Below, piece by piece: positions 1 through 33,873 of a DNA stretch of 33,873 nt. Position 1 is the first letter of the stretch. Each line of letters starts with the position of its first letter. Both the position numbers and the translations under genes were made by a program. Origin of the DNA: Bacteroidales bacterium (GTDB lineage: Bacteria; Bacteroidota; Bacteroidia; Bacteroidales; UBA7960); contig SKTQ01000041.1 in NCBI GenBank assembly GCA_007122505.1, positions 1 through 33,873 on the forward strand, in the 5' to 3' direction. The notes below the pieces were generated by a model. That model saw only the letters and a program-made list of their open reading frames with translations. It made no database searches and was not told the DNA's origin.

Positions 1-1179
1 ATTACCTTTGGTGGATTCATTAAAAGCGACTTCTTTTATGATTCCCGTCAGGCCGAATCCCTCCGGGAAGGGCATTTCCTTTTATGGCCTAAAAAACCTT
101 TATTTGATGAGGATAACAAAGATATTTACGATGCATCCAGTTTTAACTTCCTGTCGATCCAAACCCGCTTGAATTTTACGGTTACGGCACCTGAGTTTTT
201 TGGATTCAGAACTTACGGTCATGTGGAAGGAGCCTTTTTCGGGAATATTGAGTCAGATATAAACGGTTTTCGGTTGCGCCATGCTTTTGTAAGTTTTGAA
301 CGCAACAAAACAGAGCTTTTATTCGGACAGTTCTGGAACCCCATGCTTTTGCCGTTTTGCTTCCCTCATGTTGTTTCGTTTAATACGGGCAGCCCCTTTC
401 AGCCATTTTCAAGAAACCCACAGATACGCCTGACCCAAAAGGCAGGTGATTTCCGATTCATTGCTGCTGCTTTGTCGCAACGAGATTTTGCGAGTGTTGG
501 CCCCGACGGTCGCAGCTCCTCATACCTGCGCAACGCCGCCATGCCGGATATGCACATGCAGGTACACTACCATTACAACAAAGAACAATCGATGCCACAA
601 GTCATATTCGGGGGAGGCATTGCCTATAAAGAAATTGCTCCGTCACTCGTTACAACAAATAACTATATCACGGATGCTGCAGTAGCCGGTTTTTCATACA
701 TGGGATTTGCAAAGACAACTTTTGAGCATTTTACTGTAAATGTCCAATACCTGATGGGGCAAAACCTAACAGATTTGTTACAGATTGGAGGTTATGGGGT
801 CAGTAATATTGTTGATGAGGCCAAAGGTTTTGTGGAATATGCACCAATACGCACGCAAACATATTGGCTTGATATGTACACCAATGGACAAACCATACAA
901 GTTGGCCTTTTTATAGCCAGGTCAGAAAATATGGGCGCAACCAAAAACCTGGTTGAAGGAACAGCTGTAACCGGATTTGGAACAGATATCGGATCACTAT
1001 ATCGCATCTCACCGCGACTGATCATCAACTCCGGCAAAGCACGATTTGCGCTGGAATGTGAATATACAGCTGCAGCCTTTGGCACAGTAAACATTGCTGA
1101 AAACAGCAAAGGCATTCCGCTGAACACCGAAACGGTAAACAATCTTCGCTTATTACTTGGAGTGTATTTATTTCTTTAA
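1..1179 (+). CDS. Porin-like outer-membrane beta-barrel protein, 5' end missing
   Basis: Frame 1 is open from the first base, so the gene begins left of the window. The TTG at 169 given by the ORF track is internal. The upstream codons read as protein (GGFIKSDFFYDSRQ), which looks like the first strand of a Bacteroidota porin-like barrel. The rest alternates polar and hydrophobic residues in short strands (for example RLRHAFVSFERNKTELLFGQ) and ends in a strand with a hydrophobic terminus (LLLGVYLFL). There is no soluble enzyme motif. The protein is probably a diffusion or substrate channel in the outer membrane, but the substrate cannot be read from the sequence. It lies 21 bases before the phosphoesterase gene and is probably cotranscribed with it. 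Class assignment is moderately sure; no exact family is claimed. Confidence 0.75.
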   Translation: MTFGGFIKSDFFYDSRQAESLREGHFLLWPKKPLFDEDNKDIYDASSFNFLSIQTRLNFTVTAPEFFGFRTYGHVEGAFFGNIESDINGFRLRHAFVSFERNKTELLFGQFWNPMLLPFCFPHVVSFNTGSPFQPFSRNPQIRLTQKAGDFRFIAAALSQRDFASVGPDGRSSSYLRNAAMPDMHMQVHYHYNKEQSMPQVIFGGGIAYKEIAPSLVTTNNYITDAAVAGFSYMGFAKTTFEHFTVNVQYLMGQNLTDLLQIGGYGVSNIVDEAKGFVEYAPIRTQTYWLDMYTNGQTIQVGLFIARSENMGATKNLVEGTAVTGFGTDIGSLYRISPRLIINSGKARFALECEYTAAAFGTVNIAENSKGIPLNTETVNNLRLLLGVYLFL

Positions 1180-1200
1180 TATTAGACAAGGAAGAAACAG

Positions 1201-1947
1201 ATGAAACTGGGGCTCATTTCAGATATCCATGAGGACATAGTCTCTTTGCAAAAAGGGCTTGACCTTCTGTATAAAGAGCATTGTGATCAGATCATTTGCC
1301 TCGGCGACATTATCGGTTTCAGCAACCCGTATTATCCATATGGTGATACAAAAGACGCAAATGCCTGCATTGACCTGGTAAGGAAACATTGCTCAATTGT
1401 CGTCCCGGGCAACCATGATCTTTTTTCCGTTGGCAGAATTCCTGAGTTTAATGCCGGTATTGAATATCCCGATGATTGGTTTAGTCTGGATATATCGGTC
1501 CGTTTGGATTTAATGAAAAATAAAATATGGCTCTATGAAAAAGAGATAATACCGGAATTGACCGAAGAAAACATGCAGTATTTACAATCTTTGGCCGAGC
1601 ACCGGGTGCTTCAGGTTGATGGTTTCAATGTCCTGTTTACACATTTCCTTTATCCTGACGTGTCAGGCTCTTTGCGCAAAAGAATTGATGATATCTATGA
1701 CTACAGAATGCATTTTTTGTTTATGCGGGAAAATAATTGTAAATTGTCATTTGCCGGTCACATGCATAAAGAAGGGTTTGAAGTGATCAATATGCAGGGC
1801 TACCGTGAGTATCGTTTCAAGAAAAAAAGGTTGCAAAAAACAGAGACATTTGTCGGTTTGCCTTCGCTGGCTTCCGGCAGAAATAGAAACGGAGTCGCAA
1901 TATTTGACACAGAAAGTTATGAACTCCATGCATTCAGAATAAAATAA
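1201..1947 (+). CDS. Calcineurin-like metallophosphoesterase
   Basis: This 248-residue protein has the complete metal-binding signature of the calcineurin-like phosphoesterase fold: D8-x-H10 (SDIHED), G35-D36, GNHD at 70-73, H148 (FTHFLYP) and GHMH at 186-189. Such enzymes hold two metal ions and hydrolyse phosphomono- or diesters; some act on cyclic nucleotides or nucleic acids. There is no signal peptide, so it is cytoplasmic. The ATG follows a purine-rich stretch (aaggaagaaacag). It lies between the porin-like gene and the Cache/DUF294 sensor with gaps of 21 and 11 bases, which suggests one operon. A role in nucleotide signalling beside that sensor is possible but is inference only; the true substrate is unknown. 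Confidence 0.9.
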   Translation: MKLGLISDIHEDIVSLQKGLDLLYKEHCDQIICLGDIIGFSNPYYPYGDTKDANACIDLVRKHCSIVVPGNHDLFSVGRIPEFNAGIEYPDDWFSLDISVRLDLMKNKIWLYEKEIIPELTEENMQYLQSLAEHRVLQVDGFNVLFTHFLYPDVSGSLRKRIDDIYDYRMHFLFMRENNCKLSFAGHMHKEGFEVINMQGYREYRFKKKRLQKTETFVGLPSLASGRNRNGVAIFDTESYELHAFRIK

Positions 1948-1958
1948 ATCTTCACCCC

Positions 1959-4418
1959 ATGAGAGATGTATTTTTTATAAAAATAATAGTGCCAGCAATC
2001 TTGATCATCGTGCTGTTTGTATTTTCATTCTACCTCATCTTTCTTCCCATGGTGGAAAGAGGTTTTATGGACAGAAAAAAGGAGATGATCATGGAGCTGA
2101 CCAATTCAGCGCTGAGCGTAATAGATGAATATTATCTCGAAATTGAAAGGGGGAATCTTACGGAAGAAGTTGCCAAAGAGATGGCCATCAACCGGATAAA
2201 GTATATTCGTTATGGAGATGAAGGAAAGGATTATTTCTGGATCACCAATATGGTACCTGAGATGATCATGCACCCTTTCAGAACAGACCTCAACGGAACA
2301 GACATCTCGGATTATACAGACCCGGAAGGCACCAGGCTTTTTTATGAAGCGGTGAGAAAAGTAAAAGACAACGGGGAAGGTTATATCGATTATTATTGGC
2401 AATGGAAGGATGATAGCACTCGAATTGTTCCGAAGCTCTCTTTTGTTAAAGGGTTTGAACCCTGGGGCTGGATTGTTGGGACGGGGATATATCTCGAGGA
2501 CGTGAATGAGGAAATAAAAGCCATTGGAGGCAGGCTTGTTCGCATAACCCTGGTCATCATACTGCTGATCGCCATAATCGTTTTTTATATCACCAGGCAG
2601 AGCCTTATCATTGAAAATAAACGGATCGATGCGGAGAAAGAACTAATTCAATCACAGTTGAAATATAAGATGCTGGTAGAGGCATCTTCTGACAGCACCC
2701 TGATGTGGCTGGACGGAAAGCTGATCTATTACAATCAACCCATTCTGCGCCAGACAGGATATTCAGCCGGGGAGCTTTTGAAAAAGCAAATGGATGATCT
2801 TTTTACTATTCAGGATGAGTCTGTTAACGCCTTTTGTGATCGTGTAGATCAAAGCCGGAATACAGAAGCGATGCTTCGCACCAAAAGCGGAAAAGAAATT
2901 AGCGTTGTGATTACAATATCCAATATAGAGATCAGTGGGAAACGCGGTTTTATTTTTATCATTAAAGACGTAACCAGGCATTTGCTGCGTGACAGGTCTG
3001 AACAGATGCTGGAGGAAGAGTTAAGAACTGCTCTGACAATTATGAATGCTTCTGTGAATCTTTTTCTGCGTGAACCGGAAACTATTGACATGGATATGTC
3101 TGTTGAAGATGCCGGTATTCTGATGATAAGAAAACAAACAGACCTGCTTTTTGTGACGAAAAACGCAAAAGATATAGTAGGGGTAATTACCGGTGATGCA
3201 TTAATTGTGGAAGTATTGGGCACCAATACAGGTCTAAACCGAAAAGTTTTCAGCATCATGAGGTCTCCGGTGCATTTTGTTGATGAAAAGGCGTTGCTTT
3301 TTGAAGCTTTGCTGCTCATGGAGAAATGGCGCACCGAATATTTGACCGTTAAAAATGAAAAAAATCAGACGAGTGGTTATATTACAAAGCAGGATCTGTG
3401 TGAGGCCCAGCAAAATGTGTCCATGCTTTTGGTAAAAAGAATAGAAAAAGCTGAGTTGATTGGGCAACTTCAGGGTTTGTATGATAAACTGCCCGGAATA
3501 TTGTCATTGCTGCTTAGTTCTGACTCACAATCCAGAAATGTGGCACGCATATCAACGGTTATTTCGGATGCCATTGCGAGCCGCGTTATTGAACTCCTTA
3601 TTGAGAAAACTGGTCCTCCACCGGTAAAATTTGCATTTGTAGCCCTGGGAAGCGATGGGAGGGAGGAACAAACCCTGAAAACCGACCAGGATAATGCCAT
3701 CATATTCCAGGGTCAGCACAAAGAAGAAGTGCATACATATTTTCTTGATCTGGCCAAAAAAATAAACAAATGGCTGAATGAGATCGGTTATGAGTTTTGT
3801 AAAGGTAAAGTGATGGCCAGTAATCCTAAGTGGTGTCAGCCAATTTCACAATGGAAAGAATATTTCAGAGAATGGGTTGAAAACAGTGATCCGGAAAGCA
3901 TCCTGGATACTTCAATCTTTTTTGACATGCGCTTTGTGTATGGAGAGCCATCGCTTGTATCTGAGCTAAAAGACGAGATTAAGAAAACAACAGATGCAAA
4001 AGCTGTATTTTTCTCTCATCTGGCACAGTCAGTGCATCGTACGAAACCGGTTGCTTTTTCTGAAAAACTGGAATCAATTGACATTAAAAGAGCCATGCTG
4101 CCCATTGTCGGTTTTGCCCGTGTGTATGCTTTAAAAAACAAATTGAGTGAAACCAATACAGTATTCAGGCTAAGAGGTATAACAGCTTCCGAAAAGATAA
4201 ACCCCTCATTCATTCAGGAAATCATCAATGCTTATGAATACCTGATGTATTTGAGGTTCAGATTCCAAACAAAAAAGATTCAGAACAATGATGCCCCCGA
4301 CAATAATCTTTATTTGGCGTCATTAAGCAATATAGAAAAAGCTACATTGAAGGCCGCTCTGAATGAGATTACAGAGATATACGCACAACTTGGGTTTGAC
4401 TTTGAAGCCAATGTGTAA
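1959..4418 (+). CDS. Membrane sensor: Cache - PAS - CBS pair - DUF294 nucleotidyltransferase
   Basis: This 819-residue protein has a transmembrane helix at about 8-30 and an extracytoplasmic sCache_2-type domain at about 35-188 (DYFWI, MHPF, GWIVGTGIYL). A second membrane helix follows at about 192-212, then a PAS domain at about 232-345 and a CBS pair at about 380-485. A GlnD/DUF294-type nucleotidyltransferase domain lies at about 500-640, with a DUF294_C-like helical domain to the end. The transferase motif is intact (GSDGREEQ followed by TDQDNA, giving the D-x-D metal site). Cache domains usually bind small organic acids or amino acids outside the membrane. CBS domains bind adenosine nucleotides, and GlnD-type domains move nucleotidyl groups onto proteins. 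Usual DUF294 proteins carry a cyclic-nucleotide domain instead of Cache plus PAS. It follows the phosphoesterase by 11 bases. Architecture is sure; substrate and target protein are unknown. Confidence 0.88.
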   Translation: MRDVFFIKIIVPAILIIVLFVFSFYLIFLPMVERGFMDRKKEMIMELTNSALSVIDEYYLEIERGNLTEEVAKEMAINRIKYIRYGDEGKDYFWITNMVPEMIMHPFRTDLNGTDISDYTDPEGTRLFYEAVRKVKDNGEGYIDYYWQWKDDSTRIVPKLSFVKGFEPWGWIVGTGIYLEDVNEEIKAIGGRLVRITLVIILLIAIIVFYITRQSLIIENKRIDAEKELIQSQLKYKMLVEASSDSTLMWLDGKLIYYNQPILRQTGYSAGELLKKQMDDLFTIQDESVNAFCDRVDQSRNTEAMLRTKSGKEISVVITISNIEISGKRGFIFIIKDVTRHLLRDRSEQMLEEELRTALTIMNASVNLFLREPETIDMDMSVEDAGILMIRKQTDLLFVTKNAKDIVGVITGDALIVEVLGTNTGLNRKVFSIMRSPVHFVDEKALLFEALLLMEKWRTEYLTVKNEKNQTSGYITKQDLCEAQQNVSMLLVKRIEKAELIGQLQGLYDKLPGILSLLLSSDSQSRNVARISTVISDAIASRVIELLIEKTGPPPVKFAFVALGSDGREEQTLKTDQDNAIIFQGQHKEEVHTYFLDLAKKINKWLNEIGYEFCKGKVMASNPKWCQPISQWKEYFREWVENSDPESILDTSIFFDMRFVYGEPSLVSELKDEIKKTTDAKAVFFSHLAQSVHRTKPVAFSEKLESIDIKRAMLPIVGFARVYALKNKLSETNTVFRLRGITASEKINPSFIQEIINAYEYLMYLRFRFQTKKIQNNDAPDNNLYLASLSNIEKATLKAALNEITEIYAQLGFDFEANV

Positions 4419-4555
4419 ATTCTCAACTTCTTTGTCCGGTTGCAATGTTCGCAATCGCAAAGCCGATCGGTTATCCCCCCGGTTAGTTTGATTTACACCA
4501 TGAGGTTCATTGGTTGCGCACGGCAAAAAGGGCAGGATTGTTTCAATGAATGATC

Positions 4556-5608
4556 CTAGCGTTTCTGTGCCGGTTGGGTACCCTGGCTGGGGTCGTTGAC
4601 CAAACGCTCCGGCAAAAAGCCAGGAGGGTATTTTGTGACAAAATCATTTCCGAAAAGCCGGTTGTGGATCTGGGTGTTTTTGTAAATATCCCAGTCAAAC
4701 TTGCCATGTTTGCGAAAATACATAGTAATGCCCGAAGACGTCATCACAATAAAAGTGGAATAAAGGATGGCGAGCCACAGCATCTGGCTTTGTACCGGTT
4801 CGTTGAAGCTCAACAGGATGATGGCAAAAGAAACCGGTCCGTTCTGTATCCCGGTTTCCAGTGAAATAGCCCGCTGAAAAATGGGCTTCATCCCGATCAG
4901 TCGCGAAAACCAGTAACCGAAAAAGAAGCCGGCCATACCCAGGCCAATGGTTGCTATATATACCGTGACGGGTGTTTGCAGAAAAAGGCCGCCGTGCCTT
5001 ACAAATGCAGTCAGAATGAGATACAGGATCACAATCACAGCCAAAAACCCGGCCGTGTCTTCCATTGTTTTGGCCCAGCCCGGCGATTTCTTCCTCAGGA
5101 TCATACCCATGATCACCGGCACCAGTACCAGCACAAGCGAGCTGATAATGTTCCCGGTCGGAATAACAAATTCAGTCTCCGCACCAGCGGCACGCATGTC
5201 GGCAGTCAGCTGACTGGTAAAGCCAACTGTGTAGAGACTCAAAATGATGGGCATCATGAACAAAGCCATTACCGTTGAGGCGGTTGTCATGGAAATACTT
5301 AGTGCTACCGATCCTCTTGAAAAATAAGTAAACATATTGGAGGTAGTCCCCCCCGGCAAGCATCCGATCAGTATCAGTGAAATGGCAAAAGCAGGGTGCA
5401 ATTTCAGGATAATGGAGAGACCAAGTGCGATAAGTGGCATCAGGCCAAATTGGGACAGAAAACCGGTTAAAACCCCTTTCGGACTCCGGGCCACCGCCCT
5501 GAAATCATCCACCGTAAGGCTTGCTCCCATCCCAAGCATAATGATAAAAATCATCAATGCCAGCAATATCTGGTCCTGTGCATACAACAATTGTGATGGA
5601 AATTCCAT
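4556..5608 (-). CDS. Bile acid:sodium symporter (BASS) family transporter
   Basis: This 350-residue protein has about nine or ten hydrophobic helices. It shows BASS-family hallmarks: a start region with MLGMGASLT, the GCLPGGTTSNMFTYF segment that forms part of the crossed-helix sodium/substrate site, and the following GSVALSISMTTASTV. Family members import bile acids, other organic anions, pantoate or pyruvate with sodium; bacterial members often have non-bile substrates. A polar C-terminal tail of about 40 residues (from about KHGKFDW) goes beyond the core fold. The ATG lies 6 bases after the stop of the acyl-CoA synthetase gene on the same strand, so the two are almost certainly cotranscribed. 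The natural substrate may therefore be a carboxylic acid activated by that enzyme (inference). Confidence 0.9.
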   Translation of the reverse strand: MEFPSQLLYAQDQILLALMIFIIMLGMGASLTVDDFRAVARSPKGVLTGFLSQFGLMPLIALGLSIILKLHPAFAISLILIGCLPGGTTSNMFTYFSRGSVALSISMTTASTVMALFMMPIILSLYTVGFTSQLTADMRAAGAETEFVIPTGNIISSLVLVLVPVIMGMILRKKSPGWAKTMEDTAGFLAVIVILYLILTAFVRHGGLFLQTPVTVYIATIGLGMAGFFFGYWFSRLIGMKPIFQRAISLETGIQNGPVSFAIILLSFNEPVQSQMLWLAILYSTFIVMTSSGITMYFRKHGKFDWDIYKNTQIHNRLFGNDFVTKYPPGFLPERLVNDPSQGTQPAQKR

Positions 5609-5614
5609 GTTTGC

Positions 5615-7555
5615 TTATTTTTTTGGTGAGTGGTTGCTGTATATATCGTTAATTAAGTCTCCGTATTTTTCAGAAACGATATGGCGCTTAATTTTGAAGA
5701 GATTGGTGAGCTCCTTTCCTACTTCAAATTTTTCCGGTAGCAGCCGGAAATCACCAATTCGCTCATAGTTTTTAAACCCCGAAGCGGGGGAAATCAATCG
5801 CCGGATCTCTTTTTTCATGAGCTCTTTCGCTTCCGGAATTTGAACCAGCTCTTGAAGAGATCTGTGTTTTATACCGTTTTTGACAAATTCACAACCATTT
5901 AGCACTACCAGAAGCCCCAGAAACTTTTTGTCCTGTCCTACCACCATGCATTGGTCAATGTACTTGCTTTGCTGCAGATGCATCTCCATGGGCTCGGGTT
6001 CCACATTTTCGCCGCTGGAAAGGACAATGGTGGCTTTCGAGCGCCCCAGTATTTTTAGGCAGTCGTTATAGGTAATCATGCCGAGATCGCCGGTGTGGAA
6101 CCAGCCGTCCCGGATCGCAATTTCAGTGAGGTTTTTTTCTTTGTAATACCCCTTCATAACCTGTGGGCCACGAACCAGTATTTCCCCGCGTTTGCCCCGT
6201 CCTCCAAACTCACATGCTGGATCAGGAAAAAGGGTTTCCCCCGTTTCCGGATCAACAATGCGCAGCTCGGTCTCTTTAATGGGCGGGCCAACCGTGCCGA
6301 CAACAAGGTTAAGCTTGGGACGTACCGATATTACCGGCGATGTCTCTGTCAAACCATAACCTTCAAGAACCGGAATGCCCACATAATTAAAAAACTTGTC
6401 GATATGGATGGGGAGTGCCCCTCCACCCGAGATGGTAGCTGCCAGGGAACCTCCGGCACCCAGGCGGATGCGCTCCAGCACGGCAGCATTAAAAAAGCCG
6501 TACCACGGCAGCACCACTATCCATCGCAAAACGTGAAAGGGCATCAATAGCGATCGCTTCCAGGCAGGCTGCCTTTTAAGTTTCAAGTCTTTATTTGTGA
6601 TGAAGTATTCTGAATTTTTGTATTGTTTTGCCAGGAAGTAGGCAATTTTGAATAGCAATCGCCTGACCGGATGCGACTTTTTGATGTTGGCCAAAATCTT
6701 TTCATGTATCTTTTCCCATAGCCTTGGTGCCGAAGCCATAAACGTGGGCTCCACATTCTGCATATCTTCGCTGAGGGTAATGATTCCCGAATAGTAGGTG
6801 CACCCGCCAAAACTGATGGTGTACATCTCTATGATCCGTTCAAAAACATGCCAGATAGGCAAGACAGACAGGGTGCGGTCTGTGCAGTTGTGGTGTCCCG
6901 GCAGGTTACGGATCTGCGACATCATGTTGTCATGGGTGAGCATCACCCCTTTCGGTGTTCCTGTGGTGCCTGATGTATAAATCAGTGTAAACAGGTCGTC
7001 GGGCCTGATCCCCGCAATCCTTTCTTCCGCCTTTCGATCACCCCGGTTTCGCAGTTCCTCGCCTTTATGGCAAATGTCTTGCATACGCAACACACCTTCC
7101 GGGGGCTCTGCAGCAGGATCCAGCATCACGATATGCCGGAGCGCGGGCAGTTCCTCCTGCAGCTTAAGCAAACGAATGGCAAGCTGCTTAGTTTCGGCAA
7201 AACAGAATGTGATACCTGCATGATCGACGATGTATTTCAACTCCGCATCCGATACATCCCTGCCGCGGGGAACATCAGCAGCACCACAAAGCTGCACGCC
7301 ATAGTCGGCAAGTATCCATTCGTAGCGGTTGTCGCCGAAAAGACCCACATGATCACGCGCTTTCACACCATAAGCGATAAGTCCTGTGGCCAGGTTCAGC
7401 CCCTGCCGGTAAAGCTCTTTATAGGTTACGGGTTGCCACTCTTGTGCAGACTTCCTTGTGGCAAAGGCCGGCATATCATCAAAGCGCTTCGCCGCTTCGC
7501 CGTAGAGCAGCGCAAGATTGTCTGCTTCTGTGCGTTCAAATCTGGCATATTCCAT
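5615..7555 (-). CDS. Long-chain acyl-CoA synthetase (AMP-forming)
   Basis: This 646-residue member of the ANL superfamily is of normal length for long-chain acyl-CoA synthetases. Visible motifs are the phosphate-binding loop (YTSGTTGTPKGV, near residue 195), the adenine-binding GYGLTETSP (near 400), the GWFHTGDLG motif (near 485) and the hinge region GRSKATIVLSSGENVEPEP. It should activate a carboxylic acid with ATP to an acyl-adenylate and then to acyl-CoA, in the cytoplasm or at the inner membrane. It is the first gene of a two-gene operon with the BASS transporter, 6 bases apart, suggesting import followed by activation (vectorial acylation). The start ATG is 39 bases below a clear Bacteroidota promoter. 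Fatty acid is the likeliest substrate by family; a bile-acid or other carboxylate is possible. Confidence 0.92.
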   Translation of the reverse strand: MEYARFERTEADNLALLYGEAAKRFDDMPAFATRKSAQEWQPVTYKELYRQGLNLATGLIAYGVKARDHVGLFGDNRYEWILADYGVQLCGAADVPRGRDVSDAELKYIVDHAGITFCFAETKQLAIRLLKLQEELPALRHIVMLDPAAEPPEGVLRMQDICHKGEELRNRGDRKAEERIAGIRPDDLFTLIYTSGTTGTPKGVMLTHDNMMSQIRNLPGHHNCTDRTLSVLPIWHVFERIIEMYTISFGGCTYYSGIITLSEDMQNVEPTFMASAPRLWEKIHEKILANIKKSHPVRRLLFKIAYFLAKQYKNSEYFITNKDLKLKRQPAWKRSLLMPFHVLRWIVVLPWYGFFNAAVLERIRLGAGGSLAATISGGGALPIHIDKFFNYVGIPVLEGYGLTETSPVISVRPKLNLVVGTVGPPIKETELRIVDPETGETLFPDPACEFGGRGKRGEILVRGPQVMKGYYKEKNLTEIAIRDGWFHTGDLGMITYNDCLKILGRSKATIVLSSGENVEPEPMEMHLQQSKYIDQCMVVGQDKKFLGLLVVLNGCEFVKNGIKHRSLQELVQIPEAKELMKKEIRRLISPASGFKNYERIGDFRLLPEKFEVGKELTNLFKIKRHIVSEKYGDLINDIYSNHSPKK

Positions 7556-7594
7556 AGAGGTATGTGTATATGTAAGTACCAGTTAATCAGGTCG

Positions 7595-7626
7595 CAAATA
7601 TACAACTATTTTAAATAAACATTCAA
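7595..7626 (-). promoter_or_regulatory. Bacteroidota-type promoter of the acyl-CoA synthetase/BASS operon
   Basis: On the minus strand TATATTTG (7602-7595) matches the -7 consensus TAnnTTTG exactly, and TTG (7626-7624) lies 21 bases upstream at the -33 position. It stands 39 bases before the ATG at 7555. The stretch 7627-7858 holds only AT-rich sequence and no convincing gene. Confidence 0.7.
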
Positions 7627-7858
7627 GAATTGTTAAATTTTTTTTAAGATTTTTTTTAAAAATCATTCTTAAAAATAAAATGAAAATATTTGCCGGTCAG
7701 ATTCGGATGCAATGTATCCTAAATGCATCGTTCAACTGCTTTTGAAACGGGCCAATACATTCAACGGGCGAGTAAGGGAAAGCGGCGTTCGGTCGCATTC
7801 ACCGTTACAAAAATTGAGGCGGGGAAGAAACCAGCAAAACCACTGAAAGCCTTATTGG

Positions 7859-8161
7859 TTATACTACTTGCTGTGGTGCTTTTATTTTTATCTTTGTCAA
7901 TATATCTTGCTTGTCTTTTTTCTCTTCTTCAATATCATAATCATCCTGAAGGCCAAGCCAAAACTTTGCAGTAGTTCCAAAATATGACGAAAATCTCAGG
8001 GCTGTATCAGCAGTTATTCTCCTTTTACCTTTAATAATCTGTGAAACACGAGTCTGTGGTATTTCGGTATCCTTTGATAATCTGTACGCAGTTATTGAAA
8101 GAGGACGTAAAAACTCCTCAAGTAAAATCTCTCCGGGATGTATATTTGCTAATCTGTTCAT
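7859..8161 (-). CDS. higA: HigA-family antitoxin (XRE helix-turn-helix)
   Basis: This 100-residue protein starts with the HigA signature (HPGEILLEEFLRPLSITAYRL). A helix-turn-helix follows (IPQTRVSQIIKGKRRITADTALRFSSYF), then the family's FWLGLQDDYDIE segment. It should bind and neutralise the HigB toxin encoded 18 bases upstream and repress the operon. The C-terminal tail is Lys/Ile-rich and ends at about the usual length. Toxin-before-antitoxin order is typical of HigBA. It is transcribed away from the neighbouring RHH/MazF module. Confidence 0.92.
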   Translation of the reverse strand: MNRLANIHPGEILLEEFLRPLSITAYRLSKDTEIPQTRVSQIIKGKRRITADTALRFSSYFGTTAKFWLGLQDDYDIEEEKKDKQDILTKIKIKAPQQVV

Positions 8162-8179
8162 TATTAATCCTCCAATTAT

Positions 8180-8455
8180 TTAATGATAATCTGTTATCTC
8201 AACATCGTGTGCATTATTATCAATCCAACGAAATACAATTCTCCATTGGTCATTGACCCTGATGCTATAAAACTCGGAACCTCTTAATTTCTCAAGCCTG
8301 TTGGATGGTGGAATTTTCAAATCAGTCCAATTTTGAGAATTGTTGATCATCCTTAATTTTCTTCTTCCAATCTGCTGTATCTCAAACGGTATCTTTTTTA
8401 CTCGTTCTCCATTCCAAATTTTCCCGGTATCCCTTGAACCAAATGATACAATCAT
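8180..8455 (-). CDS. higB: HigB-family toxin (RelE/ParE superfamily mRNA interferase)
   Basis: This 91-residue protein matches HigB toxins. It has an N-terminal strand (MIVSFGSRDTGKIW), the KIPFEIQQIGRRKLRMIN helix, LKIPPSNRLEKLRG, and the core strand YSIRVNDQWRIVFRW carrying the conserved Arg residues, with a final HDVEITDYH. HigB enzymes cleave mRNA on the ribosome and stop translation under stress. The length is complete and no disruption is visible, so the toxin is probably active. It is the first gene of the module, with its promoter and a palindrome directly upstream. Confidence 0.93.
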   Translation of the reverse strand: MIVSFGSRDTGKIWNGERVKKIPFEIQQIGRRKLRMINNSQNWTDLKIPPSNRLEKLRGSEFYSIRVNDQWRIVFRWIDNNAHDVEITDYH

Positions 8456-8479
8456 ATTCTCGTTTTATGATACTAACGT

Positions 8480-8517
8480 CAAAGATAAGCATTTTGTAGC
8501 GAATTATCAAATAATTC
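8480..8517 (-). promoter_or_regulatory. higBA promoter with palindromic operator
   Basis: Reading the minus strand, TTTG (8511-8508) and TATCTTTG (8487-8480) are separated by 20 bases, a near-perfect Bacteroidota promoter ending 24 bases before higB. The plus strand at 8501-8517 reads GAATTAT-CAA-ATAATTC, a perfect palindrome with 7-base arms that covers the -33 box. This is the expected place for HigA autorepression. That HigA binds here is inference. Confidence 0.7.
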
Positions 8518-8581
8518 TCAGGATGTTAAATTTTTTAATCTCCATTAGATAATGTACCTACCTGTAAGGACTCACAATTAT

Positions 8582-8622
8582 TTTGAAATCTCAGAAATAG
8601 TATATACTTTTGTGATATACTA
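8582..8622 (+). promoter_or_regulatory. Promoter and palindromic operator of the RHH/MazF module
   Basis: TTTG (8582-8585), a 19-base spacer and TACTTTTG (8605-8612) form a textbook Bacteroidota promoter. A perfect inverted repeat, TAGTATAT (8598-8605), nine bases, ATATACTA (8615-8622), straddles the -7 box and the start of transcription. That position would let the ribbon-helix-helix antitoxin block transcription. The element ends 12 bases before the antitoxin ATG. Confidence 0.72.
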
Positions 8623-8634
8623 ATTATAAATATT

Positions 8635-8868
8635 ATGAAAACACTCTCTCTTAAGCTAGACGAAGTTGTGTACAAAGAAACCGAGCAGCTTTTAGAAAAA
8701 ATCAAAAAGCCTAGAAATCGTTATATCAACGAGGCTCTTAGCTATTATAATCGTCTTCAGAAAAGAAAACTGATCGCTAACCAATTAGCGGCAGAGTCAA
8801 AAGTTGTGAGTGTGGATTCAATGGCCATTCTCTCTGAATTCGAAAAACTTGAAGGTCATGAAAGCTAA
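8635..8868 (+). CDS. Ribbon-helix-helix antitoxin of a MazF-type module
   Basis: This 77-residue protein begins with a short strand (KTLSLKLDEVVY), followed by two helices (KETEQLLEKIKKPRNRYINEALSYYNRLQKRK), the layout of MetJ/Arc-type DNA-binding antitoxins. The C-terminal part (SVDSMAILSEFEKLEGHES) is acidic and probably wraps the toxin. Its last codons overlap the toxin start by 11 bases, so the two are translationally coupled. It probably dimerises on the palindrome immediately upstream. The antitoxin role is well supported by context; no exact subfamily name is claimed. Confidence 0.85.
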   Translation: MKTLSLKLDEVVYKETEQLLEKIKKPRNRYINEALSYYNRLQKRKLIANQLAAESKVVSVDSMAILSEFEKLEGHES

Positions 8869-9205
8869 GCAGTTTGAAGTTTGGCTGGCAAACCTTGATC
8901 CAAGTTTTGGCACCGAAGCTGGGAAAACAAGGCCGGTTCTGGTTGTACAAACGGATTTATTGAATAAGATTCACCCATCCACCTTAATTTGTCCAATTAC
9001 AACGAATGTTTATCCGGAAAGCCGGATACTGAGGGTCAATATAAAAAAGGGTGTTGCGCATGTAAAAGAAGATTGTGCTATAATGATCGACCAATTGCGG
9101 GCAATTGACAACAAAAGATTATTTAAAAAAATTGGCAAGGTGCCTGGTGGTATATCAGATAAGGTAAAAGAGAACCTGAAGATAATCCTTGAGTTGGATG
9201 AATAA
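8858..9205 (+). CDS. mazF: MazF/PemK-type endoribonuclease toxin
   Basis: The ORF track starts this frame at 8810. The protein-like start is the ATG at 8858 (MKAKQFEVWLANLDP), which overlaps the antitoxin stop by 11 bases and gives 115 residues, the usual MazF length. Family signatures are VWLANLDPSFGTEAGKTRPVLVV (the loop with the catalytic Arg) and the strand LICPITTN with its Thr. MazF enzymes cut single-stranded RNA at short motifs. The frame is intact, so the toxin is probably active. It is the second gene of the module. Confidence 0.93.
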   Translation: MKAKQFEVWLANLDPSFGTEAGKTRPVLVVQTDLLNKIHPSTLICPITTNVYPESRILRVNIKKGVAHVKEDCAIMIDQLRAIDNKRLFKKIGKVPGGISDKVKENLKIILELDE

Positions 9206-9386
9206 GTCGCGAGACGCTGATAAAGTGGCTTAACCAAGAGGGTTTCACTGTTATTCAAAGCGATGTAAACCGTATAAACAATTGCAGATGTTGAAAAGAT
9301 GTTGTCCAAAGGGATCAGACCATTACCCTTTTCATCTGTTTATAATTTTGTAACTATTAGTTTTTTAGACTTTTGTGATTTATTTT

Positions 9387-9466
9387 CAGGGCGCTGGTGT
9401 GGTGTTGCCAACATTTACCCAGGGCGTTGCCCTTGGGCTGAATTAATTTGCCCTTCAGGGCGTTCC
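9387..9466. repeat. REP-like palindromic repeat (CAGGGC / GCCCTT hairpins)
   Basis: Two or three small GC-rich hairpins occur in succession: CAGGGC-GTT-GCCCTTG around 9420-9434, and GCCCT-TCA-GGGC around 9450-9461. The second, together with its flank (cccttcagggcgttcc), recurs at 24221-24237. Such short palindromes resemble REP elements. No transposase is present in the window. The 180 bases between the MazF stop and this repeat hold no convincing gene. Confidence 0.6.
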
Positions 9467-9542
9467 AATTACCGGCGCGAATCCTCCTATCTCCCATCTC
9501 TCAGTTCTCAGATCCCAGCTCCCAGCTCCCATAATCATCTCT

Positions 9543-9656
9543 CCTTTGCGTTTTTTGCGTAATTTAACCTTTGCGGCCTTTGCGAGGAATAAAGAGCAAC
9601 AGCGGATTGCGGTTGATTTTTTCACCGCAAAGACGCAGAGCACGCAAAGAAAATGT
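9543..9656. repeat. CTTTGCG/CGCAAAG palindromic repeat, copy 1
   Basis: An element of about 114 bases begins cctttgcgttttttgcg and ends cacgcaaagaaaatgt, so its ends are complementary (CTTTGCG with CGCAAAG) and further internal copies of the 7-mer occur in both orientations. Transcribed, it could fold into a long imperfect hairpin. Copy 4 at 24287-24403 is roughly nine-tenths identical, and shorter copies lie at 9701 and 21713. All four have the same orientation in this window. Confidence 0.75.
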
Positions 9657-9695
9657 GCAAATTTATCAATGTATCAATGTGCAAATGTACAAATG
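9657..9695. repeat. Short-period AT-rich array (AATGTGCAA / AATGTATCA type)
   Basis: Degenerate units of 9-12 bases (aatttatcaatgtatcaatgtgcaaatgtacaaatg) directly follow the CTTTGCG element. The same combination occurs at 21803 and 24398. Confidence 0.6.
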
Positions 9696-9700
9696 ACGGT

Positions 9701-9796
9701 CCTTTGCGTTTTTTGCGTAATTTAACCTTTGCGGCCTTTGCGTGGAATAAAATGTTTCACGCAAAGCTCGCAATGAAAGAAAAGCCCGCAAAGCTA
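9701..9796. repeat. CTTTGCG/CGCAAAG palindromic repeat, copy 2 (shorter)
   Basis: The first 45 bases almost repeat copy 1 (cctttgcgttttttgcg onwards). The second half is shortened and diverged, with CGCAAAG-type segments at about 9759 and 9787. It leads into the CTTACT/CTTAAG block. Confidence 0.7.
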
Positions 9797-9808
9797 CTGC
9801 TTACTTAG

Positions 9809-10094
9809 CTACTTCTTACTTCTTACTCTTCTCTTAAGTCCCTTAAGTCCCTTAAGTCTCTTAAGTCTCTAAAGTCTCAGCTCCCAGCTCCCAGCTCCCA
9901 GCTCTCAGCTCCCAGCTCTACCTACTTCTTACTTCTTACTCTTCTCTTAAGTCCCTTAAGTCTCTTAAGTCTCTAAAGTCTCAGCTCCCAGCTCTCAGCT
10001 CTCAGCTCCCAGCTCCCAGCTCCCAGCTCCCAGCTCCCAGCTCCCAGCTTCCAGCTCCCAGCTCCCAGCTCCCAGCTCCCAGCTCCCAGCTCCC
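9809..10094. repeat. Tandem block of CTTACTT, CTTAAGTCCC and AGCTCCC units
   Basis: A unit of about 100 bases occurs twice, beginning at 9809 and 9922 (ctacttcttacttcttact). Each copy contains a run of 10-base CTTAAGTCCC/TCTC units followed by 7-base CAGCTCC units. The last 7-mer run extends from about 9982 to 10094, around 16 units with few changes. The block ends in CATAATCATC, as do the shorter AGCTCCC stretch near 9528 and, in near-identical form, the one near 24728. No gene is present from 9206 to the tRNA. Confidence 0.85.
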
Positions 10095-10187
10095 ATAATC
10101 ATCCCCCTGTGTGTCAAAAAATCCTGTCATGGGCGTTTCATGTTATTTGTTACTATTTTGTTTGTGAAAAATTCATTTTTTAAACAT

Positions 10188-10221
10188 AAAAGCCTGTCTA
10201 TAAATATATAGACAGGCTTTT
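10188..10221 (-). terminator. Rho-independent terminator of tRNA-Met
   Basis: AAAAGCCTGTCTATA, a 4-base AATA loop and the exact complement TATAGACAGGCTTTT form a perfect 15-base-pair hairpin that begins 3 bases beyond the tRNA 3' end. The A/T ends give a U-run in either direction, so it could work bidirectionally. Confidence 0.85.
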
Positions 10222-10224
10222 CTA

Positions 10225-10301
10225 TGGTAGCGGGGACGGGAGTTGAACCCGTGACCTTCGGGTTATGAATCCGACGCTCTAACCACCTGAGCTACCCCGC
10301 C
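10225..10301 (-). tRNA. tRNA-Met (anticodon CAT), CCA encoded
   Basis: The minus strand folds into a complete cloverleaf. The acceptor GGCGGGG pairs with CCCCGCT, with a G1-U72 wobble. The D arm is GCTC...GAGC, the anticodon arm is TCGGA-TTCATAA-CCCGA, and the T arm is ACGGG-TTCAACT-CCCGT. The discriminator is A and CCA is encoded. The last anticodon-stem pair is A31-C39, a mismatch. The D arm and the lack of a C1-A72 mismatch fit elongator Met rather than initiator. Ile2 (lysidine-modified CAT) is less likely but cannot be fully excluded. Confidence 0.93.
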
Positions 10302-10337
10302 GGTTAAGGTGGTGCAAAATTATAAAACAATTTTAAA

Positions 10338-11297
10338 CTACAAACGCTTTTCTGTTTTTTTACCAAAATCAGCTTCCCGGCTAAGCAAGGCATCCTTTCT
10401 TCGCTTGCGCAGTTTTGTCAACTGGGTCAGAAATAAACCACCAATCACGATCAGCATCCCGATGATACGGCTCAAATCAATCACCTCCTTCAAAAACAGG
10501 AAGGATGTTATGGCCGTGACAACCGGAATGAGGTTCGCAAAAATGGCTGTCCGGGCTATTCCAATCACACGAACACCTGATGTATAGAACATAAAAGCAA
10601 GGGTTGATCCGAATACCGCAAGGGCAAACAGGGAGGCAACAGCCTGCCAGGACGGCCGGATGTGTATAAATTCACTTAGGTCCATCACCAAAAAAACAGG
10701 CAAAAAGAAGAGTGCCCCCAGGAAATTCTGCACCAGAATAATGGTGAATGAAGAATATTTGGCAGCCAGCCTCTTCAAAAATATAATATTCACCAACGCA
10801 GAAAAAACGGCAAAAAACAGCCAGAAAACGCCCACCGGTGAAGCTGTAAACTGCAGGTCGGCATCCAGAACCATGATCAGAACCCCGGTAAATGAAAGAA
10901 TAAAACCCATCACATTGAGGTAAGTAACTTTTTCACGGAAGGCCACATACCCCAGTATGGGAGAGAAGACCGGGATGGTGGCGATAACCACTGCCGCCAC
11001 CGTTGGCGAAACATGATACACACCGAAATTCTCCCCGATAAAGTAAAAAAACGGCGAAAAAAGGGACAGTATCAGGAAAGCCTTGTAGTCAGAGCGATCA
11101 ACCCGTTCCGTGTAACGCCTTACCTTAAAAATGATGAACATCAGGATGGATGAAATCGTAAGCCGGATCAGCATTACCGTGATGGGCTGGTAATAAGTAA
11201 AGGCCGTTTTTGTCCAAACATAGGATACCCCCCAGAAAATCACCGCAAGGCTTATAAGGGTGTATATATACCATATGTTTTGTTGCCGTTGAATCAT
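10338..11297 (-). CDS. EamA/DMT-superfamily transporter
   Basis: This 319-residue protein has ten predicted membrane helices in two similar halves, the layout of EamA (drug/metabolite transporter) exporters. The first helix carries FWGVSYVWTKTAF and the end of the first half has FTGVLIMV. The second half begins near VGVFWLFFAVFSALVN and ends with GMLIVIGGLFLTQL. The C-terminus is short and basic. Family members move amino acids, nucleotide precursors or other metabolites through the inner membrane, usually outward. The gene stands alone, downstream of nothing on its strand. The substrate cannot be told. Confidence 0.9.
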   Translation of the reverse strand: MIQRQQNIWYIYTLISLAVIFWGVSYVWTKTAFTYYQPITVMLIRLTISSILMFIIFKVRRYTERVDRSDYKAFLILSLFSPFFYFIGENFGVYHVSPTVAAVVIATIPVFSPILGYVAFREKVTYLNVMGFILSFTGVLIMVLDADLQFTASPVGVFWLFFAVFSALVNIIFLKRLAAKYSSFTIILVQNFLGALFFLPVFLVMDLSEFIHIRPSWQAVASLFALAVFGSTLAFMFYTSGVRVIGIARTAIFANLIPVVTAITSFLFLKEVIDLSRIIGMLIVIGGLFLTQLTKLRKRRKDALLSREADFGKKTEKRL

Positions 11298-11507
11298 CCC
11301 GGACGATGCTTTTTAGTTGAAATCTTAATTGTATTCGAAAAAAAGATGTTTATAACTCCTGATCAATCCTGCATGGCGACGCCATCCGTTTTCGCCCGCA
11401 AAAGTAATCAATTTGCCCCTTTCAAATGTTAAAGTCTGGATAAGCTGATTTTTAAAGTCACCACATACTTCCCAAATTATTCGGAAGCAATATAAATTAT
11501 AGTTTTG

Positions 11508-11539
11508 TTTGATGATTGTTTTTTGGATGGTTATTTTTG
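11508..11539 (+). promoter_or_regulatory. Promoter of the DUF3857 gene
   Basis: TTTG (11508-11511), 20 bases and TATTTTTG (11532-11539) match the Bacteroidota consensus. The element lies 78 bases before the ATG at 11618 and inside the extended ORF of the track, which is evidence against the upstream start at 11516. The rest of 11298-11507 shows no gene. Confidence 0.7.
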
Positions 11540-11617
11540 TATGACAATAGGACTTATATCAATCAAAGATATTTTAGAACACGACAACTGCATCAAACCC
11601 GCCCAAAAATCATCAAT

Positions 11618-13642
11618 ATGAAAATCATCTTGTTTATTAGTCTGTTTGTTTTTTTTATTTCAGAGTTAACCGCCAGCACACCGCCCTTTGATTTTGGCAG
11701 CGTTTCACAGGAGGAACTCGATCTGGAATATTTTAGAAATAAATTTCCCGACGAGCCGGCTGTGATTATTGGCGATATCGCCGATTGTAAATTTAATTTT
11801 AACAACGACTCACGCCGTTTTCAGTTTGTGTTCGAACGACACACCCGCTTTATGATACTAAGAGAAGAGGGCTTGAGTTATGGGGATTACAGTATTCCGT
11901 TTTATGTATCCGACATAGGACAAGAGAATATTCGAAGGTTCAGGGCTTATGTTCACAATCTTGACGGCGACAGGGTAAGAACAACAAGGATAAGACCGAG
12001 GGAAGGCTTTGAAAATGATTTGGGAAACAACTGGAAAGAGCTGGTCTTTGCTTTTCCCAACGTTAGGGTAGGAAGCATTATCGAAGTAAGATATGAGCTT
12101 AACTCGGATTTTCTTTTTCATTTGAGAAACTGGAGATTTCAGCACCGAATACCCATCATGCACAGCGAATACAATCTCAATATTCCGTCATTTTTCAATT
12201 ACCTCGCCAGGTTCAAAGGCTTTTTCGATCTTGATGTGAACGAACGGCGAAGTTCGCTGCAAACTTTCCGCTATGAACGGCAGGTCTCCATCGGTTATGG
12301 GTCGCAAACCGGAACGGGTGGACAAACTTATAATATTTCGGCTTACAGCACCCAGTTCAGATGGGCCGTCAGGAACCTTGAAGGCCTGAGAGTAGAACCC
12401 TACACCGATAACATCAATAATTACCTGGGTACGATGTTTTTTGAAATGGTAAGTGAAGAGTTCCCTGACCAGCCAACTGTTCATTACACAACCACCTGGG
12501 AAGACGCCGCAAACTACATGCTGAACCACAGGAATTTTGGCGGATACCTGGAAGATGCCGTTGCGGTGACGAGGTCTTTGGTTTCGGGAAATGACAGTGA
12601 TGATAAGAGAGAGAAAGTGGAATGGGCTTTAAAAACCATTCATGAAAGAATCCGATGGAACCGGAACGCTTCTTTTTTTGCCGGAAATTCACCTGATATG
12701 GTATTGGCTGACGGTTCAGGTAATAGCGCAGAAATTAATCTGCTGCTTGTGAGCCTGCTGAGAAGTTTGGGGCTGGAAGCTTATCCTGTTGCCGCAAGTA
12801 CTGTTAGGAACGGTAGGTTGTTTTCTGAAGAACCCACAATAAACCAATGGAATTATGTAGTGGCGCAGGTAAGATTACCCGGGGAAGAACCATTGCTGCT
12901 GGATGCAACAACTGCCTTTCCTTATGCGGGCTACCTGCCGCAAAGGCTAATAAACGGCAGAGGCAGAGTTTTTGACAGGCAGGTCAACGAATGGGTAAAC
13001 CTTGAAAACAATATTTCCTTTGATTTCCATAAAGCCTATGAGATGGAAATTGATTCTAAAGGAAACCTGGATGGTACATTGATTTATACATGGAAAGATT
13101 TTGGTGCATATTCCATACTTCAGGAGCTGTCCACTGCTGACAACGACCGTATTTTGGAAGAATTTACCAAAGAAACAGGTGCCCGGATCACGGATATCAA
13201 ATTGGGTCAACCCACCCATGAAAACGATACCCTGCAATTAAGCCTGACAGCAACTTTCCATATACCGTCTTACGCACAGGTGTTGGGTGACGAGATTATT
13301 ATACCAGGCTTCCTTTTTGAAGCCCGCAGGGAAAACCCTTTTACCAGGGAAGAAAGATTGTACCCGGTGGTTTTTCCTTATAATGCCAGCTACACATACG
13401 ACTTTTTGCTGAAACTTCCCGAAAATGCAAACATTGACCACCTTCCGAGGCCAAGATCAGGACGATGGGGTAGTTTTTCACACAGGTTTAATTTCAGTGA
13501 AGAGGCGGGTGCAATCTTAATCAATGGGTTTGTAGAAAACCGCACCAGGGTCGTCAATGAACCCCAGTACAGGAATTTCCGGAATTATATGATCCGATTG
13601 GTTGAAAATAATTCAGATCACATTGTAATCAGTCTAAAGTGA
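11618..13642 (+). CDS. Secreted DUF3857/transglutaminase-like protein with a degenerate catalytic triad
   Basis: The preferred start is the ATG at 11618, which opens a signal peptide (MKIILFISLFVFFISELTAS) and gives 674 residues; the track start at 11516 lies upstream of the promoter. The N-terminal half (about 50-290) matches DUF3857, a beta-rich domain. A transglutaminase-like core follows (about 320-480) and a C-terminal beta domain ends the protein. In active cores a Cys follows a G-D/N turn and a His lies in an F-N-H motif. Here the positions read GNSAEINLLL and WNYVVAQ, while the Asp of LLLDATTAF is kept. The protein is probably not a transglutaminase but a periplasmic or surface binding/scaffold protein. 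This Ser/Asn form recurs in Bacteroidota DUF3857 proteins. Confidence 0.88.
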   Translation: MKIILFISLFVFFISELTASTPPFDFGSVSQEELDLEYFRNKFPDEPAVIIGDIADCKFNFNNDSRRFQFVFERHTRFMILREEGLSYGDYSIPFYVSDIGQENIRRFRAYVHNLDGDRVRTTRIRPREGFENDLGNNWKELVFAFPNVRVGSIIEVRYELNSDFLFHLRNWRFQHRIPIMHSEYNLNIPSFFNYLARFKGFFDLDVNERRSSLQTFRYERQVSIGYGSQTGTGGQTYNISAYSTQFRWAVRNLEGLRVEPYTDNINNYLGTMFFEMVSEEFPDQPTVHYTTTWEDAANYMLNHRNFGGYLEDAVAVTRSLVSGNDSDDKREKVEWALKTIHERIRWNRNASFFAGNSPDMVLADGSGNSAEINLLLVSLLRSLGLEAYPVAASTVRNGRLFSEEPTINQWNYVVAQVRLPGEEPLLLDATTAFPYAGYLPQRLINGRGRVFDRQVNEWVNLENNISFDFHKAYEMEIDSKGNLDGTLIYTWKDFGAYSILQELSTADNDRILEEFTKETGARITDIKLGQPTHENDTLQLSLTATFHIPSYAQVLGDEIIIPGFLFEARRENPFTREERLYPVVFPYNASYTYDFLLKLPENANIDHLPRPRSGRWGSFSHRFNFSEEAGAILINGFVENRTRVVNEPQYRNFRNYMIRLVENNSDHIVISLK

Positions 13643-13833
13643 TTGCTTTGGCAAAATAAGTCTGCCGCGCTGTCCGGCTTTTCAGATTAGCCAGATGGAA
13701 CTGAGCGTTTGATCCTGTCAAAATTTGTCCGCTGAACATAATTCCGCTTATTTTAGGGCGGGTTGTTCATTACTTGTTTATTTTCCGGGAAGGCTATTGC
13801 TTTTTTTTGCATTTTTGCATAAAACTTTAAGGA

Positions 13834-15345
13834 ATGACCCGGCTGGAAAATTATTTTAAACCCTTCAGGAAAAACATTGTAGGCATTGACCAGCGCTACA
13901 AAACGCCTTACGGGAAACAGAAGATCATATATGCCGATTGGATTGCCGGCGGACGGATGTACCATCCCATTGAGCGGATACTGACAGAACGCTTCGGTCC
14001 CTTTGTTGCAAATACTCATACAGAAGCCAGCGAAACCGGCACGCTGATGACCAACGCCTATCATCATGCCCATCAATTGATCAAAAAGCATGTCAATGCC
14101 GGCCCAAACGATGTCATTATCACCGCCGGGAGCGGAATGACCACAGTCATCAATAAGTTTCAGCGTATGCTCGGACTTCGTGTGTGCGGGGAGCTGGCCC
14201 ACAAAGTTTGTTTGAAGACATCAGAGCGGCCTGTGGTTTTTATTACACACATGGAGCACCATAGTAACCACACTTCGTGGTTTGAAACCATGGCAGATGT
14301 GGTGCAGCTCAAACCAGGCGCTGATCTGTTGGTCGATCCGGGTGAGTTGCGTCACGAGCTTGAAAAATACAAAGACAGGAAACTGAAAATCGGATCTTTC
14401 ACGGCTTGCAGCAATGTAACGGGTATAGAAACGCCTATCCACGAACTGGCACGTATCATGCACAGCTACGGAGGTGTTTGTGTTGCCGATTATGCCGCCT
14501 CCGCACCTTATGTAAATATCAACATGCATCCCGGTGACCCGATGGAAAAGCTGGATGCCGTTATGTTTTCACCGCACAAGTTTTTGGGTGGGCCAGGAAG
14601 CTCCGGCGTACTTATCTTCGATTCCTCTTTCTATACCAGCAAAGTGCCGGACAACCCCGGAGGAGGTACCGTTGACTGGACAAACGCCTGGGGAGAGTAC
14701 AAGTATATTGACGACATTGAAGCCCGCGAAGATGGTGGCACGCCCGGATTTATACAGGCTATACGAACAGCCTTGTGCATTGAACTAAAGAAGCAGATGG
14801 GCACAGTCAATATCCGAAACCGGGAAGATGAAATGCTGGAAATCCTTTTCGACGGTATCCGAAAAATTCCCCATACCCATATACTGGCCGACAGTGTTGA
14901 ACATCGGCTTGGTGTCATTTCCTTTTACTTCGATCACATACATTACAATCTGGTGGTAAAGTTACTCAGCGACAGGTTTGGTATACAGGCAAGAGGTGGT
15001 TGTGCCTGTGCGGGAACGTACGGACATTTTCTTCTCAACGTGGATTATGAAAAATCCAAACAGATCACGGAAAAGATCAATACCGGCGACTTGTCCGAAA
15101 AACCTGGGTGGGTCAGGCTTTCCATACATCCCACCATGACAAACAAAGAATTATTTGCCATATTAAATGCCCTTGAAAAAATCCAAAAACATCACGAAAG
15201 CTGGCAGAAAGACTATGATTATCAGCCCCGTAGAAATGAATTTGTGCATAAGCAGGCTCCTGCCGATAACGTGGATAGAATAAGAGAATGGTTTACACTG
15301 CCCGACGCCGCCAAAAAACTCCCCGGCAATTTAGTTGTTAAATAA
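13834..15345 (+). CDS. Class V aminotransferase (PLP-dependent, cysteine-desulfurase-like)
   Basis: This 503-residue protein shows fold-type I PLP motifs. These are TAGSGMTTVINKF (phosphate contact), HMEHHSNHTSW, the cofactor Asp in VADYAASAPY, and the Schiff-base lysine K249 in SPHKFLGGPGSSG. A mobile-loop Cys motif, ARGGCACAG, places cysteines at 390 and 392. Related enzymes remove sulfur from cysteine or act as other lyases. The loop resembles but does not equal the RxGxHCA loop of SufS, and the protein is about 100 residues longer than SufS, including a C-terminal extension. No suf genes are adjacent. The ATG at 13834 follows taagga. Cytoplasmic. Family is sure; the exact reaction is not. 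Confidence 0.9.
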   Translation: MTRLENYFKPFRKNIVGIDQRYKTPYGKQKIIYADWIAGGRMYHPIERILTERFGPFVANTHTEASETGTLMTNAYHHAHQLIKKHVNAGPNDVIITAGSGMTTVINKFQRMLGLRVCGELAHKVCLKTSERPVVFITHMEHHSNHTSWFETMADVVQLKPGADLLVDPGELRHELEKYKDRKLKIGSFTACSNVTGIETPIHELARIMHSYGGVCVADYAASAPYVNINMHPGDPMEKLDAVMFSPHKFLGGPGSSGVLIFDSSFYTSKVPDNPGGGTVDWTNAWGEYKYIDDIEAREDGGTPGFIQAIRTALCIELKKQMGTVNIRNREDEMLEILFDGIRKIPHTHILADSVEHRLGVISFYFDHIHYNLVVKLLSDRFGIQARGGCACAGTYGHFLLNVDYEKSKQITEKINTGDLSEKPGWVRLSIHPTMTNKELFAILNALEKIQKHHESWQKDYDYQPRRNEFVHKQAPADNVDRIREWFTLPDAAKKLPGNLVVK

Positions 15346-15717
15346 CCGTTGCAGCTTTTTTACCTGTGCGTCCCAGATCCGCTGGCTGAAATCAAGATCG
15401 ACATCCTCCGAATGGTCTGTGATAATGAGCGCTACTTCTGAAGATACCGGTTCATTTTGGATGTGCATTTCTATAAAACGCTCACCACCAATATCATCCA
15501 ACCATGTAAACTGAACAAATTCGTTTTCCTTAAACCGGGTCAATCTGGCCTTTTGCTCCGAATCCTCCCATTTAAAAACGAATATATCCTCCTCTTCGGT
15601 CATGACCATGTCTGCAAACCAACGTGAAAGCCCCTCCGGCGTGGATATTGCCGTATATAATAACCGGGGAGTGGTTTTGAACCCATATTCCAGGGTGAAT
15701 TTCTTATAGGCGCCCAT
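15331..15717 (-). CDS. START/AHSA1-like (SRPBCC) domain protein
   Basis: The protein-like start is the ATG at 15717 (MGAYKKFTLEYGFKTTPRLLY), ten codons inside the ORF of the track, giving 128 residues. The fold signature of the SRPBCC superfamily is visible: STPEGLSRWFADMV, VFKWEDSEQKARLTRF, VQFTWLD and a C-terminal helix (QRIWDAQVKKLQRLF). Such proteins enclose a hydrophobic cavity and bind lipids or cofactors; Bacteroidota carry a short stand-alone form of unknown role. Its 3' end overlaps the aminotransferase 3' end by 15 bases in convergent orientation. Cytoplasmic. Fold is sure, function unknown. Confidence 0.85.
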   Translation of the reverse strand: MGAYKKFTLEYGFKTTPRLLYTAISTPEGLSRWFADMVMTEEEDIFVFKWEDSEQKARLTRFKENEFVQFTWLDDIGGERFIEMHIQNEPVSSEVALIITDHSEDVDLDFSQRIWDAQVKKLQRLFNN

Positions 15718-15747
15718 GACAATCTTGTTTTTATCTACATCTTGCAA

Positions 15748-16175
15748 TATACAAAAAAATAATATCTATTCACAGTTTTTTATCGCTTAAGACAAAGTTT
15801 TATTAACCATTTGCTTCCCGCGTTTAGCATTGAAAGGCTTTGGGCGGCACTTCATCCGTCTTCTTTTCTCCGGGCCTGCATTTATGGTTTGATTTTTAGT
15901 ACTTTTGATGAGCAAGAGAACAAAGTATTTATCCGGTTGTTTCTATTGTAATGAAAGATTTTTGTTTGGAACAGTTTTTGCTTTTTTAGAAGCAGGCAAA
16001 TATTTGCCGATGGTGTATCTTTTGCAGCCTCTTAAACTCTAACAGAAAGATCTGCTGGTTGCGATTTGTAAGTTATGCAAGACAAAAAAACATCCATCCT
16101 TTCAATGGGCTGTGAGTTGCCAGATACCGGAAGTAATGGCAGTTTACCTATTCTCTAATTTAAGTAGAGCAAATT
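15748..16175. other. Intergenic region without recognised gene
   Basis: These 428 bases between two divergently oriented genes contain AT-rich sequence and scattered TTTTG motifs. One is a TACTTTTG at 15900-15907 that fits the -7 consensus but lacks a well-placed -33 box. No protein-like ORF, tRNA or riboswitch pattern was seen. It probably holds the promoter of the 16176 gene. Confidence 0.5.
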
Positions 16176-19100
16176 ATGAAAGCTATGGGATTGACTCGAT
16201 ATTTTAGGTTGTTGATATCATTTATGATAATCATTGTACTGGCACCCATTGAAAGTTCAGGTCAGTATTTTGGTCGTAACCGGCCAAGTTATCAGCGTTT
16301 TGATTTTCACATGCATCAAACGCCCCACTTTGATATCTACCACTATTTTGAAGATGACTCAGTGGTTACGGCTATTGCCAATACCTACGAGAAATGGTAC
16401 ATCAGGCTCCAGAAGGTTTTCAAAGATACCTTTGAAACGAGGAACCCCATTATTGTATATGCAAATCATCCCGATTTTCAGCAAACCACAGCCATAGGCG
16501 GCATGATTGGTATTGGCACATTGGGTGTTACGGAGGCACTCAGGAACAGGGTTGTTTCTCCAATCCTTGAAACAAATGCCGGTACTGACCACGTTATGGG
16601 TCACGAGCTTGTTCACGTCTTCCAGTTTCGGTCCATGTTTCTCAACGACTCACTCTCCCTGAACTCTTTGCGCAACTTGCCCTTGTGGCTTGTTGAAGGA
16701 ATGGCCGAATACTTTTCCATTGGCAGTGTCGATCCCCATACCGCCATGATCATGAGGGATGCCATCCATCAGGACAAGTTTCCGGATCTCCGTGACATGA
16801 CCCGCAGTTATGAGTATAATCCTTATCGCTTCGGGCATGCCTTTGTGGCGTTTTTTGGACGTACGTGGGGTGACTCCCTGATTGTTCCTTTGTTTTCGGA
16901 AACAGCCAAGTTTGGATATGAACGTGCAATGGAAAGGGTGGTTGGCTTGAGTGCCCGCACCGTGTCAACACTCTGGAAAACTGCCACAGAGAATCATTTT
17001 GCACCATTACTGGAAGATACCACTCGCCATGTGGCTGTTGGTCAGCGAATTCTTTCGAGAGACAATTCGGGAGCCATGAACCTGAGTCCTTCGGTAAGCC
17101 CCGACGGTACTATGGTAGCTTTCTTTTCAGAAAGAGACCTCATTTCCATAGACCTGTTCCTGGCCAATGCTCAAACCGGAGAAATCAAGCGCAAACTAGC
17201 CAGTGCAACCCGCTCCGGTGATATCGACGGCTACAACTTTTTTGAATCCATGGGAACCTGGTCGCCCGATGGCAGCAAGTTTATCCATGTTGCAGTTAAA
17301 CGGGGACGCAACTACCTAATAAAGGTAGATGTTAACAGGCCCCGGCGTACCAGGGAGATCCGCGTACCCGGAGTCCCTTCGCTCAATAATCCAAGCTGGT
17401 CTCCTGATGGAAGCTATTTGGTTTTCAACGGCCTGGTGGAAGGCCGTAACAATTTATTTAAGTTTAACCTGGAAACCAGGGAAGTTACCCAACTGACCAA
17501 CGACCGATATTCATATATCCACGCTTCTTTCTCACCGGATGGACGATGGTTGACCTTTGCCACCGACAGGCCCCAGTCAACACAAGCCGAAGATAAGCTA
17601 AACCTGAAGATGAACCTGGCCGTAATGGACCTCTCAGATCCCGACAGGCCCATTACAGTGCTGGATGTCTTCCCCGGAGCTGAAAACATTAACCCCGTCT
17701 TTACTCCCCAACAGGATGCCATTTATTTCTTGTCAAACAGTGACGGATTTCGTAATTTGTTTCTCTATGAAATGGAAACAGGGGATGTTTACCGGCTGAC
17801 TGATCTATATACTGGTATCAGCGGTATTACACATATGACCCCATCCATCAGTGTAGCAAGGGAAACCGGTGAAGTATTATACAGTCATTTTCAGAAAGGG
17901 GGATATTCCGTATACCGTGCACATCCCGATGAGTTTGACAGGGTACAGGTAGACCCTATGCAGCTGGATATGCATGCTGCAACCCTCCCACCCTATGAAC
18001 GCCTTGTGCCGGCCATCGTGGATGCCAGTCTTGCCATAGAGCCTATGGAACCCATCCTTCCCCCGGATGTTTTTGAGGAAAAACCATTTGACGGCCGCTT
18101 TGGACTGACATTTATCGGCAGTTCGGGTGTCGGTGTAGCGACCAACCGTTTTGGTACCGGTATGGCAGGAGGTGTAAGCATGATGTTCAGCGACATTATC
18201 GGAGACAACCAGTTGTTTACCACGCTGGCGGTGAACGGCGAGATATATGATTTTGGTGGAATGGTTGGCTATCTCAATCAGAAGAGCCGTATCAACTGGG
18301 GTGCTTCGGTTTCCCACATTCCCTACACATTTAATACATTGAGATTTATACGGGATACCCTTATGACAGAACAGGGGCCCGTGGGCGTGGATAACCTGCA
18401 GCTGCTGACGCAACGAACGTTTGAAGACCAGCTGGGATTATTTGCCTCTTTCCCCATCAGCACCACCCGCCGTATCGAAGCAGGCGCCAGCGTTGCCTGG
18501 TATTACTTCCGGATTGATGCCATCAACAATTATTATTTTCAGGGCTTCCGTGTTGGTGAAGAAAGGGAGCGCCTTGATGCCCCCGACGGGTTTAACCTTC
18601 AGCGTGTGAACCTTGCATACGTTGGCGATAACTCCTTTTTCGGGATGGCATCTCCCATGGCAGGCTTCCGCTATCGGCTCAGCGGTGAACGGATGTTTGG
18701 AGAAATAAACATGTACAACGTGGTGGCCGATTACCGGCATTATCTCCGCAGACATCCCTTTACTTTTGCCTTCAGGGGTATACACTATGGACGCTATGGC
18801 AAAAATGCCGACAACAGCCTTTTTTATCCGTTGTATCTGGGTTATCCGGGATTTGTCAGGGGGTATGATTATACCACACTCCGCCAGATCGAGAAAACCT
18901 TTGATGATGCATTTACATTTGAACAGCTTCTTGGCAGCAGGGTGATGCTTGGCGGGCTGGAAATTCGTGTGCCATTTACCGGCCCGGAACAACTTGCACT
19001 TATCTCCAGCGGATTCTTCTTTACGGAGCTTGCATGGTTCCTGGACGCGGGGGTAGCGTGGACAGGCGATACACGCATTACGCTTGACCCATCAAAAGGT

Positions 19101-19259
19101 ATGGACCCCGGCCGTCGTTTCCCTGTGTTCAGTACCGGTCCATCTCTTCGTATCAACCTCTTTGGAGCACTCATTCTTGAACCCTACCTGGCATTTCCGT
19201 TCCACACAAGAGGCATCAGAGAAGGCGTGTGGGGGCTGAACTTCTTGCCAGGTTGGTAA
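16176..19259 (+). CDS. Outer-membrane protein: gluzincin-like peptidase - PD40 propeller - beta-barrel
   Basis: This 1027-residue protein has a signal peptide to about residue 29 with Gln following (SSG/QYFG). A peptidase-MA-like domain (about 35-290) has the zinc motif HELVH at 143-147 and the third ligand probably E174 in LPLWLVEGMAEYFS. Five WD40-like/TolB-type repeats follow (SPSVSPDGT, GTWSPDGSK, PSWSPDGSY, ASFSPDGRW, PVFTPQQDA; about 300-560). From about 640 a BamA/surface-antigen-like barrel runs to the C-terminal Trp, the aromatic end typical of barrels inserted by BAM. The barrel should sit in the outer membrane, but the side on which peptidase and propeller lie is unknown. Zinc ligands look intact, so activity is plausible. 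Such proteins are often labelled TolB-like or BamA-like; no transport role is shown. Confidence 0.87.
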   Translation: MKAMGLTRYFRLLISFMIIIVLAPIESSGQYFGRNRPSYQRFDFHMHQTPHFDIYHYFEDDSVVTAIANTYEKWYIRLQKVFKDTFETRNPIIVYANHPDFQQTTAIGGMIGIGTLGVTEALRNRVVSPILETNAGTDHVMGHELVHVFQFRSMFLNDSLSLNSLRNLPLWLVEGMAEYFSIGSVDPHTAMIMRDAIHQDKFPDLRDMTRSYEYNPYRFGHAFVAFFGRTWGDSLIVPLFSETAKFGYERAMERVVGLSARTVSTLWKTATENHFAPLLEDTTRHVAVGQRILSRDNSGAMNLSPSVSPDGTMVAFFSERDLISIDLFLANAQTGEIKRKLASATRSGDIDGYNFFESMGTWSPDGSKFIHVAVKRGRNYLIKVDVNRPRRTREIRVPGVPSLNNPSWSPDGSYLVFNGLVEGRNNLFKFNLETREVTQLTNDRYSYIHASFSPDGRWLTFATDRPQSTQAEDKLNLKMNLAVMDLSDPDRPITVLDVFPGAENINPVFTPQQDAIYFLSNSDGFRNLFLYEMETGDVYRLTDLYTGISGITHMTPSISVARETGEVLYSHFQKGGYSVYRAHPDEFDRVQVDPMQLDMHAATLPPYERLVPAIVDASLAIEPMEPILPPDVFEEKPFDGRFGLTFIGSSGVGVATNRFGTGMAGGVSMMFSDIIGDNQLFTTLAVNGEIYDFGGMVGYLNQKSRINWGASVSHIPYTFNTLRFIRDTLMTEQGPVGVDNLQLLTQRTFEDQLGLFASFPISTTRRIEAGASVAWYYFRIDAINNYYFQGFRVGEERERLDAPDGFNLQRVNLAYVGDNSFFGMASPMAGFRYRLSGERMFGEINMYNVVADYRHYLRRHPFTFAFRGIHYGRYGKNADNSLFYPLYLGYPGFVRGYDYTTLRQIEKTFDDAFTFEQLLGSRVMLGGLEIRVPFTGPEQLALISSGFFFTELAWFLDAGVAWTGDTRITLDPSKGMDPGRRFPVFSTGPSLRINLFGALILEPYLAFPFHTRGIREGVWGLNFLPGW

Positions 19260-19263
19260 AGGT

Positions 19264-19347
19264 AAATGTGTAAATTAGCTGATGTGCAAATGTGCAAATT
19301 AGCTGATGTGCAAATATGTAAATTAGCTGATGTGCAAATGTGCTGAT
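19264..19347. repeat. Tandem 24-base repeat, 3.5 units
   Basis: Three units of 24 bases with one or two changes each (aaatgtgcaaattagctgat plus gtgc), followed by half a unit. The array starts 5 bases after the stop of the barrel protein and ends 13 bases before the four-helix-bundle gene. The units share the AAATGTGCAAAT theme with the arrays near 9657 and, in reverse complement, with 19881-20019. Confidence 0.85.
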
Positions 19348-19360
19348 TTTATGGAGGGGT

Positions 19361-19714
19361 TTATTTGGGGATTCGTTTTTTTGTTGTGGAGATTATTTTT
19401 CCAAGAATCTTTTTAATACCAGCTATTTCACTAAGCAAGCCTCCGGGATTCGGATAGTTCTCAGATGATTCACATAATAACAACCAATATTCGGTTTCTT
19501 CGGCTTCTTTGCCCGCGATTTTTATTTTGTGACAAAAGTCAGCAACGCTCTCAGCGTTTTGTGCTTCACGGATTGATGCACCAACAGATGTTCCTGCTTT
19601 CATTAATTGATTTGCAATGACAAACTTCCTTTGCTGTTCAAGCAATTCACAGTATTTGATTATATTCAAAGCAAAAGAAAAACTTATTTCTAAAACCGCA
19701 TTCTTTTGAGCCAT
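19361..19714 (-). CDS. Four-helix-bundle protein (S23/IVP family)
   Basis: The ATG at 19714 (MAQKNAVLEISFSFALNII) is preferred over the TTG of the track at 19744, because a TATCTTTG promoter box lies 39 bases before the ATG and almost on top of the TTG. The 117-residue product has the family signature: SFSFALNIIKYC, FVIANQLMKAGTSVGASIREA, FCHKIKIAGKEAEETEYWLLL and a final helix. Relatives are encoded in 23S rRNA intervening sequences and beside diversity-generating retroelements (Avd), where they form pentamers that bind nucleic acid. Here it stands outside any rRNA, bracketed by short-period repeats. Family is sure; function unknown. Confidence 0.92.
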   Translation of the reverse strand: MAQKNAVLEISFSFALNIIKYCELLEQQRKFVIANQLMKAGTSVGASIREAQNAESVADFCHKIKIAGKEAEETEYWLLLCESSENYPNPGGLLSEIAGIKKILGKIISTTKKRIPK

Positions 19715-19752
19715 TATTTGATGAATATGAGTGTTGTCATACAAATATTCAT

Positions 19753-19760
19753 CAAAGATA
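19753..19760 (-). promoter_or_regulatory. -7 box of the four-helix-bundle gene
   Basis: TATCTTTG on the minus strand fits TAnnTTTG. The upstream -33 region is only a T-run (TTTTTTT), so it is a weaker promoter. Confidence 0.45.
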
Positions 19761-19880
19761 ATTAAAAAATATTTGATATTAAAAAAACATATTTTTATTG
19801 CAAAAAACTGTTATATTTAAACCACTAACAAACCACCGACTAATTATCATACCCCCTCACTAAACCACCTCTCCATGCGT

Positions 19881-20019
19881 ACATTTACACATTTGCACAT
19901 TGGTAGATTTGCTCATTGATACATTGGTACAATAGCTAATTGGTAAATTTACCCATTGATAGATTGGCACCTTGCACATTTGCAAATTGATACATTGGTA
20001 CGTTTACAAATTTGCACAT
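19881..20019. repeat. Degenerate 9-12-base array (CATTTGCACATT / GATACATTGGTA)
   Basis: About twelve degenerate units (acatttgcacattgg, gatacattggtac, aaatttgcacattt) run up to the stop codon of the SSS transporter at 20020. They are the reverse complement of the AAATGTGCAAAT theme on the other side of the four-helix-bundle gene. The 120 bases between the gene promoter and this array are AT-rich and featureless. Confidence 0.8.
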
Positions 20020-21537
20020 TTACTCATCGGTTTTCACTTCCTCCATCGCCTTGGCCAGCGACGTTTCTTTTGTGTAAAAGCGTCCCCATTTGGTCGACGG
20101 ATCGGGTTTCGTGGCCAGTGAAACGATGATCAGAGCGAGGATGGAAGCGCTGGCTGCGGGCAGGATGATGTATTGCTCGCTTAACAGTTGTGTGCCGTAC
20201 AAGTTTGACATGATGGAGTTGGTAATAGTGATGAAAAGGGTGACGCCCATACCGGTAGCGATTGAAGCCACGCCACCGGATACGGTCACCCGTTTCCACA
20301 GGAATGCCGCCAGAAGGGCAGGAGTAAGGCCTGCCCCAACCATGGTATAAGCGGTTAGTGCCATAGCCAGAATGGTTTCGAACTGCGTGAGGATCAAATA
20401 AGCCAGTAAGCCCAGCAAAACCACCATCACACGCTGAAACACCACGATCATTTTGGGATCTGCAGTTTTATTGATAAACCGTTGGTAAACATCCCTGGTG
20501 AGGTTGGTAGATGGTGTCAGCAGGAAACTGTTGCCTGTCGAGGTGATGATGGCTACAGATGCTGCCAGCAAAAGCAACCCTCCCCATACCGGCAACCCCA
20601 CTTCAGTGCTGTATCGCGCTGTATGCAGGATAATCCTCTCCGCATTTTCTGCAGCCAGGAAAAGTTCAGTTGAGCTTAATCGTTCCATCACATTAAAATG
20701 GCTGAAAGCGAATATTGCCAGTGAAGCCAGGGCTGTTTCCACCACAATGGTTCCTGAAACCCAAAAAACAACGGCTTTTTTTGCTGATTTTTCGTTTCGT
20801 GCAGAAAAGAACTTTTGGTACATATTGGACTCGCCGAGCAGGAGAAAGAAGGTAGGTAAAAATATCCCCATTGCCCAGAAAAAGTTTTTGTCGCCAAAAA
20901 TCTTGAAGTGCGACGGATCCAGTGTTGCTGTGAGGTGTTCGGCGCCACCGATATTGATGAACACGATGGGCGCTGCCACAAGCATTGCCACCGTAATCAC
21001 GGCTCCGTTGATGACGTCCACTGAGACAATTGATAACATCCCCGCAAAGGCGGTGAAGGTAATGATAAATGCCGCGGTTAGCAACACACCCTGCCACTCA
21101 GGAATGCCGGCAACCAGGTCCAGGACAAATCCGCCGGCACGGAACTGATATCCCACGATGGTTGTATAAGCGATCACGATCACGATGGTGCCGAGGATTC
21201 GTGCGTATTTGTTGTATCTCAGCTCCAGAATGTCCGGCACGGTGTATTCAGCGATACGGCGCACACGGGCAGCCAGGAAGAAAACAATGATGATGCCTAT
21301 CCATGCACCTGCTGCCATCCAAAGTTCGGAGAACCCCACTTTTACAGCCAGTCCGGCGCCGGCCAGCAAACTGCCTGACCCCATCCAGGTACAAAGCAGT
21401 GTGCCTACCAGACGGGCGGTTGACACCGAGCGCCCGGCAACCATAAAATCTTCCTGGTTTTTAACCCTGAAACTCTTGTAAATGGAAATGCTCATCAGCA
21501 AAACCAGGTATCCGATAACAACCCACAGGAATATCAT
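20020..21537 (-). CDS. Sodium:solute symporter (SSS family)
   Basis: This 505-residue protein has about thirteen membrane helices. SSS features visible are the N-terminal helix followed by NQEDFMVAGRSVS, WMGSGSLLAGAG in the unwound first core helix, YTVPDILELRYNK, and later the STGNSFLLTPSTNLTRDVY segment, which carries the sodium-site Ser/Thr residues. The protein should import a small solute (amino acid, carboxylate, sugar or vitamin) with sodium through the inner membrane; the substrate cannot be told. The gene stands alone, with a TACCTTTG box 41 bases upstream. Its stop codon directly abuts a repeat array. Confidence 0.92.
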   Translation of the reverse strand: MIFLWVVIGYLVLLMSISIYKSFRVKNQEDFMVAGRSVSTARLVGTLLCTWMGSGSLLAGAGLAVKVGFSELWMAAGAWIGIIIVFFLAARVRRIAEYTVPDILELRYNKYARILGTIVIVIAYTTIVGYQFRAGGFVLDLVAGIPEWQGVLLTAAFIITFTAFAGMLSIVSVDVINGAVITVAMLVAAPIVFINIGGAEHLTATLDPSHFKIFGDKNFFWAMGIFLPTFFLLLGESNMYQKFFSARNEKSAKKAVVFWVSGTIVVETALASLAIFAFSHFNVMERLSSTELFLAAENAERIILHTARYSTEVGLPVWGGLLLLAASVAIITSTGNSFLLTPSTNLTRDVYQRFINKTADPKMIVVFQRVMVVLLGLLAYLILTQFETILAMALTAYTMVGAGLTPALLAAFLWKRVTVSGGVASIATGMGVTLFITITNSIMSNLYGTQLLSEQYIILPAASASILALIIVSLATKPDPSTKWGRFYTKETSLAKAMEEVKTDE

Positions 21538-21577
21538 AATCAGTAGTTTTAGTTTGGTTCGTTTTTTACACTGCGGA

Positions 21578-21585
21578 CAAAGGTA
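21578..21585 (-). promoter_or_regulatory. -7 box of the SSS symporter gene
   Basis: TACCTTTG on the minus strand fits TAnnTTTG and lies 41 bases before the ATG. No good -33 box was seen. Confidence 0.5.
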
Positions 21586-21712
21586 AAAATTTTTGTTTTT
21601 AAAATCCTGTTCTGCATTTTTTTCAAGCTCCCAGGTTACCTGTTTAATGCCTTAACAAATGGACTGCTTGCTTCTATTTACCTTTTGCTTGTCGGCCTTA
21701 AATCAAATTGAT

Positions 21713-21808
21713 CCTCTTTGCGCTTTGCGTGAATTATTTTGCGGCCTTAGCGAGGAAGAAAAATTCCGCGCAAAGATCGCTGAGATAAAGACACGCAAAG
21801 AAAATGTA
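21713..21808. repeat. CTTTGCG/CGCAAAG palindromic repeat, copy 3 (diverged)
   Basis: It begins cctctttgcgctttgcg and ends cacgcaaagaaaatgt, keeping the complementary ends of copies 1 and 4 with a shortened, diverged middle. It leads directly into the left direct repeat. Confidence 0.7.
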
Positions 21809-21824
21809 CCAATTTATCAATGAT

Positions 21825-22040
21825 AAAATGTATCAATGATTCGATTATCAATGATCAATGAAAAATTTTTGTTATGATTGACTGATCAAGCCCGGCCTAT
21901 AGAGGTGGTGGCAAATCAGTTCCCGTTTTCCTGCCTGCTTCATACTTTTTATCCTGTGCCAACATTTTACTGCATACTGCCTACTGCTTACTAACTACTT
22001 TTTACTTTCACCCCCTCGCCCCTCTCTCTTTCGCCCCCTC
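21825..22040. repeat. Left copy of a 216-base direct repeat
   Basis: It is nearly identical to 24461-24675: by eye four substitutions and one T of length difference. The core includes gttatgattgactgatcaag, a non-repetitive stretch (gcctatagaggtggtggcaa), a CTACTGCTTACTAACTAC run and a pyrimidine-rich tail. It ends 35 bases before the stop codon of the HhH-barrel gene. No gene lies in 21586-22074. Confidence 0.92.
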
Positions 22041-22074
22041 CCTCATTCTCCACCTCACATCGACTTACCTTAAC

Positions 22075-24162
22075 CTAAAACCGCAACCGAATTTGTGCTT
22101 TAACTTCCGTGCGGGTGTTTTCGTCAATGGTCTCCAGTCCGGAACCTGACGAATTTCGGTTGGTATAGGTAGTGTTTGCCAATCGCATGTATATATCCAC
22201 TTGTCTGTGAACGCGGTATCTGATCAGTAAATACGTGCGAAACCCTTTGTCTGAGTAGAAGGGAAATGAGAAGGCATACAACACATCATGCTCATAGGCA
22301 TATATACGTGAATCAAACCCGTCTGTGTCAAAAAGTGCATATCTGATGGTTATGGCAAAAGGACTGGAAAGGTTGCGGTAGAGGATGTCCTGGTAAACCA
22401 TATATCCCTTTTGTATTTCGTCGCCGTAGCGGTGATGGATCATTTCCAGCCTGTTTCTTATGGAAACAGTTTGACTTACCGCATATGAAAGGTGAAGCCG
22501 GAATTGTGTCCGGACCACATCTTCCAGGTGCCTGATCATGACCGGATCCCTGGTATTGAGTGGTTTGGTTTTTTGCCGGAAGCGCGCGATCAGTTCGGTG
22601 TTGCGAGCCGGCCGGTAGTGGAGGCTGACAAGGTAATCGCTGCCCATAGATGGCATGTATGTTCTGAACTTCATCCAGGGAAATCTAAAATGATCGGCAA
22701 ATGCATGTATTCGGATGGTTGGAGTCAGCCTGACGGATGTTCCGACATATACCCCGGATTCATTGGCTGCCCGTGTGTTTTCGCCGAATGAAGCAGTCAT
22801 GGGGTTCTGGTATGCTCGGTCGTAGTGCCGCCATGCTAACGAAAAGGAAACCCTTCTGTGCAGACTGATCATGAGTCCATTTAGAAAAGCAACCCTGCCA
22901 TTGTTTCCCATGGACACTTCGCCGAACAGATTGATATTGTGTGCGAGGTACTGATAATCGAAACCCATTGCCTGAAAATAATGATGGCTGAAATCGAACT
23001 GGTTATAAAATGAAAGATTTCGCTGGTATTGGGCTGCCAGTTGCATGTGGTAAGCGGTGACTCCAAGACTTAACCGGTTTTTTTGAAATCCAAGATTGCC
23101 TCCCCAAATGGTTTCCAGCACTGCATTTTTTCCTTCAAGCTCACGGGGTGTCCTATGGAGTCCGGATTGCTGCAGGCTACTGATGACCATGGGATTCCCT
23201 TCATCATCGGCGGGAGCAATAACGTTGGCATCACGATGTTTGGAGGAAAAGAAGCCGGTCAGCCGGAACGGTCCCCACCGAGTTGTTGCACCAACTCCGC
23301 GCATAAAGTTGTTTTCATCCACAGAGGTGTATTGACGAAGGCCGGGCCCGTTCTTTTTCACAGCAATGGCTTCAGCGCTTTTCCCGAAAGCCATGCCAGA
23401 CCACAATGTAAGCCCCTGCCCGAATTGTGCCTGGTAGTCGCCAACTGACAAGGCACTTATCCGCCCAAAATCACGCAGATGCAGGTGTGCCGAATAAAAG
23501 TCAAAACCCCTGGGTTGGGACCCCCTGAAAAACTCTTCCCCCGGATCTTTTTCTGCGGTAATTCCGAAACTGATATTCTGATACCATGTAAATCGGTATC
23601 GGCTGTACAGCCGATAGGGACTGCCTAAGTATCTGGCGTTTGGATTAGCATGAAGCTCTTCCGGGTCAATAGGCGCATAGCCTCTTTGTTCTTCAAACAG
23701 CTGCTGGTAGCGAAGAAAAAAAACATGGCTGCCATCGCGGAGCATGCTGTCGAACCTGAAATGCCGGCGCGGATGATCATCCGACAAGGTTACAAAAGGC
23801 AACATCGTTTCAATGGTTTGCATGTCGAAACCATCAATGGTTTGCAATTCATATATACTGATGAGTTGTCCGTGTTCCTTTATATGAAGCAAAAGATTGC
23901 TGATCTGGATGTCGTTTAGCATATAAAGCTGTCTTAACTCCTCCGTATGGGTGTTGTTGAGATTTATCGGCCTCGACAGCAGCCATTCCAGTTCCTCTGC
24001 CAGGGCTGCGAATTCTGCACCGTCAGCCTCCGACATTTCAACAAGACTTTCTACATGCTGCATCAGTTGTTCCTGTGCATTCTCCTGCCCCTCCTGGGCA
24101 TGAAGGATTTGGTGAAATGAACAAATTCCGGTTAGTATCAGGATGATCAATGAGTTTTTCAT
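22075..24162 (-). CDS. Secreted helix-hairpin-helix protein with outer-membrane beta-barrel
   Basis: The ATG at 24162 (MKNSLIILILTGICSFHQILHA, then QEGQ) gives a clean signal peptide; the track start is a TTG six codons upstream. The product has 695 residues. Residues about 55-125 hold a ComEA-like helix-hairpin-helix unit (RPINLNNTHTEELRQLYML, GQLISIYELQTIDGFDMQTI). The rest, from about 150, is a long series of amphipathic strands with many aromatic and Arg residues, ending in RLRF, as in outer-membrane barrels. HhH units usually bind DNA non-specifically, so a periplasmic or surface DNA-binding role is possible but unproven. It is flanked by two 216-base direct repeats; upstream on its strand lies a PorV-like gene. 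Family members occur widely in Bacteroidota without known function. Confidence 0.83.
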   Translation of the reverse strand: MKNSLIILILTGICSFHQILHAQEGQENAQEQLMQHVESLVEMSEADGAEFAALAEELEWLLSRPINLNNTHTEELRQLYMLNDIQISNLLLHIKEHGQLISIYELQTIDGFDMQTIETMLPFVTLSDDHPRRHFRFDSMLRDGSHVFFLRYQQLFEEQRGYAPIDPEELHANPNARYLGSPYRLYSRYRFTWYQNISFGITAEKDPGEEFFRGSQPRGFDFYSAHLHLRDFGRISALSVGDYQAQFGQGLTLWSGMAFGKSAEAIAVKKNGPGLRQYTSVDENNFMRGVGATTRWGPFRLTGFFSSKHRDANVIAPADDEGNPMVISSLQQSGLHRTPRELEGKNAVLETIWGGNLGFQKNRLSLGVTAYHMQLAAQYQRNLSFYNQFDFSHHYFQAMGFDYQYLAHNINLFGEVSMGNNGRVAFLNGLMISLHRRVSFSLAWRHYDRAYQNPMTASFGENTRAANESGVYVGTSVRLTPTIRIHAFADHFRFPWMKFRTYMPSMGSDYLVSLHYRPARNTELIARFRQKTKPLNTRDPVMIRHLEDVVRTQFRLHLSYAVSQTVSIRNRLEMIHHRYGDEIQKGYMVYQDILYRNLSSPFAITIRYALFDTDGFDSRIYAYEHDVLYAFSFPFYSDKGFRTYLLIRYRVHRQVDIYMRLANTTYTNRNSSGSGLETIDENTRTEVKAQIRLRF

Positions 24163-24220
24163 TTGTTTTTCATTTTGCAACTAACTGTGTTGCGGTCTTT
24201 TATAGATTATTTTTAAGCTG

Positions 24221-24237
24221 CCCCTTCAGGGCGTTCC
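24221..24237. repeat. REP-like hairpin, second copy
   Basis: CCCCTTCAGGGCGTTCC repeats the 3' half of the element at 9387-9466. The following bases (cgcaaatcctc) also resemble cgcgaatcctc after the first copy. Confidence 0.55.
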
Positions 24238-24286
24238 GTTTAACACCGCAAATCCTCTCACAGTTGCTGCGAATGCATAATACAGC

Positions 24287-24403
24287 CTTTCTTTGCGCGT
24301 TTTGCGTGATTTAACTTTTGCGGCCTTTGCGAGGAAAAAAGAGCAATAGCGGATTTCGGTTGATTTTTTCACCGCAAAGACGCAGAGCACGCAAAGAAAA
24401 TGT
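24287..24403. repeat. CTTTGCG/CGCAAAG palindromic repeat, copy 4
   Basis: The element is full length and closely matches copy 1 at 9543, including a shared internal stretch gcggttgattttttcaccg or its near variant. The ends are complementary. It is followed by units of aaaatgtaccaatttattaatgtg repeated up to the right direct repeat. Confidence 0.8.
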
Positions 24404-24460
24404 ACCAATTTATTAATGTGAAAATGTACCAATTTATTAATGTGAAAATGTACCAATGTG

Positions 24461-24675
24461 AAAATGTATCAATGATTCGATTATGAATGATCAATGAAAA
24501 ATTTTTGTTATGATTGACTGATCAAGCCCTGCCTATAGAGGTGGTGGCAAATCAGTTCCCGTTTTCCTGCCTGCTGCATACTTTTTATCCTGTGCCAACA
24601 TTTTACTGCATACTGCCTACTGCTTACTAACTACTTTTACTTTCACCCCCTCGCCCCTCTATCTTTCGCCCCCTC
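24461..24675. repeat. Right copy of the 216-base direct repeat
   Basis: This is the counterpart of 21825-22040 in the same orientation, 2.64 kb away. It continues into a pyrimidine-rich tail and a short AGCTCCC/AGTTCCC array (24695-24728) that ends in CATAATCAATC. The left copy lacks that tail. The region 24181-24818 holds no gene. Confidence 0.92.
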
Positions 24676-24818
24676 TCTCCCTCTCTCCTTCGTCCTCCCA
24701 GCTCCCAGTTCCCAGTTCCCAGCTCTCATAATCAATCTCCCTTGTGCGTAAAACTCAAATACCCGGCTAATTTCATGCATACACACATTTTGAAGTGTTA
24801 AAAATGCTGTTTCCACCA

Positions 24819-25646
24819 TTATTTGAAAGTATATATCAAACCAGCCTGTGGTGAATAACCCAACACATAGTGGTAGGAGGATGCAAGGTCCAGTTGCCAT
24901 TGCCCGAGGGATATTCCGAATCCGAATGTGTTTTCCATGGGCATGGTGCTGATACCGGCCCGCAGGTAGATATGATGACCTAAACCGTATTCAACTCCGA
25001 ATTTTGGTTGGATGGGGTGGCGGATATCTTTTTCCGCTTCCACGCTCATGGTAAGGTTTTCTGAAAATTCCACCGACAGGCCTAAGCGGAAAATAGCCGG
25101 GTATCTTTCTTCCATATCCAGGTATTTATGTTTTGTGAGCATTGAGCGATTTGGATTAACCAGGTGGGCGCCTGCAAAAATGCGATCCCGGACTTCATAT
25201 ATCATGCCCATTTCTGCGACTACTGCCCCCGTTTTACCGTATCCCTCTCCGATGGAAATAAACAGGTAACTTATTTGCATGCCTGCAGAAAGCCTTTCCC
25301 CAAACGTACGTGAATAGGCAATGCCTGCTTTTCCTTCCCGGTAAAGGTCGAAGCCGAAGTGTTTGACAGAGAATCCCAGATTTCCGATGGATGCCGGCAT
25401 TACCACTGCCAGGGCCGTTAATGACATTTCAGGTAACAAAAAACGGTTTTCTGAGTACATAGCTGCCGTTGTGTGGCGGATACGTGCCATTCCTGCCTGG
25501 TTATGGCTGATGCCCCAGAAATCATAGATGGCAACGGATGCATTTGCCATGCCCGCCAACCTGGCTCCTGCAGGAAAGCTTCCTGCCATGGCGGCTGTAG
25601 CAAACAGGAAGAGTATAATGAACATTGATTTTGACAATACCTTCAT
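24819..25646 (-). CDS. PorV/PorQ-like outer-membrane beta-barrel protein
   Basis: From the ATG at 25646 (MKVLSKSMFIILFLFATAAMA, a signal peptide) the product has 275 residues; the track start ten codons upstream adds a polar stretch and is less likely. The mature start (GSFPAGARLAGMANASVAIYDFWGISHNQAGMA) is the pattern of the PorV/PorQ/UPF0164 family of FadL-like barrels: a small-residue-rich plug followed by NQAG. The remaining strands end with SPQAGLIYTFK, an aromatic-rich last strand. Some members are type IX secretion subunits, but no other T9SS gene is present. It precedes the HhH-barrel gene on the same strand with a repeat-filled gap of about 650 bases. Confidence 0.8.
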   Translation of the reverse strand: MKVLSKSMFIILFLFATAAMAGSFPAGARLAGMANASVAIYDFWGISHNQAGMARIRHTTAAMYSENRFLLPEMSLTALAVVMPASIGNLGFSVKHFGFDLYREGKAGIAYSRTFGERLSAGMQISYLFISIGEGYGKTGAVVAEMGMIYEVRDRIFAGAHLVNPNRSMLTKHKYLDMEERYPAIFRLGLSVEFSENLTMSVEAEKDIRHPIQPKFGVEYGLGHHIYLRAGISTMPMENTFGFGISLGQWQLDLASSYHYVLGYSPQAGLIYTFK

Positions 25647-25964
25647 GGCTGTGAATTTTTTGCCAAAATAATACATTTATCACAAAAAAAGCATAAAAAA
25701 AAGAAATAAAAACGTTATTGGAGTGAATTATGTATTAAGCGGATTTCTTGGGGAAAACAAAGGAATTCAGCAAAGGGGCGGTTTTCCCGGCCTGTTGCAA
25801 AATCCGATGCTGCATGCGCAAGTTGATCCGATAGCTCCAACCGCTAAGGCGATAATGACCTATATGTTTTGTTTGCGGGTGTTTTCTGAGAATTAGATGA
25901 TCAATGATTGAAAATGAGCGAATGACATTGTTGGACTAATTATGATTGTTGCATAAATTTCATG

Positions 25965-25972
25965 TATATTTG
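25965..25972 (+). promoter_or_regulatory. -7 box of the BCCT operon
   Basis: TATATTTG fits the consensus and lies 53 bases before the ATG at 26026. TTG triplets upstream have poor spacing (13 or 16 bases). The remaining intergenic sequence from 25677 shows no gene. Confidence 0.5.
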
Positions 25973-26025
25973 TTTGCTCATAGTTTTTTCCGATTTGATT
26001 TATTCATATATAAGAAGATTTTTTA

Positions 26026-27660
26026 ATGATGAAAAAACCAAAAAAGGAAACATCTGAGCCGGATGATCCTCTTGTGAGCAAAAAGCGTTTCTTTGATGTT
26101 GACCACCGTGTTTTTTGGCCTTCCGCGGTTATCATTGTTTTTTTTATTGCTGTTACATTGATTGTGGGGGCACCCATGGATCGGGTTTTTGCTATGATCC
26201 AGGAAGGCATTTCGCATAATGCCGGATGGTTTTTTGTTTTGTCGGTCAATTTCTTCCTGGTATTTGTATTGGTGATGTCAATAACAAGGTACGGCAATAT
26301 TCGGCTTGGAGGACGAATGGCGAAGCCTGAGTTCAGCACAACGGCCTGGTTTGCCATGTTGTTCAGTGCCGGAATGGGGATTGGCATTCTGTTCTGGAGT
26401 GTGGGAGAGCCCATTTTGCATTATGTAACACCTCCCTTAGGAAGCGGAAGTACGGTTAGGTCGGCCGAGGTTGCCATGCAAACTACCTTTCTGCACTGGG
26501 GTTTGCATGCCTGGGGTATTTATGCCCTTGTTGGAATGTCACTGGCATTTTTTACCTTTAACAAAAAGCTGCCGCTGACAATCAGCTCTGTTTTTTTCCC
26601 TTTGATAGGGAAACGGGTGCATGGCGGATTGGGTAAATCGATCAATGTACTTGCTGTTGTTGCTACTTTGTTTGGCCTGGCTACTTCATTGGGACTTGGG
26701 GTTCAGCAGGTGAGTGCCGGGCTCGAGCATCTGCTCGGTTGGGAAGATAATGTAACTACCCAGGTGATTCTGATCGGTGTCATTACCCTGGCAGCTACTG
26801 CTTCTGTGGTTGCCGGGCTCAGTCATGGTGTAAAGCGCCTCAGTCAGCTAAATATCATCATTGGAAGCTTTTTTCTTCTTTTTATGCTGATTGTTGGACC
26901 ATCACTGTTTATTTTAGGTTCCTTTGTTCAGAACATTGGTGGTTACCTGGATAATTTCTTTGCTTTGAGTTTCTGGACGGAAACCTATCAGCAATCTGAC
27001 TGGCAGAAAGGATGGACGGTTTTTTACTGGGCATGGTGGATCAGCTGGTCTCCTTTTGTAGGGATGTTTATCGCCCGCATATCCAGGGGGCGGACATTGC
27101 GCGAATTTATCCTGGGGGTGTTGATTGTACCAACCATCATTACATTTTTATGGCTGTCGGCCTTTGGTGGTTCTGCCATTTATCTGGAGCTGAATGCAAT
27201 TGCCGACATTTCCGTAGCTGTTTCTGAAAACGTGGCGACTTCTCTCTATCGTCTGCTGGAGCAGTTTCCCCTGGGATATTTTACTTCCATTGTTGGTGTG
27301 GTTCTTGTAACCAGTTTTTTTATCACATCTTCCGACTCCGGCTCACTTGTAATTGACAGTCTGACTGCAGGAGGCAAACTTGATGCGCCTGTTGCACAGC
27401 GCGTTTTCTGGGCCGTAACAGAAGGTGCTGTGGCTGCCGTTTTGCTTATTGGCGGGGGGTTGGGTGCGTTGCAAACTGCATCTATCATTACCGGCTTGCC
27501 GTTTGCCTTGGTGTTGATCATTATGGCTTATAGCTTGCTGAAAGGACTTAGGGAGGAACATTTTAAGCTGATGCGGTATGAGATTGAAAAGGAAAGAAAG
27601 TCTTATCAGGAAATCATTTCCGATGTCATAAAAAAAAGAGAGAAAAAAAGCAAAAAATAA
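26026..27660 (+). CDS. BCCT-family transporter (betaine/choline/carnitine type)
   Basis: This 544-residue protein has twelve membrane helices. It has the glycine-rich GMGIGILFWSVGEP of the third BCCT helix (sodium/substrate site) and the Trp-rich signature WAWWISWSPFVGMFIARISRGRT. It also has FITSSDSGSLVIDSLTAGG and a charged C-terminal tail (KREKKSKK), which in BetP-like members senses osmotic stress. The GMGIG form fits sodium-coupled uptake rather than exchange. Likely substrates are glycine betaine, choline or related quaternary amines. It leads an operon with a universal stress protein (6-base gap) and a glycine-betaine-type binding lipoprotein, which supports the substrate class. Family is sure. 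Confidence 0.95.
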   Translation: MMKKPKKETSEPDDPLVSKKRFFDVDHRVFWPSAVIIVFFIAVTLIVGAPMDRVFAMIQEGISHNAGWFFVLSVNFFLVFVLVMSITRYGNIRLGGRMAKPEFSTTAWFAMLFSAGMGIGILFWSVGEPILHYVTPPLGSGSTVRSAEVAMQTTFLHWGLHAWGIYALVGMSLAFFTFNKKLPLTISSVFFPLIGKRVHGGLGKSINVLAVVATLFGLATSLGLGVQQVSAGLEHLLGWEDNVTTQVILIGVITLAATASVVAGLSHGVKRLSQLNIIIGSFFLLFMLIVGPSLFILGSFVQNIGGYLDNFFALSFWTETYQQSDWQKGWTVFYWAWWISWSPFVGMFIARISRGRTLREFILGVLIVPTIITFLWLSAFGGSAIYLELNAIADISVAVSENVATSLYRLLEQFPLGYFTSIVGVVLVTSFFITSSDSGSLVIDSLTAGGKLDAPVAQRVFWAVTEGAVAAVLLIGGGLGALQTASIITGLPFALVLIIMAYSLLKGLREEHFKLMRYEIEKERKSYQEIISDVIKKREKKSKK

Positions 27661-27666
27661 ATCAAT

Positions 27667-28587
27667 ATGGCTTCATTTAAAAATATCATCATATGTCTTG
27701 ATCTCACCGAGATGGATGAAGTGCTGATCAAGTATGCCAACTTCCTCACCAGTACCTTTGAGTCAAAGAAACTCACCTTTATTCATGTTATGGAAACCAT
27801 TGATATTCCGGATGAGTTAGCCGAAGCTTTTCCGGATATGGATAAGCCGTTAAACGAAATCATCCGGGAAGAAATAGAGGAGCAGGTACACGGGTTGTTT
27901 GAGCACGCTGACAAGGTGGAAATAGATATCATTCTTGATAGTGGTATCCCGACAGAGCAAATTATTCAGCATGCCCGAAAGCGTCGTGTTGATCTGGCTT
28001 TGCTTGGAAAAAAAACAGGTTATGCAGGCGAAGGGGGTGTTGCAAAGCGAATTGTGGGGTTGATGCCCGCCACGGTGTTGATGGTAAGTGAAACATCACC
28101 TCATCATATAAATAATATTCTGGTGCGGATGGATTTTTCAAAAATGTCGGCTATGGCCCTGAAAACCGCTCAAACCATTGCCGGTCATACCCAGGCTAAG
28201 GTGGAGTGCCATCATGTGTATAAGCTTCCGCTTGACTTTATGCCGCAACAATCGCCATCTGCCTTACAGAAACTAAAGAAACAGATGGGCGGCTTTGTCA
28301 GCAAACAATTTGCCGGATTTCTAAAAAAGAACAAAATGGAAGCGGATGCAGTGTGTACATACTCCATTGATCATCATGGAGATGAAGCCCAGATCTTGTA
28401 CGGGTATGCTATCAAAACCGGGGCAGACCTTGTTCTGGCTGGTTCAAAAATTAAATCACCACTGGCCAATGTAATGCTCGACAGCACTTCTGAAAAACTG
28501 GCTTCTCCCAATAAAAGCATTCCGGTGATGGTTGTCAAAGACCAGAAACAATCCATCGGGTTTTTAAAAGCATTGTTCGATTTTTAA
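27667..28587 (+). CDS. Tandem universal stress protein (UspA type)
   Basis: This 306-residue protein contains two Usp domains, about 1-140 (KNIIICLDLTEMDEV ... VDLALLGKKTG ... ATVLMVSE) and about 145-292 (NNILVRMDFSKMSA ... ADLVLAGSKIKSP ... IPVMVVKD). The ATP-binding G-2x-G-9x-G-S/T loop is incomplete in both halves, so nucleotide binding is doubtful. Usp proteins modulate transporters and stress responses; Usp genes next to transporters are common. It lies 6 bases after the BCCT gene and 12 before the binding-protein gene, so it probably regulates this uptake system in the cytoplasm (inference). Confidence 0.9.
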   Translation: MASFKNIIICLDLTEMDEVLIKYANFLTSTFESKKLTFIHVMETIDIPDELAEAFPDMDKPLNEIIREEIEEQVHGLFEHADKVEIDIILDSGIPTEQIIQHARKRRVDLALLGKKTGYAGEGGVAKRIVGLMPATVLMVSETSPHHINNILVRMDFSKMSAMALKTAQTIAGHTQAKVECHHVYKLPLDFMPQQSPSALQKLKKQMGGFVSKQFAGFLKKNKMEADAVCTYSIDHHGDEAQILYGYAIKTGADLVLAGSKIKSPLANVMLDSTSEKLASPNKSIPVMVVKDQKQSIGFLKALFDF

Positions 28588-28599
28588 AATCAAAGAGTT

Positions 28600-29478
28600 A
28601 TGAGAAATTTTGCTATATGGTATATACTGTTTTCTTTCGTTTTAATGGCAGGTTGTGCTGAGCCTGTTCCTGATGACAAGGCTGACAAGAAGGAAATATA
28701 CATTGTTTATACTGATTGGGCCGAATGTGTGGCATTGACTTGTCTTTCCCAATATTTACTTGAGGATTATCTTGGTTATGATGTAATTACGCGGATGACC
28801 GATATTGAGACTGTTTTTGCAGATATTGCTTCCGGTCGTGCTGATGTGTTTACAGATGTTTGGGTTCCGCACACCCATGCCAGTTTCCTGGAACAATACG
28901 CGGGTATGTTTGAAGATTTGGGGCCCAATTATTTGGAAGCACGAACCGGACTGGTAGTTCCAGGTTACATGCCGGTGGAAAGTATTCCTGGTTTGCGGGA
29001 ATTGTATACCGATCCCATTACCGGGATTGACACCAGTGCGGGTATCATGCGCAATACGATGGAGGCCATTCTTGCCTATGAGCTTGAAAACGAGCTTTTG
29101 GTACTTTCTGATCCTGAGATGACTCAAAAACTTAGGGATGCTATACTTCGAAGGGAGTCCATTGTGGTTACCGGATGGGAGCCTCACTGGATATTTCACA
29201 GGTATGACTTACGGTTTCTGGACGACCCTTTTGGTATTTATATGGAAAAAGAAGCTATCCATTCCATATCCAGAAATGGTTTTTCGGAGGATTTTCCCAG
29301 GGCGGCGCGTCTTTTTGAACGAATGGTCCTCAGTGAGCGGCAAATGAACAGCCTCCTTTATGAGGTTGAGCGCCGGCACGATTCAAGGGAAGGGGTTATT
29401 GAATGGGTAAAAAACAATGAATTTATTGTGAATCGGTGGGTGAGAGGGTTAATGCCTGAAAGAGAAAAAATCATGTAA
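28600..29478 (+). CDS. Glycine betaine/proline-type substrate-binding lipoprotein (OpuAC family)
   Basis: This 292-residue protein has a lipoprotein signal (FSFVLMAGC, lipidated Cys19). The mature part follows the OpuAC/ProX-type binding-protein pattern: an opening strand IYIVYTDWAECVALT, ASGRADVFTDVWVPHTH, RTGLVVPGYM and VVTGWEPHWIFHRYDLRFLDDP. The Trp residues in these motifs are candidates for the cation-pi cage that binds quaternary amines. Such proteins normally deliver ligand to an ABC permease, but no ABC permease or ATPase is present here. The partner may be the BCCT transporter of the same operon, or a distant ABC system. It is the last gene before a terminator. Confidence 0.88.
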   Translation: MRNFAIWYILFSFVLMAGCAEPVPDDKADKKEIYIVYTDWAECVALTCLSQYLLEDYLGYDVITRMTDIETVFADIASGRADVFTDVWVPHTHASFLEQYAGMFEDLGPNYLEARTGLVVPGYMPVESIPGLRELYTDPITGIDTSAGIMRNTMEAILAYELENELLVLSDPEMTQKLRDAILRRESIVVTGWEPHWIFHRYDLRFLDDPFGIYMEKEAIHSISRNGFSEDFPRAARLFERMVLSERQMNSLLYEVERRHDSREGVIEWVKNNEFIVNRWVRGLMPEREKIM

Positions 29479-29482
29479 GCAG

Positions 29483-29513
29483 ATGCATTCGTCTTTCAGG
29501 ATGCATATTTTTT
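29483..29513 (+). terminator. Terminator of the BCCT operon
   Basis: ATGCATTC and GGATGCAT form an 8-pair stem (one G-T pair) around an 8-base loop, followed by ATTTTTT. It begins 5 bases after the stop of the binding-protein gene. Confidence 0.7.
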
Positions 29514-29564
29514 CAAATGATATCCACAAAAATCAATTATTTTTACGGTTTCAAACAGACTTTT

Positions 29565-30632
29565 ATGAAAAAGAAACCCTTGCTCACAGTTTTTTTCGCT
29601 GCATTGGCCCTTATGGCTGTGGCGATGTTGTTTTTCCAATGTTCAGATTCGGAGCATAAGGAGCTGACTGAACTTCAGGAACGGGCTTTAATATTTGCGG
29701 CACCTTTACCTGAACATGCTTTTAAAGATGGGATGGCGCGTTCGGAAGAATTGATCGAACTGGGGAAAATGCTGTTTTTTGAACCGCGATTATCAAAAAG
29801 CGGGCTCATCAGTTGCAACACTTGTCATAATATGGCCACTTTTGGTGTGGACCAGCTGCCTGTTTCCATTGGGCATATGTGGCAGAAGGGGCCGCGCAAT
29901 GCTCCCACCGTGCTCAACGCAGCTTTGCACCGCACGCAGTTTTGGGATGGCCGTGAACCTGATGTGGAATCCCAGGCTCTGATGCCTATCCTGGATCAGC
30001 TGGAAATGGCAGCTACCCGGGAGCATGTACTTGCTGTACTTTCCTCAATGCCTGAATATGTAGAGCAATTCGGAAAAGCATTTCCCGGAGAGGATGAGCC
30101 GCTGGTTTATGAAAATGTGGGTGTAGCCATAGGTGCATTTGAGCGTATCCTCATCACACCAACCCGGTTTTGTGCTTTTTTGGAAGGTGATGCCGGTGCA
30201 CTTACAGAAAGGGAGCAAATGGGACTGGCTGTTTTCATGCGTGTTGGATGCCAGGCCTGTCACAGCGGTCCGGCCCTGGGTGGCAACGCTTTTGCTGTTT
30301 TTGAAACCCCTGCCGAGCGAAAGTCCGGGCAAAGCGATTCGGGAAGGTTTGATGTAACGCAAAACCCGTTGGATAAAAACGCTTTTAAGATCCCCTCTCT
30401 GATCAATATTGCCAAGACCTATCCCTACCTTCACGACGGAAGCGAATGGTCGCTCAGTGAAACCGTGAATGTTGTTGCCCGCGATATGCTGGTCAGGGAA
30501 CTCAGCAATGAAGAAAATGAATTGATTCTTGCATTTCTGGATGCCCTCACCGGTGAAATTCCCGCTTATGCATTAGAGCTTCCCATATTGCCGCCATCAA
30601 CCCCGCAAACGCCCCGCCCGGAATTTGATTAA
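29565..30632 (+). CDS. Di-heme cytochrome c peroxidase (CCP/MauG family)
   Basis: The start at 29565 (MKKKPLLTVFFAALALMAVAML) opens an export signal ending near FFQC; the track adds 16 unlikely residues. The product has 355 residues, usual for the family. Two heme-c sites are present, CNTCH at 84-88 and CQACH at 229-233. The family segments LGKMLFFEPRLSKSG, GPRNAPTVLNAAL and FKIPSLINIAKTYPYLHDGS are also seen. The enzyme should reduce hydrogen peroxide to water in the periplasm with electrons from a cytochrome or quinol donor. MauG-type side-chain oxidation is a less likely alternative. The Cys near residue 28 could be lipidated, though the lipobox is poor. It has its own transcription unit after a terminator. 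Confidence 0.93.
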   Translation: MKKKPLLTVFFAALALMAVAMLFFQCSDSEHKELTELQERALIFAAPLPEHAFKDGMARSEELIELGKMLFFEPRLSKSGLISCNTCHNMATFGVDQLPVSIGHMWQKGPRNAPTVLNAALHRTQFWDGREPDVESQALMPILDQLEMAATREHVLAVLSSMPEYVEQFGKAFPGEDEPLVYENVGVAIGAFERILITPTRFCAFLEGDAGALTEREQMGLAVFMRVGCQACHSGPALGGNAFAVFETPAERKSGQSDSGRFDVTQNPLDKNAFKIPSLINIAKTYPYLHDGSEWSLSETVNVVARDMLVRELSNEENELILAFLDALTGEIPAYALELPILPPSTPQTPRPEFD

Positions 30633-30782
30633 GGCTCTGTTGTGACCAATATTGGCTGTAATTGATTTAAAAAAACGGTGTACTGCTGGTTTTAATATTC
30701 CTTTTTTACGACAGTTCCAGGTTGATAATGAAATGCGATACCAGCTGATTGATCATGGATCCACTTGTTTATTTTTTTATGA

Positions 30783-31547
30783 ATGAAGAACCTTCATGAT
30801 TCCACAGGCAACATGAAAAAAGACGGAGAAAAGGAAAGACAGGTGCGTCCTTTGCAGAAAATGTTTACAGCCGTGCCCCCATCGTATGATTTGATCAACC
30901 GGCTGATCACTTTCCGTTTTGATGAGCGTTGGCGAAAGAAAGCGGCAGCTGTTATGCTTGCGGATGAACCCGGACAGGTGTTGGATCTTTGTACCGGTTC
31001 GGGCGATCTTGCCATGCATTTGCACAAGAGAGCCGCACCCGGTACGGTCATTTCTGCGCTTGACTACAGCGGGCCGATGCTTGAAGTGGCACGAAAGAAG
31101 GCCATAAAGCGCAATGCACAAAGGATCAACTTCCTTTTGGGAGATGCCGCGAACATGCCTTTTGAAAATCATTGTTTTGATGTGATTGGTATCGCATTCG
31201 CTTTTCGCAATCTTACTTTCAGGAATCCTGACAAAAATCTTTTTCTGGATGAAATATTTAGGATATTGAAACCGGGTGGTAAATTTGTGGTTGTGGAAAC
31301 CAGCCAGCCTTCGAATCCGTTCCTGAAGAACTTGTTTCACTTCTACATGCGTCGAATCACTGTTCCTTTGGGCGGCATGTTGTCGGGGCAACGCCACGCT
31401 TACCATTACCTGGCCCATTCGGCGATTCACTTTTACTCACCTGCAGAACTCATTGATATGATGAAACATGCCGGTTTTGACCTGGTGCTTCACCGGCCAT
31501 ATTTTGGCGGTATTTCTGCCATTTGGGCATTCAGAAAGCCGGGATAG
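30783..31547 (+). CDS. ubiE: Demethylmenaquinone/ubiquinone methyltransferase UbiE/MenG
   Basis: This 254-residue class I SAM methyltransferase has motif I LDLCTGSGDLA (about 67-77) and the post-motif ALDYSGPMLEVAR. The UbiE-specific segments are MFTAVPPSYDLINRLITFRFDERWRKKA near the start and FAFRNLTFRNPDKNLFLDEIFRILKPGG in the middle. It should perform the last step of menaquinone synthesis, C-methylation of demethylmenaquinone, in the cytoplasm at the membrane. The ATG at 30813 (MKKDGEKERQ) is an alternative start that loses ten residues. No other men genes lie nearby. It is followed by a palindromic GCGGAT repeat and a convergent gene. Confidence 0.93.
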   Translation: MKNLHDSTGNMKKDGEKERQVRPLQKMFTAVPPSYDLINRLITFRFDERWRKKAAAVMLADEPGQVLDLCTGSGDLAMHLHKRAAPGTVISALDYSGPMLEVARKKAIKRNAQRINFLLGDAANMPFENHCFDVIGIAFAFRNLTFRNPDKNLFLDEIFRILKPGGKFVVVETSQPSNPFLKNLFHFYMRRITVPLGGMLSGQRHAYHYLAHSAIHFYSPAELIDMMKHAGFDLVLHRPYFGGISAIWAFRKPG

Positions 31548-31600
31548 TTGCTCATGAAACAACCATGGCAGGATTTTGGCGCACATGCGGTTGATTATTC

Positions 31601-31698
31601 GAACGCGGATGCCGCGGATCGCATTCTGCGAACGCGGATTTTCACTGATTTAATCCGCGGTCATCCGCGTTGCGAAGCATCAGCGTTTATCCGCGTTC
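31601..31698. repeat. GCGGAT/ATCCGC palindromic repeat element
   Basis: The element begins GAACGCGGAT and ends ATCCGCGTTC, perfect 10-base complementary ends. Inside, CGCGGATT-11-AATCCGCG forms a second perfect hairpin (31633-31659). It lies between the convergent ubiE and M28 genes. The 65-residue ORF of the track that covers it is an artefact of the repeat. The rest of 31548-31797 holds no gene. Confidence 0.85.
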
Positions 31699-31797
31699 AA
31701 AAAAAGAAAAAAAATATCACTGAACAAACAAATATAAACACATGAAACCCTATGCCTTGATTTGAGAATCCGGTTTTGCCAGGTTCTATATTGCAGA

Positions 31798-32787
31798 TTA
31801 TTCATCAAAAATAACCGCCAGCACGGTTTCGCCAACTGCTTTCAGGGTATATTTGTCAATAACATCCATGTTGTCGCCCATGGTGTGCCATTCAGGGAAA
31901 AATCCATGACTTGTGCGGTCGTCCTGATGAATGATGTTTATGGTAGGAATATTTCGAATGGTATTCACATAATAATGATCATCGATAATCAGCCCTCCGT
32001 CCCTGTTAAGGAACATGTGGCCGTGGCCTAACCGGTGGGCGGTTTCCCATACTCTCCTAACGATTCCCGGAGCAAACATCATGGAATACCCTTCACGCTT
32101 GAAGGTGGCGTTGTAAGCGCCAACCATATCCAGCAGGATGCCAAAACGTGCATCATAATTGATGATATGGGGATTTCTTGCCCAATGCTGAGCTCCAAGC
32201 GCCCAGCTGTCACGATCCGGGAGGTCGGACATGCGGTGCCGGCCATAATCTTCAGCATCAAAAAAGATAATATCTATACCCACATTTGGTTTGACAGTGC
32301 TGATCTGGCGTGCAATTTCCATCAGCACACCCACACCGCTTGCCCCGTCATTGGCCCCGTCGATTGGTCGATAATGGTTTACCGGGTCAGGGTCGTAATC
32401 GGCATAAGGCCGGCTGTCCCAATGTGCACAAAGCAATATCCTGCGCCGCTTTTCGGGTTGAAAGACCCCGATGATGTTTTTGATATTCAGAATGGTGCCG
32501 TCGTAGGCCCTTACCCTGGTTTCTTGCAGGTAGAGGGTGTCAGCAAACCTTTGCATGTTGTTTGCCAGCCATTTGCCTGCCTCCCTGTGCGATTCCGTAT
32601 TTGGCACCCTGGGGCCAAACCCTACCTGGCGTTCCACAAAGTAATAAGCCGAATCAGCATCAAAAGTGGGTGGCTCAATACGATGATTTTCAGGTTCCTG
32701 CACACGTTCTTGCGTACTGTTTCCAACGCGGCCCTGGCACGCAAAAACGAAAAAGAGAGAAAAAATGACAATACTGAAGCGTTGCAT
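31798..32787 (-). CDS. M28-family lipoprotein, glutaminyl-peptide cyclotransferase-like
   Basis: The ATG at 32787 (MQRFSIVIFSLFFVFAC) gives a lipoprotein signal with Cys17. The track start at 32814 overlaps the -7 promoter box and is ruled out. The 329-residue product has the M28 metal motifs: AHWDSRP, the DGANDGASG loop, FFDAEDYG, and the final His in WHTMGD. The combination GANDGASG, FDAEDYG and DDRTSHGF resembles bacterial/animal-type glutaminyl cyclases, which convert N-terminal Gln to pyroglutamate, rather than aminopeptidases. It is probably anchored in the membrane facing the periplasm. In Bacteroidota this enzyme acts on exported proteins whose mature ends begin with Gln. M28 fold is sure; cyclase over peptidase is likely. 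Confidence 0.87.
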   Translation of the reverse strand: MQRFSIVIFSLFFVFACQGRVGNSTQERVQEPENHRIEPPTFDADSAYYFVERQVGFGPRVPNTESHREAGKWLANNMQRFADTLYLQETRVRAYDGTILNIKNIIGVFQPEKRRRILLCAHWDSRPYADYDPDPVNHYRPIDGANDGASGVGVLMEIARQISTVKPNVGIDIIFFDAEDYGRHRMSDLPDRDSWALGAQHWARNPHIINYDARFGILLDMVGAYNATFKREGYSMMFAPGIVRRVWETAHRLGHGHMFLNRDGGLIIDDHYYVNTIRNIPTINIIHQDDRTSHGFFPEWHTMGDNMDVIDKYTLKAVGETVLAVIFDE

Positions 32788-32803
32788 GTGTGGTGTTTTT
32801 TTG

Positions 32804-32811
32804 CAAATATA
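32804..32811 (-). promoter_or_regulatory. -7 box of the M28/glutaminyl cyclase gene
   Basis: TATATTTG on the minus strand lies 16 bases before the ATG at 32787 and decides the start, because the upstream ATG at 32814 would fall before transcription begins. No clear -33 box. Confidence 0.55.
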
Positions 32812-32906
32812 CAAATTAGTTGTGCCACATCGGCTACCGGCATTGCGGGTAATAACTAAAATGGGTGTCTGGTTTGCAAAAACAAGGGATTCTGTTTAAA
32901 AAAAGC

Positions 32907-32914
32907 TATCTTTG
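32907..32914 (+). promoter_or_regulatory. -7 box of the PAS-LuxR regulator gene
   Basis: TATCTTTG fits TAnnTTTG and lies 31 bases before the ATG at 32946. A TTTG lies too far upstream (30-base spacer). The position argues against the GTG start at 32865. Confidence 0.5.
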
Positions 32915-32945
32915 TCAAGAAAACCTCTCGAAAGGTAAATGGCAT

Positions 32946-33641
32946 ATGGCACACAGCGGCAAAGAACAATCAGAGAGTCGTCTTTTGCGTAAATACCTTG
33001 AACTGCAAAATGAATTTGGTATTTATGAAAAGATCATCAACCGTTTGGATGCCATAATCCTTATTCTGGACTTCAATAATTCGAAGATCGTTTATGCCAA
33101 TAGTCAGTATGAAAAAGTTACCGGCTACCCTGCTGCCATGCAAGCTGAATTTGATATAGACGAACTCAGGTCCCGATATCATCCGGAAGATCGATGCTAT
33201 CCCGACGAAGCAGTAGAGTATTTGCTGGGTAATCCTGATGGCAGCTTCACAGCTTTTTACAGATTTCTTCATGCCGGGGGCCATTATTTGTGGTTGTTCT
33301 CGTCGAGCCAGGTCTTTCGCTTGTTACCGGAGGAGGATATTTTTGAGATCATCACCGTTAGTCTTGACTTTACGGGGCCTGTTAAGTATGAGAAGAGCAT
33401 GAAAAGCTTTGTTAAGGATCAATTAAGGGGGTTAAACAACACGGAAGTATCAAAGATCAGTAAAAGAGAGCTGGAAGTCTTGAAGTTGTATGCTGCCGGG
33501 TTCAATACCAGGGAAGTGGCAGCTAAATTGAACATCAGCCATCATACCGTAAATAATCACAGAAAGAATATGTTAAAAAAACTTGGGTTAAAAAATCTGG
33601 CAGCCCTGGTGAATTTTGCGGTTGAAATTGGAATAGATTGA
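32946..33641 (+). CDS. PAS - LuxR-type helix-turn-helix transcription regulator
   Basis: The ATG at 32946 (MAHSGKEQSES), preceded by gaaagg, is preferred to the GTG of the track and gives 231 residues. Residues about 25-145 form a PAS-like domain (IINRLDAIILILDFNNSKIVYANSQYEKVTGYP, with a PAC-like end FEIITVSLDFTG). Residues about 170-228 form a LuxR/GerE helix-turn-helix (SKRELEVLKLYAAGFNTREVAAKLNISHHTVNNHRKNM). There is no receiver domain and no membrane segment, so it should be a one-component cytoplasmic regulator sensing a small ligand or redox state. It is divergent from the M28 gene and may regulate it (inference). Confidence 0.9.
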   Translation: MAHSGKEQSESRLLRKYLELQNEFGIYEKIINRLDAIILILDFNNSKIVYANSQYEKVTGYPAAMQAEFDIDELRSRYHPEDRCYPDEAVEYLLGNPDGSFTAFYRFLHAGGHYLWLFSSSQVFRLLPEEDIFEIITVSLDFTGPVKYEKSMKSFVKDQLRGLNNTEVSKISKRELEVLKLYAAGFNTREVAAKLNISHHTVNNHRKNMLKKLGLKNLAALVNFAVEIGID

Positions 33642-33714
33642 TTTACAGTGGTTTTTTTGTATATATATTTATTTTTTGCCTTTTCTATAACCGTTTACGA
33701 ATCAAAAAAAACCG

Positions 33715-33722
33715 TATATTTG
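33715..33722 (+). promoter_or_regulatory. -7 box upstream of the M-box riboswitch
   Basis: TATATTTG fits the Bacteroidota consensus, with TTTA 17 bases upstream as a weak -33. Transcription would start near 33730, a few tens of bases before the riboswitch core. Confidence 0.55.
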
Positions 33723-33756
33723 CAATTGAATTTTCAGCATTGTTTCACAACAGTGG

Positions 33757-33873
33757 TGTTGCCTGTTAGGTGAGGCTACTGGATGAACACAGGCTACTGC
33801 CCAAAAATGTCTACAGACGCCAATGGGTAGAACAGGCTTTGTCGGATTAAGGCACTGCTTAAGGTAGCTTCCC
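33757..33873 (+). promoter_or_regulatory. M-box (ykoK) magnesium riboswitch, cut by the window end
   Basis: The sequence carries hallmark M-box segments in order: GTTAGGTGAGGCTACT (33764 on), AGGCTACTGCCCAAAAATGTC, AGACGCCAATGGGT and ACAGGC, then AAGGCACTGCTTAAGG. These match the conserved core known from Firmicutes leaders such as ykoK. M-box RNAs bind several magnesium ions and then stop expression of magnesium transporters (MgtE, MgtA or CorA types). The last helix and the controlled gene lie beyond the right edge. Confidence 0.9.

Follow-up and report, generated by a model that had tools for sequence, protein, structure and literature searches.

Convergent short-period arrays around S23-type four-helix-bundle genes point to a probable family of small mobile elements in bacteria

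Introduction

The window analysed here is a stretch of 33,873 nucleotides from a Bacteroidales bacterium (assembly GCA_007122505.1, contig SKTQ01000041.1), in which a short gene of the S23/IVP four-helix-bundle (4HB) family lies between two arrays of tandem repeats in the gap between two host genes. The locus raises the question of what the gene and the arrays have to do with each other. The 4HB protein is carried by thousands of bacterial genomes with its function unassigned, and we know of no catalytic activity for it. Intervening sequences (IVS) of the 23S rRNA that contain an S23p ORF occur in Leptospira and Coxiella. Heptad arrays have been reported from Beggiatoaceae, Cyanobacteria and Bacteroidetes with no explained cause (PMC4679880). 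The analysis below ties such intergenic arrays, known from several phyla for years, to the 4HB gene, and the reading that fits it best, which is held to be probable, is that the units make up a family of mobile elements, IVS-like in plan, in which each 4HB protein acts on its own arrays.

The gene and its flanking arrays

The window gene (19361..19744, minus strand) is an ORF of 127 aa with a likely ATG start at 19714, giving 117 aa. Its product matches the TIGR02436 profile at 1.7e-22 (79.7 bits, cut-off 24) and the PF05635 profile at 8.5e-19 (68.2 bits, cut-off 33.8; both by hmmscan), and its AlphaFold model consists of four helices with a pLDDT of 92; by profile and by fold the protein is a member of TIGR02436/PF05635. 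The closest PDB structure is 2rld of the S23 family (41% identity, TM 0.79-0.88), followed by 2gsc (XCC0516 of Xanthomonas) and then by Avd (4dwl, 8ub8). PADLOC returned no match to a defence system.

On its 3' side the gene is followed, 13-17 bases beyond the stop codon, by an array of ten octads at 19264..19343 (AAATGTGC AAATTAGC TGATGTGC; TRF 91% matches, score 139), which on the sense strand of the gene reads as the reverse complement, GCACATTT. The first-pass annotation of this DNA had described 24-base repeats beyond the 3' end; the array is indeed there, and the basic period of the window arrays proved to be 8, not 24, the 24-base unit being a higher-order period on top of the octads (TRF). 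On the 5' side, roughly 140-165 bases upstream of the gene, lies a more degenerate array of octads of the same type in the opposite orientation (about 19879..20020; TRF rows 19897-19949 and 19955-20020), which reads AATGTGCAAATTTGTAAACGTACCAATG... on the sense strand and starts at the stop codon of the symporter gene.

That the upstream array is the reverse complement of the downstream one had also been proposed, and alignment of the upstream arm with the reverse complement of the downstream arm bears this out with a score of 37, against a shuffle mean of 19 (0/1000 shuffles equal it) and only 22 for the arms in direct orientation. The further claim that gene and arrays form a unit bounded by inverted repeats holds as well. 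When the element is folded as RNA, the two arms pair around the gene (z = -4.4). The whole putative element (19262..20020, minus strand, about 760 bp) fills the gap between the stop codons of the two host genes that were used in the empty-site comparison below, one for an outer-membrane PD40-type protein (16176..19259, plus strand) and the other for a sodium:solute symporter (SSF; 20020..21537, minus strand), whose orthologs are 90-94% identical in nine congeners.

What the earlier annotation had missed is that all 4HB genes of the window genome (4/4) are bracketed by inverted short-period arrays with four different motifs, namely AGTAAGC, GAGCTGR, GAGTTTA and AATGTGC, the two arms agreeing with each other at each gene although the paralogs differ in motif. 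At one of these loci (L001) the arms include a perfect inverted pair of 34 bases, and the RNA forms a perfect 35-bp stem around the 4HB gene (z = -7.35).

Specificity of the inverted arms

The enrichment of arrays near 4HB genes was predicted by the same annotation and put to a test set beforehand, which it passed, with a frequency in excess of that at shifted positions, at neighbouring genes and at HigB genes. In this test the 250 bases upstream of a gene are compared with the reverse complement of the 250 bases downstream, a score of at least 26 being taken as positive, and the 95th percentile of the score for mismatched arm pairs is 24. Inverted arms were found at 69% of 119 4HB genes (108 loci), compared with 0-5% of pseudo-genes of equal size placed 250 to 4000 bases away and 9-12% of neighbouring genes flanked by intergenic DNA to the left and right. 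RAYT-type Y1_Tnp genes, which served as the positive control because they are known to be bracketed by repeats, were positive in 44% of 27 cases in the wider set below; the Y1_Tnp genes of loci L214-L243, which come from the same order, have palindromic inverted repeats of REP type on both sides, as RAYTs should.

A wider set gave 68% of 137 4HB genes as positive against 0/21 HigB genes, with 60% in its 4HB subset from other phyla, and Gammaproteobacteria had inverted arms at 25/29 4HB loci. In the combined set of 166 loci, drawn from many phyla, the two arms match in inverted orientation at 71%, a value that rises to 88% once a periodic array on either side counts as sufficient; of the approximately 29% of 4HB genes without a convincing inverted match, most have a periodic array on one side. 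Further loci in the survey are from Clostridia, Planctomycetes, Chloroflexi, Acidobacteria, Alphaproteobacteria and candidate phyla, and from plasmids of Nostoc, Trichormus and Riemerella, the cyanobacterial support consisting of plasmid loci. On the plasmid of Nostoc edaphicum (L145) the 4HB gene sits in GGGAGTA arrays between the ribonucleotide reductase genes nrdB and nrdA. On that of Trichormus variabilis (L147) the 3' heptad array (TCTGAAT/TCTGACTCC) extends into the 3' end of the 4HB frame and therefore encodes the last residues of the protein.

Of 93 clear cases, 68 have a best period of 7 or 14 and 15 have one of 8 or 16. With arrays scanned singly, a period of 7 is found in 63% of loci and one of 8 in 14%, periods of 4, 5, 6, 9, 10 and 11 each occur in 2% or less of 4HB loci, and the flanks of Y1_Tnp and HigB genes have no array of period 7 or 8. 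On the sense strand, G outnumbers C in the upstream arm at 85 loci and is the scarcer of the two at 4, with C amounting to 9% of the bases there in the 93 clear cases; the G-rich, C-poor strand thus faces the gene in 85 loci versus 4.

These figures bear directly on the notion that the arrays are mere slippage repeats of AT-rich intergenic DNA in which 4HB genes happen to lie. Some periodic array is present at 25% of the neighbouring genes more than 1 kb away, and this periodicity of the intergenic regions of the same loci would agree with coincidence, although it is attributable to the gene-less arrays that are common in these genomes. Coincidence does not account, however, for left and right arrays that match in inverted and not in direct orientation (in the first 4HB set, 72% versus 17% exceed the 95th percentile for mismatched pairs), for a period that is almost only 7 or 8, for the strand bias of 85 to 4 or for the value of 0% in HigB genes, and it is given next to no credence. 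Chance or AT-rich slippage was rejected on the shifted-position, neighbour-gene and HigB controls.

The arrays lie close to the gene (median distance 38 bases upstream and 19 downstream). Closely related 4HB genes have dN/dS values of mostly 0.04-0.2, and the protein is therefore kept by purifying selection. Arm similarity climbs with protein identity (permutation p <=0.0005, also without the pairs above 60%), with no link below 45% identity. Proximity, selection and the tracking of protein similarity by arm similarity at close range would all suit a model of self-regulation without mobility, in which the arrays are binding sites, as DNA or as an RNA stem, for control by the 4HB protein of its own gene, and in which slippage and conversion lengthen them and make them uniform, with other genes sometimes captured into the network. 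Such a model is less easily squared with a motif that varies among the paralogs of one genome while the arms of each gene agree, and it meets further difficulties in the comparison of related genomes.

Empty sites and gene-less relatives

At the site of the window element, the same two host genes are separated by no more than a short gap in four congeners (G004, G019, G009 and G002). In G014 an octad array lies there without the gene, and in G005 a gene-less inverted pair of AATGTGCY arrays encloses about 200 bases. Three congeners similarly have a gap of 56-82 bases at cysN|cysD, the site of L001, versus about 590 bases in the window genome (G000). The gmk|nadD gap is 34-182 bases long in most congeners and holds octad arrays in G008; it is possibly a recurrent site, with a gene-less octad element in G005 (L281) and a 4HB gene in the same gap of Flavobacterium columnare (PMC5524665). 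In G005 (L323) and G008 (L325) nadD is inverted relative to gmk, and in most other congeners it is in line; the inverted nadD at octad elements hints at inversions through the arrays, and the element, being located at a rearranged gmk/nadD site in congeners, may therefore shape gene order.

The window, G005 and G014 encode 4HB proteins of 56% identity in three different places with the same octad kept, and gene and motif therefore travel together. The octad pattern has 91 matches in G005, 19 in G008, 9 in G006, 6 in G014 and 3 in G000, whereas 16 other congeners lack it; a search with the pattern reversed gave no match. In G006 and G008, whose genomes are 75-86% complete, octad arrays are present with no 4HB gene detected.

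The sole 4HB gene of G005 sits inside AATGTGCY arrays, and at least 12 further gene-less array pairs are found elsewhere in that genome, 12/12 of them convergent. Of these gene-less pairs, 10/12 share with the 4HB element a subterminal segment of 41-48 bp at 84-91% identity, located just inside one array, and their cores (130-300 bp) are often interrelated, with up to 96% identity over 188 bases. To judge from these shared segments, the 4HB element and its gene-less copies in G005, the one genome with satellites of a shared core among the drafts compared, have the relation of a putative autonomous element to non-autonomous ones. Target-site duplications are not evident at the outer junctions of the G005 elements, where the terminal arrays blur the ends.

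Control of its own gene would require neither the empty sites in congeners nor gene-less pairs that have related cores of 130-300 bp in new places, and self-regulation as the whole explanation is considered unlikely. The same genome invites another model, in which an unlinked enzyme moves the array-bounded elements and the 4HB genes are parasites or cargo inside them. Gene-less elements outnumber 4HB elements in G005, the 4HB protein is without a recognised catalytic fold, and some genomes have arrays with no detected 4HB gene, all of which would be expected of a passenger; the counterevidence comes from the distribution of arrays and enzymes among genomes.

Co-occurrence by genome and dependence on other enzymes

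Of 369 gammaproteobacterial genomes, 72 of which have 4HB, 20 carry the heptad array GTGARGN, and 4HB is present in 16/20 of these versus 56/349 of the others (p = 2.6e-9), leaving 4/20 array-positive genomes without a detected 4HB gene; 570/582 GTGARGN matches fall in 4HB-positive genomes. A 372-kb sample of one of these genomes (G442) contains 15 period-7 arrays, and no other period between 5 and 10 is represented more than once. According to partner counts that were read by hand, with the strand of one array reassigned by eye, 9 of these arrays have a partner on the convergent side only, 2 on both sides, 0 on the divergent side only and 4 on none, and the gene-less arrays of G442 are mostly single or loosely paired.

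A link between 4HB and arrays that holds across phyla and at the level of whole genomes is too tight for an occasional passenger, and neither RVT_1 nor Y1_Tnp is required, 9 4HB genomes lacking both; the passenger model is thus also thought improbable. RAYT/HUH dependence was rejected, since Y1_Tnp is absent from several 4HB genomes. Phage carriage was rejected as well, one representative 4HB query having 0 matches among 50,697 phage records.

The first-pass annotation had pointed to diversity-generating retroelements, and retrotransposition, with the 4HB protein acting like Avd and a reverse transcriptase (RT) supplied in trans, has to be weighed. The protein shares the four-helix-bundle fold of Avd, a weak structural match (4dwl, 8ub8) that ranks behind 2rld and 2gsc, and RT is somewhat commoner in 4HB genomes (33/67 versus 8/31 others, p = 0.047), a weak association that is also expected from genome size. 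Unlike Avd, however, the 4HB gene has no adjoining RT, template or variable repeat, and RVT_1 was not detected in 34/67 4HB genomes, including G030, G048, G064, G075 and G082, which are 98-100% complete; there was no RVT_1 match in G000 (86% complete) or in the many-copy genome G005, and so no detected RT in locus or genome of either of them, as a diversity-generating retroelement would have. Dependence on RT was rejected, half of the 67 4HB genomes being without a detected one. A retroelement-type mechanism as a requirement is accordingly not supported, and retrotransposition by RT in trans appears very unlikely. The annotation's central idea, a role of the protein in the spread or upkeep of the arrays, fared better and is in part supported, by the enrichment, by the co-occurrence at the genome level and by the ends that gene-less relatives share.

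Comparison with known systems

The IVS of the Coxiella 23S rRNA is a selfish element of 428 nt with inverted ends and an S23 ORF, in front of which lie tandem heptamers (GACAGAT) whose number differs between strains; it is removed by RNase III, and its S23p is thought to be unexpressed (PMC4990558). Such IVS resemble the 4HB units in the protein family, in the location of the ORF in a loop closed by inverted ends and, in Coxiella, also in the tandem heptamers. In contrast to IVS, which lie in rRNA helices, 4HB units occupy gaps between protein genes, end on both sides in long convergent arrays of 7/8-base units and have relatives that lack the gene. The window element has an S23p ORF closed by stem-forming inverted ends, yet it lies between the SSF and PD40 genes and outside any ribosomal RNA gene, an Rfam search having detected no rRNA in the window, and because of this location it is filed as IVS-like in plan and not as an rRNA IVS. 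The 23S rRNA IVS, in turn, look like a special case of the 4HB-array units, which places them in a wider family; the literature searched did not connect IVS with dispersed heptad arrays.

RAYTs belong to the HUH (Y1) transposases, and REP units are palindromic. The RAYT/REP-REPIN systems share with the 4HB units a protein gene bracketed by inverted short repeats and gene-less repeat pairs dispersed in the genome. The 4HB protein, however, is not an HUH enzyme, and the ends of its units are tandem 7/8-base arrays and not palindromes; the window element contains neither a Y1/HUH transposase gene nor palindromic REP units. By analogy the 4HB unit would work like a RAYT/REPIN pair, but it is none, because protein and repeats differ. 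A likeness to MITEs exists in the short copies without the gene, whose ends are shared with a longer relative that has it, as found for the copies in G005. MITEs differ in that the ends here are variable tandem arrays, with no target-site duplication seen and no transposase known.

The published heptamer arrays are likewise intergenic heptads. In Xanthomonas about 70 convergent pairs of GGGAATC arrays have been described, near a gene on the outer side (PMC4692102), and dispersed arrays are also known from Nostoc (GGGGATT) and Beggiatoaceae (TAACTGA) (PMC4692102, PMC4679880). The pairs of Xanthomonas are convergent like the arms studied here, and the Nostoc plasmid 4HB gene is bracketed by GGGAGTA, whereas the published arrays were described without any associated gene. 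GGGAATC was found in none of the 29 gammaproteobacterial 4HB loci. A term search of PMC4692102 and PMC4679880 gave no mention of 4HB, and no paper linking 4HB proteins to dispersed heptad arrays was found, the Coxiella IVS heptamers apart, in a search with preprints and most subscription papers outside its scope.

Proposed model of spread

In the preferred model of an IVS-like mobile element family, the unit would be a small mobile element in which an S23-type 4HB gene lies between two convergent 7- or 8-base arrays that serve as the element ends. The protein would most likely bind its own array family, either as DNA or as the RNA stem of the two arms, and this binding, exerted in trans as well, would let the element and gene-less copies with the same ends be copied into new intergenic places, a step for which host replication or repair enzymes would be used. 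Pairing of the convergent arms is also expected to enclose the gene in an RNA stem, from which RNase III could excise the insert out of host transcripts outside rRNA, as is known for the 23S rRNA IVS. The array of each gene is at the same time the first concrete binding target on which its protein can be tested.

A wider proposal is plausible, if falling somewhat short of probable: that these units constitute a phylum-spanning class of mobile elements without transposase or RT, in which a non-enzymatic helix-bundle protein spreads 7/8-base arrays by means of host enzymes, the rRNA IVS being its rRNA members and many unexplained heptad arrays its satellites. Movement without a recognisable transposase would, if true, be a new way for small elements to spread, and 4HB-array units, as little-recognised tiny mobile elements, could explain scattered bacterial repeat arrays.

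Other repeats and features of the window

The window also contains arrays without a 4HB gene. Gene-less heptad/nonad arrays of AGTAAGN-, GAGCTGG- and GACTTAAGG-types are located at 9789..10095 (TRF and sequence), and two of these array types are the motif types of the other 4HB arms of the window genome (L001 and L002 compared). A gene-less AATGTACC/AATGTG octad array at 24399..24480 (TRF and sequence) is related to the arms of the window element.

Two composite non-coding repeats are present, one with copies at 9530-9695 and 24276-24442 (86% over 167 bases) and a second with copies at 21803-22050 and 24439-24685 (94% over 248 bases); they carry octad/heptad arrays together with CGCAAAG-type units, without any 4HB gene. 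A HigB-like toxin gene with an HTH antitoxin (7859-8455, minus strand) and a PemK/MazF-like toxin gene (8810-9205, plus strand) are located near the composite repeat region. At the far end, an M-box (magnesium) riboswitch (33755-33873, plus strand; Rfam 100 bits) is interrupted by the end of the window.
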